A DNA stretch of 64,000 bases. It comes from Brumimicrobium salinarum (lineage in GTDB: Bacteria; Bacteroidota; Bacteroidia; Flavobacteriales_D; Crocinitomicaceae). The first letter of the stretch is position 1, and the number at the start of each line of letters is the position of its first letter. The position numbers and the translations under genes are program-made. Below the pieces are notes generated by a model that made no database searches, had not been told where the DNA came from, and worked only from the letters and a program-made list of their open reading frames with translations. The stretch is from positions 620,001 to 684,000 of the forward strand of contig NZ_PJNI01000001.1 in the NCBI RefSeq assembly GCF_002844555.1. Reading direction: 5' to 3'. Of this stretch, positions 1 through 64,000 are shown piece after piece.

Positions 1-662
1 AAATGAATACCGGGTTCTTTAATAAAAGCTTCATTTTCCATTATCTTTCTTAAATCTGTGGTGTAGTAAGCAGCCGCATTATCCGATAAAGGATTACTTC
101 CACTTTCAGTCCAGTCTAATCCGCTCGACATGCCAAGCAAATGACGAATAGTTACCGCTTCATCATTCGGGAGCCTAAACGGTAAATAGTTAATTATAGG
201 CTCGTCAAAGCTTTTAATTTCTCCTCGATCAATAGCTATTCCTATCATTAACCCGATAAAACTCTTTGCCATCGAGAATGAATTACTTTTTGTATGTCTC
301 TTGTGATTTCCATAATAGGATTCATGAATTATTTCGCCATTTTGAATAATTAGAAATGAAGTTGTCTTAGTTGCTTTTAGCCGTTGAATTGAGGAATCAC
401 TTAATGAAACTAAAGTATTTTTTTCATTCCACGGATGTTTTTTGCCAGAAGTTGTGCCCTCACGAACATGAAAGGTTAAGGAATCATAAATTCCAGGACC
501 TGTTTTGCCTTGTAAATAAGTAGCTTGAATTCCCTTGTAAAGATAAGTATTTCCTGTTAGAAATATAATTAGGTTGAGCAGAGCGAAAATGGTTAAAACA
601 AGCAATAAAAAACGTTTTGTTTTTTGCCAGAAATTTCGATTATGTTTTGATGTATTTTGCAT
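1..662 (-). CDS. Serine hydrolase of the beta-lactamase (class C / PBP-like) family, 3' end outside window
   Basis: I translated this by hand from the ATG at 660-662; 220 codons are visible and the C-terminus lies beyond base 1. Residues about 12-32 form one hydrophobic segment, an N-terminal membrane anchor or uncleaved signal. A SMAKSF hexapeptide gives the SxxK catalytic motif of beta-lactamase-related hydrolases, followed by GLMIGIAIDRGEI and then IRHLLGMSSGLDW, the arrangement typical of the family (established knowledge). These proteins are usually exported esterases, peptidases or PBP-like enzymes; the substrate cannot be told. The gene overlaps the 3' end of lipB by 23 bp on the same strand, so the two are probably co-transcribed. 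The YxN and third motifs would lie in the missing part. Confidence 0.8.
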   Translation of the reverse strand, partial: MQNTSKHNRNFWQKTKRFLLLVLTIFALLNLIIFLTGNTYLYKGIQATYLQGKTGPGIYDSLTFHVREGTTSGKKHPWNEKNTLVSLSDSSIQRLKATKTTSFLIIQNGEIIHESYYGNHKRHTKSNSFSMAKSFIGLMIGIAIDRGEIKSFDEPIINYLPFRLPNDEAVTIRHLLGMSSGLDWTESGSNPLSDNAAAYYTTDLRKIMENEAFIKEPGIH

Positions 663-1344
663 TAAATAAAGTAGCCATGTGATTTTGGAGTTTGTATTTC
701 ACTTCATTCATGTCAACAGCGTATCCTAACTCCTTTTTAAGGGAAGTTACGCTTTTATCTTCAATACCGCAAGGAACGATGTAATTAAAATAATTTAAAT
801 CAGTATTAATGTTAAAACCAATACCATGCATAGTTACCCAGCGAGAAGATTTTACACCCATTGCACAGATTTTACGTTCTTTGTCTGTTCCACCATCTAA
901 CCAAACACCTGTGTAGCCTTTCACTCTGCCAGACTCAACATTGTATTCAGCTAATGTTCTAATCACTGCCTCTTCTAAAAAGCGCATATACTTATGAATA
1001 TCCGTGAAAAAGTAAGATTCTAAATCAAAGATGGGATACATGACCAGTTGACCAGGACCATGATAAGTAATGTCACCTCCTCTATTGATTTTATAATAAG
1101 TGGCTTGAATCTCTGTTAATCGTTCTTCTGACAATAATAAATGAGATTGATCACCACTCTTTCCTAAGGTATAAACATGAGGGTGCTCACAAAAAAGCAA
1201 ATAATTCTTTGTGGTATCTGTTGATAAATCTTTTCGTATTTCAATTTTAAGATCAACCGTAGATTTAAATAGAAACTCTTGATAATCCCACGCTTTTTTA
1301 TAGTCAATAACGCCTAAATCTTTTACAACAATATCAGCTAACAT
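640..1344 (-). CDS. lipB: Octanoyl-[acyl-carrier-protein]:protein N-octanoyltransferase LipB
   Basis: LipB moves octanoyl groups from acyl carrier protein to the lipoyl domains of 2-oxoacid dehydrogenases and the glycine cleavage H protein, the first step of lipoate synthesis in the cytoplasm. The 234-residue product carries the family signature RGGDITYHGPGQ at residues 88-99, the RKICAMG segment with the probable catalytic Lys158, the WVTMHGIGFN segment, and the PCGI motif with catalytic Cys192. Its length is normal for the family. It starts 2 bp after the stop of the sugar isomerase and overlaps the beta-lactamase-family gene by 23 bp, so the three form one minus-strand transcription unit. 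Confidence 0.95.
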   Translation of the reverse strand: MLADIVVKDLGVIDYKKAWDYQEFLFKSTVDLKIEIRKDLSTDTTKNYLLFCEHPHVYTLGKSGDQSHLLLSEERLTEIQATYYKINRGGDITYHGPGQLVMYPIFDLESYFFTDIHKYMRFLEEAVIRTLAEYNVESGRVKGYTGVWLDGGTDKERKICAMGVKSSRWVTMHGIGFNINTDLNYFNYIVPCGIEDKSVTSLKKELGYAVDMNEVKYKLQNHMATLFNAKYIKT

Positions 1345-1346
1345 TC

Positions 1347-2333
1347 CTATTTTTTGTCTAATGTACGTTTTAAATAGTCAATCACTTTTACCTCAACTGG
1401 ATCAACACCTCTTTTGTCGGCTAAAAATAATGAAGCCCAATCAATGATATGGATAAAATAAAGCGATTCTTCAATTTTAGTTTTTCCTCTACCTTCGATT
1501 GATAATATAGAATGACATTTGTTTTGTATGATTTCTTGGCTCAATTTTGTTCTTGTCTTATTTCTATTATTCAAGAATTGAGAAACAAAAAATACAGGTG
1601 CAAAATGTTCATTTCCGCCAGCCCAACCCACAAGTTCATTGTGATTCATTTCTGGAATTACATGATGCCAACACAATTGTTTACTATTTTCATTGATTTG
1701 TTGACGTGCTCTAATTGCAACAAATTCTAAACTTGAATTGGTGTAAAAAATGGATTGTTTTTCGTAAATATGATTTGCTAATGCTTTGGCTTGATTTTTA
1801 ACATGAATTAATTCGTCATTCAAAAAATGTCTGGCTTTGGCAATTAGATCCAATGCATTTTTATCAATTACACCAGCTACTGATAGTATATGGATCAATT
1901 GAACTGCAGAAAAAGCGAGCATACTACGTGGCGGATTTCCACCAGGTAACTTTATAAATTCATATTCATTTTTTTTACAAAACTGAATAAGTTCTCCACC
2001 AGAACTTACCCCAACAATTGTTGCTCCTTTTTCATCAGCTTGTTTCGTAACTGATAAAGTTTCCTCTGTATTTCCTGAATACGAGGAAGCAATAACCAAA
2101 GTGCTGTCATCAACAAAAGCTGGGATTTGATAATTTTGAACTAAAACGATAGGTAATTTTGCTTGATCTCCAAATAATTGAGCAACCATTTTACCGCCAA
2201 TTCCAGAGCCTCCCATTCCACAAATTACGACATTGTTAAAAGTTTTGTTCTTATCAAATGAAAGCTCACTGCGTGAAGCTATTAAAATAGCATCTGCAAT
2301 TTGTTTTGGGAATTGTGCGACCAGTTTATCCAT
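1347..2333 (-). CDS. Bifunctional phosphoglucose/phosphomannose isomerase (SIS domain)
   Basis: The 328-residue protein has a tandem SIS fold. The first domain contains GMGGSGIGGKM at about residues 39-49 and SSYSGNTEETL at about 83-93, the phosphosugar-binding loops. The C-terminal half contains HHVIPEMNHNELVGW, which is characteristic of the bifunctional phosphoglucose/phosphomannose isomerase C-terminal domain, where the Glu and His are catalytic. It is expected to interconvert glucose-6-P, fructose-6-P and mannose-6-P, feeding glycolysis and mannose-containing envelope sugars. It is the first gene of the minus-strand unit with lipB. The assignment rests on these motifs; strict substrate range is unknown. 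Confidence 0.88.
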   Translation of the reverse strand: MDKLVAQFPKQIADAILIASRSELSFDKNKTFNNVVICGMGGSGIGGKMVAQLFGDQAKLPIVLVQNYQIPAFVDDSTLVIASSYSGNTEETLSVTKQADEKGATIVGVSSGGELIQFCKKNEYEFIKLPGGNPPRSMLAFSAVQLIHILSVAGVIDKNALDLIAKARHFLNDELIHVKNQAKALANHIYEKQSIFYTNSSLEFVAIRARQQINENSKQLCWHHVIPEMNHNELVGWAGGNEHFAPVFFVSQFLNNRNKTRTKLSQEIIQNKCHSILSIEGRGKTKIEESLYFIHIIDWASLFLADKRGVDPVEVKVIDYLKRTLDKK

Positions 2334-2688
2334 TAATATCTATTGTTTTGTAATGAAAAGGCTAAATTAATAATAAGCTTCGAAAAATATCCGCTTTAAT
2401 TGGTTGTAAAATAAACGAAAAAAAGACGATTATAGTCCTATAAACATAGATTAATTTTAATAAAGCCTATTTAGTGTCTAAAAACAAAGGTAAATAAGGT
2501 GAAGTTAGCTAACTAAAACCTAATGACTTTAAAGTAAGATGAGCTTTATTGGGTTACCATGTTTAGCTGTTAATAAACATTCGATAGAAAGTTTCTCGAT
2601 TTCTAAAATCAATGAGAATCTCTTAATTCATTTTAAAGCATTGGTAAAATCCGTATTATTGTAATTATTTATATTCAAACTCACAGGC
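2334..2688. other. Divergent intergenic region between the isomerase and ftsH
   Basis: This 355-bp AT-rich stretch separates two divergently transcribed genes and must hold both promoters. I found no convincing TAnnTTTG box and no reading frame or strong hairpin in it. Confidence 0.5.
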
Positions 2689-4599
2689 GTGGCAAAAAAC
2701 AAACAAGACAACCCCAAAACTAATAATTCCAACAATCGATTAATTTGGATTTATGGAATCATGATTCTACTTCTTTTCTCGGTTTTTTATAATCCTTTTG
2801 ACAGCACAAAAGAAATCAGTTGGCTTCAATTTGAAAAAGAAATGCTGAGTAAGTCTGCTGTAGATAAAATTGTGGTGATCAATAAAGAAACAGCAGAAAT
2901 TTACATTAAAGCTGATAAAATAGGATCAGGAGAATTTGAAGAAATCACCAACGATAAAGGACCGCATTATTCAATGGCCATTGGAGCGGTAGAAAGCTTT
3001 GAAGCCAAACTAGAAAAAGCACAAGAAAATGTAGAAATGGCGCAAAAAGTCGAAGTTTTATACGAAGATCGCTTTGAAATTGGCACTTTGCTCTCGTGGA
3101 TTCTACCATTTGCTTTAATCCTGTTGTTTTATCTTTTTATTATGCGCAGAATGAGAGGTTCTGCTGGTGGACTTAATAATCCGATGATGAATTTCGGAAA
3201 AACAAAAGCAAAGCCTACTCGAATTGATGAAAAAACGAAAGTTACTTTTAAAGATGTAGCTGGACTAAAAGAAGCAAAAGTGGAAATTATGGAGCTCGTT
3301 GATTTCCTCAAAAGACCTGAGGAATACACGCGTTTAGGCGCTAGAATTCCGAAAGGAGTTTTACTTACAGGACCTCCGGGAACAGGAAAAACATTGTTGG
3401 CAAAAGCAGTGGCGGGAGAATCTGGAGTTCCATTTTACTCGATGTCTGGTTCAGAATTCGTAGAAATGTTTGTAGGCGTTGGAGCATCAAGAGTGAGAGA
3501 TTTATTTAAACAAGCCAAAGAAAAAGCGCCAAGTATTGTTTTTATAGATGAAATTGACGCTGTAGGAAGAAGTAGAGATAAAGCCAAATCGTTTCAATCC
3601 AACGACGAAAGAGAAAACACTTTAAATCAATTACTTTCAGAATTAGACGGTTTTGAAGCCAACAGTGGAGTAATTGTTTTGGCGGCTACCAACCGACTCG
3701 ATGTGCTCGATAAAGCATTGCTTCGAGCAGGAAGGTTTGATCGTCATATTTATATGGAACTGCCTACAAGAATAGAACGTGAAGAAATCTTCAATGTGCA
3801 TTTGAAACGCATTAAAACCGATGATTCCGTAAAAGTAGATTTACTGGCTTCTTTAACACCAGGATTTTCTGGTGCCGACATTGCCAACATCTGTAATGAA
3901 GCGGCTTTATTAGCAGCTAGAAATAAAAAGGAAGTCGTAACTAACGAAGATTTCACCCAAGCCAGAGACCGAGTAGTGGGCGGTTTAGAGAGAAGTAGTA
4001 AAATTATTTCGCCCAATGAAAAATTAATTGTTGCACACCACGAAGCCGGTCACGCCGTTACAAGCTGGTACTTAAATCACGTAGATTCATTGGTAAAGGT
4101 ATCCATCATTCCACGCGGAAAATCTTTAGGTGCAGCTTGGTATTTGCCTAAAGAACGCAACATTATTACAAAGTCTCAATTTGAAGACCAAATGTGTTCT
4201 ATGTTGGGCGGAAGAGCGGCAGAAGAAATTATGTTTAGCGAAATTTCCTCTGGTGCCTTAGACGATTTAGAAAAAGTTACCAAACAAGCCTACAACATGG
4301 TTGCGTTTTATGGATTAGACAAAGTAATTGGACCATTGAGTTATTACGATTCATCCGGACAGTACCAAGGCATGATGGGTAAACCCTACAGTGAAGAAAT
4401 GGGTATGCAGATAGACAAAGAAGTACATGCTTTGGTAATGAAGCAATACAAAAGGGCTAAGGATATACTCAAAGAACACTCTGAAGAGCTTCAAAAACTA
4501 GGTCAATTGCTGTTAGACAAAGAAGTGGCTGAAATTGAAGATTTGGAAGAAATTTTGGGTGAACGAAAAGTAAAGAACTTGCTTAAGATGAATGATTAG
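2689..4599 (+). CDS. ftsH: ATP-dependent zinc metalloprotease FtsH
   Basis: FtsH is the membrane-anchored AAA+ protease that extracts and degrades membrane and short-lived cytoplasmic proteins. Two transmembrane segments lie at about residues 17-36 and 132-151, enclosing a periplasmic domain. The AAA module has Walker A GPPGTGKT at 228-235, Walker [13 protein letters not shown], and the second region of homology with its arginine fingers ([10 protein letters not shown]). The M41 peptidase motif HEAGH is at 451-455. At 636 residues the length is normal. The start is a GTG; there is no in-frame ATG nearby and the N-terminus begins directly before the first membrane helix. The gene stands alone, convergent with the reductase gene downstream. 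Confidence 0.97.
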
Positions 4600-4607
4600 A
4601 TTCAGAC

Positions 4608-4632
4608 TACCACGAGATGAAATCTCGCGGTA
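4608..4632. repeat. Hairpin just after ftsH, next to a dispersed-repeat core
   Basis: An 11-bp stem (TACCACGAGAT / ATCTCGCGGTA, one mismatch) encloses a GAA loop, 9 bp after the ftsH stop. There is no T run on either side, so it is a weak candidate terminator between convergent genes. The sequence directly after it, at about 4643-4656, holds TGAGCTTGTCGA, the reverse complement of the core of the repeat seen at 56374. Confidence 0.45.
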
Positions 4633-4691
4633 GCTGAGGGTGGCTGAGCTTGTCGATGCTACCCGTCTTGCGATGACTGCTTGAATTAAAA

Positions 4692-5759
4692 TTAAATCCC
4701 ATGTTTTTCATACATGGACCCAAAATTGGAGCTGAGAAATAAATCCAAAGGAATTTCCTCTTGTTTGATAAAACCTTTGTTTTTAAGTTTTCCATTGGCT
4801 ACTAATTCTACCACTGCCGAAATACTGCAAGCGGTTGTCCAACTGATGGCGCGCCAATCTTGACCTTCTAAAGTAAGGTTTTGATAAGATTTAGTAAACT
4901 CTTTACGTCTCAATTGACCATTAATTTTGCCTTCAACTGCTGCATAAATCAACACGATATCATCATCGACCAAGGGTAAGGCATTGTTGAGAATGTCTTT
5001 GGCTAGTTTTCTGTCGTTTTTCATTTGCAAATCGTACAAGAACAATTTCATTCCGTCTCTATGACCTGGATAGCGAATCGTTTTATAATTTAAAGTATCC
5101 ACTTTTCCTTCCAAAGTTTCACACATTGTGCCCAATCCTCCAGAAGTTGAAAATGCTTCATATTGTCGGCCATTAATGTTTATAATTTCTTCGTCATCCA
5201 ATGAACTTACCATTTTACGTTCACCATTATGGATCACTTCTGCGTCGTTCAGATATTCATTAATTACACCTTCAGCACTCCAAGTAAAACTATAACCCAA
5301 CTGTCCTATAGGATGCAAAGGCAAAGCTCCTACCCTCATTTTTACAGAACGTATTTCATCAAATTGTGAATAAAGTCCAGCGCCAAGAATACCAATAAAT
5401 CCAGGAGCTAAACCACATTGAGGCGCCATTACAGCATTTGTGTTTTCAGCCATTTTTCTAATGGCATTGAGCGTGGGTACATCTTCTGTTAAATCAAAAT
5501 AATGCACATTCATATCTGCTGCGATTTCTGCAATTTTTATGTTCAAAAAATAAGGCAAGCAAGAAACAACAGCTTGTTTGTCTTTTAAGAAACTGCGCAT
5601 GCTTTCTTCATTAGCAACATCGCCTTTAAGGGTTTCAAAATTAAAATCTTCTTTAGCTGGAGATTTGTCCATTCCTACGACTTCATATTTTGAATTTAGC
5701 AAAGTAGCCACTAAACTACCCACTTTTCCCAATCCTAAAACACCAATTTTCTTAATCAT
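4692..5759 (-). CDS. Saccharopine dehydrogenase family NAD(P)-binding protein
   Basis: The 355-residue protein begins with a Rossmann dinucleotide fold: IGVLGLGKVG at residues 5-14, then the acidic strand end VVGMDKSP. The middle matches the saccharopine-dehydrogenase C-terminal domain layout, with YFDLTEDV, APQCGLAPGF and a TSGGLGTMCETL segment. Members act in lysine metabolism (saccharopine or lysine-ketoglutarate reductases) or as carboxynorspermidine-type reductases; the exact substrate cannot be read from sequence. It is monocistronic, convergent with ftsH. Its translation begins at the ATG at 5759. Confidence 0.82.
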   Translation of the reverse strand: MIKKIGVLGLGKVGSLVATLLNSKYEVVGMDKSPAKEDFNFETLKGDVANEESMRSFLKDKQAVVSCLPYFLNIKIAEIAADMNVHYFDLTEDVPTLNAIRKMAENTNAVMAPQCGLAPGFIGILGAGLYSQFDEIRSVKMRVGALPLHPIGQLGYSFTWSAEGVINEYLNDAEVIHNGERKMVSSLDDEEIININGRQYEAFSTSGGLGTMCETLEGKVDTLNYKTIRYPGHRDGMKLFLYDLQMKNDRKLAKDILNNALPLVDDDIVLIYAAVEGKINGQLRRKEFTKSYQNLTLEGQDWRAISWTTACSISAVVELVANGKLKNKGFIKQEEIPLDLFLSSNFGSMYEKHGI

Positions 5760-6117
5760 AATTTCTTAGATTTTGTACATTACTCAAACACTTAATATAC
5801 AAACAATTTATCTCTTTTTAAAAGTTGAGTGTTGCAATTGAAATAAATTGTTTTCATGCTTGTATTGAATTAAATACTTCACTCAATTTCTTTCTGCTAT
5901 TCAAAGATGTTTGAAACTCGATTTTTAGTCTTGAGTTTGAATTTTAATCAACCTAAATAAATATAAAACAACACAAAATTCCTTAAATGTCACTGTTCTT
6001 TTTTTGCTTTTCACTGCTTAGCAGATTTTGTCTTTATATTCTTTGTATTTTTGAACTTGAAAAAGTATCGTTTTACGACTTAATTCAGCGCTTAATTTAT
6101 TGGAATAGCAAAACAAA
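5760..6117. promoter_or_regulatory. Divergent intergenic region with a candidate promoter for the response regulator
   Basis: This 358-bp stretch separates the reductase gene (minus) from the response regulator (plus). A TATTTTTG box at 6046-6053 matches the Bacteroidota -7 element TAnnTTTG, 64 bp before the plus-strand start. A TTG lies at 6028-6030, but the 15-bp spacing is shorter than the usual 19-21 bp. Nothing else stands out. Confidence 0.4.
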
Positions 6118-6816
6118 ATGCCAAATACAGATAAGAAAATATTACTCATTGAAGACGAAGAAAGTCTGAGCAATGTTGTTGAGCTCAACCTCAAACTTGA
6201 AGGCTTTGACGTAAAATGTATTTCCAATGGAAGAAAGGCAATTGACTATGCGCACAAAGTTGCTGAATTTGACTTAGTGATTTTGGATGTAATGCTGCCC
6301 GAAGTTAGCGGTTGGGATATTTGTTCCATGTATAAAAGCGTTGCTGATACACCTATTTTATTCGTCTCGGCAAAAGGCGCTTCTTCTGATAGAATTAAAG
6401 GGTTAAAACTCGGGGCAGATGACTTTTTGGCCAAACCTTTCGATCTTGAAGAATTGCTGTTACGGGTTCAAGTTCTCATTTTAAGACACCAAAAAGACAA
6501 ACCAAAAGAGCAAGAATTAGCAATCGGTGGTTTTCAAGTGAATTTGCTCACTTTTGAAGTTAAAAAAGCTGAAACCCTCATCACAGAATTATCGAAAAGA
6601 GAAATTGAACTCTTGCAACTTTTTATTGAACACGAAGGCGAAGTTTTATCAAGAGATTTCATTTTGGATCAAATTTGGGGAAAAGATACCTATCCTACTT
6701 CTAGGACAATTGACAATTATATTTTATCCTTTAGAAAGTTGTTTGAAGAAGATGCGAAAAACCCTGAATATTTCCATAGTGTGAGAGGAGTTGGGTATAA
6801 GTTTACGAACGCTTAA
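6118..6816 (+). CDS. OmpR/PhoB-family two-component response regulator, orphan
   Basis: The receiver domain spans about residues 6-120: acidic pocket IEDEE, phospho-acceptor Asp57 in VILDVMLPEVSGW, the switch Ser in LFVSAKG, and Lys in DDFLAKPFD. The C-terminal half, about 130-232, is a winged-helix DNA-binding domain (trans_reg_C), with LSKREIELLQLF, the recognition-helix segment SRTIDNYILSFRKL and the closing hairpin HSVRGVGYKF. The 232-residue length is standard. No histidine kinase lies beside it; both neighbours are metabolic or unknown genes on the other strand, so its partner must be encoded elsewhere. Confidence 0.93.
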   Translation: MPNTDKKILLIEDEESLSNVVELNLKLEGFDVKCISNGRKAIDYAHKVAEFDLVILDVMLPEVSGWDICSMYKSVADTPILFVSAKGASSDRIKGLKLGADDFLAKPFDLEELLLRVQVLILRHQKDKPKEQELAIGGFQVNLLTFEVKKAETLITELSKREIELLQLFIEHEGEVLSRDFILDQIWGKDTYPTSRTIDNYILSFRKLFEEDAKNPEYFHSVRGVGYKFTNA

Positions 6817-6887
6817 ACTACCCAAATTACGGCATGGAATCTTACAATAGCTGGATATAATTTTACTGGGGTTTAGATTCAAACATA

Positions 6888-7421
6888 TTAACCACTCAAT
6901 TCAACTAACTTCAAAACTGTTTTCCAATTTCTGGTGGTTGCGCCAGTTTTTAGCTTTTTCTCAAAGAAATTATTGGTCAATTTTGATTGATGGTATTTAC
7001 CTTCACAATAAATATAAACGTCTTTCTTATCTATTTTAAACTGGTCTGGTTCATAATTATAGGACAATATCTCTTCAATATTTTCTTTGGTGGGTTTTTC
7101 TTTTAGGAAGGTCAGGTGAAGGTGATTAATATCTTCTTCACTTTTAAAAAACGGATTAATTTCCACACACTGTTTAAGTTCCTCAGCAGCCCTTACAATT
7201 ACAGGCACATCAAATTCAAAAGTATTTAAAATTGCTTTTTCAAGCACGTTCTCCAGTTCTGAATTAGACGCTTCGGCTTTAAAAATAACATTCCCGCTTT
7301 GGATGTAGGTTTTTATTTCTTTCCAGCCTAATTTTTCGCATAAAACCCTCAAGTCAGCCATTAAAATTTTACGTTTTCCGCCTACGTTTATTCCTCTTAA
7401 AATGGCTATTTTTTTGTTCAT
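6888..7421 (-). CDS. DUF1697 family protein
   Basis: The 177-residue product has the DUF1697 signature from its first residues: AILRGINVGGKRKILMADL, then GWKEIKTYIQSGNVIF, and the closing TTRNWKTVLKL. The family is widespread in bacteria as a small soluble protein of unknown function, and nothing here adds to that. The gene stands alone on the minus strand, convergent with the response regulator. The length is full for the family. Confidence 0.88.
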   Translation of the reverse strand: MNKKIAILRGINVGGKRKILMADLRVLCEKLGWKEIKTYIQSGNVIFKAEASNSELENVLEKAILNTFEFDVPVIVRAAEELKQCVEINPFFKSEEDINHLHLTFLKEKPTKENIEEILSYNYEPDQFKIDKKDVYIYCEGKYHQSKLTNNFFEKKLKTGATTRNWKTVLKLVELSG

Positions 7422-7506
7422 TTATGGTGTTTTATAAAACTCAAAGATAAGCTTAATTCCGCAATCAAATTCCTATTTATTTTACTTTTGATAGCAAGAT
7501 ACTAAA

Positions 7507-7533
7507 TGGTATGCCGAAGATTCCGACATACCA
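7507..7533 (-). terminator. Hairpin downstream of the frameshifted secreted-protein gene
   Basis: On the minus strand a 10-bp stem (TGGTATGTCG / CGGCATACCA, one wobble pair) with a 7-nt loop lies about 50 bp after the stop at 7583. The U tract is weak, so intrinsic termination is plausible rather than certain. Confidence 0.4.
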
Positions 7534-7582
7534 CTTATTCATTTCTTAGCGTTTTTTCAAGAAATTGAATTTGATTTAGGTT

Positions 7583-8630
7583 TTAATTCATTGCTTCTTT
7601 AAAATGATAGTCTAAGAGTTTTTTTCCAGCTAAATATAATCCATTGGCATACTTTTCCCCATCAGGATTAAGCCATTTTGTTCGCTCACTATAGTTACTT
7701 CCTATAATCATCACTATTGGATTGGCTGATGTAGCCCTGGCTTGTGTTTGCTTTGAATAAGCAACTACTTTCTCTTTAGGAAGCACTTCCTTAATTTCTA
7801 AATCTGACTTCATGTATCCGTTGTAAAATGATTCAGGTGAACCTCCAATTTTTAGTTTTCCACGTGTAAAATTTACATAGCTTGAAAGATTAACGGATTG
7901 TTGCGTTTTATCAACTATGCTCCTTAGCCCATTATTCGTTTTAGCATCTGAAACTGTATAGGAGTTAGCCAATCTATAATCAACAAGTAGTTTCACTTTT
8001 GCATGATTCCCAACATTCCAATCCATTCCTGTTTCGCTAAAAACATAAACTAATGAAACATTAGCTATTAATGCGTCGCCCAGTTCTTTGGAGAGGTTTT
8101 GATCTGTTTTTTGAAAACCATCTAATTGATTGCTGAAAGCAGTTCTTTCTTTATAATAGAACGAATAATTGCTTGGAATTACAGATAAAATACCCGTCAT
8201 ATCAGTTTCAAATATAGCTGGACCGGCAGTTTTGCTCCAATTCTTATACACATCCGTTTGTCCTTCTTCTTCTGCCGTTATGATAGTATATCCTTTACCT
8301 TTTAGGTCAGCAACAAATTCATTGTACAGTCTATCTGCTTGTTCTTGAATGGCTTCTTTATCTAAAGAAGATAACCCAATAGCAGCTTTTGCCTTTGAAG
8401 CGTTTTTAATTGTTCTACCAAACCCACCTGCCTGTTTTTTGTCTATTGCTTCTTTGTAGATTTCAAAGTTGATATTAAAATTAGCGATGTAAACCTTTTT
8501 AGCTCCCTCGTTTATTTTTTTTGGCTTATAGGTTTTGTCTTTAGGCTTGAATTCACCTAAGTCTTGCGCATTTTCATTAAAAAACAGTAGCTGCAATCAA
8601 AATTAAAGTAATCAATATAGAATTTTTCAT
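7583..8630 (-). pseudogene. Secreted hypothetical protein, reading frame broken after the signal peptide
   Basis: The ATG at 8628-8630 opens a clear signal peptide, MKNSILITLILIAATVF, which then meets TAA. Dropping one base of the six-A run (plus strand 8579-8584) makes it read straight into NENAQDLGEFK and a further 330 residues ending at 7583. Without the correction the long frame can only start at a TTG inside the signal-peptide DNA and lacks an export signal. I do not recognise the mature protein; it has a Lys-rich start, KQAGGFGRTIKNASKAK near residue 70 and a later segment that looks like alternating beta strands. The break may be a sequencing error, a true pseudogene or a slippage switch (see findings). 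Confidence 0.7.
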
Positions 8631-8807
8631 AATTGTTTTTTTTGTAAAGGTAAGTCCGTGTTAAAGGTCTTGCAATAAGGCATTTGCCTTATATGACCTA
8701 TATTAACCCAAAAACATCTTTACAATACGGGAATTAAAGCTTTAAACACGTTTTTCCAATTATCAACAACCTCTAAAAAACTCTTAACAATCAAGTTAGA
8801 GACAACT

Positions 8808-9065
8808 TTAATCATAATGAAATCTGCATTTCGCAATTAATATTTCGTTTTCTTTGTATTGGTAAATTAGTCGATGTTCGCTATCAATTCTTCTTGACCA
8901 AAATCCTGCATATTTATGTTTTAATGGTTCAGGTTTGCCAATCCCTTCAAAAGGATGTCGTGCAATATCTTTAAGTAGCTGATTTATTTTTTTGAGCTTC
9001 TTTTTATCCGTTTTTTGCCAATACAAATAATCTTGCCATGATTCATCAACGAATATATATTTTAT
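8808..9065 (-). CDS. yoeB: YoeB-type mRNA interferase toxin, apparent ATA start
   Basis: YoeB cleaves mRNA in the ribosomal A site. Read from the ATA at 9063-9065, the protein has 85 residues and aligns end to end with my memory of the 84-residue E. coli YoeB, including the catalytic Glu46, Arg65, His83 and Tyr84 (GKPEPLKH, FWSRRIDSEHRLIY, CRFHYD). The usual ATG is absent: ATA sits exactly at the Met1 position. The alternative start, TTG at 9024-9026, would remove the first 13 residues, including the first strand DESWQDY. The frame begins 1 bp after the stop of the antitoxin gene, so translational coupling is likely. The toxin may be weakly expressed or the start mutated. Confidence 0.88.
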   Translation of the reverse strand: MKYIFVDESWQDYLYWQKTDKKKLKKINQLLKDIARHPFEGIGKPEPLKHKYAGFWSRRIDSEHRLIYQYKENEILIAKCRFHYD

Positions 9066-9066
9066 G

Positions 9067-9321
9067 CTACTCTTCGATTAAGTCTTTTTGAGTTGTCTTT
9101 CCGCTCTTTAATTTATCTATTGCAGCATCAAGTCTCCTCTCATTTTTTCGAGAAGATAACTCATGATTAGTGGCCATTAAGGAATTGTATTCTTCCAAAG
9201 ACATCACTACAATTCCTTCGTCTTTCCCTCGGTTGATAATTAGGGTTTCGAAATTTTTTACAATACGATCTAAATACGTTTTGATATTTTTTCTAAAATC
9301 TGAAACAGTAGTTACTTGCAT
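9067..9321 (-). CDS. yefM: YefM/Phd-family antitoxin
   Basis: The 84-residue protein starts at the ATG at 9319-9321, giving MQVTTVSDFRKNIKTYLD, the standard Phd/YefM N-terminus; a longer frame upstream has no family support. The DNA-binding N-terminal domain continues with LIINRGKDEGIVVMSLEEYNSL, and a charged, probably disordered C-terminal tail would wrap around YoeB. Antitoxin first, toxin second and a 1-bp gap are the usual layout; the complex normally represses its own promoter. Confidence 0.9.
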   Translation of the reverse strand: MQVTTVSDFRKNIKTYLDRIVKNFETLIINRGKDEGIVVMSLEEYNSLMATNHELSSRKNERRLDAAIDKLKSGKTTQKDLIEE

Positions 9322-9430
9322 GATTTTGTATTTTATTAAGTACAAATATATGTACAAAACTCGTTTTACGCAAAAGAGTGATTATTGAAGAAAAACTGGT
9401 TTACTTCACCAATAACTTACGTGAACCATC

Positions 9431-10102
9431 TCAACCTTGCAAATACAAAGCATGCATCCCAATTCCAATATCCATTTTATGCGGTTTCCAGTTTGTATTG
9501 GATTGGGTTTTAATCTTCTTTCCTGTATTCAAATAACTATATGTATGAATTGAACTGCTTTTATTTGAAATTTCCCAAACGATTTCTTTTGCTTTTACGA
9601 TTTTTAAATAACTACTCGCCAAAAGAATAAGTGTTGGTTTTCTGATTTTAATCAAACATTTATCCTTAAAAAGAATGATGAGGAGATTGTTTTTCTTATC
9701 GTACGCTATTGATGAGATTTGATGTCGTTCATCTAATTTTCTTCCTTGCCAGTCTCCCCATATAGAGATACTTGTATCTTGAGGAAATTTTATTTTATGC
9801 TCTTGAAACAATTTCACCAGTGCTATTGGGTCCAATTTCAACACTCCGCTCGCTGAAGAAGGATTTAGATCATCTACATCATAAGAAGCATTTGTTCCGG
9901 TCATAACAGCGAGAACTCCTCTTCTTCTCATTAAATTAAACAAAAATCTACTGACGATAAAACCCACTAGCAAAACAACCACAATCCCAATAAAATGTAT
10001 AGCTGACTTTCCCTCTAAATAGATGATAACGGCAATAGCCACAAAACCAAACATTAAAAATGCTGCTTGCAGAAAAGCGAAGATAAATTTGAATATTTTC
10101 AT
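9431..10102 (-). CDS. Small membrane protein of unknown function
   Basis: The 223-residue product has two predicted transmembrane helices at about residues 5-28 and 33-55 followed by an arginine-rich turn (FNLMRRRG), so the remaining 165 residues are probably cytoplasmic. The soluble part has alternating hydrophobic beta-type segments (ISSIAYDKKNNLLIILF, CLIKIRKPTLILL). I do not recognise the family. It lies between two toxin-antitoxin pairs on the same strand but does not look like a toxin or antitoxin. Confidence 0.7.
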   Translation of the reverse strand: MKIFKFIFAFLQAAFLMFGFVAIAVIIYLEGKSAIHFIGIVVVLLVGFIVSRFLFNLMRRRGVLAVMTGTNASYDVDDLNPSSASGVLKLDPIALVKLFQEHKIKFPQDTSISIWGDWQGRKLDERHQISSIAYDKKNNLLIILFKDKCLIKIRKPTLILLASSYLKIVKAKEIVWEISNKSSSIHTYSYLNTGKKIKTQSNTNWKPHKMDIGIGMHALYLQG

Positions 10103-10234
10103 TTACCAAATATAAGCATAGTACAGCATTTCAAAGCACTTACTATCCATTTACCGTAAAGTTTATTGTTTGCAAGATATTCATTTATAGACACAAATCC
10201 CGCATTTCGCTATTATAATCTTGAGTGTAGTTTT

Positions 10235-10534
10235 CTATTGGCTCAATCTGTTTTTCAAGTCCATTCTCTCGTGTAAAATTCTTATGACCTCAATTTTATC
10301 TTCTGATAGTGGTTGGTAAAATATAATATGTTTTCCCGATTTAAGTCCGAGTAAGTTTTTGCCTATTGCGTCATATTCTTTTCCAACATCAGGATTTTCT
10401 CCAATTCCGTTACACGCCAATTTTATTGTCGCATAATATTTGTCCGCTTGATTTTCCGACCATTTTTCAAAAGTATAATCCCATATGTTGTTCAAATCAT
10501 CAATGGCTTCCTGTCTCATTATAACTTTAACCAT
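10235..10534 (-). CDS. parE: ParE-family toxin (RelE/ParE superfamily)
   Basis: The 99-residue product has the ParE layout: an N-terminal helical hairpin with EAIDDLNNIWDYTFEKWSE and QADKYYATIK, then GLKSGKHIIFYQPL and the closing strand IEVIRILHERMD. ParE toxins poison DNA gyrase; other family members are ribosome-dependent, and the target here is not established. The gene overlaps the parD stop by 8 bp, the usual coupled arrangement. Confidence 0.9.
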   Translation of the reverse strand: MVKVIMRQEAIDDLNNIWDYTFEKWSENQADKYYATIKLACNGIGENPDVGKEYDAIGKNLLGLKSGKHIIFYQPLSEDKIEVIRILHERMDLKNRLSQ

Positions 10535-10775
10535 TCTTTCTTTTTGCAGCTTTTAACCTTTTGAGGTTTTCGTCAAAGTCAAAATCTTCAACCAAAGGAC
10601 TATTTAAACCCTCTTCTATTGCATTCCGTAATGCTATTGCTTTACTTTCCTCATTTTCCAAAAGCCGAAGTCCAGCTCTAATTACTTCGCTTACATTTTT
10701 GTATCTTCCAGCAGAAACTTGAGTTTTTACAAACTGGTCAAAATAATTTCCGAGCGATACAGATGTGTTTTTCAT
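10527..10775 (-). CDS. parD: ParD-family antitoxin (ribbon-helix-helix)
   Basis: The 82-residue product starts with KNTSVSLGNYFDQFV, a ribbon-helix-helix DNA-binding segment, followed by RYKNVSEVIRAGLRLLE, the classic ParD/CopG second helix pair, and a charged C-terminal toxin-binding tail. It precedes parE and is served by a strong promoter at 10792-10822, where the complex is expected to bind. Confidence 0.92.
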   Translation of the reverse strand: MKNTSVSLGNYFDQFVKTQVSAGRYKNVSEVIRAGLRLLENEESKAIALRNAIEEGLNSPLVEDFDFDENLKRLKAAKRKNG

Positions 10776-10791
10776 GCTTTTTAATTTTATT

Positions 10792-10822
10792 CAAATATAC
10801 CAAAAATAGGTAAAATGTTCAA
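10792..10822 (-). promoter_or_regulatory. Bacteroidota-type promoter of parDE
   Basis: On the minus strand, TTG (10820-10822), a 20-bp spacer and TATATTTG (10792-10799) match the Bacteroidota primary-sigma consensus TTG-N19/21-TAnnTTTG, 17 bp before the parD ATG. Confidence 0.75.
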
Positions 10823-10887
10823 ATTTATGGATTTCGATTAAATTATAGCTAGCGGTTTGGCTATACCTAGTAAGAGGTTTTATGTAA

Positions 10888-10977
10888 CTATTTTATTTCC
10901 AGGATGAATGGCAAGAACTCTTTTTTGTTTTCGTATTCAACAAGTAATAATTCTTGCAATTTGTCATTGTTTCTCAT
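10888..10977 (-). other. 29-codon open frame, possible gene remnant
   Basis: An ATG at 10975-10977 opens MRNNDKLQELLLVEYENKKE and runs nine more residues to a TAG. The composition is protein-like (amphipathic, charged), but it is too short to assign and has no clear promoter. It may be the remnant of a small gene in the toxin-antitoxin block, or chance. Confidence 0.25.
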
Positions 10978-11006
10978 AATACCTGTAATGTACCAAATTT
11001 ACTTAC

Positions 11007-11303
11007 TCATTCTTCAATAACAAGGTAAGCATTATCAATTCCCATGGAGCTTTTTAATGATTTGGCTGTAACATACATTTCGTTTGGCTCTGCCTTGACA
11101 AAAGCTAATGAATTTCCTGATTTGTATCCCTCAACACAAGTTAGAAGTAAGTGATCAACTTCTCCTGGAACTATGATTAACATATATTCATAGTAATTTT
11201 CTTCTTTACTCTTAACATTTAACCCAATTTTATATTGCCTGAACCTTGTCCCACAATAAAATTTTTTGTTGTCAGCAACTTCAATAATTGCTTGTTTCTT
11301 CAT
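11007..11303 (-). CDS. Hypothetical protein, 98 residues
   Basis: I do not recognise this protein. It starts with an ATG 3 bp after the stop of the upstream 128-residue gene, so the two are an operon. The sequence reads as a small soluble alpha/beta protein with strands such as YEYMLIIVPGEVDHLLLT and a final DNAYLVIEE. No signal peptide or membrane segment is present. The tight pairing next to two toxin-antitoxin systems makes a two-component accessory module possible, but no toxin or antitoxin motif is visible. Confidence 0.65.
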   Translation of the reverse strand: MKKQAIIEVADNKKFYCGTRFRQYKIGLNVKSKEENYYEYMLIIVPGEVDHLLLTCVEGYKSGNSLAFVKAEPNEMYVTAKSLKSSMGIDNAYLVIEE

Positions 11304-11306
11304 TTC

Positions 11307-11693
11307 TTAATCAGGGAGCCAACTTAAAGTCTTATTCCAAACAGATTGGTCGTGTGCAAAGAACAAATTATGCGAGTATATAATAACCATTTTGTAGGTC
11401 AACACAAATGCTGTGTCAGGTTGTTGAGTAATAAATATCTTTTGGTCAAATGGAATTCCTAAATTGTATAAATACTTCTTAATTGTTTGTTGGTCTGAAA
11501 ACTCACTATTAAAAGTCGAGACACTTCTAAAATATTTTTCTGAGATTTCAATTCCAACTTTCATTTCATAATCCCAAAGAAAATTTGCAGCTTCTTTCGT
11601 CAAAGGAAAAATTTGGTCTTGGTGTTCTTGACTTGCTAACTGGTCATTTTCATCAGTGAATATCCAATTAGCAATATAGTCTGAGAATGGCAC
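11307..11693 (-). CDS. Hypothetical protein, 128 residues, GTG start
   Basis: The product is acidic and aromatic-rich (YIANWIFTDENDQ, LWDYEMKVGIEISEKYF, VWNKTLSWLPD) with no recognised domain, signal or membrane segment. The frame opens with GTG at 11691-11693. An ATG at 11724-11726 in another frame opens MKISLEIS; one inserted base near 11709 would join it into this frame as ISEEYNVPFSDY, so a longer N-terminus or a frameshift is possible. It forms a pair with the 98-residue gene that follows after 3 bp. Confidence 0.6.
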   Translation of the reverse strand: MPFSDYIANWIFTDENDQLASQEHQDQIFPLTKEAANFLWDYEMKVGIEISEKYFRSVSTFNSEFSDQQTIKKYLYNLGIPFDQKIFITQQPDTAFVLTYKMVIIYSHNLFFAHDQSVWNKTLSWLPD

Positions 11694-11985
11694 ATTATAT
11701 TCTTCGATATTTCAAGTGAAATTTTCATTCCATGATTTTGTCGCGATTTTGTTTTTTGGTTATATCCAACCTATATTCCCACCCAAATTTAACAATTATT
11801 CTCAAAACACCTATCCACCCTTAAAAACCTATAAATCAAATAAAAACACTTCAAACCACATGATTTCATCCACTTTAATCGTAGATTATACGTTTAATTA
11901 TACCCCTTCATCGCTCATTCCAAGCCTTCGTTTTCCGCACTAGGGATTACTCATAGCTGTAAATCAAAATATGGAACTCGTGAAT
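11694..11985. other. Intergenic region before the candidate RNA
   Basis: This AT-rich stretch lies between the accessory block and the candidate structured RNA. A 75-codon plus-strand frame inside it (11716-11943) has poor coding character and I do not call it. No promoter or hairpin is convincing here. Confidence 0.4.
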
Positions 11986-12091
11986 GCTGCGCAATTGCAG
12001 CGGCATCCTTTTTTGAAAAAAAAGATATAGCGGAAAGCCCGACCCTGACGCTCATCGGAGTTTACGAAGATGAATTGTCAGGGGAATGCCC
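11986..12091 (+). ncRNA. Candidate structured RNA upstream of dCMP deaminase
   Basis: The segment folds as a compact set of nested helices: GCTGC/GCAGC (11986-12001), an outer stem GGCAT (12002-12006) with ATGCC (12086-12090), a T6/A-run helix near 12009-12023, and a long hairpin CCTGAC/GTCAGG enclosing TCATC/GATGA (12043-12082). The stretch AGCGGAAAGCCCGACCC between helices looks like a conserved single-stranded core; I recall similar sequences recurring between genes in Flavobacteriia, but cannot confirm a named Rfam family (Flavo-1 is one to test). Orientation is inferred from GC content and from the downstream gene. Confidence 0.45.
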
Positions 12092-12161
12092 AAATGCTTA
12101 ACGGACATTTACCGCTCAATCTAAAATTAACCCTATTTTTGTGAGAACAATTTGATGACAG

Positions 12162-12596
12162 ATGAATACAGCAAAGCAACTTCGATACGACAAGGCATAT
12201 TTACGCATGGCCAAAACGTGGGCGCAACTTTCACATTGTAAACGTAAACAAGTGGGTGCGTTGATTGTTAAAGATGATATGATTATTTCTGACGGATACA
12301 ACGGAACGCCTTCTGGATTTGATAATTGTTGTGAAGACGATGAAGAAAAAACACATTGGTATGTGCTGCACGCAGAGGCAAACGCGATTTTGAAATGTGC
12401 AAAATCGACCAATAATGCAAAAGGGGCAACCTTGTATTTAACGATGTCCCCGTGTAAGGATTGTAGCAAACTTATTTTGCAGGCGGGAATTACACGTGTG
12501 GTCTACATTCATCATTATAAAGACGATTCTGGCGTGCATTTTTTGAAGCAAGCAGGAATCAATATGGAACAAATTACAAACATTGAGAATGAATAA
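12162..12596 (+). CDS. dCMP / cytidine deaminase family protein
   Basis: The 144-residue protein carries the zinc deaminase motifs: His70 and catalytic Glu72 in HAEANAIL and Cys98/Cys101 in MSPCKDCSKLI. The N-terminal QVGALIVKDDMIISDGYNGTPSG segment is typical of the ComEB/dCMP deaminase group, which makes dUMP for thymidylate synthesis. A TATTTTTG box at 12134-12141 is a plausible -7 element. Its last 8 bp overlap the next gene, so the protease is translationally coupled to it. Confidence 0.92.
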   Translation: MNTAKQLRYDKAYLRMAKTWAQLSHCKRKQVGALIVKDDMIISDGYNGTPSGFDNCCEDDEEKTHWYVLHAEANAILKCAKSTNNAKGATLYLTMSPCKDCSKLILQAGITRVVYIHHYKDDSGVHFLKQAGINMEQITNIENE

Positions 12597-14175
12597 TTCA
12601 AACAAAGCAATCTATCCTTTAATTGGAAGTTTATTAGTCGTAGTTGGAATATTTTTAGGAATTTTTCTAACGAATGGTAAATCGGTGAATAAATCTTCTG
12701 TTTCTGGAAAATATGAGCAGAAATTGGCTGATATAATTGAAGTTTTAGACAAAGAATATGTAGACACGATTGATAAAAAAGTATTGTTTGAAAAGACAAT
12801 TGCTGATTTATTGCATGGCTTAGATCCGCATTCAAATTATATTGCTGCTGAAGATTTGGCGGCGATGAGTGAAGGAATTCAAGGGAAATTTGGTGGAGTT
12901 GGAATTCGCTTTACCATTTACGACGATACTTTAAGTGTTGTGAATGTAATTGATAAATCGCCTGCTTTTCGGTCTGGCGTTCAGAAATTTGATCAAATCA
13001 TTAACGTAGATGGTGAAGATATCGCCAATGTAGGGTTAAGCAATTCACATGTTAGAGAGTTATTGAAAGGTGAAGAAGGTACACCAGTAAATGTTACCAT
13101 CTTGCGCAAAGGTGAAGAGATTGAGATGGAAATTATTCGTGGTGCGGTACCTATTGAGTCGATTAGCGCTGCGTATATGCTCACCGATGATATTGGATAT
13201 ATTCGTTTGGGACAGTTCAGTATGCAGTCTGCCAATGAGTTTTATGTTGCGGCAATAAATTTGAAAAGTCAGGGAATGAAAAACCTTGTTTTCGATTTGC
13301 GTTATAATGGCGGTGGTGTATTGGGAAGTGCTGTTTCGATTTTAGATGCTATTTTGGATGAAGGAACGCCAATTGTTTCTACGAAAGGGAAGAACAGTCC
13401 AGAACGCGTGCTTTATTCTGAGAGCAAACCGTTTTTAGGTCATGTTGATGTTGCTGTTTTAATTAACAGTAGTTCGGCTTCTGCCAGTGAGATTGTGGCA
13501 GGTGCTATTCAAGATAACGACAGAGGAACTATTATTGGTCGTCGCTCTTTTGGGAAAGGATTGGTGCAACAAGATATTCAATTGAAAGACGGAAGTAATT
13601 TGCGTTTAACGGTTTCGCGTTATTACACGCCAACAGGCAGAAGTATTCAAAAACCATACACGGAAGATTACGAGGATTATATGATGGATGAATTAAAGCG
13701 CTATGAAAACGGTGAGCTTTATGCTGTTGACAGTAGTTTATTGGTGGATTCTTTAAAATACACTACACCTGGCGGAAAAGTCGTTTATGGTGGCGGTGGA
13801 ATCATGCCTGATATTTTTGTTCCGTTAGACACGGCGGGGAGTTCAACATATTATAGAAAATTACAATATGCGAATGTATTTAATGAATTTTCGTTTCATT
13901 ATGTTCGTTTTAATGGTTTGTCTGAATATCAAAGCGTACAAGATTTTGACCGTAACTTTAAGGTTACGCCAAAACTTTTAGCTGATTTCAAGGAGTTCGC
14001 AACAAAGAAACACGATATTATTTTCAATGAAAAAGAATATAATCATTCCTTAAATCGCATAAAACTGGCAGTTAAAGCGGAAATTGCGCGTCAGAAATGG
14101 TTGGAATTGGGTGCTTATTATGTGTTTAATAAGGATGATGAAGAGATTAGGAAGGCTATTGAGGTGTTGCGGTAA
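12589..14175 (+). CDS. C-terminal processing peptidase (S41, CtpA/Prc)
   Basis: This periplasmic or secreted serine protease trims C-termini of envelope proteins. The ATG at 12589 gives 528 residues; a TTG six bases upstream is less likely. Residues about 6-28 form a signal anchor. A PDZ domain spans about 85-175 (GKFGGVGIRF, SPAFRSGVQKFDQII). The protease core follows, with LRYNGGG, the Ser motif SSSASASEIVAGA at 294-306 and general-base Lys323 in RSFGKGLVQ, as expected for the Ser-Lys dyad. The C-terminal extension of about 140 residues is common in Bacteroidota homologues. The gene overlaps the dCMP deaminase frame by 8 bp. Confidence 0.94.
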   Translation: MNNSNKAIYPLIGSLLVVVGIFLGIFLTNGKSVNKSSVSGKYEQKLADIIEVLDKEYVDTIDKKVLFEKTIADLLHGLDPHSNYIAAEDLAAMSEGIQGKFGGVGIRFTIYDDTLSVVNVIDKSPAFRSGVQKFDQIINVDGEDIANVGLSNSHVRELLKGEEGTPVNVTILRKGEEIEMEIIRGAVPIESISAAYMLTDDIGYIRLGQFSMQSANEFYVAAINLKSQGMKNLVFDLRYNGGGVLGSAVSILDAILDEGTPIVSTKGKNSPERVLYSESKPFLGHVDVAVLINSSSASASEIVAGAIQDNDRGTIIGRRSFGKGLVQQDIQLKDGSNLRLTVSRYYTPTGRSIQKPYTEDYEDYMMDELKRYENGELYAVDSSLLVDSLKYTTPGGKVVYGGGGIMPDIFVPLDTAGSSTYYRKLQYANVFNEFSFHYVRFNGLSEYQSVQDFDRNFKVTPKLLADFKEFATKKHDIIFNEKEYNHSLNRIKLAVKAEIARQKWLELGAYYVFNKDDEEIRKAIEVLR

Positions 14176-14182
14176 AATAACC

Positions 14183-14458
14183 ACTTAACCCGGATTATTA
14201 ACTCCTTTAGTCGTTGAGCTCGCAGGCTCGGTTCATGCATTTAATTTTAAATCTATTCTAGGCACAAGACCTAAAGTAATATATGCATATTTCTCAGGGC
14301 TTGTAACGACGAATAGATCAAAATTAAATCAAAATCTTACAAATACACAAATACCCAAAAATGGGTTTCTCAAATTTTACAGGAAATACAGTTAAAATAC
14401 TGACTTACAGATATTAATATTCTTAAACTTTAAGATTGGTGAATAATTCGGGTTAAGT
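14183..14458. repeat. 276-bp element with 20-bp terminal inverted repeats (MITE-like)
   Basis: The left end ACTTAACCCGGATTATTAAC (14183-14202) is the inverted copy, 18 of 20 positions, of GTGAATAATTCGGGTTAAGT (14439-14458). The interior has no reading frame and contains a TTGAGCTCGCAGGCTCGG segment. The ends resemble the partial CCCGxATT ends seen at 26245-26572. No clear target duplication was found. A miniature inverted-repeat transposable element is the best reading; it fills almost the whole 347-bp gap. Confidence 0.5.
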
Positions 14459-14522
14459 CCTGTATTAGACAATACAAAGAAGAACACTTTCACTTTTATT
14501 TAAACTAAATGTTTATTAAAAA

Positions 14523-15449
14523 CTACTCAAAGAGTGGACAAGCGCTTTTTGAACGTGGACCTCTTCTACATCCGCTAAACTGTAATGAGATTTCATGTGT
14601 ATGGTAATTCCCACCTCGAATGTCTGATGTTATAAAGTCGAAGCTATATCCTAATGTGAACTGTTTAATATTCACTTTCAGGAATCCAATAAATGCATCT
14701 ACATTTCGATAGCCAATACCCAGCATGAATTTGTTTTTAAAATCAAACATAGCATTAATATCAAAACTAACTGGACCTGCGGGAGGAATGCGTATTAATA
14801 AACCTGGAAGTATTGAATTGTCATTTTCGAATGTAAACTTTGTTCCTGTTTGTATTTTGGTATGTAATCTAAACCGGGAAGCAAAACCAACATCTTCCCA
14901 TTTGTTTTTGGCAATTTGATCTACCGCAGCACCAAAATAAAAATGATTAGAATTGTACCAACCTCCTAGTCCTAGCAATGGAAACATCATTTGATTACTT
15001 GATTGTGCAACGGCTGGATCTGCTTCAATTGTGGTGGCTACGGTATGGTCAAATCCAAACTGTTGAAGTCCGGCTGAAACTCCAAAACTTAGGCGTTGAT
15101 CTCTACCAATTGGAAAATGTAAAGCATAAGCCATACTGATGGAGAAATTACTGAACGCGCCAAAGGCATCTCTTTCAATTTTACCTCCTAATCCATGAAA
15201 TGAAGCGTTCAATCTCTTTTTTTTCTTATTTAATGGAGCGTTAATGGTAAATAAACCTGAAACGGGTGCATTTTCGAAGCCAGTCCATTGTGAACGAACA
15301 GCTGTACGTACATCCAAACATCTTTTAACGCCTGCTAAAGCCGGATTAATTGCAAATTGGTTAAAAGACCATTGGGAATATTGTGCTATCTGCTGTCCAA
15401 ATCCCGAAAAGGAAACAAAGATTAATATTATGGTTATTAAATTTCTCAT
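14523..15449 (-). CDS. PorP/SprF family type IX secretion membrane protein
   Basis: The 308-residue protein begins with a signal peptide (RNLITIILIFVSFSGFGQ) followed directly by QIAQYSQWSFNQFAINPALAG, the hallmark start of the PorP/SprF family. The rest alternates short strands and turns, as expected for an outer-membrane beta-barrel. Family members partner with a co-encoded gliding-motility-domain protein and help deliver it to or hold it on the surface (SprF-SprB). Its ATG overlaps the stop of the CHU_C gene at 15446, so the two are translationally coupled. Confidence 0.93.
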   Translation of the reverse strand: MRNLITIILIFVSFSGFGQQIAQYSQWSFNQFAINPALAGVKRCLDVRTAVRSQWTGFENAPVSGLFTINAPLNKKKKRLNASFHGLGGKIERDAFGAFSNFSISMAYALHFPIGRDQRLSFGVSAGLQQFGFDHTVATTIEADPAVAQSSNQMMFPLLGLGGWYNSNHFYFGAAVDQIAKNKWEDVGFASRFRLHTKIQTGTKFTFENDNSILPGLLIRIPPAGPVSFDINAMFDFKNKFMLGIGYRNVDAFIGFLKVNIKQFTLGYSFDFITSDIRGGNYHTHEISLQFSGCRRGPRSKSACPLFE

Positions 15450-16729
15450 CTGATTAATGATACTGTTCCTTTTATGGGTTTCTCGTAGGCATCGTCTCTT
15501 AGATTAATCACATAATAATATGCACCTGAGGCCATTTTTTTACCCGATTTTGATTCACCGTTCCACCTTTTATCTTTTGAATAACCTGTTGTTTGGTATA
15601 CCAATTGTCCCCAACGTGTGTAAATTTGAATATTACAATCTGGAAATTTCTCTATGCCTAAAATTTCCCATGTATCATTAATATTATCTCCATTAGGTGA
15701 GAATGTATTCGGAATCTCTAAACCATCTTCAACAAACACAGTTACTTCGTCTGTTCGGGTACATGTTCCATTATCGGCCGTTAAATAGTAGGTAGTTGTT
15801 TGTTCTGGATTAACCACAGGGTTAATCACATTTGGGTCACTCATATTATAACTAGGTGACCATTCAAAGTTTGCTTCACTGGTCTGTCCATCAAGGTTGG
15901 CACTTTCTCCTTTTTGAAGACTAAAGTTTTCGCCTGCATCAACTAAAAAATCGAGAACGGTTAAAGATACGGAATTACTAACTAGGGTGTCAGCACATTG
16001 TGAAAAACAACTTACTTTAGCCGTTACGACATCTCCTTGTTCAAAATTTGGATAAATAAAAACAGAATCGACTGTTGTTCCAATTAAATTCCCGTTGGCA
16101 AACCAATCAATTTTACCTTGGTCGTCACATCCGATAGTTGATGCATAGAAAGTAGTGCTATTTCCCTTGCATATTGTATTTGAATTGGTACCTATTGATA
16201 AACTTGCATTGCGATCAACCGCACTTCCATTTAACAATACATCAAAAGAAGCTTCTGCATTATCTGTCGTTCCCATTGCGCCATTAACTACAACATAATA
16301 AGTTGTGTTGGGAGGAAGTGCTGTGGCAGTTAATGAAAACATACCTGTTCCGTTAGCAATACAATTAGAAATTAGTGAATAGGAAGAGGAAACACATGGT
16401 ACATTTACTTCAAGAATTGCAGCCTCTAATTGATTTCCTTGACCGGTTAAATTTTCAAATGTAATATTGCTGAAGTTAATTAAAGCATCACCGCCTATAT
16501 CATTCGTTGTGAATGTCATCCAGATTGTGTTTTCTCCAGAGAAACAAAAGGTAAAATCATCTTCGCAATTACTGCATACAGTTGCATTAGCAGAAATATT
16601 ATTGAGGTTGACTGTTTTATTTGGGCATAATTCAAACGCATCCGCACAGTTATTATACACTTCCTGACTAAATAGTGCAGGGTAGTGAAAAATAGAAATG
16701 GTGAAGAAAAGAATCAAAATTCTCATCAT
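15446..16729 (-). CDS. T9SS cargo with gliding motility-associated C-terminal domain
   Basis: The 427-residue protein has a signal peptide (RILILFFTISIFHYPALFS), then a Cys-containing domain beginning NCADAFELCPNKTVNL that reads like the lectin- or CUB-like modules found in such cargo, an Ig/PKD-like region (about 175-330), and a C-terminal domain with IPNTFSPNGDNINDTWEI and IYTRWGQLVYQT that defines the CHU_C type B T9SS sorting signal. It should be exported to the cell surface or medium. The adjacent, overlapping PorP/SprF gene is the expected dedicated partner. The function of the N-terminal domain is not known. Confidence 0.9.
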   Translation of the reverse strand: MMRILILFFTISIFHYPALFSQEVYNNCADAFELCPNKTVNLNNISANATVCSNCEDDFTFCFSGENTIWMTFTTNDIGGDALINFSNITFENLTGQGNQLEAAILEVNVPCVSSSYSLISNCIANGTGMFSLTATALPPNTTYYVVVNGAMGTTDNAEASFDVLLNGSAVDRNASLSIGTNSNTICKGNSTTFYASTIGCDDQGKIDWFANGNLIGTTVDSVFIYPNFEQGDVVTAKVSCFSQCADTLVSNSVSLTVLDFLVDAGENFSLQKGESANLDGQTSEANFEWSPSYNMSDPNVINPVVNPEQTTTYYLTADNGTCTRTDEVTVFVEDGLEIPNTFSPNGDNINDTWEILGIEKFPDCNIQIYTRWGQLVYQTTGYSKDKRWNGESKSGKKMASGAYYYVINLRDDAYEKPIKGTVSLIR

Positions 16730-17072
16730 TGAATGTGCGTTAGTTTTAATAACAACGAATATAAAATTAATTTATGTTATAGACCTTACTATCTATCAAC
16801 GAATTTTAAATGGATAAATTACTTGGCGATCAGTTAAACTTAAAATTTATTTGCCACCTGCTCTGGAAATATCGCTAAAGAACATATCTTTTCATTAAGC
16901 TTTTAATACAATAAAGATTATTCAGTAGTCTATCTATCACAAACTGAAATCTTATCAAAAGAATGCTTAAATTTGAAGAACAAAAGAATTGAATTACTTT
17001 TGTGAAAAAAAATGGTATTCAAGTTTGGCATAAAATCTGTCTTTGATTTTATCAAACGAAAAATTCACTGCT
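16730..17072. promoter_or_regulatory. Divergent promoter region with a consensus Bacteroidota promoter at 16973-17002
   Basis: On the plus strand TTG (16973-16975), a 19-bp spacer and TACTTTTG (16995-17002) match the TTG-N19/21-TAnnTTTG consensus, about 70 bp before the ATG of the 1271-residue gene. In the other direction a weaker TATATTCG lies near 16756-16763, about 27 bp before the CHU_C gene start. No other feature is visible. Confidence 0.65.
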
Positions 17073-20000
17073 ATGATTAGAAAATTACTTATTTCATTTT
17101 TTATTTTAAGTTTGACTTTCGGAAGTCAAGCCCAAAGGTTTGATTATGATAGTAACTCAAAACTATTTTTTGGATTAAACATTGGTAGAACCTGGCATAG
17201 TTCAGATGTGAAAAACGTAACGAAGCGTTTCCCTTTAGGAGCAGGATTCATTCTTGGAGGCTCTGTTAATCAGGATTACGGTAAAGCAGTTTCTTTTGAT
17301 ATTCGTTTGCGCTATTTAGGTGGAAACTGGTACGGACAAGATACAGATACAACTTCATCAATTCAAGATAATCAAGCGGTTAATGCTTTGTATGATACGT
17401 TAGGATATACCGTACAGAATTTTAAAGCTACTCAGCATCGTTTGGCGTTAGAACTTTCTATTCATGCGAACCGATTTAAGGAAAATACAGGGTTTGATCC
17501 ATATATTTTCGCTGGAATTGGTATTACTGGTACACGAACTAAAGCTGATTTGTTACAAAAAACGGATCTTCTTGGTGGAACGGCTATTTATCCATATCAA
17601 GAAACACCAAATGGAAATATTATTGATCAAGAGTATAATTCGTTTTTAGACAAAAATGAGGCGGGTGATCCCTATCAAGAAGAACAATTCGAGACTAATA
17701 TTATGCCGAGTTTAGGTGTGGGAATTGGCTATTATTTTAATAGTCGTTTTTCTTTGGGAATTGAACATAAATCAACTTTCTTCATGGGAGATTATTTTGA
17801 CGGAACAACACTCAACCAAGAAGGAGGGAAGAGTAGTTTTTCTGAAAACGATATTTATCACTATTCTGGAATTTATCTTAAGTGGTATTTAAAATCTAGT
17901 AAGGACCGAACTACCCTACGAACAGATAATGATGTTCAAGTTCCCAACCAACCTGTCACAGAAGATCGTCCGAATACAGGAGCTACAGGTCGTAAGAACC
18001 CACCGGTTGTGAAGTTTACTAATCCATCTAGTACGCCCACAACAACGAGCAGGACATCTTTTACGATTAGAGCGAGAACAGAACACGTAAGTAAAGCAAG
18101 TGATTTAACATTTACGAGAAATGGAGTGGTTCATAACACTTTTATTTTTAACCCGATGAGCAGAAGCTTTGAAAGTAAAGTTCAATTAGAAAGGGGTGAA
18201 AACGTCTTTAAATTAGTGGGTAAAAATGAAATCGGTACTGATGAAGATCAGGTGGTGATTATTTATAAAGAAAGAGAAGCAAATGAAATTCAACCACCAA
18301 TTGTTAATGTGGTAGATCCTGCTGTAAGACCAAAAACAGTAAATCAATTGAATTATATTGTTCGTGCGGATATTCAAAACATTCAAAATAGAAGTCAACT
18401 TCAAGTGTATTTGAATGATGAGGTATTCACCAATTATAGTTTTACACCTAACAAGAGCATCAATTTTAGTGCGAATATCACCTTGAAGTCAGGTTTAAAT
18501 ACACTTAAGATTACCGGTACAAATCAGGCGGGTCAAGATACCGACGATGCTGTTTTGGTTTATTCAAGAGCTGCAAATGAAGATACTGGATATCCGCCAA
18601 CGGTTAACATTCTTCGTCCGCGAACAAATCCATTTACGAGTAATGAGCGTATGCAAATGGTAACTGCAAAAGTTGAGCATGTACAATCTAAACAGGAAAT
18701 AAACGTAAGTGTAAATGGTGTTAACACAACCAATTTCACCTATTCAAATGCATCAAAACGTGTTGAATTTAATGCCAATTTGACTGCAGGAAGTAATGAA
18801 ATAGAAGTGAAAGCGTATAATTCATTTGGAAATGCAAAAGATAAAACGATAATTGTTTACAAACGAAATGGACAATCTGAAACAACAGACTTACCTCCGC
18901 AAGTGAAGATTTTAACACCTGCTAGAGATCCGTATCGTTCTAGTGATAATACAATCAATGTTATTGCAGAGACCAAACATATTACGCAGAAAAATCAGAT
19001 TGATGTGCGTATTAATGGTGTACCAACACAAACTTTTACATTTAATCCAGGAACGCGATTGATACAGTTTAACCCTAACTTAGTCGCAGGTAATAATATA
19101 ATTGCAATCAATGCGACCAATAATTTTGGTGTAGCAAATGATCAAACTACAGTTGTTTATAGACGAAATGGTGATGGTTTAGGAGATGATAGCAAAGAAT
19201 TACCAAAGGTGGAGATAACTACCCCAAACAGTAATCCTTATTCTTCTAGAAATGCTGTGGTAAATGTGGTTGCTGATATTAAAAATATTAGTAACGCGTC
19301 TCAAATTGATGTAAAAGTAAATGGTCAACGTACTTCTAATTTTTATTACAATGGTATGACAAAAAAGGTTAATCTAAACGTTAACTTGCGTCAAGGTAGT
19401 AATGAAGTAAGCATCAAAGCAACTAATAATTATGGAAACGATATAGAGTCGGTTCAAATTATTTATCGTAAAGAAGAATCCGATCAAGGAGAACGAACAC
19501 CGCCAAAGGTGAGGTTTGTACATCCTCATAAAAATCCATTTACAACGGGTGAACATTCAATTGACTTTATTGCGGAAACAGAGCATATTGAACAAGCGAA
19601 TCAAATTGAGGTAAAAGTAAATGGCGCATTAATATCGAATTTTAATTATACTACAACTAATCAGCGTATACAATTCAACTCTCCACTTATTTTGGGGAAT
19701 AATGTTGTTAGCATTAAAGTGAGGAATGCCTATGGATATGATACTGCTGAGACCCATGTTGTTTACCGTAAAAAAATGGAAGGTAACCCGCCAAAGGTAA
19801 ACTTTATCGCACCAGTAAATCATCCTCAGGTAAAGTCTGAAAATTATACAATGATTGCCAAAGTTGAGGGTGTAAATGATGTCTCTCAGATTGATGTGTA
19901 TCTTAATAATCAAAACGTTGCCAAAACAGAGTTAAGCTACAATAGACAAACACAAACACTTCAATATTTGAGTCGTTTAAAATTAGGTGATAATACATTC

Positions 20001-20888
20001 CGTATAAATGTTAGAAACAATTTTGGTGCACATCAAGCAATGGCAAGAGTTAAATTCGTACTAGCTTCGATTGATACGGATCATGACGTTACCCCTAAGC
20101 CTTGTCCTCCTCCTAAAATTAGAATTACTCAGCCTAGTGAAGTTGATGTTGTTTCAACAAAAGAGACTTTTTCAATTAGTGCAATGCTAGAAAATGTAAG
20201 AGACAGAAATGATATTGAAGTTTTTATAAACGGAAAGTCTAATTCTTCTTTTGTATTTAACTTATCGAAAGCATCTTTTTTACATAAAATACAGCTTCAA
20301 AAAGGTAAGAATTTTTACAAGATTGTTGTGAAGACTTTATGTGGTAGAATTGAAAGAAAAATAACAATCAACTATACACCTGTAGATAAATGTGGTGTTG
20401 AAATAGATTTAGGATCTTCAGAAACTGATTTCTGTTTTACAACAGATAAAGGAACCATGTCTCAAAGACTATTGACTTCAAATACCAATTTTAACTACTA
20501 TGGAAAAGCTTCGTCAATATATTTTAAAGCAAAAAAGAAAGGTAATGCGACAGTGGGAGGAAATTTGTATCCCATTATTGCTGGAAATTATTATCACTTC
20601 AAAGGGAACTTAACGGTGAACTTAAAAATGAGAAATGGTGAATGGGTATTATGTGTTGATGCTGATACTTCACCTTTGTTTGGAATAGGTCGATCGAAAC
20701 CAAGAAGTCCATGTAAGACTTCAGAAGGTGGGAAAGGAATTGTTTCCCCTCAGACCAAGCCAAAACCTGAGGTTGGAAGTGGAAAAACCCCAAAAATCAA
20801 TACACGTCCTAAACCTTCAAGTAGAAAGCCAGGAAGACAGAAAAGCACACGTCCTTCTAACTCGCGAACAAAGCCTGAAGGAAGATAA
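17073..20888 (+). CDS. Large envelope protein: N-terminal beta-barrel, eight Ig-like repeats, basic tail
   Basis: I chose the ATG at 17073, which opens directly into a signal peptide (IRKLLISFFILSLTFGSQA); 1271 residues. Residues about 20-290 look like an outer-membrane barrel (alternating strands, FDPYIFAGIGITGTRT, MPSLGVGIGYYFNSRFSLGIEH). Eight tandem units of about 95 residues follow (about 315-1085), each opening with PPxVxI.xPxxxP and containing an H(I/V).xxxQIxVxVNG core, NxxFN.NLxxGxNxI and VVYxR. A Cys-containing domain (about 1100-1210) and a Pro/Lys/Arg-rich tail close the protein. There is no CHU_C or type A T9SS signal. I do not recognise a named family; an outer-membrane-anchored structural or binding protein is inferred. 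Confidence 0.8.
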   Translation: MIRKLLISFFILSLTFGSQAQRFDYDSNSKLFFGLNIGRTWHSSDVKNVTKRFPLGAGFILGGSVNQDYGKAVSFDIRLRYLGGNWYGQDTDTTSSIQDNQAVNALYDTLGYTVQNFKATQHRLALELSIHANRFKENTGFDPYIFAGIGITGTRTKADLLQKTDLLGGTAIYPYQETPNGNIIDQEYNSFLDKNEAGDPYQEEQFETNIMPSLGVGIGYYFNSRFSLGIEHKSTFFMGDYFDGTTLNQEGGKSSFSENDIYHYSGIYLKWYLKSSKDRTTLRTDNDVQVPNQPVTEDRPNTGATGRKNPPVVKFTNPSSTPTTTSRTSFTIRARTEHVSKASDLTFTRNGVVHNTFIFNPMSRSFESKVQLERGENVFKLVGKNEIGTDEDQVVIIYKEREANEIQPPIVNVVDPAVRPKTVNQLNYIVRADIQNIQNRSQLQVYLNDEVFTNYSFTPNKSINFSANITLKSGLNTLKITGTNQAGQDTDDAVLVYSRAANEDTGYPPTVNILRPRTNPFTSNERMQMVTAKVEHVQSKQEINVSVNGVNTTNFTYSNASKRVEFNANLTAGSNEIEVKAYNSFGNAKDKTIIVYKRNGQSETTDLPPQVKILTPARDPYRSSDNTINVIAETKHITQKNQIDVRINGVPTQTFTFNPGTRLIQFNPNLVAGNNIIAINATNNFGVANDQTTVVYRRNGDGLGDDSKELPKVEITTPNSNPYSSRNAVVNVVADIKNISNASQIDVKVNGQRTSNFYYNGMTKKVNLNVNLRQGSNEVSIKATNNYGNDIESVQIIYRKEESDQGERTPPKVRFVHPHKNPFTTGEHSIDFIAETEHIEQANQIEVKVNGALISNFNYTTTNQRIQFNSPLILGNNVVSIKVRNAYGYDTAETHVVYRKKMEGNPPKVNFIAPVNHPQVKSENYTMIAKVEGVNDVSQIDVYLNNQNVAKTELSYNRQTQTLQYLSRLKLGDNTFRINVRNNFGAHQAMARVKFVLASIDTDHDVTPKPCPPPKIRITQPSEVDVVSTKETFSISAMLENVRDRNDIEVFINGKSNSSFVFNLSKASFLHKIQLQKGKNFYKIVVKTLCGRIERKITINYTPVDKCGVEIDLGSSETDFCFTTDKGTMSQRLLTSNTNFNYYGKASSIYFKAKKKGNATVGGNLYPIIAGNYYHFKGNLTVNLKMRNGEWVLCVDADTSPLFGIGRSKPRSPCKTSEGGKGIVSPQTKPKPEVGSGKTPKINTRPKPSSRKPGRQKSTRPSNSRTKPEGR

Positions 20889-21322
20889 TACAGAATTATG
20901 AATGAGGTATAAATAATTCTATATAGGGTGAATCGTGTTTTATTCACGTTAGTCTTAGGTTTGCCTATTTGCGATTTCACATTTTGATTGCTTACATATA
21001 CGGAGATAGATGATCTAAACAATTGAATTTCCATATTGAAAATGTAATGTGACATACAAGGCTGTAGCTGCGAAGGTGTCGATGGTCAGTTTCCAAATGA
21101 AATCGCATTTTTATGCAAAATAACTTCCGTGTAGCGTGATTATTTCGGCGAATTAATGAATTGCATGGGTGTTATTAAAGCGCATTACTTTAAGAAAAAT
21201 GTAGTGGTTAATCGGAAGGCTTGGGATTCTACAACGGTAATTCGCTATTTCACCATTCGTCATTCCCTTATCTCTTTCAATTAAAATGCTTAAATTTGCA
21301 AACTGCAAAATAAAGGCAAATT
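20889..21322. other. Intergenic region upstream of ileS
   Basis: This 434-bp gap holds a candidate -7 box TAAATTTG at 21291-21298 in front of ileS, without a clear TTG partner. I saw no T-box-like leader, reading frame or strong hairpin. A 101-codon minus-strand frame overlapping it is the shadow of the repeat gene. Confidence 0.4.
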
Positions 21323-24300
21323 ATGAGCGTAAAATATCCAGAATATAAAGGGTTGAACTTACCCGAATCAGCAAAGAAAGTTGCTGAAAAGTGGAAACAA
21401 GAAAATGTTTTTCAAGCTTCCATTGATTCGAAAGATGATGACAAGACATTCGTATTTTTTGAAGGTCCACCTTCAGCTAACGGATTGCCTGGCATTCACC
21501 ACGTAATGGCACGTTCCATTAAAGATATATTTTGTCGCTATAAAACACTAAAAGGTTATAAAGTTAACCGAAAAGCAGGTTGGGATACGCACGGTTTACC
21601 CGTTGAATTAAGCGTTGAAAAAAAACTTGGAATTACCAAAGAAGATATCGGAGATAAAATTTCTGTGGAAGATTATAACGCTGCGTGTAAGAAAACAGTA
21701 ATGCGTTATACCGATGTTTGGAATAACCTTACCGAAAAAATGGGGTATTGGGTAGACATGGAAAATCCATACATTACTTATGAATCAAAATACATGGAAA
21801 GTGTATGGTGGTTGCTGGGTCAATTGTATGAGAAAAACATGATTTACAAAGGTTATACAATTCAACCCTACTCTCCAAAAGCGGGAACAGGTTTATCTTC
21901 TCACGAAATTAATCAACCTGGATGTTACCAAGATGTAAAAGACACTTCTTGTGTAGCTCAGTTTAAAGTGATTAAAGATGAAAAGTCGTCACACATCCCC
22001 CTTTGGAGGGGGAACGAGGGGGAGGATATTCACTTCCTCGCTTGGACAACCACTCCATGGACTTTGCCTTCTAACACAGCTTTAACAGTTGGTCCAAAAA
22101 TCGAATATGTTGTCGTAAAATCTTTTAACCAATATACTTTTGAACCAATTAATGTTGTTGTTGCGAAGCCTTTATTGAAAAAGCAATTCAACAAAAAGTT
22201 TAAGCAAGTTGAATCGGTTGAAGACCTAAAAACATACAAAGCAGGAGACAAAAAGATACCATTTTTCGTAGGAGAAACTTTTACAGGAAAAGATTTAGCG
22301 GGAATCCGTTATGAGCAGTTATTGCCTTATGCTCAACCAATGGAAAATCCAGAAAATGCGTTTCAGGTAATCTTAGGAGATTTCGTTACAACGGAAGACG
22401 GTACTGGAATCGTGCATACTGCGCCAACTTTTGGTGCTGATGATGCCATGGTGGCAAAGCAAGCAAAGGTTCCAGGAATGTTGGTAGCCGATGAAAATGG
22501 AAACCCTGTTCCTTTAGTAGATTTACAAGGTAAGTTCCGTCCAGAAATGGGTGAGTTTGCTGGAATGTATGTTAAAAATGAATATTATGACGAAGGAGAA
22601 GCTCCAGAGAAGTCTGTTGATGTTCAAATTTCGATTAAACTAAAAGAAGAAAATAAGGCTTTTCGTGTTGAGAAATACGAGCACAGTTACCCACATTGTT
22701 GGAGAACAGATAAACCGATTTTATATTATCCATTAGACTCTTGGTTCGTGAAAGTAACGGACAAAAAAGACAGAATGATGGAATTGAATAAAACCATTAA
22801 CTGGCAGCCAGAATCTACAGGAACAGGTCGTTTTGGGAAATGGTTGGAGAACTTAAACGATTGGAATCTTTCTCGATCACGTTATTGGGGAATTCCTATT
22901 CCAATTTGGAGAACAGAAGAAGGTGAAGAATCTATTTGTATTTCTTCAATCAAACAACTGAAAGAAGAATGTCAAAAAGCCGTTGAAGCAGGAGTAATGG
23001 ATGCAAACCCTTTAGCTGATTTCGATGTAAACGACATGTCGAAAGAGAACTACGATAAAGTAGACTTACATAAAAATTACGTTGATGAAATCACCTTGGT
23101 TTCTGCATCAGGAAAGCCAATGAAGAGAGAAGCAGACCTTATTGATGTTTGGTTCGATTCAGGCTCTATGCCTTATGCACAATGGCATTATCCTTTTGAA
23201 AATAAAGAATTAATCGACGAAGGAAAGGCTTTTCCTGGAGATTTTATTGCTGAAGGAGTAGACCAAACAAGAGGTTGGTTCTATACTTTGCATGCTATTG
23301 GAACCACTGTTTTTGATTCAGTAGCTTATAAAAATGTTATTTCCAACGGACTTGTTTTAGATAAAAACGGACAGAAAATGTCTAAAAGTAAAGGAAATAC
23401 GGTTGATCCATTTGAAACGATAGAAAAATTCGGACCGGATGCAACACGTTGGTATATGGTAACCAATGCTGCACCTTGGGATAACTTGAAATTTGATACT
23501 GAAGGAATTAAAGAAACACAACGTAAGTTCTTCGGAACACTTTACAATACCTATTCCTTCTTCTCTTTATATGCGAATATTGATGGATTTGCTTACAACG
23601 AAGATAGAATCGCAACGAAAGAAAGACCTGAAATTGACCGATGGATTATTTCGAAATTGAATTCTTTGATTCAGGATGTGGATCATGCATTTGATACTTA
23701 TGAACCCACAAAAGCAGGTCGTTTAATTCAAAGTTTTGTAAACGATCAGCTGTCAAATTGGTATGTACGTTTATGTAGAAGACGTTTCTGGAAAGGAGAT
23801 TATTCGGCAGATAAAATTTCAGCTTATCAAACTTTGTACGAATGTTTGGAAGCTGTCGCGATTTTAAGTGCGCCAATTGCACCGTTCTATACAGACGAAT
23901 TATTCTCTGACCTAAACAAGATTTCTGGTCGTCATGCGGCAACTTCTGTTCATTTAGCAGATTTCCCAACGGTTTGTGAGGAAGACATCGACAAAGAACT
24001 GGAAGCACAAATGGAAATTGCACAACAAGTTTCTTCTATGGCTTTGAGTTTACGTAAGAAAGAGCGCATTAGAGTACGTCAGCCTTTACAAAAAATCATG
24101 GTTCCTATTTTAGATCCAAGTTTCAAATCTAGAATTGAACACGTAAAAGATTTGATTCTTTCTGAAATCAACGTGAAGGAATTGCTTCTATTAGAAGATA
24201 CAACAGGCGTTTTAACGAAGAAAATCAAACCGAATTTCAAAACCATTGGACCGAAGTACGGAAAACAAATGAAATCTATCGCCGGAATGGTAAAAGATTG

Positions 24301-24742
24301 GGGCGATGAAGAAATTGCTGCTGTTGAAGCCAATGCTGGATGGAAAGGTGAGGTAAACGGTGAAAACATCGAATTAGAACTCAATGATTTTGAAATCGCT
24401 ACCGATGATATCCCTGGCTGGTTGTTGACTTCGGAAGGCGGAATTACCGTTGCCATGGACATCACTATTTCTCCAGAACTAAAGCAAGAAGGAATTGCCA
24501 GAGAATTGGTGAATCGTATTCAGAATTTTAGAAAAGAAGCAGATTTTGAAGTAACAGATAAAATTGAAGTAACTATAGAAACAACTGAAGAAATTCAAAA
24601 AGCAATCTTGGAAAACAAAGCATATATAGCCGCCGAAGTTTTGGCAAAAGACATTGTCATGAGCGAAGCCAAAGGACATGTTTATGATGCAGACATTGTT
24701 GAAGAAGGTGATGCGAAGATAGGTTTGGAGAAGATTAGTTAG
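21323..24742 (+). CDS. ileS: Isoleucyl-tRNA synthetase
   Basis: This cytoplasmic class I synthetase charges tRNA-Ile and edits valine. The 1139-residue product has the HIGH-type motif in PSANGLPGIHH (residues 50-60), the editing-domain signature LAWTTTPWTLPSN, the WFDSGSMPYAQ segment, and KMSKS at 685-689; length is normal for the long bacterial/eukaryal-like type. An in-frame palindromic repeat at 21994-22030 adds the peptide IPLWRGNEGEDI just before the TTTPW motif (see repeat entry and findings). The C-terminal tRNA-binding region continues to about 1130. The gene is monocistronic. Confidence 0.97.
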   Translation: MSVKYPEYKGLNLPESAKKVAEKWKQENVFQASIDSKDDDKTFVFFEGPPSANGLPGIHHVMARSIKDIFCRYKTLKGYKVNRKAGWDTHGLPVELSVEKKLGITKEDIGDKISVEDYNAACKKTVMRYTDVWNNLTEKMGYWVDMENPYITYESKYMESVWWLLGQLYEKNMIYKGYTIQPYSPKAGTGLSSHEINQPGCYQDVKDTSCVAQFKVIKDEKSSHIPLWRGNEGEDIHFLAWTTTPWTLPSNTALTVGPKIEYVVVKSFNQYTFEPINVVVAKPLLKKQFNKKFKQVESVEDLKTYKAGDKKIPFFVGETFTGKDLAGIRYEQLLPYAQPMENPENAFQVILGDFVTTEDGTGIVHTAPTFGADDAMVAKQAKVPGMLVADENGNPVPLVDLQGKFRPEMGEFAGMYVKNEYYDEGEAPEKSVDVQISIKLKEENKAFRVEKYEHSYPHCWRTDKPILYYPLDSWFVKVTDKKDRMMELNKTINWQPESTGTGRFGKWLENLNDWNLSRSRYWGIPIPIWRTEEGEESICISSIKQLKEECQKAVEAGVMDANPLADFDVNDMSKENYDKVDLHKNYVDEITLVSASGKPMKREADLIDVWFDSGSMPYAQWHYPFENKELIDEGKAFPGDFIAEGVDQTRGWFYTLHAIGTTVFDSVAYKNVISNGLVLDKNGQKMSKSKGNTVDPFETIEKFGPDATRWYMVTNAAPWDNLKFDTEGIKETQRKFFGTLYNTYSFFSLYANIDGFAYNEDRIATKERPEIDRWIISKLNSLIQDVDHAFDTYEPTKAGRLIQSFVNDQLSNWYVRLCRRRFWKGDYSADKISAYQTLYECLEAVAILSAPIAPFYTDELFSDLNKISGRHAATSVHLADFPTVCEEDIDKELEAQMEIAQQVSSMALSLRKKERIRVRQPLQKIMVPILDPSFKSRIEHVKDLILSEINVKELLLLEDTTGVLTKKIKPNFKTIGPKYGKQMKSIAGMVKDWGDEEIAAVEANAGWKGEVNGENIELELNDFEIATDDIPGWLLTSEGGITVAMDITISPELKQEGIARELVNRIQNFRKEADFEVTDKIEVTIETTEEIQKAILENKAYIAAEVLAKDIVMSEAKGHVYDADIVEEGDAKIGLEKIS
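21994..22030. repeat. Palindromic repeat inserted in frame in ileS
   Basis: The stretch holds the hairpin CCCCCT-TTGG-AGGGGG and then GAGGGGGAGGATATT. It is strikingly richer in G runs than the surrounding gene, encodes PLWRGNEGED and keeps the reading frame. A near copy sits in leuS at 44096-44131. Confidence 0.8.
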
Positions 24743-24798
24743 GATTTTTCAGGAAATTACATATTTAATAAACCAAATAGAATATGTATTTTTGACAC

Positions 24799-26187
24799 AT
24801 GACTAAATTTAAAGTAGCTTTTCAATCTTTTGTTATCATTGCTTTTATAATCGCTTTTCTAACAAATTGTGAATCAAATTCCGTAGAAAAAGAGGTTAAA
24901 ACGAATGAGAAACTGACTAAAAAAGAAGAAAAGGTTTCTATTGAGAAGATAGAAGAGGGTATAAAATCATATATCGATAAAACAACTGCGAAAGCTGGAG
25001 GTACTTTTCGTATAAAAGATGATTCTTTAGATCTAGATTTGAGATTAGTGCGTGTGCATACAGAATACTTATCGCATTTAGGCCCGGGGAGTTATTTTGC
25101 ATGTGTAGATTTAGCAGATGAAAAGGGCGACATATATGATGTTGATTTCTTTTTGGAAGGTACAGCAGACAGCATGGATGTAGTTCGTACGAATATTCAT
25201 AAGTTGAATGGACGACCCTTTTATACATGGAAGCAAAATAAGGAAGACAAAACTTGGTATCGAGTTCCTATCGAAGATGCGGGAGATGAATTGTTAGGTG
25301 TGATTGAAGGTAAGGATGAATTTGAATTTTATTATCAAGTTGAGCTTCCAGAAATTGATGGAGAAGGAGAAGTATGGATTCCAATTGCAGAAAGCAATGA
25401 TTTTCAAGAGGTCGAACTTTTAGCTGTTAATTCTCCTGTTAAAGAACAGTATATTACCGATGATCAGTTTGGAAACAAGGCTTTGTATCTTAAATTAAAT
25501 AAAACACATAGTGGTGAGCCCATTCACCTTTCATATCACGTTCAACGAAAAGAAAAGAAACCATATTTAGCTGATGCAGAAGAAGATTTGAAACAATATT
25601 TAGGCTCAAACACCCTTATACCTGTCGGAGAAAGATTTAAAAAGATTGCTTTAGAAGCGATTGGTAATAAAACCAAAGATGATCCTTTAATTAAAGCACG
25701 TGCCTTATACGATTATGTTATCGATAATATGAAATATATTAAAAATGAGGAAGGTTCATACGGGACTGGAGATGCTGTTTATGCTTGTGATGCACAAAGT
25801 GGTAACTGCAGTGAATTTCATTCTTATTTTATTGCATTAGCTCGATCTGTGGATATTCCCGCGCGTTTTGCCATTGGTGCTTCCATTCCATCTGACCGTG
25901 ATGAAGGTGGTATAAACGGGTATCACTGTTGGGCTGAGTTTTTTGCAGAAGGTAAATGGTGGCCAGTTGATATCAGTGAAGCGAACAAATATACTGCATT
26001 GGCTACATATTACTTTGGACATCATGGTGCAAATCGTGTAGAATTATCTAAGGGAAGAGATATAAAGTTCAATCCTGGACCAGCCTCTGGTGCAATTAAT
26101 TTTCTAGCTTATCCAGTATTGGAAATTGATGGATTCGTAGTTCGTCCAAAAACAACTTTTACTTTTGAAAGAAAAGTTACCTCATAA
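24799..26187 (+). CDS. Lipoprotein with transglutaminase-like domain
   Basis: The 462-residue protein has a lipoprotein signal ending in FLTNC (Cys24), so it should be anchored in the envelope facing the periplasm or surface. Residues about 270-410 form a transglutaminase-like core with the catalytic triad Cys337 (QSGNCSEFH), His376 (GYHCWAEFF) and Asp391 (WWPVDISEAN). Such domains act as cysteine proteases, peptide hydrolases or, less often, cross-linkers; the substrate is unknown. The 200-residue middle region is predicted beta-rich. A TATTTTTG box at 24787-24794 lies only 4 bp before the ATG, so the transcript could be nearly leaderless. Monocistronic. Confidence 0.87.
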   Translation: MTKFKVAFQSFVIIAFIIAFLTNCESNSVEKEVKTNEKLTKKEEKVSIEKIEEGIKSYIDKTTAKAGGTFRIKDDSLDLDLRLVRVHTEYLSHLGPGSYFACVDLADEKGDIYDVDFFLEGTADSMDVVRTNIHKLNGRPFYTWKQNKEDKTWYRVPIEDAGDELLGVIEGKDEFEFYYQVELPEIDGEGEVWIPIAESNDFQEVELLAVNSPVKEQYITDDQFGNKALYLKLNKTHSGEPIHLSYHVQRKEKKPYLADAEEDLKQYLGSNTLIPVGERFKKIALEAIGNKTKDDPLIKARALYDYVIDNMKYIKNEEGSYGTGDAVYACDAQSGNCSEFHSYFIALARSVDIPARFAIGASIPSDRDEGGINGYHCWAEFFAEGKWWPVDISEANKYTALATYYFGHHGANRVELSKGRDIKFNPGPASGAINFLAYPVLEIDGFVVRPKTTFTFERKVTS

Positions 26188-26244
26188 GTTTTTATGAATT
26201 AAGGTTATATATTTCCATTCATTTTTGATTAATAACTAATGAAT

Positions 26245-26572
26245 CAGCTTTTAATTAGCCCGGATTCCAAAACAGGGTCTTTTGTAACATAAAATAGCTA
26301 ACTTCATCGATTAAGTCGGATTTTTTAGATTGAATTACACCTGACGCTGAAGGTGTCAAGTAATTATAGCCCCGTGTAAGCAAAGCGCAATGCGGGGCTA
26401 TAAATATCGGTATAATTCTTTTGGCGGCATTTTTGTCGCGTAGCAAAACAAAAATGATGACAAAAAAAATCGTGAATCAAAATATTACCTGTATTCTAAA
26501 GTAGCGGGGCTTTTGTGATATAAAATAGCTGATTTTAGTAACTTAGTCAATTTGTTAATAATACGGGTTAGA
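26245..26572. repeat. Hairpin-rich repeat region with 30-bp direct repeats
   Basis: This non-coding 328-bp stretch has imperfect direct repeats at 26275-26304 and 26507-26536, both built on CTTTTGTxAxATAAAATAGCT. Between them lie an ACACCT/AGGTGT hairpin (26336-26355) and a 10-bp perfect stem TATAGCCCCG/CGGGGCTATA (about 26364-26402). The outer ends, AGCCCGGATT on the left and AATACGGGTTA on the right, are partial inverted repeats resembling the ends of the 14183-14458 element. A decayed mobile or repeat element is likely. Confidence 0.5.
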
Positions 26573-26644
26573 TCATAAGAAATGACATTTCTAGTTTTGC
26601 AGCTGCATATTTAGTTTTAAAAAGATAAGCTTTTGATATGCTAT

Positions 26645-26682
26645 AAAAAAACGGTCTCCATGTAGATTACATAAAGACCGTT
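26645..26682 (-). terminator. Intrinsic terminator of the EEHP lipoprotein gene
   Basis: A long hairpin (AACGGTCT / AGACCGTT with inner ATGTA / TACAT) is followed on the minus strand by a run of seven T, about 60 bp after the stop at 26740. It is the clearest rho-independent terminator in the window. Confidence 0.85.
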
Positions 26683-26739
26683 CTAAAAAAAGCTAAAATA
26701 TTTTATTGCACCTCTTCCGAAGCTTAAAAAATTCTATTC

Positions 26740-27048
26740 TTAGTTTGAAGGATGTTCTTCGCTTGCTTCTTCTGCAGCAGCAGGGTGCTCCTCTGTTTCT
26801 TCTTCCGCAGCAGGATCAGGATGTTCAACTGAATCTACCATTGCTCCTTCCTCTGCAGCAGGATGTTCTTCTGTAGTAGGATGCTCCTCTACTTCTGTTT
26901 CAGTCTCTTCTTCAACAACCACTTCTTCAGTTTGAGCTTCCTCTTTTTCTGTTGCTTCTGCTTCAGTACATGCTGTTAAACCAGCTGTTAAACCTAAAGC
27001 CATTGTTGCCATTAACATGGTCTTTACTTTTCTCATCGTTAGTTTCAT
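26740..27048 (-). CDS. Small acidic lipoprotein with EEHP repeats
   Basis: The 102-residue product has a lipoprotein signal ending LTAC (Cys27); the ATG at 27046-27048 or the internal one four codons later could be used. The mature part is almost entirely Glu, Ala, Thr, Val, His and Pro, with EEHP or VEHP recurring six times (for example EVEEHPTTEEHPAAEEG). No folded domain is expected. Regular His-Pro steps in a strongly acidic chain could bind divalent cations or basic partners, but this is inference. It has its own terminator at 26645-26682, which argues that it is a real transcribed gene despite low complexity. I know of no named family. Confidence 0.75.
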   Translation of the reverse strand: MKLTMRKVKTMLMATMALGLTAGLTACTEAEATEKEEAQTEEVVVEEETETEVEEHPTTEEHPAAEEGAMVDSVEHPDPAAEEETEEHPAAAEEASEEHPSN

Positions 27049-27109
27049 AATAATAATTTTCTATAAAAATAATGTTTCAAAATATTTAAAGAAGGTTTTT
27101 TCTGTTTTT

Positions 27110-29788
27110 TTAATTCATTATTTTCTTTAACAAGGTATTCACCTTTTCGGAAAAAGCTTCTGCATTGTTTATTTTCCCTTGAATAACTGTTGCTTCAGCA
27201 GTCTTTCCTTCAGCTTCTAATTGCTCACTTTCCTTTGTTAACGCAACAATAGTTTGGTCAACTCCTTTTTTAAGATTCATAACACTCATGGGTAATACCG
27301 CCATAATGTAAGCACCTCCATTTTGAGATAACTGATTAAAGACATGAAAATACCCTTCTTGGGTTTTAATATCCTGTTGCTTAACAGCCGCTGTAAAGTT
27401 AAGTAAAGCCCCAATGGCATCATATCCAGAAATATCACCACTGAGAATTGCATTTGCCATAAAATCGAGATGTGTAGCATCTCCATGGTTTTTATACATT
27501 CCGATAATTTGTCCTTTTAAAGCCGAAGAACGTTCTTTTTCTAACGTTTTTGCCAACTTAAGTGCTGTGTTTATATCTGATGGCTTACCTTTGGTTAAGC
27601 CGTTTAAACCACGAGCAATTGCAAAATATGAACTGTCCTTTTCAATAGTTTGTAATAAAGTGGACCTAGTTTTATCTTCGAACTCTCCTTTAAAATAGTC
27701 TTTAGATAATTTAGACAAAGCCGCTCCTCGTACCTTAGAATTAGCATCGGTTTTCGCTAAATTTACTAGGTGGTCAAATACCATTTGTTTCTGATCTGAA
27801 CCTAATTTATCTAACTTAGAGATAGCTAGCTTTCGTATATACCAAAAATCATCGGCCAAAGCATCTACAATCATTTTTCTACCTGCCTCTGTTCGCAATC
27901 TTGATCCGTAAACAATAGCTTGTTCTCTGTCTTTATAACGTGGCGCATTATAATATTGATGAACATACCATTCACGAGGTTTGTCATGACTAAATTTCCC
28001 TAAAATTGTTCGGTCTTCATCCACAACAATGTTTTCTAACTCCCCATTATATTTAAAGGTAAAAGTGTTTATGTTTTTATCTACAACAACCTGGTAGGTT
28101 TCTTTTTCTCCTCCACTATACACTCCAATTTTTAGTGGTAGCTTATATAAAGGTGTTTTTTCTAAATCCTGATTTTGAGAAATTCGAATGGTAACTTCAT
28201 TATTTTCGAAAGTTTGTGAAATTTTAATTTCTGGATGTCTTGAAGAAAGAAACCATTGATTAAAAAACCAATTTAGGTCTTCTCCAGAAACTTCTTCAAA
28301 AGCTAGGCGTAAATGATGAATTTCCGCTGCTGTATATGCGTTGTCGTTAAGGTATTTTCTCAATCCTGTATAGAATGCATCATCGCCTAAATAATAGCGC
28401 AACATGTGTAATATTCGACCACCTTTGTTGTAAGAATGCGCATCAAACATGTCTTCTTTTTCATCATAATCATACCATATCATATCATGGTGCCCTCTTT
28501 GGGCAGAGGATTGAAAATATCCTTCAGCTTCTTTTTCTGCAACATAATCTGCATGATCACGACCATTGTAATGTTCATCCCACAAATATTGTGAATAGTT
28601 AGCGAAAGCTTCATTCAAAGGTAGGTTTGCCCAACTTTCACAGGTCACTAAATTTCCAAACCAATGATGAAATAACTCATGCGCTATAATTGAATGATCA
28701 TCAGCGTCAATTAATTCACGTTTCGTCTTGTAAACGAAATCGCCAAATACGACAGCTCCTGTATTTTCCATTGCTCCAGAAACATATTCTCTGACTACAA
28801 CTTGGTGGTATTTATCCCATTTATAATCTACACCTAATAAATCAGAGAAAAAGGTAATCATTTCAGGTGTTTCCCCAAAAATTGCTTGTGCGTGTTCCTC
28901 CCATTCTGGTTCTACATAATAATGTACTGGAATAACTGTTCCGTCTGGCTTTGTATATGTGTCCTTAACAACAGCAAACTCTCCAATTGCCATCATAAAA
29001 AGATAAGGTACATGTTTTAATTCTTGTTTCCAATAATCTGTTCGGGTACCATCTTCATTGTGTGTTGATGAAACAAATTTTCCATTGGAAAGTGTTTTGT
29101 ATTTATCTTCTACGGTTATGTATATTTCCTGTGTTGTTTTTTGATTTGGTCGGTCGATAGTAGGAAACCAAACTGAACTAGCTTCGGTTTCACCTTGTGT
29201 CCATATATGTGGCATTTGATTTTCATTTTCTCCTTTTGGATTAATAAAATACAAGCCCTTATCGCTACTTATGGCGCTAGACCCACCAATTTCTTTCTCT
29301 TCTGGTTTCGCGATGTAGTCAATTACTACAGTATATTCTTCATCTCTTGTATATTTTTTATCAAGTTTAATTCTCAAGAATTTAGCATCATTGTATTTGT
29401 ATTGTAGTTTCTTACCATTGAGTTGAACAGATTTTATTTCCATCGCTTTTGCATCTAAAATAAGACTATCGGTAGGATAGAAATGTGGAGAACAGGTAAG
29501 TGTAGCGAGTCCTTTTAATTGAGATTTATCCCAGTCAAAACTTACTTCTAACTTGGTGTGTATTAGTCCAGTTTTAATTGTAGCCGAAGGGTTGTAGTTT
29601 GGACGGGTTATGATTTCTTCAACTTCTTCCTGAACTGGATCATTTTCCTTAATTACACCTTCTTTCACCGTTGCTGATGATTGTTCTTCTTTTGTTTCGC
29701 TCACCTGATCCTTTGATTGTTGATCTTTCGTGGTTCCACAAGCGCAAAATAAACCTAAAGAAAATATAATTGTAAACAGTCGCTTCAT
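27110..29788 (-). CDS. M1 family aminopeptidase, lipoprotein
   Basis: The ATG at 29786-29788 begins a lipoprotein signal (MKRLFTIIFSLGLFCAC); the longer frame upstream adds nothing recognisable. The 892-residue protein has an N-terminal beta domain, the exopeptidase motif SGAMENTG, the zinc site HELFHHW with His370 and His374, and a downstream NEAFANY supplying the third zinc ligand Glu. The C-terminal half (about 600-885) is helical, like HEAT repeats in the family. It should hydrolyse peptides outside the cytoplasm, in the periplasm or on the surface. It is divergent from the biotin carrier gene; the EEHP lipoprotein gene follows on the same strand after a 61-bp gap. Confidence 0.93.
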   Translation of the reverse strand: MKRLFTIIFSLGLFCACGTTKDQQSKDQVSETKEEQSSATVKEGVIKENDPVQEEVEEIITRPNYNPSATIKTGLIHTKLEVSFDWDKSQLKGLATLTCSPHFYPTDSLILDAKAMEIKSVQLNGKKLQYKYNDAKFLRIKLDKKYTRDEEYTVVIDYIAKPEEKEIGGSSAISSDKGLYFINPKGENENQMPHIWTQGETEASSVWFPTIDRPNQKTTQEIYITVEDKYKTLSNGKFVSSTHNEDGTRTDYWKQELKHVPYLFMMAIGEFAVVKDTYTKPDGTVIPVHYYVEPEWEEHAQAIFGETPEMITFFSDLLGVDYKWDKYHQVVVREYVSGAMENTGAVVFGDFVYKTKRELIDADDHSIIAHELFHHWFGNLVTCESWANLPLNEAFANYSQYLWDEHYNGRDHADYVAEKEAEGYFQSSAQRGHHDMIWYDYDEKEDMFDAHSYNKGGRILHMLRYYLGDDAFYTGLRKYLNDNAYTAAEIHHLRLAFEEVSGEDLNWFFNQWFLSSRHPEIKISQTFENNEVTIRISQNQDLEKTPLYKLPLKIGVYSGGEKETYQVVVDKNINTFTFKYNGELENIVVDEDRTILGKFSHDKPREWYVHQYYNAPRYKDREQAIVYGSRLRTEAGRKMIVDALADDFWYIRKLAISKLDKLGSDQKQMVFDHLVNLAKTDANSKVRGAALSKLSKDYFKGEFEDKTRSTLLQTIEKDSSYFAIARGLNGLTKGKPSDINTALKLAKTLEKERSSALKGQIIGMYKNHGDATHLDFMANAILSGDISGYDAIGALLNFTAAVKQQDIKTQEGYFHVFNQLSQNGGAYIMAVLPMSVMNLKKGVDQTIVALTKESEQLEAEGKTAEATVIQGKINNAEAFSEKVNTLLKKIMN

Positions 29789-29906
29789 AACTAAAAATGT
29801 TTTTTTGAATAACAAAAATGGGAATTTTATTCGAATTATATATCAATTTATTCGTTTATGCTAGAAATGTATGCTTGAGTTGTTTACTCATTTCATTTAG
29901 AAAAAC

Positions 29907-29914
29907 TATATTTG
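29907..29914 (+). promoter_or_regulatory. Candidate -7 promoter element of the biotin carrier gene
   Basis: TATATTTG matches TAnnTTTG exactly, 36 bp before the chosen ATG. A TTG at 29880-29882 gives a 24-bp spacer, somewhat long. Confidence 0.5.
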
Positions 29915-29950
29915 TGGCGATTACTCATTTTAATAAAAGTAAAATTTACC

Positions 29951-30421
29951 ATGGCGGAAGCAAAGTTTTTGATTGACGGAGAAGCAAGTAAAGGTGAGCA
30001 GGGAATAAGTTCAGTTGAATGGATAGATGATACTTATTTCACTTTATTCTTCATGGGTAAAGAATTCCATGGTGAAGTTGTTGCGTCAAATACTGAAGAT
30101 CAGAAAATGACCATTAAGATTAATCACCGAACTTTTGAAATTAAAAAGGATCGTCCAATTGATGCATTAATTCGCGAAATGGGGCTTGACAAGAAAAAAG
30201 TGAGAAAATTACACCAATTAAAATCACCAATGCCAGGACGCATACTTAGTTTTGCGGTTGAAGTTGGAGATGAGGTTACATTAGGATCTCCCTTACTTAC
30301 CTTAGAAGCCATGAAAATGGAAAATGTTATTAAAGCTGAAGGAGAAGGAAAAGTGAAATCAATCACAAAAGCTAAAGAAACGGTTGTTGAAAAAGGCGAG
30401 CTGATAATTGAGTTTGAATAA
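29951..30421 (+). CDS. Biotin/lipoyl attachment domain protein (biotin carboxyl carrier)
   Basis: I use the ATG at 29951 (MAEAKFLIDGEA); 156 residues. The C-terminal 75 residues are a biotinyl domain: LKSPMPGRILSF, VGDEVTLGSPLLTLEAMKMEN with the biotin-accepting Lys122, and EGKVKSI. The N-terminal part resembles the linker region of acyl-CoA carboxylase carrier subunits. It most likely carries CO2 on biotin for a propionyl- or acetyl-CoA-type carboxylase whose other subunits are not in this window. The neighbour on the right is convergent. Confidence 0.88.
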   Translation: MAEAKFLIDGEASKGEQGISSVEWIDDTYFTLFFMGKEFHGEVVASNTEDQKMTIKINHRTFEIKKDRPIDALIREMGLDKKKVRKLHQLKSPMPGRILSFAVEVGDEVTLGSPLLTLEAMKMENVIKAEGEGKVKSITKAKETVVEKGELIIEFE

Positions 30422-30432
30422 ACTTCACTTTA

Positions 30433-31556
30433 TTAATTGTCTTGAAGATATATTTCCGCCAATACGCTACTTTCGTGTTCCCAGTTCTCAAGATTAGCTG
30501 CTTTTTTACAATTTTCTTTTAATTCATTTAACAAAATCTTATTATCCAATACTTCATTTATTGTTTTTGCAATTACCGAAGGTTCATGTGATTTTATTAT
30601 TCTGCCTACATTATGTCGTTCGATAACCCTCTTTAATTCTATTAAATTAGAACTTATGATGGGTGTGGTTGTATGTAAATAATCAAAAATTTTGTTGGGT
30701 AAGGAATACTTATAATTAGAATTGGTATCCTTATCTAAACTTAAACCTAAATCGGCATGATACGTATAATTCATCATTTCATCATAGGGGACTCTTCCAA
30801 TAAATCTCACTTTTGCAGATAATTTTTCTTGCAATACTTGTTTTTTTAGGTCGGGAATTACATCGCCACTACCCACAATTAGAAAAAGTGTATTTTCAAT
30901 GTCTTTCATTGCCATTACAGCCTCTTCCGCACCTCGATCTACATTGATTCCTGCACCTTGAAGTATGATAATGTTTTGATTTTCAGGCAAACCTAATTCT
31001 TTCTTTGTCTTAATTGCTTTTGGTTTCCAAAGTGGAGATACGTTTCTAACCACTTTTACTTCCTTATTGTATTTTTTTTCATAGATCGAAGCAATTGATT
31101 TGTTTACTGTATAGACGGTTTTTACTTTTGGAAAAATCCATTCTTCTATTTTTAACCAGACTTTTCTTACCCGTGGTCTACTGGTTAACTCGGGTACTTC
31201 AGTGAAAAGTTCGTGGGTATCATAAACCAATCTTCGCTTGCCTTTTAGTTGGTTTGCACAATAATTTCCCAATAATGTATCTAAATCATTACTAAGTAAA
31301 ACATCATATTTTTGAAAAAGTAAAAAAATAAATAATCGCAAATTAAAGAAAGCATAAAACAATGCTCCTTGTGTAAAAACGATTTTAAAACGTTTTATTT
31401 CGTATTTCCTGTCGTTTATTGGCTTGCTATTTTTGAGTAATCTTCCTACCAGTAAAACGTTATATCCGTTTTCATGTAAAAAAGAACAAACTTTATGTAC
31501 ACGCTGATCGGTATACAAGTCGTTAGTGACAGAAACGATTATTTTTTTGATTTCAT
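30433..31556 (-). CDS. Glycosyltransferase (GT-B, family 4-like), N-terminus disturbed
   Basis: The body matches a group 1 glycosyltransferase: YTDQRVHKVCSFLHENGY near the start, the acceptor-domain segment LLGNYCANQLKGKRRLVYDTHELF, and in the C-terminal domain IILQGAGINVDRGAEE, VRFIGRVPYDEM and KYSLPNKIFDYL, which contact the nucleotide sugar. It probably builds surface polysaccharide or lipid-linked sugars. Homologues begin KKIIVSVTNDL; those residues are encoded here up to 31546 but without a start in frame. The ATG at 31554-31556 is out of frame by one base and would fit if the T7 run at 31542-31548 had eight T. Otherwise initiation at ATC or at the internal TTG (31518) is needed. Confidence 0.8.
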
Positions 31557-31686
31557 GGCTTACAAAAATAGCATTATTCTTTCATTTGATATTAAAATTG
31601 ATGTGTGGAACAGACAAAATATAATCTATAATGATTATAGGTTAAAAAAGGAAGACTTTTCGTATTTTTGAACAAAATTTTTAACT

Positions 31687-32778
31687 ATGAGAATTATTTT
31701 AACACTTATAACCCTCTTATTTTTTGCAACTTCAGCTTTCGTTCAATCTCAAGATCTTGAATTAGAAAAAGGACTTTACGCAAAAATAACGACCCAAAAA
31801 GGAGAGATTATCCTTGAGTTGTTTCCTGAAAAAGCACCATTAACAGTGGCTAACTTTGTCGGTTTAGCACAAGGGAAACTAAAAATAGGAGATTCAATTC
31901 GATACAAGGAACCCTATTACGATGGGCTGGTTTTTCACCGTGTTATAGATAATTTTATGATTCAAGGCGGTGATCCTTCCGGAAATGGTTCTGGTGGGCC
32001 TGGTTATCGTTTTTGGGATGAGGCTGATAATGGTGTAAATCATCAAAAAGGAAGCTTGTCAATGGCCAATGCAGGTCCACATACCAATGGCAGTCAATTC
32101 TTCATTACACACGTTGCAACACCTCATTTGAACGGAAAACATACTGTTTTCGGTCAGGTTTTAGCAGGTCAATCAGTTGTTGATGAAATATCACAGGGCG
32201 ACACCATGCAACAGGTAGAGATTATTGAAAAAGGATTAAAATACAAATGGTTATATAATCCATCAAAAACATTTAAAAAAGAATATGCACGATTAGCTGT
32301 TGTAGTAGAGCAGAAACGTTTAGCTGAAGAAAAAAGAAAAGCCGAAGAAAAGGTAAGGAGAATAGAAGCAAAAGCTAAAACTGAAAATGAATATAAGGAG
32401 TATTTTTATGATTTGGTTAAAAAGAAAGCACCTAATGCTGTTCAAACACCGTCAGGATTAGTATATGTTCTTCATGAAGAAGGTGAGGGTGAAACGGCAC
32501 AAAAAGGTGACACTGTGAAATTACATTATAAAGGAACATTTGTTACTGGAGGCAAGTTTGATTCGTCTTATGATCGTGGTCAGCCTTTTGAATTTCAATA
32601 CTTAATTAATAACCTTATCCCCGGATTTAACGAAGGTGTCGGTTTAAGTAAAAAAGGAACGAAAATCGATTTATATGTTCCATATTTTTTAGCCTATGGC
32701 GTTTCAGGAAGAGGCAGACAAATACCCCCTTATTCGGATTTATTATTTGAAATAGAAGTTTTAAACCTCGGAAAATAA
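31687..32778 (+). CDS. Secreted peptidyl-prolyl isomerase, cyclophilin-FKBP fusion
   Basis: The 363-residue protein has a signal peptide (RIILTLITLLFFATSAFVQS), a cyclophilin domain at about 28-180 (GLVFHRVIDNFMIQGGDP, GSLSMANAGPHTNGSQFFIT, LNGKHTVFGQV), a charged helical linker rich in Lys/Glu (about 205-240), and an FKBP domain at about 255-363 (GDTVKLHYKGTFVTGGKFDSS, GFNEGVGL, IPPYSDLLFEIEVL). Both isomerase types in one chain suggest a periplasmic folding factor working on outer-membrane or secreted proteins. The next gene, an outer-membrane protein, follows after 1 bp, so they are co-transcribed. A TATTTTTG box lies at 31663-31670. Confidence 0.93.
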   Translation: MRIILTLITLLFFATSAFVQSQDLELEKGLYAKITTQKGEIILELFPEKAPLTVANFVGLAQGKLKIGDSIRYKEPYYDGLVFHRVIDNFMIQGGDPSGNGSGGPGYRFWDEADNGVNHQKGSLSMANAGPHTNGSQFFITHVATPHLNGKHTVFGQVLAGQSVVDEISQGDTMQQVEIIEKGLKYKWLYNPSKTFKKEYARLAVVVEQKRLAEEKRKAEEKVRRIEAKAKTENEYKEYFYDLVKKKAPNAVQTPSGLVYVLHEEGEGETAQKGDTVKLHYKGTFVTGGKFDSSYDRGQPFEFQYLINNLIPGFNEGVGLSKKGTKIDLYVPYFLAYGVSGRGRQIPPYSDLLFEIEVLNLGK

Positions 32779-32779
32779 A

Positions 32780-35181
32780 ATGAAAACTACACTACTATTT
32801 ACAACACTTCTTTTTGTTCATTTTTTCGTGAGCAGTCAAAAGACAACTGTTCAAGTTCTTGATGTAACCTCAGAGAATCCCATTGCTTTTGCTAAGGTAA
32901 ATGACGGAAAAAGTCTTTCTTTACTTACTGATATTGATGGTAAAGCAACGATTAATATCGTGAAAGAAAACATGTATTCTTTTCGCTTTTTGATTACAAC
33001 GACACCCTCGTTTCAGGTGCGGAATTAATTAATAATCCGATTGTTTACATGTCTTCCAATGCTCAAGTTTTTGATGAAGTTGTCATTACACCAGGAGAGA
33101 ATCCTGCGCATCGGATTATTCAAAATGTGATGGATAATAAAAAACAAAACGATCCATTACGCAATAATTCTTTCGAATATGACTCGTATTCTAAACTATA
33201 TTTAACAGGAGAATTACCAGAAGGGGTAAATAGAGATACGATTACTGATACCACCATGATCAATGCTTTTGAATTGCTCGATAGACAGTATCTTTTCTTA
33301 ACCGAAACGGAGGCAACGCGAACTTTTAATCCACCCAACTACGATAAAGAGGTTGTAACAGCCTATAATGTTTCTGGATTTAAAGATCCGATGTTTGCTA
33401 CCTTTGTTAATCAATTTCAATCATTTTCTTTTTATGATAACAATTTCGTTTTAAACCAAAAGGAATATATCAATCCCATTGCACCTGGAGGACTTAGGCG
33501 TTACCTTTTTATATTAGAGGATACATTATTCCATAAAGAAACCCAGGATACTACCTATACGATAAAATTTAGACCACGAAAAGGGAAAAATTTTGAAGGT
33601 GTAGAAGGTTACCTTTATATACATTCTAAGGAATGGGCCATTGAGCGAGTGATTGCATCCCCTCATAATCAACCGGGATCCTTGGTTTCCCCACGAATTA
33701 TTCAAGAGTACGAAATAACCAATGGCAAAAAATGGTTTCCTAAAAAAATCAGTACGGAATTAGATTTTGCCATTGATTTTAATGGATATGTCAATATCAT
33801 TGGCCGAAGTTCCTTGTATATTAAAAACGTTCAATTTGATATTGAAAGTAAAAAAGGTTTTAACCCTGTTTCGGTAGAAGTACAGGAAGATGCTTTGGCG
33901 GATTCTTCTAGCATTAATGAAATTCGTGGAAATACATATACAGGTAAAGAAGGTCGAACTTATGCGAAAGTCGACAGTGTAGTAGAAGAAAATAATTTAG
34001 ACCGTTTACTTGATGTTTTTAAAATCGCTTCTACAGGAAAAATTCCAATTGGTGTTTTTAGTGTTCCAGTTCAAGAAATTGTTTACTTTAATCGACAAGA
34101 AGGGGTTAGACTTGGTTTGGGATTAGAAACGAACCGAAGACTAAGCAAGATTTTTCAAATAGGTGGTTATTTTGCTTACGGTTTAAGAGATCATAAATGG
34201 AAGTGGGGGGGAGACCTTAATTTCACATTGAACCAAGCCCGTTTAATACGCTTAAATCTACATTATAGTGACGATGTTTATGAACGCGGTAGCACTGATA
34301 TGTATGATGATAATTTCAATTTAGTTAATCAAGGAATTTATAGAGATTTCTTTATTAATTTAATGGATAGACAACGTTTTGCTGGGGTAAACTTAAGTGG
34401 TTTAATTCGTCAAAATATGAAGTTGCAATTATTCGGTAACTATAAGCGATTTACATTTGTTGATGATTATCAATACACACCTTTATTTACTTCAAATGGA
34501 ACCGCAGAGCAGTTTGATATTGCTGAGGTTGGATTTATATTTAACTGGAATATCAGAGAAAAAGTAATGATGCTTGAAAATAATCGTGTTTCTTTAGGTA
34601 CGAAATGGCCAAAATTAACACTTAAAGCAACGCGAGGACTTGGAGGTGTTTTTGAATCAAACTATGATTATTATCGTTTAAAATTCACCGTGCATCAAAC
34701 CTTTAAGATTCGAGGAGCAGGAAGTATCAGTTTGGTAAGTAAAAGTGGATTAACCATAGGTAACGTACCATTAACATTAAGTCATGTGCAAGAAGGAACA
34801 GGGATTAATTTTTTGTTATCGGTTGCCAATACTTTTGAGACCATGCAACCAGCTGAGTTTTTTAGTGATCAGCAAAGTTCTTTGTTTTTTAGATATACAT
34901 TTTTACCGATTAAAACAGGTGAGGACTGGACAGAGCCGACTTTTGTGATTCATAGTGCAGCTGCATTTGGCACCATGAAAAATAGAGTCGACCATACAGG
35001 ATTTTCTTTTAAAACACCAGAAAAAGGTTATTATGAATCAGGTTTAATTGTAGATCGGTTAATTGTTAGTAATAATATTCTTGGACTTGGTGCTGGTATG
35101 TTTTATCGATACGGCCCCTATGAACTGCCAAAGACCAAGGATAACTTTTTCTATAAAGTCTCTGTACGATTAAATTTCTAA
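32780..35181 (+). pseudogene. DUF5686-type outer-membrane protein, single-base frameshift
   Basis: The ATG at 32780 opens a signal peptide (KTTLLFTTLLFVHFFVSS) and a carboxypeptidase-regulatory-like domain (VQVLDVTSENPIAFAKV, LLTDIDGKATI). After NMYSFRF the frame leaves the family pattern and stops at 33028. Adding one T to the five-T run at 32987-32991 restores FFDYNDTLVSGAELINNP and joins it to the remaining 710 residues, which start VFDEVVITPGENPAHRII, the DUF5686 signature, and end as a beta-barrel (final KVSVRLNF). Intact, it would be an approximately 800-residue outer-membrane protein of unknown role. The junction falls between folded parts, so the break is real in this sequence but may be a base-calling error. 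Confidence 0.8.
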
Positions 35182-35224
35182 ATGTCTATTGTTTTTGTTT
35201 GTCTTCCATTACCTTTGCTTTGGC

Positions 35225-36241
35225 ATGTGGAAAGACCAATTAAACATATTACAAAAGCTTTCACTTAAACGAATTTTAAATATTTCGCTTCTATATGGCT
35301 CCTATTTTTTAGCTAAATATTTTAAGCGCTTCATGGTTCGGGGAATGCCTTATGCCGCTAGTATAGAGCCAACAACAGCGTGTAACTTAGGTTGTCCGGA
35401 ATGTCCTAGTGGACTCAAACAATTTACCCGGCCAACAGGAAAACTGGATTTGGATCTACATAGAAAAATGCTCGATGAATTAGGTAGCCAGTTATTTTAC
35501 ATTAATTACTATTTCCAAGGAGAACCATTTTTGCACCCACAATTTCTCTCACTAATTAAGGAAGCCAATCAACGTAAAATATATACTGCTACTTCAACAA
35601 ACGCTCATTTTATAAATGAAAATACAGCTGAAAAGATTGTGAATTCAGGATTAGATCGATTGATAATTTCTATTGATGGACTAAGTCAGGAAACGTACGA
35701 ACAATACCGTAGGAAAGGAGAGTTAACTAAAGTTATAAAAGGAACAAAACATTTAATTGCGGCAAAAGAGAAGTTAAACCGTACAACACCCCATTTAATA
35801 TTTCAATTTTTAGTGGTAAAGCCCAATGAACATGAGGTAGATGATGTTTTTTTACTCGGTAAGCAACTAGGTGTTGACGAAGTGAGATTAAAAACAGCAC
35901 AATTATATGATTATAAAAATGGGAATCCATTGATGCCTAGCAATGAGAAATATGCCCGTTACAAAAGACAGAAAGACGGTACATATAAAAGTAAATACAC
36001 TATTCAAGACCATTGTTGGAGAATGTGGTCTTCAACTGTTTTAACTTGGGATGGAAAGATTGTACCCTGTTGTTTTGATAAAGACGCAAAACATGTTTTG
36101 GGCACATTAGGGAATAGTACCTCTTTCACTGATATATGGTACGATCAACGATACCAAAACTTCCGTAAACAAGTATTTACAGATCGTTCACAAATTGATA
36201 TTTGTAAAAATTGTTCCGAAGGTGCAAAAGTATGGACATAA
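35225..36241 (+). CDS. Radical SAM/SPASM domain protein
   Basis: I take the ATG at 35225 (MWKDQLNI); the longer frame begins with a TTG and weak sequence. The radical SAM cluster motif is CNLGCPEC, Cys53/57/60. The C-terminal SPASM domain has the paired Cys segments KIVPCCFD and DICKNCSEG that bind auxiliary Fe-S clusters, and DHCW before them. Proteins of this kind modify peptides or act in cofactor or lipid pathways; many Bacteroidota copies of this length lie beside envelope genes and no substrate peptide is evident here. It follows the DUF5686 gene by 43 bp and is probably in the same transcript. Confidence 0.9.
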   Translation: MWKDQLNILQKLSLKRILNISLLYGSYFLAKYFKRFMVRGMPYAASIEPTTACNLGCPECPSGLKQFTRPTGKLDLDLHRKMLDELGSQLFYINYYFQGEPFLHPQFLSLIKEANQRKIYTATSTNAHFINENTAEKIVNSGLDRLIISIDGLSQETYEQYRRKGELTKVIKGTKHLIAAKEKLNRTTPHLIFQFLVVKPNEHEVDDVFLLGKQLGVDEVRLKTAQLYDYKNGNPLMPSNEKYARYKRQKDGTYKSKYTIQDHCWRMWSSTVLTWDGKIVPCCFDKDAKHVLGTLGNSTSFTDIWYDQRYQNFRKQVFTDRSQIDICKNCSEGAKVWT

Positions 36242-36285
36242 ACTGCTTTGTTTCTGTTTGTATTTAAGTTGTATTATTAACTTCG

Positions 36286-36326
36286 TTGCGAGCTCATTTC
36301 GGTAAGCTCAATCCATCACAACGCAA
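36286..36326. repeat. Dispersed intergenic repeat, copy 1
   Basis: A TTGCG/CGCAA outer inverted repeat encloses GAGCTCATTTCGGTAAGCTC, itself an inverted repeat. It is a near copy in the same orientation of 56374-56410 (GxGCTCATTTCGxxAAGC, then CATCxCAACGCA). Confidence 0.5.
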
Positions 36327-36429
36327 TTAATATTTCGGATTAGTTTGAACATTAGTTTCTGCTTATGCGGTGTTAAAAAGGTTAAGCCCGCTATACCTAA
36401 AGGAGATACTTGTATTTTAGTTCTCGAAA

Positions 36430-38064
36430 ATGAAAAGAATAAAACTAAAACACATTGTATTTTTGATTAGTTCTGCGCTAATTGTGCTTGTGTTTTTGCA
36501 GCTATATCAGGCTTTTCAGCTGTATGAGAAAAAATCAGAGGAGCTCAACAATCACATTGAAAATGTTCTTTCTAAGGTTGCTATTCGACATGAGAAAGCT
36601 TCTGATCTTCAAAGATATACTTCATTTTTTGGAAGTGACTTTAGTGGACAATATAAAAAGGCACTAAAACAAGAATTTCAAAATCTAGTTCCCGTAAGAG
36701 AATCTGTTTCCATTACAGACACCATCATTTATGAAAATGGTACAGCAGTTAAGTATCTTCAAATTACGGGCGACTCCTACGACTCTTTATCTCATGTTTC
36801 AGCAAAACACAGTGTGCTCGCGCGTGATATTAGTGAGTTATCTTCTTACATAAAAAAAGGAACAAAAAATCAATCTAAAGACAAGGACGGGGATAATGAT
36901 TTAGCTTTTCAGTTAGACAAACGAGTAATCAACAGTTTGTTTAAGAAGTCAAAATACATTAATGATTTAATGATAAATGCATTCAGGAGTAGTGGAAATA
37001 TTACTCCCACAGATCGTGTTAACCTTGCATTTTTAGACTCAATGATTACCAAAACTTTTGAAATTGAGGATTTGGCAACGAAGTTTAATTACGCAATTTT
37101 TGATGAACAGGGTGATGTGGTCGAATTCCCAACCTATACAGATCGATATAATCTGAATATTGATACGCAATCCTCTAAGCAGGTAAGAATGTTTCCAGGT
37201 AATATTTTTGATAAAGAATTGACTTTACATGTCTCATTTCCCCAAACGAATATTGTTCTGTTTAATGAAATGTGGCTTACTTTACTTGTAAGTGTATTGT
37301 TGATTAGTTTGGTTGTTCTATCATTTTATGTCATGTTTAAAACCATCTTGAATCAAAAGCATTTAGCAGAGGTAAAAAGTGATTTTATTTCGAATATGAC
37401 CCATGAGTTTAAAACACCAATAAGTACAATATCTTTGGCTTGTGAGGCTATGTCGGATTCCGATATGAACCAAACTGAAGCAAGTAACTTGAGTCCTTTT
37501 ATTAAAATGATTGACGAAGAAAATAAAAGATTAGGTGGCCTTGTGGAGCAAATACTAAAGAGCGCAGTTTTAGATAAAGGAGATATTAAGATGAAACGCG
37601 ATGAATTAGAATTAAATGAAATTGTTTCTCAAGTTGTTGGTAAAGCTAAAATTCGTATCAGTAATGGTGAGATTCAACTTGATCAAGCAGTTGGTTTACT
37701 TCCTTTTATCGGTGATCCTGTTCACACAAATAATTTGATTTCTAATTTAGTAGATAATGCTATTAAGTATAGCAAAGAGGAGGTTTTAATTAAAATTAAA
37801 ACAGAGAAACTGAAAAATGGAGATTATAAATTTATAATCAGCGATAAAGGCATCGGAATTAAAAATGATCATTTAGATAAAATATTTGATAAGCTTTATC
37901 GTGTTCCTACTGGAAATGTACACGATGTTAAAGGTTATGGTTTAGGACTTAATTATGTAAAAGCAATTGTTGATCTTCAAGGTTGGAAAATCAACGTCAA
38001 AAGTAAATACGGAGAAGGAACAACCTTCACATTAATCATTAAAAACACACAAGATCATGAGTAA
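36430..38064 (+). CDS. Sensor histidine kinase
   Basis: The 544-residue kinase has a first transmembrane helix at about residues 8-26, an extracytoplasmic sensor of about 250 residues without recognised domain, and a second helix at about 280-303. The HisKA domain follows directly, with no HAMP domain, and has phospho-acceptor His325 in THEFKTPIS; the ATPase domain shows LVDNAIKYS (N box), FIISDKGIGI (G1) and GYGLGLNYVKAI (G2). It signals to the response regulator whose start overlaps its last 8 bp. The ligand is unknown. Confidence 0.94.
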   Translation: MKRIKLKHIVFLISSALIVLVFLQLYQAFQLYEKKSEELNNHIENVLSKVAIRHEKASDLQRYTSFFGSDFSGQYKKALKQEFQNLVPVRESVSITDTIIYENGTAVKYLQITGDSYDSLSHVSAKHSVLARDISELSSYIKKGTKNQSKDKDGDNDLAFQLDKRVINSLFKKSKYINDLMINAFRSSGNITPTDRVNLAFLDSMITKTFEIEDLATKFNYAIFDEQGDVVEFPTYTDRYNLNIDTQSSKQVRMFPGNIFDKELTLHVSFPQTNIVLFNEMWLTLLVSVLLISLVVLSFYVMFKTILNQKHLAEVKSDFISNMTHEFKTPISTISLACEAMSDSDMNQTEASNLSPFIKMIDEENKRLGGLVEQILKSAVLDKGDIKMKRDELELNEIVSQVVGKAKIRISNGEIQLDQAVGLLPFIGDPVHTNNLISNLVDNAIKYSKEEVLIKIKTEKLKNGDYKFIISDKGIGIKNDHLDKIFDKLYRVPTGNVHDVKGYGLGLNYVKAIVDLQGWKINVKSKYGEGTTFTLIIKNTQDHE

Positions 38065-38746
38065 GAGTATAAAAATTTTATTGGCAGAAGATGATAATAA
38101 CCTTGGTTTATTATTGGAGTCATTTATAAAAGCTAAAGGCTTTAAGGTTGATTTAGCAAGAGATGGTAAACAAGCATTAGAAAAATTTAATCAAGACACA
38201 TACCATTTTGTTATTCTAGATGTTATGATGCCAGAAATGGATGGATTTACAGTAGCAAAAGAAATTCGAGAAATTGATAGCCAAATTCCTATTCTCTTCC
38301 TTACCGCAAAAAGCATGAAAGAAGACAAATTAGAAGGCTTTTCAATAGGTGCTGATGATTATCTTACAAAGCCTTTTAGTATGGAAGAGCTTGTCGCTAG
38401 AATTGAAGCTATTCTGAAAAGGTCACAAGGAGAAGACACACCTTTAGATGACACATTCACTATTGGTAGATTCAAATTTGACCCGCTAACTAGGGTAATT
38501 GATATCGATGGAGAAGAGAATAAACTAACAACAAAAGAAAGTCAGTTGTTAAAGTTACTAGCCAAGAATAAAAACCAAGTACTCGATAGACAAGCTGCTT
38601 TAAGAGCAATTTGGGGAGATGACAATTACTTTAATGGTAGAAGTATGGATGTTTATATCGCAAAATTGCGTAAAATTCTCAAAGCTGACGAAGATATTGA
38701 AATTATGAATATACACGGGAAAGGATTCAAGCTGATTGATCAATAG
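38057..38746 (+). CDS. OmpR/PhoB-family response regulator, partner of the upstream kinase
   Basis: The receiver domain has acidic residues AEDD, phospho-acceptor Asp55 in VILDVMMPEMDGF, Thr in LFLTAKS and Lys in DDYLTKPFS. A trans_reg_C winged helix follows (LTTKESQLLKLLAKN, RSMDVYIAKLRKIL, IHGKGFKLI). The 229-residue length is standard. The 8-bp overlap with the kinase gene makes the pair a clear two-component operon. The regulated genes are unknown. Confidence 0.95.
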   Translation: MSKSIKILLAEDDNNLGLLLESFIKAKGFKVDLARDGKQALEKFNQDTYHFVILDVMMPEMDGFTVAKEIREIDSQIPILFLTAKSMKEDKLEGFSIGADDYLTKPFSMEELVARIEAILKRSQGEDTPLDDTFTIGRFKFDPLTRVIDIDGEENKLTTKESQLLKLLAKNKNQVLDRQAALRAIWGDDNYFNGRSMDVYIAKLRKILKADEDIEIMNIHGKGFKLIDQ

Positions 38747-38936
38747 GCTTCGGCTTACTTTTAGGTGTTGCTTTAAGAGGAAAGAAAAAGTACATTTCTT
38801 ACCTTAAACTTAGGGAAAACCCTTGTTATTTATAGTTAACAAATATTTACATTTACGACTTGCTAGGATAACCATTAAATAGACATTTTAAATCTCAAAA
38901 CTAAAGTGTTTAATTGCAGTTTTTAGTTATACCTTT

Positions 38937-39487
38937 TTGCAGAGTCGCTTAATAAGTGATGATTTTCATAATGTAAAACCTCTTGGATTTAACCGAGAGG
39001 TTTTTTTATTTCCATATAACGGTCGCCTATACTTTACGGCAGAAACTACAGTCGGGAATACAGAACTGTATGAGTCTGATGGTACAGCTGCTGGAACTAA
39101 GAAGATATCTCCCGCTATAGCTCCAATTCTAGATCCATACTACGGTTCTACTCAATTTTATAATTATGATGATGCCTTGTATTTTAAAGCAAATTTTACA
39201 AGCAATGGTTATGATATGAATTATATAGGGTGAGAGACACTACTCTTTTTATTGACAAAGAAGCTCAATTAATAAATTTTCGAGCTTATCCGAACCCAAC
39301 AAGTGATAGAATAATTATCACCACAGAGGAAAACACTTCATTTTCTCTACTTGATTTAACAGGAAAAGTTTTAAAATCATTTGAAGTAAACCAAGAAAAA
39401 GAAATTTCGATCGCTGAATTAAATAGTGGAGTTTATATCTTAAAAGAGCAAAATTTTGGGACGTGTTTAAAAATTGTGAAAGAGTAA
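38937..39487 (+). pseudogene. Remnant of an ELWxxDGT-repeat T9SS cargo protein
   Basis: Two adjacent frames make up the remnant. The first (to 39233) contains FLFPYNGRLYFTAET, GNTELYESDGTAAGTKKI and ALYFKANF, one and a half ELWxxDGT-type repeats of secreted propeller-like proteins. The second (39230-39487) is a type A T9SS sorting domain: FRAYPNPTSDRIII, FSLLDLTGKVLKSF and LNSGVYILKEQN. The parts belong to one class of protein but are out of frame and lack a signal peptide and most repeats, so internal and 5' deletion is inferred. It lies immediately downstream of a kinase/regulator pair. Confidence 0.8.
38975..39007 (+). terminator. Hairpin with T run inside the cargo remnant
   Basis: The stem AACCTCT-TGG / CCG-AGAGGTT with a short AT loop is followed by seven T. 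It looks like a rho-independent terminator for the two-component operon, 230 bp after the regulator, and sits where the cargo remnant becomes recognisable. Confidence 0.6.
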
Positions 39488-39837
39488 CATCTACGTGTTT
39501 ATGTGTTAAATATTAATCTAATAAAAAGAATTTTTTTGATAAAAACTGAAGGTTTTCTGTTTTCATCCTTCAAAAATATACCACTGTTAAAACCAACATT
39601 TTTATGGTTGTAAAATATTGAAAGGCTAAATTACTAAAACGTTAAAAAAACCTACCGAAAAACTAATGTAAGGAGTTGAAGGCTATGGATTTGCTTAAAT
39701 CTATTGATGTTTAGTTAATGGCTTTTTTTGATTTCATCTCATCAGATTTTTTTTCTTATCTATATTTTTGTTAACTTGGTCGTAAACATAAATACTACTA
39801 ATGTCAAAATTTGAAAGATTTGACAAAAAGACATCTT
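39488..39837. promoter_or_regulatory. Intergenic region upstream of the CHU_C adhesin
   Basis: This 350-bp AT-rich gap holds a TATTTTTG -7 box at 39763-39770, 67 bp before the adhesin ATG, and a short AACCA/TGGTT hairpin near 39592-39612. No TTG lies at the normal distance. Nothing else is evident. Confidence 0.4.
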
Positions 39838-42105
39838 ATGAAATACACAATGTTAACATCTATAAAATCCATTCTTATTTTTGGGTTTGTTTTTGGGGCA
39901 AATTTGACGACCAATGCACAGCAAGGTGATATTATACCTCCAGCATGTGCAAACGATACATATACTTTAGATCCAGGTACAACTATTCACTTTTATGATG
40001 ATGGTGGTCCTGGCGGAGATTGTAATAATGGAGGAAATGTATCGGATGGTAACTTTTCAAACGCCAACTGTGAAACGATAACAACGATATGTCCAGCGGC
40101 TTGTGAGTCTTTAGATATCGAATTTCTAACTTTTTCTATGTACAATACATCGTCAGGATGGGATTGGATGGTAATCTATGAAGGAACAGGAACTAGCGGC
40201 AACATTATTTTTGACAATAGATCTGGAAGTCCAGATAATCCGAGAGGAACAGATTGTGACTTTGTTAACAATAATGATGTTCTTGATATTATTTCCGCTC
40301 AAGATCAATGTATAACTTTTCGGTTTTTTGCAACCAGTGTGGTTAATAGAGAAGGATGGGATGCCAGAGTGACCTCAGTTGCGGTTCCAGGTGCAGGAGT
40401 CGTGGATATTGATGTTACAGCTCCTACCTGTACCGCTGATGGAAGTGCTGTTATTTCGAATTATGACAACAGCTCAACATATACTTTTACACCCACAGGA
40501 CCTTCAGTAGGAACTGGAGGGGTTATTACTGGTGCTACTTTCGGTCAAAGTTATTCCGTAGAAGAAAACGCTGCGGGTTGTCCTACTAGTTTTCAAATCG
40601 ATGCGCAAGTTCTACCTCCAGATGTGCCAAGTTTTAATATTACAGCGCCCACTTGTTCTGCCGATGGTTCTGCCGAGATAACAAATTACCTTTCAGGGGC
40701 AACATACACATTTACTCCACTTGGTCCTTCGGTTAATACGTCTGGTGCAATTACAGGAGCTAACTTTGGGCAAAGTTATACAGTGGAAGTAGAAAACGGA
40801 GGATGTACCGAGACGGCAACTTTCCAAATTGAAGAACAATTAGTATCTCCAGCAATACCGAACTTTAATATTACAGCACCAACTTGTTTAGCGGATGGTT
40901 CTGCTGAGTTGACAAATTATGATAATACAATGTCTTATACATTTACACCTGCTGGACCTTCAATTGGAAGTTCTGGAGAGATTACAGGTGAGACCACTGG
41001 GCAAAGTTATACATTAGAGGTTGATAACGGGAGTTGTACCGAAACAGCTGTCTTTCAGACTGACGAACAACTGGAAACCCCCGATGAACCTGTCTTTAAC
41101 ATTATAGACCCTACTTGTCAGGCTGATGGTTCGGCGGAGATATCAAATTACGATGCTACTTTAACATATACATTCACTCCGGCAGGACCTACATTAGGTA
41201 GTTTAGGCGAAATAACAGGAGTAAGTTTCGGGCAAAACTATAATGTAGAAGTTGATAACGGAGGTTGTAGTGCAACTTCTGATTTTCAAGTCGAGACACA
41301 ACTAGAAACTCCAGTTCCAAATATTTTTGCTGATACAACAATTGGTTGTACACCTCAAACAATAACTTTTGTTGACACTTCAGGATATGTTAACGTAACT
41401 TGTTCATGGGATTTTGGTGATGGAAGTACTAGTGAAATATGCGATACTGTTGAACATGTGTATGATGAGGAAGGTATTTATGATGTAACATTAACATTAG
41501 AAAGTGCTGAAGGTTGTGTTGGTGATACAACTTTATATAGTTATATTGAAATTGTGGAAAGTCCAATTGCCGATTTTACAGCCAATCCTATGATAACTGA
41601 TTTTAATAACACCCAAATAATTTTTACAAATGAATCTATGAATGACACAACTTATGTTTGGGATTTTGATGATACATCTTCACAAGTTAGTAATGTTGAT
41701 CCAATTCATACGTATCCAATTGGAATAGCTGATGATTATAACGTTATGCTTTATGCATTCGGAGATTTTGGGTGTGTTGATTCAACAAGTTTAACGATAG
41801 TTGTAAATAATCCTGATGTTGAAATATCTGTTCCAAATATATTTACTCCTAATGGAGATAATGAAAATGATTTTTTTGAATTAATCAACGTTGATAATAT
41901 TGAAGATTTAGACCTTATTATTTTAAATCGTTGGGGTAATGTTGTTTTTGAAAGTAACGACCCAAACTTTAAATGGAACGGATCAATTCAGAACAATGGA
42001 GCAGAATGTACTGACGGAACTTATTTCTATAAAATTAAAGTGAAAGACTTGATGGGAGAAGAAATCTTGAAGCATGGCTTTGTCCAATTAGCGAGAGGAA
42101 AATAA
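39838..42105 (+). CDS. Surface adhesin-like T9SS cargo: CUB-like, SprB-type repeats, PKD, CHU_C
   Basis: The ATG at 39838 opens a signal peptide ending TTNAQQGD; 755 residues. After the signal comes a CUB-like domain (about 40-190, SSGWDWMVIYEGTGTSGN). Four tandem units of about 73 residues follow, each with PTCxADGSAxISNY, YTFTPxGPS and GATFGQSYxVE, like repeats in the gliding adhesin SprB. Two PKD-type domains (CSWDFGDGSTSE, YVWDFDDTSS) precede the gliding motility-associated C-terminal domain VPNIFTPNGDNENDFFEL ... LNRWGNVVFES. It should be exported by T9SS and displayed on the surface. No PorP/SprF partner lies beside it. Confidence 0.9.
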   Translation: MKYTMLTSIKSILIFGFVFGANLTTNAQQGDIIPPACANDTYTLDPGTTIHFYDDGGPGGDCNNGGNVSDGNFSNANCETITTICPAACESLDIEFLTFSMYNTSSGWDWMVIYEGTGTSGNIIFDNRSGSPDNPRGTDCDFVNNNDVLDIISAQDQCITFRFFATSVVNREGWDARVTSVAVPGAGVVDIDVTAPTCTADGSAVISNYDNSSTYTFTPTGPSVGTGGVITGATFGQSYSVEENAAGCPTSFQIDAQVLPPDVPSFNITAPTCSADGSAEITNYLSGATYTFTPLGPSVNTSGAITGANFGQSYTVEVENGGCTETATFQIEEQLVSPAIPNFNITAPTCLADGSAELTNYDNTMSYTFTPAGPSIGSSGEITGETTGQSYTLEVDNGSCTETAVFQTDEQLETPDEPVFNIIDPTCQADGSAEISNYDATLTYTFTPAGPTLGSLGEITGVSFGQNYNVEVDNGGCSATSDFQVETQLETPVPNIFADTTIGCTPQTITFVDTSGYVNVTCSWDFGDGSTSEICDTVEHVYDEEGIYDVTLTLESAEGCVGDTTLYSYIEIVESPIADFTANPMITDFNNTQIIFTNESMNDTTYVWDFDDTSSQVSNVDPIHTYPIGIADDYNVMLYAFGDFGCVDSTSLTIVVNNPDVEISVPNIFTPNGDNENDFFELINVDNIEDLDLIILNRWGNVVFESNDPNFKWNGSIQNNGAECTDGTYFYKIKVKDLMGEEILKHGFVQLARGK

Positions 42106-42599
42106 TATCAGTTTAAACGCTATTTCTGTTTAGCTGATTACTTTTCTGTGTATGTCTTATAACATCAGCTTAATAAGCAATTTATTGATAATGGCTAACT
42201 AAAGTAACGTTGAAATGTTCTTTAAATTGGGATTATCCAGCGTTTGCCGAAATGTCACCACTACAAAGTCGAGTTTGTGTAGCTTTTTAACTCCTATTTT
42301 TTATAATCATATCATCTCTTCGGGAATAATAGAAATTCAACTTGATAAGCAAATAAAACAGTATTAATCTCTCCCCAACTTTGAGACTAACCCATAATTA
42401 ATTTATGGGCTTCAATGAAAGTTTAAGGTTTTTGTTCAATCTTTTATTAAATCCCTTCTTGGGTGTAAGTTAGTATACTTTATAAATAAAAGATGGTATA
42501 ACTACTTTTAAAAGACTTGGAACACCGAAAGTGAAGCATTTATTCCAATAGAATACTGACTAAATCACAAAACCTTCTAAGATCTGAATAAACGTTAAA
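42106..42599. other. Intergenic region after the adhesin
   Basis: This 494-bp stretch has no coding frame that I trust. A perfect 7-bp hairpin CCCATAA/TTATGGG sits at 42391-42409 without a T run. It may contain decayed sequence, but no transposase fragment is recognisable. Confidence 0.4.
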
Positions 42600-42902
42600 T
42601 TATTCCTCTGTATCTTGATCTTTCCGTACTGTTGTTATCTTAAATCTGTTAATTGTGTAACCTGTAGCTGAAGCGATCTCTTTAAAATTTTCTTCAGTAT
42701 ATGATATTTTTGAGTCGATATAAAAAACACCTTCTTTTATATATTGGTCTGATTCCTCTATGTGTTGAGTAAAATCAGATAATACTTGTTTTGGAGAATT
42801 GTTATTAAATGATGATACCTCAAAAGAATAAGTGTATTGTGAAAATGATACAAAAGAAGCACCAATAAAAAATGAGGTAATAATGAAGTTTTTTAAGTTC
42901 AT
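42600..42902 (-). CDS. Small secreted hypothetical protein
   Basis: The 100-residue product has a good signal peptide (KNFIITSFFIGASFVSFS, cleavage before QYTYSFEV). The mature 78 residues contain YSFEVSSF, VFYIDSKISYTEENFKEIA and INRFKIT, a strand-helix-strand layout that resembles a small alpha/beta (ferredoxin-like) fold, but no metal-binding motif. I do not recognise the family. It stands alone, divergent from leuS. Confidence 0.65.
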   Translation of the reverse strand: MNLKNFIITSFFIGASFVSFSQYTYSFEVSSFNNNSPKQVLSDFTQHIEESDQYIKEGVFYIDSKISYTEENFKEIASATGYTINRFKITTVRKDQDTEE

Positions 42903-43231
42903 AATGAATAGTTTCTAATATTGTTTACTAATTTAATAAAAAAAATACGTTTTTGATATTTTGCCAGTCAATATAACTTATCTAATAAGTTTTGAATTCT
43001 TCCTGATGTTTTTCGATTGGATTCAACGGTAACCCGGTATTGTTAAATTCGTTGAGATGTGTTGAGTCTATCATAATGGGATCAAAAGCCTAGTTCATGA
43101 GATTATTTTTGAGATTAGATGAGGTTCACAATTTACAGATAATGGTAAACAACCTGTTTCAGAAAATTAACTTGCTTGTTTGAACTTAAAAAAATTATCT
43201 TTGCCCTTTCAAAAACCAAACAGCAAGAAGC
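42903..43231. promoter_or_regulatory. Divergent region with the leuS promoter at 43172-43203
   Basis: TTG (43172-43174), a 21-bp spacer and TATCTTTG (43196-43203) match the Bacteroidota promoter consensus, 28 bp before the leuS ATG. The rest of the 329-bp gap holds nothing I can name. Confidence 0.65.
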
Positions 43232-46081
43232 ATGAGTTACGATTTTAACGCAATAGAGAAAAAGTGGAGAAAACACTGGCAGGAAAACAATACTTACCAA
43301 ACTAAAGTTGAAACTGACCAACCAAAATATTATGGTTTAACAATGTTTCCTTATCCTTCTGGAGCTGGACTGCACGTTGGACATCCGCTAGGGTATATCG
43401 CATCGGATATTTATGCACGTTATAAAAAATTGAAAGGCTACAATGTTTTGCACCCAATGGGATACGATTCTTTTGGATTGCCTGCTGAACAGTATGCTAT
43501 TCAAACTGGACAACATCCTGCTGTAACCACAGAAGAAAACTTAAAACGATACCGAGAGCAACTCGATAAAATTGGATTTTCATTTGACTGGTCACGAGAA
43601 GTTCGAACTTCAGATCCGCAATATTACAAATGGACACAGTGGATTTTTAAACAATTATTTGCTGCTTACTATTGTAATGATGCCGATAAAGCTTTGCCAA
43701 TTGAAAATCTAATTGCTGTTTTTGAAAAAGAAGGAAATTCAAATGTAAACGCTGTTAATGCTTGCGAAATTGAGTTTTCTGCTGAAGAATGGAAGGCTTT
43801 TGATGCCAAAAAACAAGCAGATATCTTAATGGATTATCGCTTAACCTATTTGGCTGATTCATGGGTGAATTGGTGTCCAGCTTTGGGAACTGTTTTGGCC
43901 AATGATGAAATCGTAAATGGAGTTTCTGAGCGTGGCGGACATCCTGTAGAACAAAAGTTAATGCGCCAATGGTCCATGAGAATTACGGCTTATGCTGAAC
44001 GTTTGTTGAAAGGTTTAGACAAGCTCGATTGGTCAGATGCTGTAAAAGACATCCAACGCAATTGGATAGGCAAATCTGTTGGAGCATCGCTCCACTTCCC
44101 CCTATGGAGGGGGGTTGAGGGGGAGGATATTGACCCTAAAATCTCAGATGATACAACAATCGAAGTTTTTACAACTCGTCCCGATACAATTTACGGCGTT
44201 TCTTTCATGGTTTTAGCACCAGAACACGACTTAGTAAATCAAATTACAACAGACGAATATAAAGATGAGGTGGCTGCATATCAGCAAAAAGCTGGATTGA
44301 AATCTGAGCGCGACCGTATGGCAGATACCAAAACAATTTCTGGTCAATTCACAGGAGCTTACGCTGTACATCCTTTGAGTGGAGAGAAAATTCAAATTTG
44401 GATTGGAGATTACGTACTGGCTTCTTACGGAACAGGTGCTGTAATGGCGGTTCCTTGCGGAGACCAGCGTGATTGGGATTTTGCTAAGCATTTCGAAATT
44501 CCAATTAAGAATATTTTCGCTGACGTTTCGATTGAAGAAGGCGCCTACACAGAAAAGAAAGGGAAAATCGCTAATTCTGACTTTTTAAACGGATTAGAGG
44601 TTGATGAAGCCATCAAAAAAGCAATTGAAGTACTAGAAGACAAGAAAATTGGAAAAGCAAAAACAAATTACCGTTTAAGAGACGCTGTTTTTTCTCGTCA
44701 ACGTTATTGGGGAGAGCCGTTCCCTGTATATTATGATAAGGGAATTGCTAAAACAATTGATGATCAATATTTACCTATTGAATTACCTGAAGTAGATAAG
44801 TATTTACCTACCGAAGATGGTCAGCCGCCACTCGGAAACGCATACAATTGGTTTTGGGACAGTGAAAAAAACGAATTAGTTGGAAAAGATAAATCGGAAG
44901 AAGAAAACGTTCATCCGATGGAATTGAACACCATGCCAGGTTGGGCAGGAAGTTCTTGGTATTTCTTGCGCTACATGGATCCGCATAACGACAAAGCATT
45001 TGTTGCTAAAGAAAAAGTGGAGTATTGGAACAATGTAGATTTATACATCGGAGGAGCAGAACACGCTACGGGGCATTTATTATACGCTCGTTTTTGGTCC
45101 ATGTTCTTGCATGATTTTGGACATATTCCTTTCGAAGAGCCTTTCAAAAAGATGATTAACCAAGGAATGATCTTGGGGAGAAGTAATTTTGTTTACCGCG
45201 ATAAAGAAAGTGGGAAGTTTGTAAGTTTCGGAAAACGAAAAGAATATAAAACGTCGAGAATTCACGTTGACATCAACATAGTAGACAACGATATTCTTGA
45301 TACATCGGCGTTCAAATCTTCACGAGAAGAATATGCCAATGCAGAATTCATTTTGGAAGACGACGGAACTTATCTCTGCGGACACGAAGTTGAAAAGATG
45401 TCTAAATCGAAATTTAATGTTCAAAATCCAGATGATTTAGTTGAAAAATACGGTGCGGATACCTTGAGGATGTACGAGATGTTCTTAGGTCCAATCGAGC
45501 AAGCAAAACCTTGGGATATCAAAGGAATTAACGGAGTAAATAATTTCTTACGTAAACTATGGAGGTTGTTTCATGACCAAGACGGAAAAGTTGTACTTTC
45601 CGATGAAAAACCAACTGCAGATGCTTTAAAAACCTTGCATAAGACCATCAAGAAAGCCCAAGAAGACATGGATCGTTACGTGTTCAACACTTCTGTTTCT
45701 GCAATGATGATTTGTGTAAATGAATTAACAGAGCAAAAATGTAACAACAAAACAATTCTTCAAGATTTAGTGGTGTTGTTAGCGCCTTATGCTCCGCATA
45801 TTTCAGAAGAACTTTGGACAATTTTAGGCAATGAAGCAGGAACTGTTTCTGAGGCAAAATATCCTGTTTGTAACGAAGATTATTTAGTTGAAGACACTTT
45901 TGAATATCCAGTGAGTTTTAACGGAAAAATGCGTTTCAAAGCAGAATTAGCCAATGATTTATCAAAAGATGAGATAGAAAAAGAAGTTCTTGGCATGGAG
46001 AAATCACAAAAGTATTTAGAAGGAAAAACACCGAAAAAAGTGATTGTTGTTCCTGGAAGGATAGTCAATATTGTGGTTTAG
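43232..46081 (+). CDS. leuS: Leucyl-tRNA synthetase
   Basis: This cytoplasmic class I synthetase charges tRNA-Leu. The 949-residue product has the HIGH motif as HVGH (48-51) in PYPSGAGLHVGHPLGY, the editing-domain threonine-rich loop TTRPDTIYGVSFM with LAPEHD, GTGAVMAVPCGDQRD, and KMSKS at 722-726. An in-frame palindromic repeat at 44096-44131 adds HFPLWRGVEGEDI just before the TTRPD motif, as in ileS. The C-terminal domain ends in the usual KVIVVPGRIVNIVV. A consensus promoter lies 28 bp upstream. Confidence 0.97.
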   Translation: MSYDFNAIEKKWRKHWQENNTYQTKVETDQPKYYGLTMFPYPSGAGLHVGHPLGYIASDIYARYKKLKGYNVLHPMGYDSFGLPAEQYAIQTGQHPAVTTEENLKRYREQLDKIGFSFDWSREVRTSDPQYYKWTQWIFKQLFAAYYCNDADKALPIENLIAVFEKEGNSNVNAVNACEIEFSAEEWKAFDAKKQADILMDYRLTYLADSWVNWCPALGTVLANDEIVNGVSERGGHPVEQKLMRQWSMRITAYAERLLKGLDKLDWSDAVKDIQRNWIGKSVGASLHFPLWRGVEGEDIDPKISDDTTIEVFTTRPDTIYGVSFMVLAPEHDLVNQITTDEYKDEVAAYQQKAGLKSERDRMADTKTISGQFTGAYAVHPLSGEKIQIWIGDYVLASYGTGAVMAVPCGDQRDWDFAKHFEIPIKNIFADVSIEEGAYTEKKGKIANSDFLNGLEVDEAIKKAIEVLEDKKIGKAKTNYRLRDAVFSRQRYWGEPFPVYYDKGIAKTIDDQYLPIELPEVDKYLPTEDGQPPLGNAYNWFWDSEKNELVGKDKSEEENVHPMELNTMPGWAGSSWYFLRYMDPHNDKAFVAKEKVEYWNNVDLYIGGAEHATGHLLYARFWSMFLHDFGHIPFEEPFKKMINQGMILGRSNFVYRDKESGKFVSFGKRKEYKTSRIHVDINIVDNDILDTSAFKSSREEYANAEFILEDDGTYLCGHEVEKMSKSKFNVQNPDDLVEKYGADTLRMYEMFLGPIEQAKPWDIKGINGVNNFLRKLWRLFHDQDGKVVLSDEKPTADALKTLHKTIKKAQEDMDRYVFNTSVSAMMICVNELTEQKCNNKTILQDLVVLLAPYAPHISEELWTILGNEAGTVSEAKYPVCNEDYLVEDTFEYPVSFNGKMRFKAELANDLSKDEIEKEVLGMEKSQKYLEGKTPKKVIVVPGRIVNIVV
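44096..44131. repeat. Palindromic repeat inserted in frame in leuS
   Basis: The hairpin CCCCCT-ATGG-AGGGGG and the following GAGGGGGAGGATATT repeat the ileS element at 21994-22030 with few changes, all in the loop or spacer. It encodes PLWRGVEGED. Confidence 0.8.
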
Positions 46082-46360
46082 AAGTTTATGATTGGAGTAC
46101 TTCCCGAAATAGTTTAGACATTTTTAAATATATGTTTTGAGCAAGAAGTAAAGTCTATATATACTGTTCGTTTTTAATAAATAATACCATGAGTAAGTTA
46201 CAATCCTTTTTGAATGACTTATCTCATGCTGAGTTGGTCAGTTTTTAGACTTATCGCTAAGAACAAAAATTAAAGTATAAAAAAATAGGCTTAATGTAAA
46301 GAACGGTATGTAAAAAATCTATTTTTGTTTATATAAACATTTATTAAAACCTTATGTACT

Positions 46361-47233
46361 ATGAGAACTACAATTTTTATTTTAATCTTTTTACCTATTC
46401 ATTTTTTATTTGCGCAAAACAGTATTCCTTTGGAAAGCAAGCACCAGAATAACTTTGGGTTATCATTCGACTTAGGTGGAGGTATGGAAAAAGCCAATGA
46501 TATAAATACTACAATGAATTTTGAGTCAATCGGGGGGTATGCTAACCCCATTGGAAAACCAAACTTAGGCTTGAATATATTTTGGGATCATCAGTGGAGT
46601 TTTTATAAAAAACATGGTTTGACTTTTGGCTTAGGTGTATCATTCACAACCTTTAGTTATGATGTTGCATTTAAAAATATTGAATTTGATGAGAATAAAA
46701 CTAGAGAACATATACTAGGTAATGGATTTAGAAGTAGTTTTTTTAGTTTGGATTTACCACTTTATTATACCTATACTTTTAAAACTAAACACGGGAATAT
46801 TAACCCAATTATAGGTATAAATATTCGAGAGTTATCTTATATGTTTAATTCAGGAAGAAATAGTGGTGGCGTTAGTGGGAGTTCATCAGAGCTTTCAGGA
46901 AATGATACAATTTATTATAATAATTACAACTTTAAATTTGGTACTCAAAGCATGGAACCAATTCTCATGCCATCAATAGGTGTTAAATACAGTAAAATAA
47001 TGTCGAATGACGACATAATTACTTTTCATCTTACAGGTAAGTTACATTTAAATACTTCAAATAGTCCTGAGGTTTACTTAAATGATTTTGACAATACAGA
47101 GAATGGAATTAAATACAATTATTATATAGTCGAGAATGAGAATGGAGCGTCGATGAATAATTCATCAAATTCAATATATTACCGTATAAATATGTCGAGT
47201 ATAAATCTCGGTATTTCATATTCTTTCAAATAA
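46361..47233 (+). CDS. Secreted outer-membrane beta-barrel protein, unknown function
   Basis: The 290-residue product has a signal peptide (RTTIFILIFLPIHFLFAQ) and then repeated amphipathic strands (FGLSFDLGGGMEKA, GLTFGLGVSFTTFSYDVAF, YYTYTFKTKHGNINPIIG), ending SSINLGISYSFK, the aromatic C-terminus of an outer-membrane barrel. Length and strand number fit an 8- to 10-strand porin-like barrel. I know no specific family. A TATTTTTG -7 box lies at 46320-46327. Confidence 0.75.
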   Translation: MRTTIFILIFLPIHFLFAQNSIPLESKHQNNFGLSFDLGGGMEKANDINTTMNFESIGGYANPIGKPNLGLNIFWDHQWSFYKKHGLTFGLGVSFTTFSYDVAFKNIEFDENKTREHILGNGFRSSFFSLDLPLYYTYTFKTKHGNINPIIGINIRELSYMFNSGRNSGGVSGSSSELSGNDTIYYNNYNFKFGTQSMEPILMPSIGVKYSKIMSNDDIITFHLTGKLHLNTSNSPEVYLNDFDNTENGIKYNYYIVENENGASMNNSSNSIYYRINMSSINLGISYSFK

Positions 47234-47327
47234 ACTTAGCCATTCTGTGGAATAGTTAGTTTTAATGTTTTTATCCCTTACGTTACCAATTCCATGAAAA
47301 CCGCTAACTTTATAAAAAACTCCAATC

Positions 47328-48743
47328 ATGAAACGTCGCGATTTTTTTAGAAACTCTTCTTTATCTGCTGCTGGTATAGCATTATCTCCAGTATTATTTG
47401 CAAGTCAAAATCATACAGATTTAAGGTTAGCCGAGCTCAAAAATGAAGCTAAAAATATAATCTTTTTGGTTTCCGATGGTATGAGTGCTGGAACATTGAC
47501 CATGGCAGATTTATATGCTAAAACAACCAGAGGAAAACACACTACATGGATTGAAAATTACAAGAACGGACGGTTTAGAAGAGCAATGATGGATACAGCT
47601 TCGGCAGACTCATTAGTTACCGATTCTGCTGCAGGAGGTTCAGCTTGGGGTGGCGGAAAACGAGTGCCCAACAATTCTTTAAATGTAGGTTCGAATGGAG
47701 AATTGCACAAGCCTATTTTGCAAAAATTTAAAGATCAAGGAAAAAAAGTTGGCTGCGTCACTACTGTGCCAATAACCCATGCTACACCAGCTTCATTTTG
47801 TATCAATAATAAAAGTCGCCGCGATCAAGAACAAATTGCAGAACAATATGCTCAGTTGAATTTTGATGTTTTAATGGGTGGTGGAAATAAGTATTTTTCA
47901 GCAGATTTAAGAAAAGATAAAAAGGACATTTATGCCAACTTTGTAGCAAAAGGTTATGATGTGGCAAAATCAAAAGCAGAGCTTAAAACCGTTATTAGTT
48001 CTAAAGCACCTTTGTTAGGTGTTTTTGATGATGATGCTTTGCCTTATACAGTGGATTATATGAGCTCAGAAAAAGCTCAAAATAACATTCCGAACATTGT
48101 CGAAATGACTGCAGTTGCCATTGAGAAAATGAAAAACCATCCAGATGGATTTGTTTTGCAAATAGAAGGGGGTAAAGTTGATTGGGCAGCACACGCCAAC
48201 GATGCACCTGGTTTAATTTTAGATCAGATAGCTTTTGATCAAGCCCTTAAGGTTGCTTTGGACTTCGCTATAGAAGATAAAAATACCTTGGTAATTGTAA
48301 CTACAGATCATGGAAATGCTAATCCAGGTTTGTTCAAAGGAGCAAAAGCAGATGAGAATTTTGCCCGTTTTCAAAGCATGAAAAAAAGTAATACATGGGT
48401 AATGAGTCAATTAGAGCCTTCTCTTTCTCAAAATCAATTAATAGAAATGATTAATGAAGCACAGGGTTTTGCCATATCTAAGGACGAAGCAAAGACACTG
48501 CTCAATCATATTAAAGATTTTAATGCTGAAGAATTAAAGGATTATTACAAACAGCCATTTGAGAAATTTTCTCGTATTCAAAAAAGATACACTAATGTGG
48601 GATTTGGTGATATGAATCATTCAGCAGATTATGTTGAATGTGCCGCTTTTGGACCTGGTAGTGAGTTACTGCCGCCATTTATAGAAAATACGTTTTTGCA
48701 CGATATGATGCTAAAATCATGTGGCGTGTCGGTCAACGAATAA
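47328..48743 (+). CDS. Alkaline phosphatase, Tat-exported
   Basis: The 471-residue enzyme has a Tat signal (KRRDFFRNSSLSAAGIA). The active site follows the alkaline phosphatase family: metal ligand Asp50 in IIFLVSDGMSAG, nucleophile Ser100 in DSLVTDSAAGGSAWGGG, EGGKVDWAAHAND for the second metal set, TTDHGNANPG near residue 325, and a final His in DMNHSADYV. It should release phosphate from organic esters in the periplasm or outside. It is monocistronic. A phosphate-starvation regulator site was not identified. Confidence 0.94.
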   Translation: MKRRDFFRNSSLSAAGIALSPVLFASQNHTDLRLAELKNEAKNIIFLVSDGMSAGTLTMADLYAKTTRGKHTTWIENYKNGRFRRAMMDTASADSLVTDSAAGGSAWGGGKRVPNNSLNVGSNGELHKPILQKFKDQGKKVGCVTTVPITHATPASFCINNKSRRDQEQIAEQYAQLNFDVLMGGGNKYFSADLRKDKKDIYANFVAKGYDVAKSKAELKTVISSKAPLLGVFDDDALPYTVDYMSSEKAQNNIPNIVEMTAVAIEKMKNHPDGFVLQIEGGKVDWAAHANDAPGLILDQIAFDQALKVALDFAIEDKNTLVIVTTDHGNANPGLFKGAKADENFARFQSMKKSNTWVMSQLEPSLSQNQLIEMINEAQGFAISKDEAKTLLNHIKDFNAEELKDYYKQPFEKFSRIQKRYTNVGFGDMNHSADYVECAAFGPGSELLPPFIENTFLHDMMLKSCGVSVNE

Positions 48744-48819
48744 ATCGGATGTGGTATGAAAGATTATTATCTTTTATCAATAATTTGAAAGCATAGGTTG
48801 CTTAATTTTTCCTTGAAAA

Positions 48820-50778
48820 TTACTTATTATCTAATTTGTCTAGGTCTTCGGTGTGCTTTTCCCAAGCTATCATTACCTCATCCATTTCTGTTTTAAGTGC
48901 ATCATATTCTTTCAGTGTATGCGCAGCTTTTTCCTCGTCAGAATAGTCTAACTCTGCAACAATTTTATCCATTGCTTTTATGTCAACCTCTAATTTTTCA
49001 ATATGCTGTTCTGCCTTTCGAATGGCATTTTTTAAGCGATTTATATTTCTTTTTCGGTCCTTTTTTTCTTCGTAAGATAATTCTTCTTCAGGTTCCTTTG
49101 GTTTATCTTCTATTTTCTGTGTTTTTTGTGCTGTCTTTTTACTCTTTCCTAATTGTTGAGCCTGTTGGAACGCCTCGGATTTTTTACTTAAATATTCTTT
49201 TACAGTATAGTGATGAATTTTTAATTGCCTATCTTCAATGTCCCAAATTCTATTGGTTAACCCTTCTAAAAATTCCCGATCATGTGAAACAATAATAAAA
49301 GTACCTTCATACTGTTGTAATGCTTGTTTTAAAACTGCCTTGCTTTGTATGTCTAAATGATTGGTAGGCTCATCCAAGATTAAAACATTCGAGGGACTAA
49401 GCAGCAATTGGCATAATGCCAAGCGGGTTCTTTCTCCTCCTGAGAGTACGCCAACTTGTTTGTCGACATCTTCACCGCTAAATAGAAACGCACCAAGAAT
49501 AGATCTTAGCTGTTTTCTAATTTCACCTTTAGCAACTAAGTCAACTGTTTCAAATACGGTTTTTGTTGGGTCTAATTGTTCTGCTTGATCTTGCGCAAAA
49601 TAAGTAACTTCAACATTATGACCATAAGTAACCTTACCTTCTCCATCCTCAGTTTGCATGATTCTTTTAAGGAGTGTAGATTTACCCACTCCGTTAGGCC
49701 CCAATAAGGCAATTTTCTCACCTCTTCCTACCGTCAAGTTGATACCAGAAAATAAATGCAAATCACCATAAGACTTACCCAAATTTTCTATGTGTAAAAC
49801 AGATTTACCGGGTTGAACGCTCAAAGGAAAAGAAATTTTCATTTGTGCAATTTCATCGGTTTCAACTTCGATGAGTTCTGTTTTTTCTAATTTTTTCATG
49901 AGCGATTGAGCAAAAGAAGCTTTACTGGCCTTCGCCCTAAACTTATCAATTAGTTCTTCGGTTCTTTTAATCTCTTTCTCTTGTTGTTTTTGCGCATTGA
50001 GTAGCACTTCGATTTCTTCAGCCCTTCTTTCCTTATAGATTGAATACGGATAAGGAAAATTTAGAATTTTCCCGTTTGTAATTTCTAAAGTTTGCTGCGT
50101 TACATTATCTAGAAAATATCGGTCGTGTGATATTGTAATCAATGCACCATCAAAGCGTTTTAGATAGCTTTCAAGCCAGCCTATAGAAATAATATCTAAA
50201 TGATTTGTAGGCTCATCTAAGAGTAAAATAGAGGGGTTGTTGATCAGTATCTTTGCTAATTCAGCCCGCATTTTCCAACCTCCAGAAAATTGATTTAACG
50301 ATTTTTCGAAAACACTTTCTTGAAAACCTAAGCCTTTAAGTGTGGAGACTATTTTTTCCTCCCATTGGTAGCCTTCAAACAAATTAAATTGTTCGTTAGC
50401 AAAGTTAAGATCGTCTAATAATTGCAAATAGGAGTCGCTTTCATAGTCTGTTCGGGTGGTCAATTGATGATTAATATCCTCAATTTGATTTCTGATTTTA
50501 TTGAGTGCGTCATTTGAAAAATCAAGATAATCAAAAACACTTTGATTGGTATCAATAACTATATCTTGTGTTAAATAGCCAATTGAAACGTCTTTAACTT
50601 TATGAATAGCACCTTCCGTAGGTTGTTCTCTACCATAAAGCAATCGGAGAAGTGTCGATTTTCCAGCACCATTTTTTCCAACTAAACCGATCTTATCGCC
50701 AGCATTAATTTGTAAACTAACTTCTTTAAATAAAAATCCTTGAGGTAAGTGAAAGCTTAAATTATCAATATTAATCAT
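48820..50778 (-). CDS. ABC-F family ATP-binding protein (Uup/EttA-like)
   Basis: The 652-residue protein has two ABC ATPase domains and no membrane segment. Domain 1: Walker A GLVGKNGAGKST, signature LSGGWKMRAELAK, Walker B ILLLDEPTNHLD. Domain 2: GPNGVGKSTLL, LSGGERTRLALCQLL, VLILDEPTNHLD. A charged linker of about 70 residues (about 245-315) separates them, as in ABC-F proteins that act on the ribosome. A C-terminal coiled coil (about 545-650, KKDRKRNINRLKNAIRKAEQ) resembles the DNA- or ribosome-binding tail of Uup. The gene is monocistronic. Confidence 0.93.
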   Translation of the reverse strand: MINIDNLSFHLPQGFLFKEVSLQINAGDKIGLVGKNGAGKSTLLRLLYGREQPTEGAIHKVKDVSIGYLTQDIVIDTNQSVFDYLDFSNDALNKIRNQIEDINHQLTTRTDYESDSYLQLLDDLNFANEQFNLFEGYQWEEKIVSTLKGLGFQESVFEKSLNQFSGGWKMRAELAKILINNPSILLLDEPTNHLDIISIGWLESYLKRFDGALITISHDRYFLDNVTQQTLEITNGKILNFPYPYSIYKERRAEEIEVLLNAQKQQEKEIKRTEELIDKFRAKASKASFAQSLMKKLEKTELIEVETDEIAQMKISFPLSVQPGKSVLHIENLGKSYGDLHLFSGINLTVGRGEKIALLGPNGVGKSTLLKRIMQTEDGEGKVTYGHNVEVTYFAQDQAEQLDPTKTVFETVDLVAKGEIRKQLRSILGAFLFSGEDVDKQVGVLSGGERTRLALCQLLLSPSNVLILDEPTNHLDIQSKAVLKQALQQYEGTFIIVSHDREFLEGLTNRIWDIEDRQLKIHHYTVKEYLSKKSEAFQQAQQLGKSKKTAQKTQKIEDKPKEPEEELSYEEKKDRKRNINRLKNAIRKAEQHIEKLEVDIKAMDKIVAELDYSDEEKAAHTLKEYDALKTEMDEVMIAWEKHTEDLDKLDNK

Positions 50779-50920
50779 GCGGGCAAAGTTAGTAAAAGAT
50801 GTTGAAAAACCTTTACCTTCTTTGTGCTGTGCTCATTTAATAATATTAGTAACGCTAACTATTCTTAGTCGTTCTCAAATTTATTACTTTGAATAAAATT
50901 AAGAGGTTGTTTTATATATT

Positions 50921-51760
50921 TTACTTGGCTGGCAATGTAAATAAAGGAATTTTTAAACGCTGAACGATTTGTTTAGATAAACTTTTCTTAAAAACTTGTG
51001 TGAAAAAATTGCGTTTTCTAGGCTGAATAGCAAGAATATCAATGTTTTTCTCTGCATAAAGCTGACAAATAGCTTCCTCGAAATTGTTACCCGTTATTAC
51101 GTAAGAGTTTAGATTTGTTGTATCAACAATCAGTTTGTTTTTCCATGCTTGCATTTCTTTTTCAGATAAATCATCGACTTCTTTTTCAAAATGAATGCTG
51201 CATGTTGTGGCGTTAAAATATTTCGCAAATCGATAAACCTCGTTAAATGAAACGACCTCTTCATCTTTATAGTTTGTCAGATAAGCCACTTTTTTAATTG
51301 TATCTTGAAGCGAAACCTCTTGTGGTATAGAAAGCACATTGCAAGGTGCGTTGTCAATTACACCAGAAGCAACAGATCCCAAAAACACTTCCTTTAATCC
51401 TGTTGCACCAGTTGTACCCATCACAATAAAATCAGCTTCCTCTTCTTTGGCAATATTTACAATTCTTGGAACAATCTGACCTTCCGCCATGAGGTGTTTA
51501 AATTCAATATTGGAAAAACCTTTTTGTGTTGCTTTTTCACGCAACTCGTTCACAGACTTCTTGAAATTCTCCAAAGTCTCCATCTCCATAATTTCATATA
51601 CCTCTTTCGAAGTATTGTGTAGCGCTCTACCTAAATCAGGTAATTCATAAACATGTACTAAAACAAGTTCTGCTTCTAATTTCATGGTCATTTGCAAAGC
51701 GTAAAAGAAAGCAGTCTCTGCCGCTTTAGAAAAATCTGTAGGAAAAAGTATCTTCATCAT
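50921..51760 (-). CDS. Universal stress protein with two Usp domains
   Basis: The 279-residue product starts KILFPTDFSKAAETAFFYAL and carries the ATP-binding loop GTTGATGLKEVFLGSVASGV near residues 115-135. A second, degenerate Usp domain fills residues about 150-279 (KKVAYLTNYKDEEVVSF, IDILAIQPRKRNFF). Such proteins respond to starvation and stress in the cytoplasm; the precise role is unknown. The start may be either of the first two Met codons. Confidence 0.9.
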   Translation of the reverse strand: MMKILFPTDFSKAAETAFFYALQMTMKLEAELVLVHVYELPDLGRALHNTSKEVYEIMEMETLENFKKSVNELREKATQKGFSNIEFKHLMAEGQIVPRIVNIAKEEEADFIVMGTTGATGLKEVFLGSVASGVIDNAPCNVLSIPQEVSLQDTIKKVAYLTNYKDEEVVSFNEVYRFAKYFNATTCSIHFEKEVDDLSEKEMQAWKNKLIVDTTNLNSYVITGNNFEEAICQLYAEKNIDILAIQPRKRNFFTQVFKKSLSKQIVQRLKIPLFTLPAK

Positions 51761-52089
51761 CGCTGCGTGTTTTATAAATAAATCTGACTACGAAGTTACC
51801 ATTTTATTTGATTCGAAATTGACATAAGAATATGATTTTTAAAAAGTCTAAAAAATGTTAGAACCTCAATAAAGAAGTTTATAGTCAGAATTACATTTTG
51901 CAATCTAACGTTCATCTTTAGTTGAAGTTGAGTGTAGATTTAAAATATATCGTAAAATATTAATTGGCGTCTGGTTTTTTAGTCGGATTAAAAGTTGTTT
52001 GATAAAAAAACTCAATGAATTCAGGTTGAATCCTCTCAAAAGTTTTAATTTTGAAATGTTTATGGAGCATAACCATCTATATTCTATTT
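51761..52089. promoter_or_regulatory. Divergent region with candidate promoter for the TPR kinase
   Basis: A TAATTTTG box at 52046-52053 with TTG at 52026-52028 (17-bp spacer) lies 36 bp before the kinase ATG. No other feature is visible in the 329 bp. Confidence 0.4.
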
Positions 52090-54240
52090 ATGAAATGTTT
52101 TTGTCTTATTCTTTTATTGATGCTATCATTCTGTGTTCAAGCTCACAGTGACAGTTCCTATATCAAAGCTATTGAAAATGCTAGTTCTAATGAAGAAAAA
52201 GAGGATGGATTTATAGAATGGATCGATGTGTTAAGTCAGAAAAACACAAAGCACTGTGATTCAATTATAAGAAATTATAAGGCTTATGTTCCAGAGATAT
52301 CACAAGATGGCACATTGTTTCTGATAATTACTTTTCTGAATAATTCTCGTTTAGGTGGCTTTTATACGATACCACAAATAGCTGACTATAATGTCAATGC
52401 ATCAGACCGACTATTAATTGGCGGAATTCTAAAATGTTTTCAGTTTGAAGCTATCTCCAAAAAAGAATACGAATTAATTACTTCAAATTCACATCACTAT
52501 AAGGATCCTACCCGAAAGAGTTTATACTATATACTTTCAACATGTGTTGAAAACATAAGTGAAACAAAAAAAACGATTCTTTTTAAAAAGGCTTTGCGAC
52601 ATGCAAAAAGAAGTTCTTTAAAAAGTATCTATTCCACGATTCTTAATGCCTTTTCTATCTATCACGCCGAAAATGAAGATTTTGAAGAAGCAATTTTATA
52701 TCAGCAAAAAGGAGTTTCATACAGTAGAGAACATGAGTTAAAAGCCAATTTAGTAGTCCATTTAATCGAAATTGGAAAAATTCATTCTCGATTAAATCAA
52801 ACTACTAAGTCTGAGTATAATTTGAATAAAGCATTAGATTTAAGTAAGGATTTAAAGATTGATTTTATAAAGGGTGAAATCTATAATGAATTGGGTATTG
52901 TAAAGTCTAAGCAAAACGAAATAAAGCAAAGCATCAAGTTCTTTCAACAATCTTTGCTTAGTTTTTATAAAGTCAACAATCATAAAGGTTTGGCGAATAC
53001 ACATAAAAATATTGGTCGTGTTTTTTACAATCGGAATGAATTAGATCTTGCTGAGAAAAACTATAAGCTAAGTTATGAATTTTTTAATGAATTTGAGAAT
53101 AACGTAGGATTAGGTGAACTTGAATTTTTTTTTGCAGAGCTATATTACAACAGAAAAAAGTTGTCTTTGGCAGAGAAACACCTTAAAGAAGCTTTTAAAC
53201 ATTGGTCAGATAATGGATTACTTATTCCAATAAATGAAGCTCAATTTTTATGGGCAAAAATAAAGAATAAGAAAGGTGAATATGAGAAAGCCTATCAAAT
53301 CTTGGAGGATTATTCAGAGTTTAATGATAGTCTACATCGTTTAGAAACGAGCAAAAGGATTGCCGAATTAAGTGAAATGTTTAAATCGGAGCAAAAGGAA
53401 CGCAAGATTCTTGAACAAGAAAAGCAACTAGAAGAAGAGTTAATTCAAAAAATGCTGATTAAATCAAAGCTAGAAAACTTAAGACAAAAAAATCAATTTT
53501 ATATCATCATCATTGTTATTTCCATTTTGTTCTTTGCCGCTATTATTTTATTGATTCGAAACAAGAATAAACAAGAACAATTAAAAAAGAAACAAAGAGA
53601 GATTGAACTACAACAAGCGCTTTTACGATCACAAATGAATCCTCACTTTATCTTTAATGCAATGTCGGTAATTCAAAGTTATATTTACGATGAAGATGCC
53701 AAAAACTCCTCTAAGTTTTTGATTCACTTTTCAAAGCTTATGCGTTTAATTTTAGAGAACAACACCAAGGAGTTTATAAGTTTAGAAAAAGAATTTGAAA
53801 TTATTCATCGTTATCTGATCTTGCAAAAAATGAGATTTGAAGATCGTTTTAGTTTTACTATAAATAATGAGTTTATTGCCGACTCTTCGTCTATTTTAAT
53901 TCCACCAATGTTGGTGCAACCATTTATTGAAAATGCTATCGAACATGGGTCATTAGACACAATTGAAGATGGAAAGGTAGAGGTAAACTGCGAAATAGAA
54001 GAAGATTTATTTATATTTACCATCCAGGACAACGGTGTTGGTAGAAGCGCTTCAGCAGCAAAACAAAAAGTGTCAAACAATGAACATTCTAGTATGGCTA
54101 TTAATTTAACGGAAAATAGAATAGCATTACTCAATAAAAAATATAAGAATAATGGTTTTTTAAAGATTGAAAATCTCAATGTTGAACAAGCAACAGGTAC
54201 CAAGGTAATAATCGCAACACCATTTATTCGCAAAATCTAA
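52090..54240 (+). CDS. TPR-domain sensor histidine kinase (LytS/YehU-type His_kinase)
   Basis: The ATG at 52090 gives a signal peptide (KCFCLILLLMLSFCVQA); 716 residues. Residues about 130-420 contain several tetratricopeptide units (EEAILYQQKGVSYSREHEL, KGEIYNELGIVKSKQNE, GLANTHKNIGRVFYNRNEL), probably extracytoplasmic. A coiled coil (about 430-465) leads into one transmembrane helix (about 470-492). The kinase has phospho-acceptor His519 in RSQMNPHFIFNAMSV and an ATPase domain with PPMLVQPFIENAIEHG and FTIQDNGVGRS. It is coupled to the LytTR regulator that starts 4 bp after its stop. Confidence 0.93.
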   Translation: MKCFCLILLLMLSFCVQAHSDSSYIKAIENASSNEEKEDGFIEWIDVLSQKNTKHCDSIIRNYKAYVPEISQDGTLFLIITFLNNSRLGGFYTIPQIADYNVNASDRLLIGGILKCFQFEAISKKEYELITSNSHHYKDPTRKSLYYILSTCVENISETKKTILFKKALRHAKRSSLKSIYSTILNAFSIYHAENEDFEEAILYQQKGVSYSREHELKANLVVHLIEIGKIHSRLNQTTKSEYNLNKALDLSKDLKIDFIKGEIYNELGIVKSKQNEIKQSIKFFQQSLLSFYKVNNHKGLANTHKNIGRVFYNRNELDLAEKNYKLSYEFFNEFENNVGLGELEFFFAELYYNRKKLSLAEKHLKEAFKHWSDNGLLIPINEAQFLWAKIKNKKGEYEKAYQILEDYSEFNDSLHRLETSKRIAELSEMFKSEQKERKILEQEKQLEEELIQKMLIKSKLENLRQKNQFYIIIIVISILFFAAIILLIRNKNKQEQLKKKQREIELQQALLRSQMNPHFIFNAMSVIQSYIYDEDAKNSSKFLIHFSKLMRLILENNTKEFISLEKEFEIIHRYLILQKMRFEDRFSFTINNEFIADSSSILIPPMLVQPFIENAIEHGSLDTIEDGKVEVNCEIEEDLFIFTIQDNGVGRSASAAKQKVSNNEHSSMAINLTENRIALLNKKYKNNGFLKIENLNVEQATGTKVIIATPFIRKI

Positions 54241-54244
54241 ATGT

Positions 54245-54991
54245 ATGGCATATAGAATAGTAATTATTGATGATGAATCGCGTACGCGGTCTTTATTAAC
54301 TAAAATGGTTGAACAAACTGATTTTCCAATCAAAGTTGTGGGAGAAGCCGATGGTGTTGAGTCTGGACTAAAGATGATACAAAAACAAGAGCCAGATATT
54401 GTTTTATTAGATATCCAAATGTCTGACGGTTCTGGTTTCGATTTACTTGATCGTACAAAAAAGAGAAATTTTGAGGTGATTTTTGTTACTGCTCACCAAG
54501 AATTTGCTATTCGAGCAATTAAATTTTCAGCCCTTGATTATATATTAAAGCCTGTAGAAATTGAAGAATTAGAAAGTGCTGTAGAAAATGCGATAGATGC
54601 TATTGAAACCAAATCAGATCTTTCCGTTCGATATGAAGAACTACTCAATAACCTAAAAAATAACAATAAGCGCATTGTTATTAGAACCAAAGGGTCGATG
54701 TATGTTTTCGATTTAAAGGAAATTGTTCATTGTCAGTCTGATCGAAACTACACTTACTTTTATTTAAACGATGGTAGAAAAATATGTACTTCTCGTACAT
54801 TAAAAGACTATGAAGATACTTTAGGTTTACCTGATTTTATTCGGTGTCATCGTTCTCATATTATCAATCTTAATTACTTAGATAGATATGAACGTGGCGA
54901 CGGTGGTACAATCATTATGAAAAATGGAACTGAAATTCCTTTGTCAAGATTAAGTAGAGAAAGATTTTTAGATGTGTTGGATAATTTATAG
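54245..54991 (+). CDS. LytTR-family response regulator
   Basis: The 248-residue protein has a receiver domain with acidic IIDDES, phospho-acceptor Asp56 in IVLLDIQMSDGSGF, Thr in VIFVTAHQ and Lys in LDYILKPVE. A LytTR DNA-binding domain covers about 145-248 (RIVIRTKGSMYVFDL, YTYFYLNDGRKICTSRTL, DFIRCHRSHIINL). It is the partner of the upstream TPR kinase. Its stop is directly followed by the truncated cargo gene. Confidence 0.95.
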   Translation: MAYRIVIIDDESRTRSLLTKMVEQTDFPIKVVGEADGVESGLKMIQKQEPDIVLLDIQMSDGSGFDLLDRTKKRNFEVIFVTAHQEFAIRAIKFSALDYILKPVEIEELESAVENAIDAIETKSDLSVRYEELLNNLKNNNKRIVIRTKGSMYVFDLKEIVHCQSDRNYTYFYLNDGRKICTSRTLKDYEDTLGLPDFIRCHRSHIINLNYLDRYERGDGGTIIMKNGTEIPLSRLSRERFLDVLDNL

Positions 54992-54993
54992 TC

Positions 54994-56205
54994 GGGTCTT
55001 GGTTACAATCAGCTGAGTTTTTTGGAGAAAATGATGGTGAGTTCTCTGTTGGAGCAACTGGAGGAACGCCAGGGTATAGCTATGTCTTTGATAATTCAAC
55101 TCCGCAAAACTCAACGGTTTTTGATAGTTTAGCAGCTAATCAATATACGGTTGTTGTTATTGATGATAATGGATGTACAGATACGCTTATACAAGAGATT
55201 ACTGAGCCTGCTGCTCCAATAACGGAAATTACAACGACGCAAACAGAGTATTGTGCCACTGGTAGTATTCAAATCACAACTTCAGGAGTGGGGAATGGTA
55301 CATTTTCTTCGACTCCTTCAGGTTTAGATTTAACTACTTCGAATGGACAGATAGATTTAGGTAGTTCATCAGTAGGGACTTATGATGTTTTTTATGCCTT
55401 CACCGAAAATGGATGCGATTACCAAGATTCAATAACAATCGAATTGCTTGAAATACCTGAATTAATTTTAGAAGATTCAATCGACTTGTGTTTGGGTGAA
55501 TCTTGGACACCTAATGCATCAGGAGATTTTGATAGCTATAGTTGGAGCTCTGGACTCACGCAAGGAGTAGACACATTAGGTCAATTGGGTAATGAAACCT
55601 TTTATGTAACGGGGGTTTCTGCAAATGGTTGTGAGGTGTTAGATAGTGTAGTGGTTTCAACCTTTGAACAACCCAATGTAAGTTTTACAGCAGATCCAAC
55701 TGAAGGATTGCCACCTTTAAATGTTACCTATACGAATACTTCAGACGGTGTTGCCGATACTTACACATGGGATTATGGTGATGGCTTTGATGAAAATACA
55801 GGCAATAACACCAGTCATATTTTTGAGTCTCAAGGAATATACTTTACCAATTTAATAGGAAGCACAATAGAGGGCTGTTTTGATACGGCTACAGTTCAGA
55901 TTAATGTGTTATTTCCAGATATGATCTATGAAATTCCTAATATATTTACACCAAATGGGGACAATGAAAACGATCTGTTTAAATTGATTAATCCTTCTAA
56001 TATCGAAGCTTTGGAGATTATAATTTTAAATAGGTGGGGAAATTTGGTTTTTGAATCAAACGATGTACTTTTCGAATGGAATGGAAAGATAAATAACACT
56101 GATGCTGAATGTACAACTGGAACATATTTCTATAAAGCTAACCTTACAAACTTGTCTGGAGAAAATGTTGAGGTACACGGTTTTGTTCAATTAGCAAGGG
56201 ATTAG
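54994..56205 (+). pseudogene. 5'-truncated CHU_C T9SS cargo (SprB-type repeat, PKD, C-terminal domain)
   Basis: An open frame runs from 54994, directly after the regulator's stop, without a start codon or signal peptide. It begins in the middle of a SprB-type repeat (GEFSVGATGGTPGYSYVFDN, then NQYTVVVIDDNGCTDTL), followed by further Cys-containing repeats, a PKD domain (YTWDYGDGFDENTG) and a complete CHU_C domain IPNIFTPNGDNENDLFKL ... HGFVQLARD. The C-terminal domain is very like that of the adhesin ending at 42105. The upstream part appears to have been deleted or rearranged against the regulator gene. A GTG at 55288 could start a shorter product but would lack export signals. Confidence 0.8.
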
Positions 56206-56217
56206 TATTACAAAATA

Positions 56218-56253
56218 AACAAAACCAGAAGTTGAACTACTTCTTGTTTTGTT
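56218..56253 (+). terminator. Intrinsic terminator after the truncated cargo gene
   Basis: A 15-bp stem (AACAAAACCAGAAGT / ACTTCTTGTTTTGTT, one G-T pair) with a 6-nt loop lies 12 bp after the stop. The T run is short. Confidence 0.75.
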
Positions 56254-56373
56254 ATATGAAACGATTGCTTTTTTTACCTGAGATCAATTTGTAGCCTGGT
56301 TCCAACTTGCATTTAACCTAGTCAAGTGATGACTTCTTTCATAAACAAAAGAAATGCGCTGAACTGATCTTGT

Positions 56374-56410
56374 GTGCTCATTTCGACAAGCGTAACACAT
56401 CTCAACGCAG
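56374..56410. repeat. Dispersed intergenic repeat, copy 2
   Basis: GTGCTCATTTCGACAAGCG followed by CATCTCAACGCA is a near copy of the repeat at 36290-36325. It lies just downstream (on the minus strand) of the fluoride exporter gene. Confidence 0.5.
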
Positions 56411-56423
56411 CAAAGAATGTTAG

Positions 56424-56789
56424 CTAAATCGTTAGACCTACCCATACCAGCAGGAGTCCAAGGATAACGCTTAGACTTATATATAGCATGGCTAACGCAT
56501 AATCTTGGTGTTGAAACATTTGCAAACTTTCCAAAGCGAAAGCTGAAAAAGTGGTGTACCCTCCACAAAAGCCAATGACAAACAGGAACCTTAAACTATC
56601 TTTTTCTTGAATATTCAAGCCTGATTTTCCCAACAAAATACCGATTAAAAAACAGCCCAACAAATTAACAATAAATGTTCCTAAAGGAAATTGATGGAAA
56701 TAAAACTTTGTGGTGAGTAATGAAGTTAGGTAGCGTAAAGCACTTCCTATTCCGCCACCTAATCCGATTAATAAAAGTTGTTTTAGCAT
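56424..56789 (-). CDS. crcB: Fluoride ion exporter CrcB/Fluc
   Basis: This inner-membrane channel exports fluoride as a dual-topology dimer. The 121-residue protein has four hydrophobic segments and family motifs: GGGIGSALRYL, PLGTFIVNLLGCFLIGIL and GFCGGYTTFSAFALES, the last containing the fluoride-lining TTFS. The length is normal. No fluoride riboswitch was recognised upstream of the ATG at 56789. Confidence 0.93.
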   Translation of the reverse strand: MLKQLLLIGLGGGIGSALRYLTSLLTTKFYFHQFPLGTFIVNLLGCFLIGILLGKSGLNIQEKDSLRFLFVIGFCGGYTTFSAFALESLQMFQHQDYALAMLYISLSVILGLLLVWVGLTI

Positions 56790-56858
56790 TTTAAATATGA
56801 ATTTTGTCCTTACTCATCAAGTGAATTATAAAATTATAGATTTAAAATTAAACAAAAA

Positions 56859-56900
56859 AGAGCAGTATAAAATCATTATAACTTGATGTTATACCGCTCT
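56859..56900 (-). terminator. Intrinsic terminator of the DUF4476 gene
   Basis: The minus-strand hairpin AGAGCGGTATAA / TTATACTGCTCT (11 of 12 pairs) is followed by six T, 13 bp after the stop at 56914. Confidence 0.75.
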
Positions 56901-56913
56901 ATTAATTAAAATA

Positions 56914-57738
56914 TTACTGTGTGAAATAAGTTCGCATTTCGTCTCTTGATTCAGAAAACTTAAATAATTTAAGTAATTTATTTGCATATATTTTGTCTGT
57001 CATACGATCGTAACAGAACTTTGCAATTTCCATTCGGTCATCATCAAAAGTAAATATTTCTACAATTTTATAAGACTGGTCTGAAGTTACGCATTTATTA
57101 CGTAAAGCTTCTTTTGCATATTTAAGTTGTTCATCAGAAAAATTCATTTCTTCCAATTCATCTATTATGGGTTGAATAGTTGAAATAGGTTGGTAACAAT
57201 TGTTTCCTTGATGCGGAAAATTTACATTTGGAGGTTGCTGATTTCCTGGAAAACCACCATGTTGACCACCAAAGTTTGGATGTTTACTACCATCTTGATG
57301 ATAATGAAAACCAGGAGTAGTTGGTGTTGTACATAAAAAACACGGTTGATTATACGGAGACACATATTCTATTACTTCGAAATGCAGACCTAATCCACCA
57401 TGTTGACTATTACTCACATTAACCCATTGTATCTTTTTTAACCCATTTTGCCAGTTTACATGTGCGGTATATCTTTTATTAGGTAAAAGGTTAACATTTT
57501 CAGAGAGTAACATTCCTGAACTTGTAGCGTACATTAATTTTATCTTGTGATAGGTTGCCGGAACCCCCATAATTTTTAAGTTACTGCTTGGCATACGATT
57601 TTGAACAACACCATCTATAACTAGATAAAATTGTGTATTCGTTTGATCGACAATCACCAATTCAGAAGTTGAAGTGTTGTATTGCCCATTTAAACCAAAT
57701 ATTAAAATGACGAATAAACCTGTAAGTATGTTTCTCAT
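56914..57738 (-). CDS. Secreted DUF4476 protein
   Basis: The 274-residue product has a signal peptide (RNILTGLFVILIFGLNG). A beta-rich N-terminal part (about 20-125) is followed by a Gly/Pro/His/Gln-rich linker (about 140-175) and a C-terminal helical DUF4476 domain (about 185-270, NFSDEQLKYAKEALRNKCVT, FTFDDDRMEIAKFCYDRM). DUF4476 is common in Bacteroidota secreted proteins and has no assigned function. It is monocistronic with a strong terminator, and a perfect palindrome lies just before the gene (57765-57784). Confidence 0.88.
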   Translation of the reverse strand: MRNILTGLFVILIFGLNGQYNTSTSELVIVDQTNTQFYLVIDGVVQNRMPSSNLKIMGVPATYHKIKLMYATSSGMLLSENVNLLPNKRYTAHVNWQNGLKKIQWVNVSNSQHGGLGLHFEVIEYVSPYNQPCFLCTTPTTPGFHYHQDGSKHPNFGGQHGGFPGNQQPPNVNFPHQGNNCYQPISTIQPIIDELEEMNFSDEQLKYAKEALRNKCVTSDQSYKIVEIFTFDDDRMEIAKFCYDRMTDKIYANKLLKLFKFSESRDEMRTYFTQ

Positions 57739-57764
57739 AACGCAAAAGTTCAGTTAATAATAAT

Positions 57765-57784
57765 TTGTTCTTTTTCAAGAACAA
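57765..57784. promoter_or_regulatory. Perfect palindrome upstream of the DUF4476 gene
   Basis: TTGTTCTT and AAGAACAA flank a 4-nt spacer, 26 bp before the start codon. It could be an operator or a leader hairpin; the protein that would bind it is unknown. Confidence 0.3.
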
Positions 57785-57902
57785 TGCCAAACCCAATTGT
57801 TTTTATGATAGGCATTTGAAAAAATAGTTCAAGATAAAAGCGATACAATATTAGTGAAAATTAATTATTGGTAACATAAGTATAATCTGTTTTCCAACAA
57901 AA

Positions 57903-58838
57903 TTAACCCATTCGTTCCTTGCGCTTCCTTTCTCGATAACTCGATCTTGAAATCATAAAAACACCAGCAAAAATCATCAACATATATAGGGTCTTTTCAA
58001 CGCTTATTGCACCTATAAAGCTCTCTGTCCAACCGATATATGCAAATAAAAATGTAAAAATCATTACCAAAACAGGTTGCGTATAAATGTAACTTCCACT
58101 GACGCTCGGTGTGACTTGTTTTAATGCGAAAGTGTTTAATAGATAGGTGAAAAATGTTGCTCCAACTACAATGAAGGTGATTTTAGACCAAATTTCAGGC
58201 GGGAATATATGAAAGTTTGCTTCGAAAACATCCGTCCAAACAGGTGGATACATCATAATAAAAATCAATCCGAAAATAAAATTGTAAGTAATGACCGTTA
58301 GCGGGTTGTATTTATTCATTAATGGTTTTACAACGACCAAATACACACCAAAGGACAGTGCATTGATGAAGATATAGAGATCTCCTATTGACGAATCAAA
58401 TTCTGGTTGTTGTCCAATAGTTGTTAAGGCAATAGCTCCGACAGCTCCAACTAAAACTCCTATAGCTTTGAGTTTAGTAATTCTTTCTTTTAGCAAAAAG
58501 TAAGACAAAATAACCACCAAAATAGGGGTGGAAGTCATAATAATACCTACATTCATTGGAGAAGTTAATGCCAACCCATTGAAGAAAAATAATTGATTGA
58601 GACAAACTCCAAAAAGTCCTGTAATAGCCAGTCTTGGTAAATCTTTTTTATCTACTTTCTCCCGAATAAAAAGTAAAAAAAGCAGAACAAAAAGTATAGT
58701 GGTTATGGCACCACGTACTAAAATTAAGCCACTTGGACCGAGATAATCAGGAGTTACGCCTTTAGCCAATAAATGGTTTGCACCGTAAATTGCATTGAGC
58801 GCAAACAATGCAAAATGAGCTAGGATTACTTTATTCAT
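57903..58838 (-). CDS. EamA/DMT-family transporter
   Basis: The 311-residue inner-membrane protein has ten predicted helices in two EamA repeats, with family segments ANHLLAKGVTPDYLGPSGLILVRG near the start, ALTSPMNVGIIMTSTPILVVILSYFLL in the middle and SGSYIYTQPVLVMIFTFLF in repeat two. Such exporters move amino acids, drugs or other small metabolites; the substrate cannot be predicted. It follows the ArsC-like gene by 6 bp and is probably co-transcribed with it. Confidence 0.9.
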   Translation of the reverse strand: MNKVILAHFALFALNAIYGANHLLAKGVTPDYLGPSGLILVRGAITTILFVLLFLLFIREKVDKKDLPRLAITGLFGVCLNQLFFFNGLALTSPMNVGIIMTSTPILVVILSYFLLKERITKLKAIGVLVGAVGAIALTTIGQQPEFDSSIGDLYIFINALSFGVYLVVVKPLMNKYNPLTVITYNFIFGLIFIMMYPPVWTDVFEANFHIFPPEIWSKITFIVVGATFFTYLLNTFALKQVTPSVSGSYIYTQPVLVMIFTFLFAYIGWTESFIGAISVEKTLYMLMIFAGVFMISRSSYRERKRKERMG

Positions 58839-58844
58839 CTAAGA

Positions 58845-59201
58845 TTAATTCCCGTGATAAGCTTTTCTTGCCGCTTCAACAGTTTTCTTGGAATTCCCAA
58901 TAAAAACCTCATCATCGAATATAATAAAAGGCCGTTTTAGAAATGTATACTCTTCCAACATATACTTCTTGTAATCTTCTTCAGAAAGATTAATTTCATT
59001 GAGTCCCATAGAGCGATATTTCATAGCTCTTTTTGAAAACATAGCCTCATAAGAACCTACTTTTTCCTTGATGAAATCTAATGTTTTCTCGTCGATGTTC
59101 TCTTTTTTGATGTCTTGTAGTTCCACATCATCACCCAATTCTAATTCTTTTAGAATGCGTTGATTGGTATTACATGATGAAAGATGATATATTTTTTTCA
59201 T
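58845..59201 (-). CDS. ArsC/Spx-family protein with single N-terminal Cys
   Basis: The 118-residue thioredoxin-fold protein matches ArsC-like (YffB/Spx) proteins: IYHLSSCNTNQRIL with Cys10, RAMKYRSMGL, and FLKRPFIIFDDEVFIGNSKK before the end. The second Cys of the CxxC form is replaced (CNTN), which fits glutathione- or protein-coupled reductases or non-enzymatic relatives. Arsenate reduction is therefore not assured. It is the first gene of a unit with the EamA transporter. Confidence 0.88.
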   Translation of the reverse strand: MKKIYHLSSCNTNQRILKELELGDDVELQDIKKENIDEKTLDFIKEKVGSYEAMFSKRAMKYRSMGLNEINLSEEDYKKYMLEEYTFLKRPFIIFDDEVFIGNSKKTVEAARKAYHGN

Positions 59202-59842
59202 GATTATTTACTTTATGTAAGTTGCAAAGGTAGGGAAATGATGGAATGAAAGCAATTGTAAAATTATTTTGTATTAATTGCTTGCAATCGGATACAAAAC
59301 GAGTAATTCTCGTAATTACAAGTGGTTTTATACCCATTAAATTAAATGTCTATCGGATACTTTACTAGTAAATATATCTAAGTCGTCGATCATGTTAATA
59401 TACGGTTAACCCACAAGATCCTTCGCAAATTCCACTTTCCAACCAGTTGAAAAGAGAAATTTACTTCTTTCCTCTCGATTGCTTTTCCAACACCCAAAAC
59501 TGTCATCCTTCCATATTGAAAACTAAGATTTTCAAATATGGAAGGATCTTGTCAAGTTGAAAAGAGACTCCTCGTCATTTCACTCCGATAGTTGATAAAA
59601 TATTAGATTTTAACAACTGAGGAGTTCTCAAGCCTTCGACTGAATCCCTTCTTCCTTTTTTTGATAGAAGAAATAATTACAGAAACGATTCAATAAACAT
59701 TCGGAACTACGCTAAAGCCATAAATTAAAATGTTCAGTATCGCTGCAAATGCATTTAAACTCTAGATGTTTCACACCACTTCCAAAATCTGACTCTAATC
59801 AAAAGCTTTGTTTTTCAAAAGTTAACAACACATTACACGTCG
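59202..59842. other. 641-bp intergenic region with repeat-like hairpins
   Basis: No gene is seen. Two strong inverted repeats lie at 59505-59547 (ATCCTTCCATATTGAAAA with its inverted copy, one extra base) and 59583-59624 (CTCC..AGTTG..CAACT.AGGAG). Between them CTCCTCGTCATTTCACTCC resembles common intergenic repeats of Flavobacteriia. Confidence 0.55.
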
Positions 59843-60865
59843 TTAAATATGAATAAGGGCCTCCGAGTGTTTCAACGAACTCATTGCCTTTTTCACCATA
59901 TCTTTTGAACCTACATAATACCCACATCTTTGGTGTAGTTCCTGTGGGTCAATCTCCATGATTCTTTGATGCCCATCTGTAGCTAAACCTCCAGCTTGTT
60001 CAGCTATAAAGGCTAAAGGATTACATTCATATAATAACCTTAATCGACCTTCTGGCCAATTATTAGTGGTTGGGTATACATAAACACCACCTTTGAGTAA
60101 GTTTCGATGAAAATCTGCAACGAGAGATCCGATATATCGACCGGAATACGGACGACCAGTTGATGGATCTTCTGCTCGGCAATATTGAACATAATCTTTT
60201 AGGCCTGGATCACATCGGTCTAGATTTCCTTCATTTATTGAGTAAATACGTCCTGTTTCTGGAGATTGAATGTTGGGATGTGACAAGCAAAACTCACCTA
60301 TTGATGGGTCAAGCGTAAATCCATTTACACCGTTTCCAGTAGTGTAAACCAACATAGTTGAAGAGCCAAATAAAACATAGCCAGCAGCAACTTGTTCTGT
60401 TCCCTTTTGTAAGAAATCTTCTTTTGTGGCCATTGTTCCAGGCTCCGAAACTCTTCTATAAATAGAGAAAATAGTTCCTATAGAAACATTCACATCGATA
60501 TTTGAAGAACCATCTAGAGGATCGAAAAGAACAACATACCTTCCTTGCTTTGATATTTCATCATCGAAAACAACAAAGTCGTCATTTTCTTCAGAGGCAA
60601 TTCCACAAACTTCTTCACCTGTCTTAAAAGCTCGAATGAAAGCGTCATCGGCAATTACATCTAGTTTTTGTTGTTCCTCACCTTGTACATTTGTTTCCCC
60701 TTTGGCACCTAATATATCTACCAATCCAGCACGGTTTACGTCTCTATTTACAATCTTTGAAGCGACTGAAATATCCGTTAATAGACTAGAAAGCTCTCCG
60801 GTGGCGTAAGCAAAATCTTTTTGACGATCTAAAATAAAATCGTGTAAAGTGATGATTTTCGACAT
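59843..60865 (-). CDS. fbp: Fructose-1,6-bisphosphatase class I
   Basis: This cytoplasmic enzyme dephosphorylates fructose-1,6-bisphosphate in gluconeogenesis. The ATG at 60863-60865 ([12 protein letters not shown]) gives 340 residues, normal for class I. The metal- and substrate-binding signature [20 protein letters not shown] is present near residue 115, with EEND upstream, SINEGN and the C-terminal [16 protein letters not shown]. The gene is monocistronic and divergent from the Crp/Fnr regulator. Confidence 0.96.
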
Positions 60866-60979
60866 AATGTTTTCTTTATTTTGCAAATATCGTTAATTGA
60901 ATTGACTTCTCCACGATGAATTTAAAAAACCCTAATCAATTAATGATTGAAATGTATAATTTTCGATTATTTTTGGAAT

Positions 60980-61618
60980 ATGGAAATTCTTGATAAATTT
61001 AAATATACTTTTGAGGCACCACTTTTGGAAGAGTTTAAAAATGTTGCCAAAGAAGTTTCAGTAAAAGCAGGTGACGTTATCCTTGATTATGGTCAGATTG
61101 TTAGAAGCATGCCTATCATAGCGTCTGGTACAGTGAAAGTTTCGCGTATGGATGATGAAGGAAGAGAAATATTGCTGTATTATGTAAATTCACAAGAAAG
61201 TTGTGCAATGACTTTTACTTGTTGCATGGAACAATTTCCGAGTGAAATAAAAGCAGTAGCAGAAGATGATGTCGAAATGCTTAGTGTTCCCATTACTGTT
61301 ATGGATGAATGGTTGGTGAAGTATTCAACTTGGAAGAGCTTTGTGATGGGAACAATACGTGACAGATTTAACGAAATGCTGAATACGATAGATCAAATTG
61401 CTTTTCAAAAACTAGATGAACGTTTAAGGTATTATCTAGAGCAAAAAGCCAAACACACTGGGTCTAAATTATTGAATTTATCTCACGAAGAAATAGCTAG
61501 AGATTTAGCTACTTCTAGGGTGGTTATTTCACGTCTTCTTAAAAAACTTGAAAATGATGATTTGCTGTTGCTATACAGAAATCAAATTAAATTGCTGAAT
61601 GCATTTGAGTTAAAATAA
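60980..61618 (+). CDS. Crp/Fnr-family transcriptional regulator with central Cys cluster
   Basis: I take the ATG at 60980 (MEILDKFKYTF); 212 residues. A cyclic-nucleotide-binding-fold sensor domain (about 20-120) contains SQESCAMTFTCCMEQ, three cysteines in eleven residues, placed on the sensor face where related Bacteroidota proteins also have Cys; redox or metal sensing is inferred. The dimerisation helix and HTH domain follow (LSHEEIARDLATSRVVISRLLKKL). A TATTTTTG box at 60968-60975 lies 4 bp from the start, so the message may be almost leaderless. Targets are unknown. Confidence 0.9.
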   Translation: MEILDKFKYTFEAPLLEEFKNVAKEVSVKAGDVILDYGQIVRSMPIIASGTVKVSRMDDEGREILLYYVNSQESCAMTFTCCMEQFPSEIKAVAEDDVEMLSVPITVMDEWLVKYSTWKSFVMGTIRDRFNEMLNTIDQIAFQKLDERLRYYLEQKAKHTGSKLLNLSHEEIARDLATSRVVISRLLKKLENDDLLLLYRNQIKLLNAFELK

Positions 61619-61667
61619 ATAACCTGTTAAACGAGCAGAAATTGTAATTGACAATTCGTTATTAAAT

Positions 61668-62597
61668 ATGATTACAGTAGAAAATATTTCGAAGTATTAT
61701 CAAAGACAAACTATTTTACATGACGTGTCTTTCTCCTTAAATGAAGGAGAGATTTTAGGTTTGCTTGGCCCTAATGGTGCAGGAAAAACCACTTTAATGC
61801 GAATCATTAATCAAATTGTCGTTGCTGATAAAGGTCATATTACTTTTGAGGGAAATCTGATGCAGGAAAAGCATTTGCTAGAAATTGGGTATTTACCTGA
61901 AGAACGCGGACTGTATCAGTCTATGTCTGTTGAACATCAAATTTCTTATATTGGTCGATTACGCGGCATGAGTAAAACGGATACAAAATCTCAGCTCAAT
62001 TATTGGTTAGAAAAATTTGGAATTCAAGCGTGGAGAAAACTCCGAATAGAAGAACTTTCCAAAGGTATGGCTCAGAAAGTTCAATTTATTTGTGCAGTAC
62101 TGCATGAACCTAAGGTTTTGATTCTTGATGAACCTTTTAGTGGTTTTGATCCAATTAATATTGAGTTGATTCGGCAAGAATTACTTGAATTCAAGAAAAA
62201 AGGTCATGCAATTATAATTTCTACGCACAACATGAATAGCGTAGAAGAAATCTGTGACCGAGCAATTTTAATTAATGAAGGACATAAATTACTTGAAGGT
62301 AATGTTCATGAAATTCGTGAAAATCATAAAGAAGGCATTTATAAAATTTCATTTACCGGAAATATGATTGCTTTTGCGAATGCCTTGTGGGCAGGTTATG
62401 AAATTATAGATAAAGAAATTCATGGTGATGATGATTTTAGTGTTTATTTAAAAATGCGACAAGGAAACGAAATTAATGACTTGTTGAATGCTGTAATTAA
62501 TGAAGTTAAAATAACCGGAGTAGAAACTGTTATGCCTAGCATGGAGAAAGTATTTGTTAAAACAATTAACGCAGAAAAAGAAATCCCTCATGAATAA
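61668..62597 (+). CDS. ABC transporter ATP-binding protein (NatA-like)
   Basis: The 309-residue subunit has Walker A GLLGPNGAGKTTL, Q loop, signature ELSKGMAQKVQF, Walker B KVLILDEPFSGFDP and the switch His in IISTHNMN. The C-terminal extension of about 90 residues is typical of DUF4162-containing exporters. It pairs with the permease that overlaps its end by 8 bp, forming a two-gene exporter of the Nat/CcmA-like group. Confidence 0.93.
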   Translation: MITVENISKYYQRQTILHDVSFSLNEGEILGLLGPNGAGKTTLMRIINQIVVADKGHITFEGNLMQEKHLLEIGYLPEERGLYQSMSVEHQISYIGRLRGMSKTDTKSQLNYWLEKFGIQAWRKLRIEELSKGMAQKVQFICAVLHEPKVLILDEPFSGFDPINIELIRQELLEFKKKGHAIIISTHNMNSVEEICDRAILINEGHKLLEGNVHEIRENHKEGIYKISFTGNMIAFANALWAGYEIIDKEIHGDDDFSVYLKMRQGNEINDLLNAVINEVKITGVETVMPSMEKVFVKTINAEKEIPHE

Positions 62598-63900
62598 AAT
62601 AATCCTGATAGCGAGAAGAGAGGTTCTAGAACGTTTTAGTACACGTTCTTTTAAATGGCTGATGATAATTGGGCCTTTATTGATTTTAGGATTGGTTTAT
62701 TTGTTTTTGTCCACAACTACCTCGAGTAAGAAGAACTGGAAGGTTTTGATTATGGATAAAAAAGAAATTTTTGACGGTAAATTGACACCAAGTAAACCCA
62801 AAAACTTAACGTTTGACTTTATTAATGCATTCGTTGAATATGATGATTTTGCACAAAATGAAAAATATAAAGATTATGATTTGGCTGTTCAAATCAATGA
62901 GAAAATATTAAGTAATAAACATGTCATTGTTTCCTATAAAGAACGTCCGCCAGAAAATATACAACGACACTTAATTTATTTTGTTGAAAGACGACTTGAA
63001 GAGATTTTGGTAGATCAATTCACTGACTTATCAGTAGACAGATTTCGTGATATTAAGCAATCTTTAAAGTTTAATTTAAAAGATGCTAATGACCCAAGAG
63101 ATGAAAAGTCAACTACTGCGAGTTGGGTTGGATTCGGTTTTGGTTTACTCATTATTCTTTTCGTTTTTATGTTTGGTATGACTGTGCTCAGGAGTATGGC
63201 CAGAGAAAAATCGAATCGTATTGTAGAGGTGCTCTTGTCAAGTGTTAAAGCGCGACAATTACTAACAGGGAAAATGTTAGGAATTGGGTTTTCTGCCTTG
63301 ATTCAATTTGCGGTTTGGACAGCTATCATTGGTTTTGGATTGTATGTTTTTAGATTAACATTGTTCCCCGATATGTTTAGTGCCGGTTTTGTTGCAGACG
63401 CAGTAGAGCAAGAAAGTTTGATTAGTGAGCTTTCAAATCAGAGTCCGTTCGTAGAACTCATTTACAGCCAAATACATTATACAAACATGTTAATTTTCTT
63501 CACTTTGTTTTTTATAGGTGCATATTTGTTTTATGGTTCTTTCTTTTCAATGATTGGCGCATCCATGGGGTCAGAATCTGATGGTCAACAATTTGTAATA
63601 CCCATCACTATGCTGTTATTTATGGCAGTATTGTCTGGATATTACCATGTTTATTATCCAGGTACAGTTTTGAGTGACTGGCTTAGCTTTATCCCGTTTA
63701 CTTCACCGATGGTTATGATGATTGAACTTTCAAATGGATTTGAAGATGGTAGCGCATGGCAATTATTCTTAGCCTTGTTGATTCTTTTTGTCTCGGCGAT
63801 TGGAATGATGGGATTGGCTGGACGTATTTATAAAAATGGGATTCTCAGGTTCAACCATCGACTCAAATTGAAAATGCTAATCAAATGGACTAAAAAATAG
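62590..63900 (+). CDS. ABC exporter permease (NatB/ABC-2 type)
   Basis: I use the ATG at 62590 (MNKIILIARREVLERF), in the usual overlap with the ATPase gene; 436 residues. One transmembrane helix near residues 22-42 is followed by an extracytoplasmic region of about 130 residues and a C-terminal block of five or six helices (about 180-425). The TVLRSMAREKSNRIVEVLLSS segment is characteristic of NatB-type permeases. The exported substrate (sodium, drugs or lipids) is not evident. The Ppx/GppA-type gene follows after 3 bp. Confidence 0.9.
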   Translation: MNKIILIARREVLERFSTRSFKWLMIIGPLLILGLVYLFLSTTTSSKKNWKVLIMDKKEIFDGKLTPSKPKNLTFDFINAFVEYDDFAQNEKYKDYDLAVQINEKILSNKHVIVSYKERPPENIQRHLIYFVERRLEEILVDQFTDLSVDRFRDIKQSLKFNLKDANDPRDEKSTTASWVGFGFGLLIILFVFMFGMTVLRSMAREKSNRIVEVLLSSVKARQLLTGKMLGIGFSALIQFAVWTAIIGFGLYVFRLTLFPDMFSAGFVADAVEQESLISELSNQSPFVELIYSQIHYTNMLIFFTLFFIGAYLFYGSFFSMIGASMGSESDGQQFVIPITMLLFMAVLSGYYHVYYPGTVLSDWLSFIPFTSPMVMMIELSNGFEDGSAWQLFLALLILFVSAIGMMGLAGRIYKNGILRFNHRLKLKMLIKWTKK

Positions 63901-63903
63901 CAG

Positions 63904-64000
63904 ATGCGTGGAGCTGTAATTGATTTGGGCACAAATACCTTTGGATTAATTGTATTCGAGATACACGGTTCAGGTTTTAAAGTGTTGTTAACAGATAAAT
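63904..64000 (+). CDS. Ppx/GppA phosphatase family, 3' end outside window
   Basis: The visible 32 codons read MRGAVIDLGTNTFGLIV, the phosphate-1 loop of exopolyphosphatase/pppGpp phosphatase proteins (ASKHA fold). It begins 3 bp after the ABC permease stop and so is part of that transcript. The rest is beyond the window. Confidence 0.85.
   Translation, partial: MRGAVIDLGTNTFGLIVFEIHGSGFKVLLTDK

Follow-up and report, generated by a model that had tools for sequence, protein, structure and literature searches.

The window, a stretch of 64,000 nucleotides from Brumimicrobium salinarum, contains the genes of two paralogous tRNA ligases, leuS and ileS, each of which carries in frame one copy of the same short repeat shortly before an intact editing-domain motif. 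The features concerned, all on the forward strand, are listed below.

43232..46081, + strand: leuS, leucine--tRNA ligase, the host gene of the finding (ORF; NCBIfam TIGR00396, 919.5 bits)
44096..44131, + strand: leuS repeat copy, 36 bases, codons FPLWRGVEGEDI; its 30-base core is at 44098-44127
44098..44113, + strand: proximal hairpin of the leuS copy, CCCCCT-ATGG-AGGGGG (from sequence; structure by analogy with the whalefall-1 model)
44118..44127, + strand: tail of the leuS copy, AGGGGGAGGA (from sequence; in other copies it aligns to the 3' portion of the whalefall-1 model)
44171..44188, + strand: TTRPDT, intact, which we take to be the LeuRS editing-domain motif (sequence, ORF)
21323..24742, + strand: ileS, isoleucine--tRNA ligase (ORF; TIGR00392, 1004.2 bits)
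21995..22030, + strand: ileS repeat copy, codons IPLWRGNEGEDI; core at 21997-22026; whalefall-1 30.6 bits
22043..22066, + strand: IleRS editing-domain motif WTTTPWTL, intact (ORF)

Repeat copies in leuS and ileS

The letters of the window at 44096-44131 are TTCCCCCTATGGAGGGGGGTTGAGGGGGAGGATATT, in frame with leuS and translated FPLWRGVEGEDI just before TTRPDT, and the ileS core at 21997-22026 is CCCCCTTTGGAGGGGGAACGAGGGGGAGGA. The two 30-base cores were identical at 26 of 30 bases, and the four differences were confined to the hairpin loop (one) and the spacer (three), while both stem arms and the tail were the same; the earlier note's description of a near-identical block in leuS before TTRPD, varying in loop and spacer with its stem kept, was thus borne out. 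Both cores fit the pattern CCCCCTTTGGAGGGGGNNNGAGGGGGAGGA, with the in-frame reading PLWRGxEGED. With up to three mismatches this pattern occurred at 5 places in the 3.41 Mb of the genome and its reversed control at none; a shorter form of the pattern gave 6 places (the sixth degenerate) and 1 control match.

RNA folding of the leuS and ileS 36-mers was no better than that of shuffled sequences (z 0.56 and -0.61 respectively), and in the minimum-energy fold the 5' arm pairs with the distal tract. Because the folding energy of single sequences showed no excess over shuffles, it is the repeat family and the Rfam model that justify the term "hairpin".

To place the inserts in the proteins, fragments of the editing domains were modelled from 34 (LeuRS) and 30 (IleRS) family sequences. 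The LeuRS insert lay between strands 86-93 and 110-115 in a weak model (mean pLDDT 58.6, ~61 in the loop region), and the IleRS insert between strands 55-61 and 82-87 (mean pLDDT 75.5). Moreover, alignment with the solved structures of LeuRS (1h3n) and IleRS (8c8w) gave a gap at the insert, at this turn. In the models, therefore, the insert sits at the matching place, between two beta strands, in both editing domains.

Dispersal of the repeat and the same turn in relatives

The window's own genome (G000) was one of 200 genomes drawn from the family. The repeat was present in 96 of the 200, with up to 35 copies (G096), and the reversed pattern in none; the further copies and assemblies whose absence the earlier note would have counted against it are thus numerous. 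In a hand-picked sample of 40 further stretches from the listing, known leuS and ileS copies left out, 53 matches including at least two overlapping duplicates represented ~50 distinct copies, none of which was inside an ATG frame of at least 150 aa. Between two frames lay 48 copies (some double-counted matches included), 38 of them between same-direction genes, 7 between convergent and 3 between divergent ones. Inverted pairs were found in 7 of the 40 stretches (one self-overlap not counted), and clusters were also seen. A MITE with a conserved spacer between the inverted pairs was considered and rejected, as the spacers differ among loci. The intergenic copies had no common flank except a pyrimidine-T before the core.

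Several arrangements were observed in passing. The own genome has at C1:225.4-226.4 kb (L001-L003) a separate cluster of six copies, with three inverted pairs in a tandem-like array; elsewhere, G027 (L200) has a similar array with four pairs, and in G056 (L198) five copies follow one another in the same direction. At L030 and L207 (G024 and G085) the tail GGAGGA precedes an ATG by a few bases, in the manner of a ribosome-binding site, ahead of a frame MKSKLNRSE[TA]LA..., twice in L207.

In a second sample, the 30 best copies from 30 genomes, those inside real genes were in ileS (G000, G102), leuS (G094, L037) and one HsdM gene (G027); the HsdM copy (L018) is in frame, near residue 420 of 500. 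Against gene length, leuS and ileS were enriched (5 of 149 listed copies, p 1e-5), also when the window's own genome was left out (3 of 144 listed copies, p 0.0025).

The leuS homologues comprised 80 named records, which were aligned, plus the family genomes; the nearest named record by leuS identity was Brumimicrobium mesophilum (87%). In the aligned homologues the insert was always between GKSxGASxxF and IEVFTTRPDT, and those lacking the repeat also lacked the peptide; retention of the peptide without the hairpin, which the earlier note would have counted against it, was thus not seen among them. Fragments of leuS were matched in 186 genomes and 149 were listed, of which 42 were long (645 nt or more, the commonest span being 630); both this listing and that for ileS were ranked by similarity to insert-carrying queries. 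All 42 were fetched, and by pattern rules written after the sequences were read (the window's own leuS by eye) 33 were assigned to a repeat type and 9 were not. The 33 assigned loops held the repeat of the window, hereafter the whalefall-type repeat (16 loops), a TTCGACTCCGCTCA-type repeat (11) or a GCAATT-type repeat (6). The 16 whalefall-type loops came from 8 of 24 genera, in these orientations:

forward leuS copies (14): G000, G094, G111, G149, G116, G130, G093, G096, G082, G013, G180, G035, G062, G128
reverse leuS copies (2): G104, G010

The FPLW frame was used by 13 of the 14 forward copies. In the named records L055 and L059 the forward copy is followed by PLNLPSRGE, which by eye resembles a reverse copy.

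The matching IleRS turn was often occupied by GTAG palindromes. Among 179 genomes with an ileS match, we fetched 46 fragments, namely the 30 best matches plus 16 taken from the longer ones, and parsed 43, in which we found GTAG palindromes (9 loops), the whalefall-type repeat (4), the GCAATT type (4) and a TTCGACTCC-type (4). A stricter palindrome scan returned 8 loci, all in ileS. At L133, L143, L265, L267, L268, L271, L273 and L280, in-frame 28-base GTAG...CTAC palindromes lie in the IleRS editing domain, with stems that differ between genomes. The non-whalefall types were themselves multi-copy in carrier genomes, e.g., TTCGACTCCGCTCAG occurred at 62 places in G119, and in G054 the palindrome occurred at 17, its ileS included. 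There was no TTCGACTCCGCTCAG place at 1 mismatch in G046, no GCAATT place in G165 (which was not assigned to the GCAATT type), and no match to the GATAGGGCATGCCC palindrome in G093, G085, G086 and G037, though the ileS loops of these four hold related palindromes. By assigned types, one repeat type was common to both enzymes in G000, G130, G147, G185, G107 and, weakly, G119; in G147 the GCAATT repeat was listed in both leuS and ileS.

A check of valS, which the earlier note had proposed, was run on the same 200 genomes, 187 of which matched. The shortest listed valS span was 2535 nt and the longest 2577 nt (read by eye, with 12 spans, both extremes among them, also computed), and no insertion was seen in ValRS, the third paralogue: the turn before ATTRPET was short in 27 of 27 readable loci among the 30 best-matching, a set that leans towards the norm because it consists of the best matches to the model.

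Origin of the insertions

The most probable explanation, in our judgement, is that both editing domains have a beta-hairpin turn tolerant enough to retain, time and again, the mobile repeat that happens to be active. The block in leuS is a single member of a dispersed family of REP-like DNA repeats, with a short-loop hairpin, a ~4-base spacer and a purine tail (AGGGGGAGGA). It has entered, in frame, the turn that joins two beta strands where the LeuRS editing (CP1) domain starts, and a sister copy has entered the matching IleRS turn. Over the family, the turn would be a recurrent landing place for the repeat family active in a given genome, and frame-keeping insertions would not be purged because the turn tolerates extra residues. 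The repeats would move as DNA, the turn would be selectively neutral to lengthening and both enzymes would work normally. The permissive surface loop offered by the earlier note is the part of its interpretation that found support: both inserts fall between two strands in the models, and at the same position several other genera hold in-frame insertions in both orientations and of unrelated repeats.

The note had also offered targeted insertion, in which the repeat machinery prefers a DNA feature at the leuS/ileS site beyond mere protein tolerance. This is unlikely, even though part of the data leans its way: i) the codon position is the same across many genera; ii) the repeat families are split by gene, with GTAG palindromes in 9 ileS and 0 leuS loops and the whalefall-type repeat in 4 ileS and 16 leuS loops, a partition which counts against plain tolerance because tolerance does not predict it; iii) by eye, host bases extend the GTAG palindrome in several ileS loci, e.g., GCC ... 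GGC in L133, L271 and L280. However, one and the same loop accepts unrelated families in both orientations and several frames, and beyond the pyrimidine-T before the core the intergenic copies share no flank.

Short-patch gene conversion, in which the leuS copy derives from the ileS copy or the reverse, with a few flanking bases, in this genome, we likewise regard as improbable. Among 120 other copies the own ileS copy ranked first in flank match to the leuS copy, with 10 of the 12 nearest bases identical (4/5 left, 6/7 right), so that short copying between the two genes is possible in this genome; the peptide frame is also common to both copies. On the other hand, leuS and ileS did not match beyond these ~12 flanking bases, and their copies have 4 mismatches in 30 bases, against none between the ileS copies of G000 and G102. 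Moreover, in G102 the leuS loop is empty although ileS carries its copy, and other genera have different linkers and repeat families. Since the G102 loop is empty and the copies differ in loop and spacer, conversion, as the earlier note had it, is not supported as a general explanation, and ileS-leuS copying cannot explain the insertions in other genera.

Within the genus, the leuS copy was found in G000 and G094, with the linker DIxPxI common to both; in G094 ileS was not found at the cut-off used. In the leuS tree (outgroup row out_G165, i.e., locus L165 of genome G005), G094 grouped with G043 and G086 (support 0.95 and 0.92) and not with G000 and G102. Because G000 and G094 stand apart in the tree yet have like linkers, one has to assume an insertion in parallel, recombination, or an early insertion that was later lost elsewhere.

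A further reading, to which we give quite a low probability, is that integration is actively targeted, in a family-specific way, to the point where the editing domains of LeuRS and IleRS begin (GTAG palindromes in ileS, whalefall-type in leuS), and that the whalefall-type repeat is perhaps a three-stranded DNA element with a tail that is the mirror image of the hairpin's purine arm and varies along with it. Among 96 unique copies, which are related by descent and were gathered with the pattern, the tail followed the purine arm when the two were set in mirror register (A/A cells: 10 matched, against 10 and 5 unmatched), but hardly in direct register (only 1 matched, against 19 and 14 unmatched). 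Covariation was also seen between positions 10 and 28 (G-G 69, A-T 23, 4 others). By eye, the whalefall-1 consensus does not keep the mirror. The mirror-register variation would fit a third strand but may reflect shared descent.

It is very unlikely that the encoded peptide is functional, i.e., a selected extension of the editing domain of which the repeat is the DNA footprint. One frame does prevail in the forward leuS copies, but this is partly expected: in that frame the GAA subfamily carries a TGA stop, and only 41 of the 96 unique copies are open in the third forward frame; furthermore, other frames, the reverse orientation and unrelated peptides also fill the loop, and close relatives lack the peptide. 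Hardly any weight goes to a regulatory RNA element acting on the leuS and ileS mRNAs, as whalefall-1 was classed ("certainly" an RNA, in the wording of excerpts of PMC2864571): the ileS copy does match whalefall-1, but the copies lie inside coding sequence, fold no better than shuffles, are dispersed in high number and in inverted pairs, and are replaced by unrelated repeats in relatives.

Known repeat systems, whalefall-1 and a candidate mobiliser

In cmscan, copies from the family matched whalefall-1 (RF01762) with at best 34.3 bits, below the gathering score of 37; the ileS copy reached 30.6 bits and the leuS copy gave no match. The hairpin and the AGGGxGAGGA tail aligned to whalefall-1 in the ileS and intergenic copies, and for the leuS copy the correspondence is by sequence only. 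The family copies match the model end to end and share with whalefall-1 the hairpin with a UUGG-type loop and the conserved tail AGGGxGAGGA(C). Unlike whalefall-1, the window copies lack the stretch of 22-24 positions between hairpin and tail (by eye a second hairpin in L359) and have 1-3 bases instead. By its anatomy of a hairpin and a AGGGGGAGGA tail, the repeat is a sub-threshold relative of whalefall-1. Matches to Rfam microRNA and snoRNA families fell below their own gathering scores and were taken as chance.

Whalefall-1 itself was described as found in whale-fall DNA only, and as "certainly" an RNA, in excerpts of Weinberg et al. 2010 (PMC2864571). Of 148 phylum genomes, 13 had full whalefall-1 at an E-value of 0.001 or better, and in 7 it exceeded the cut-off; G337 had at least 35 matches, and inverted pairs occurred, e.g., G337:C2:107014 (+) and 107101 (-) (loci L301-L310, L341-L344 and L359); the window's genome gave no match under the stricter filters of this phylum search. 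Full whalefall-1 is dispersed and often inverted-paired in some genomes of the phylum, which suggests that it is a repeat family first. Thus a family catalogued among structured RNAs, with environmental DNA as its sole known source, appears as a dispersed repeat of bacterial genomes, which bears on how repeats enter RNA catalogues.

As for mobilisation, Y1_Tnp genes were present in 119 of the 200 genomes, and more often in those with at least 5 repeat copies (39 of 50) than in the others (80 of 150; p 0.003, from by-eye counts with kinship ignored); 11 of the 50 copy-rich genomes have no Y1_Tnp gene. No repeat lay beside a Y1_Tnp gene in 36 stretches, the sole match being the leuS copy itself, nor were GTAG palindromes found in 19 of these stretches. 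In G237 and G252, a full whalefall-1 copy stands ~0.3-0.4 kb from a RAYT gene (NF047646, over cut-off), on one side and in one genus. Given the Y1_Tnp excess in copy-rich genomes and the RAYT near whalefall-1, with none beside the repeat, a single-strand transposase is a plausible mobiliser. Subclass 2.6 TnpA-Y1, reported with "atypical secondary structures" in Bacteroidetes in excerpts of PMC6006769, is a candidate because the phylum is right and the repeat atypical (compared by description).

Two further observations concern such genes. The own genome carries at C5:18.3-20.9 kb (L193) two RAYT genes, 201 aa each with the same starting residues and scores, 2 kb apart; their proteins exceed the NF047646 cut-off, and no whalefall-type repeat or GTAG palindrome was found near them. 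At L194, L195 and L196, leuS is followed ~0.5 kb downstream by a Y1_Tnp gene; the three genomes concerned (G094, G086 and G043) group in the leuS tree.

The LeuRS/IleRS loop offers a natural experiment on the persistence of short mobile repeats inside essential genes and on the enzyme loops that accept new peptides. Intragenic REPs are already known, including REPs in tRNA synthetases and in-frame REPs in tnpA-REP genes, as reported in excerpts of PMC3733652 and PMC6006769, which describe REP/REPIN with RAYT (TnpA-REP) as 20-40 base palindromes, intergenic at same-direction or convergent genes and forming inverted pairs. In the open-licence literature we found no earlier description of one loop, common to two paralogous essential enzymes, on which several repeat families have landed recurrently.

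Like REP/REPIN, the repeat is a short palindrome in many dispersed copies (in the own genome only 5 plus the six-copy cluster), intergenic at mainly same-direction or convergent genes, with inverted pairs and occasional in-frame intragenic copies. It differs in that the foot GT[AG]G is as a rule absent from the core and its 12-base flanks, and in that no cognate RAYT gene flanked by the whalefall-type repeat was found (36 Y1_Tnp stretches). Rickettsia palindromic elements (RPE) are palindromes that have inserted, with the reading frame kept, at tolerated places of conserved protein genes. They are mentioned in excerpts of PMC3733652. The repeat appears to belong to another sequence family than RPE and is from another phylum, and its sampled copies are intergenic except for those in leuS, ileS and one hsdM; by description it is like them in forming in-frame palindromes in conserved protein genes at places that tolerate them.
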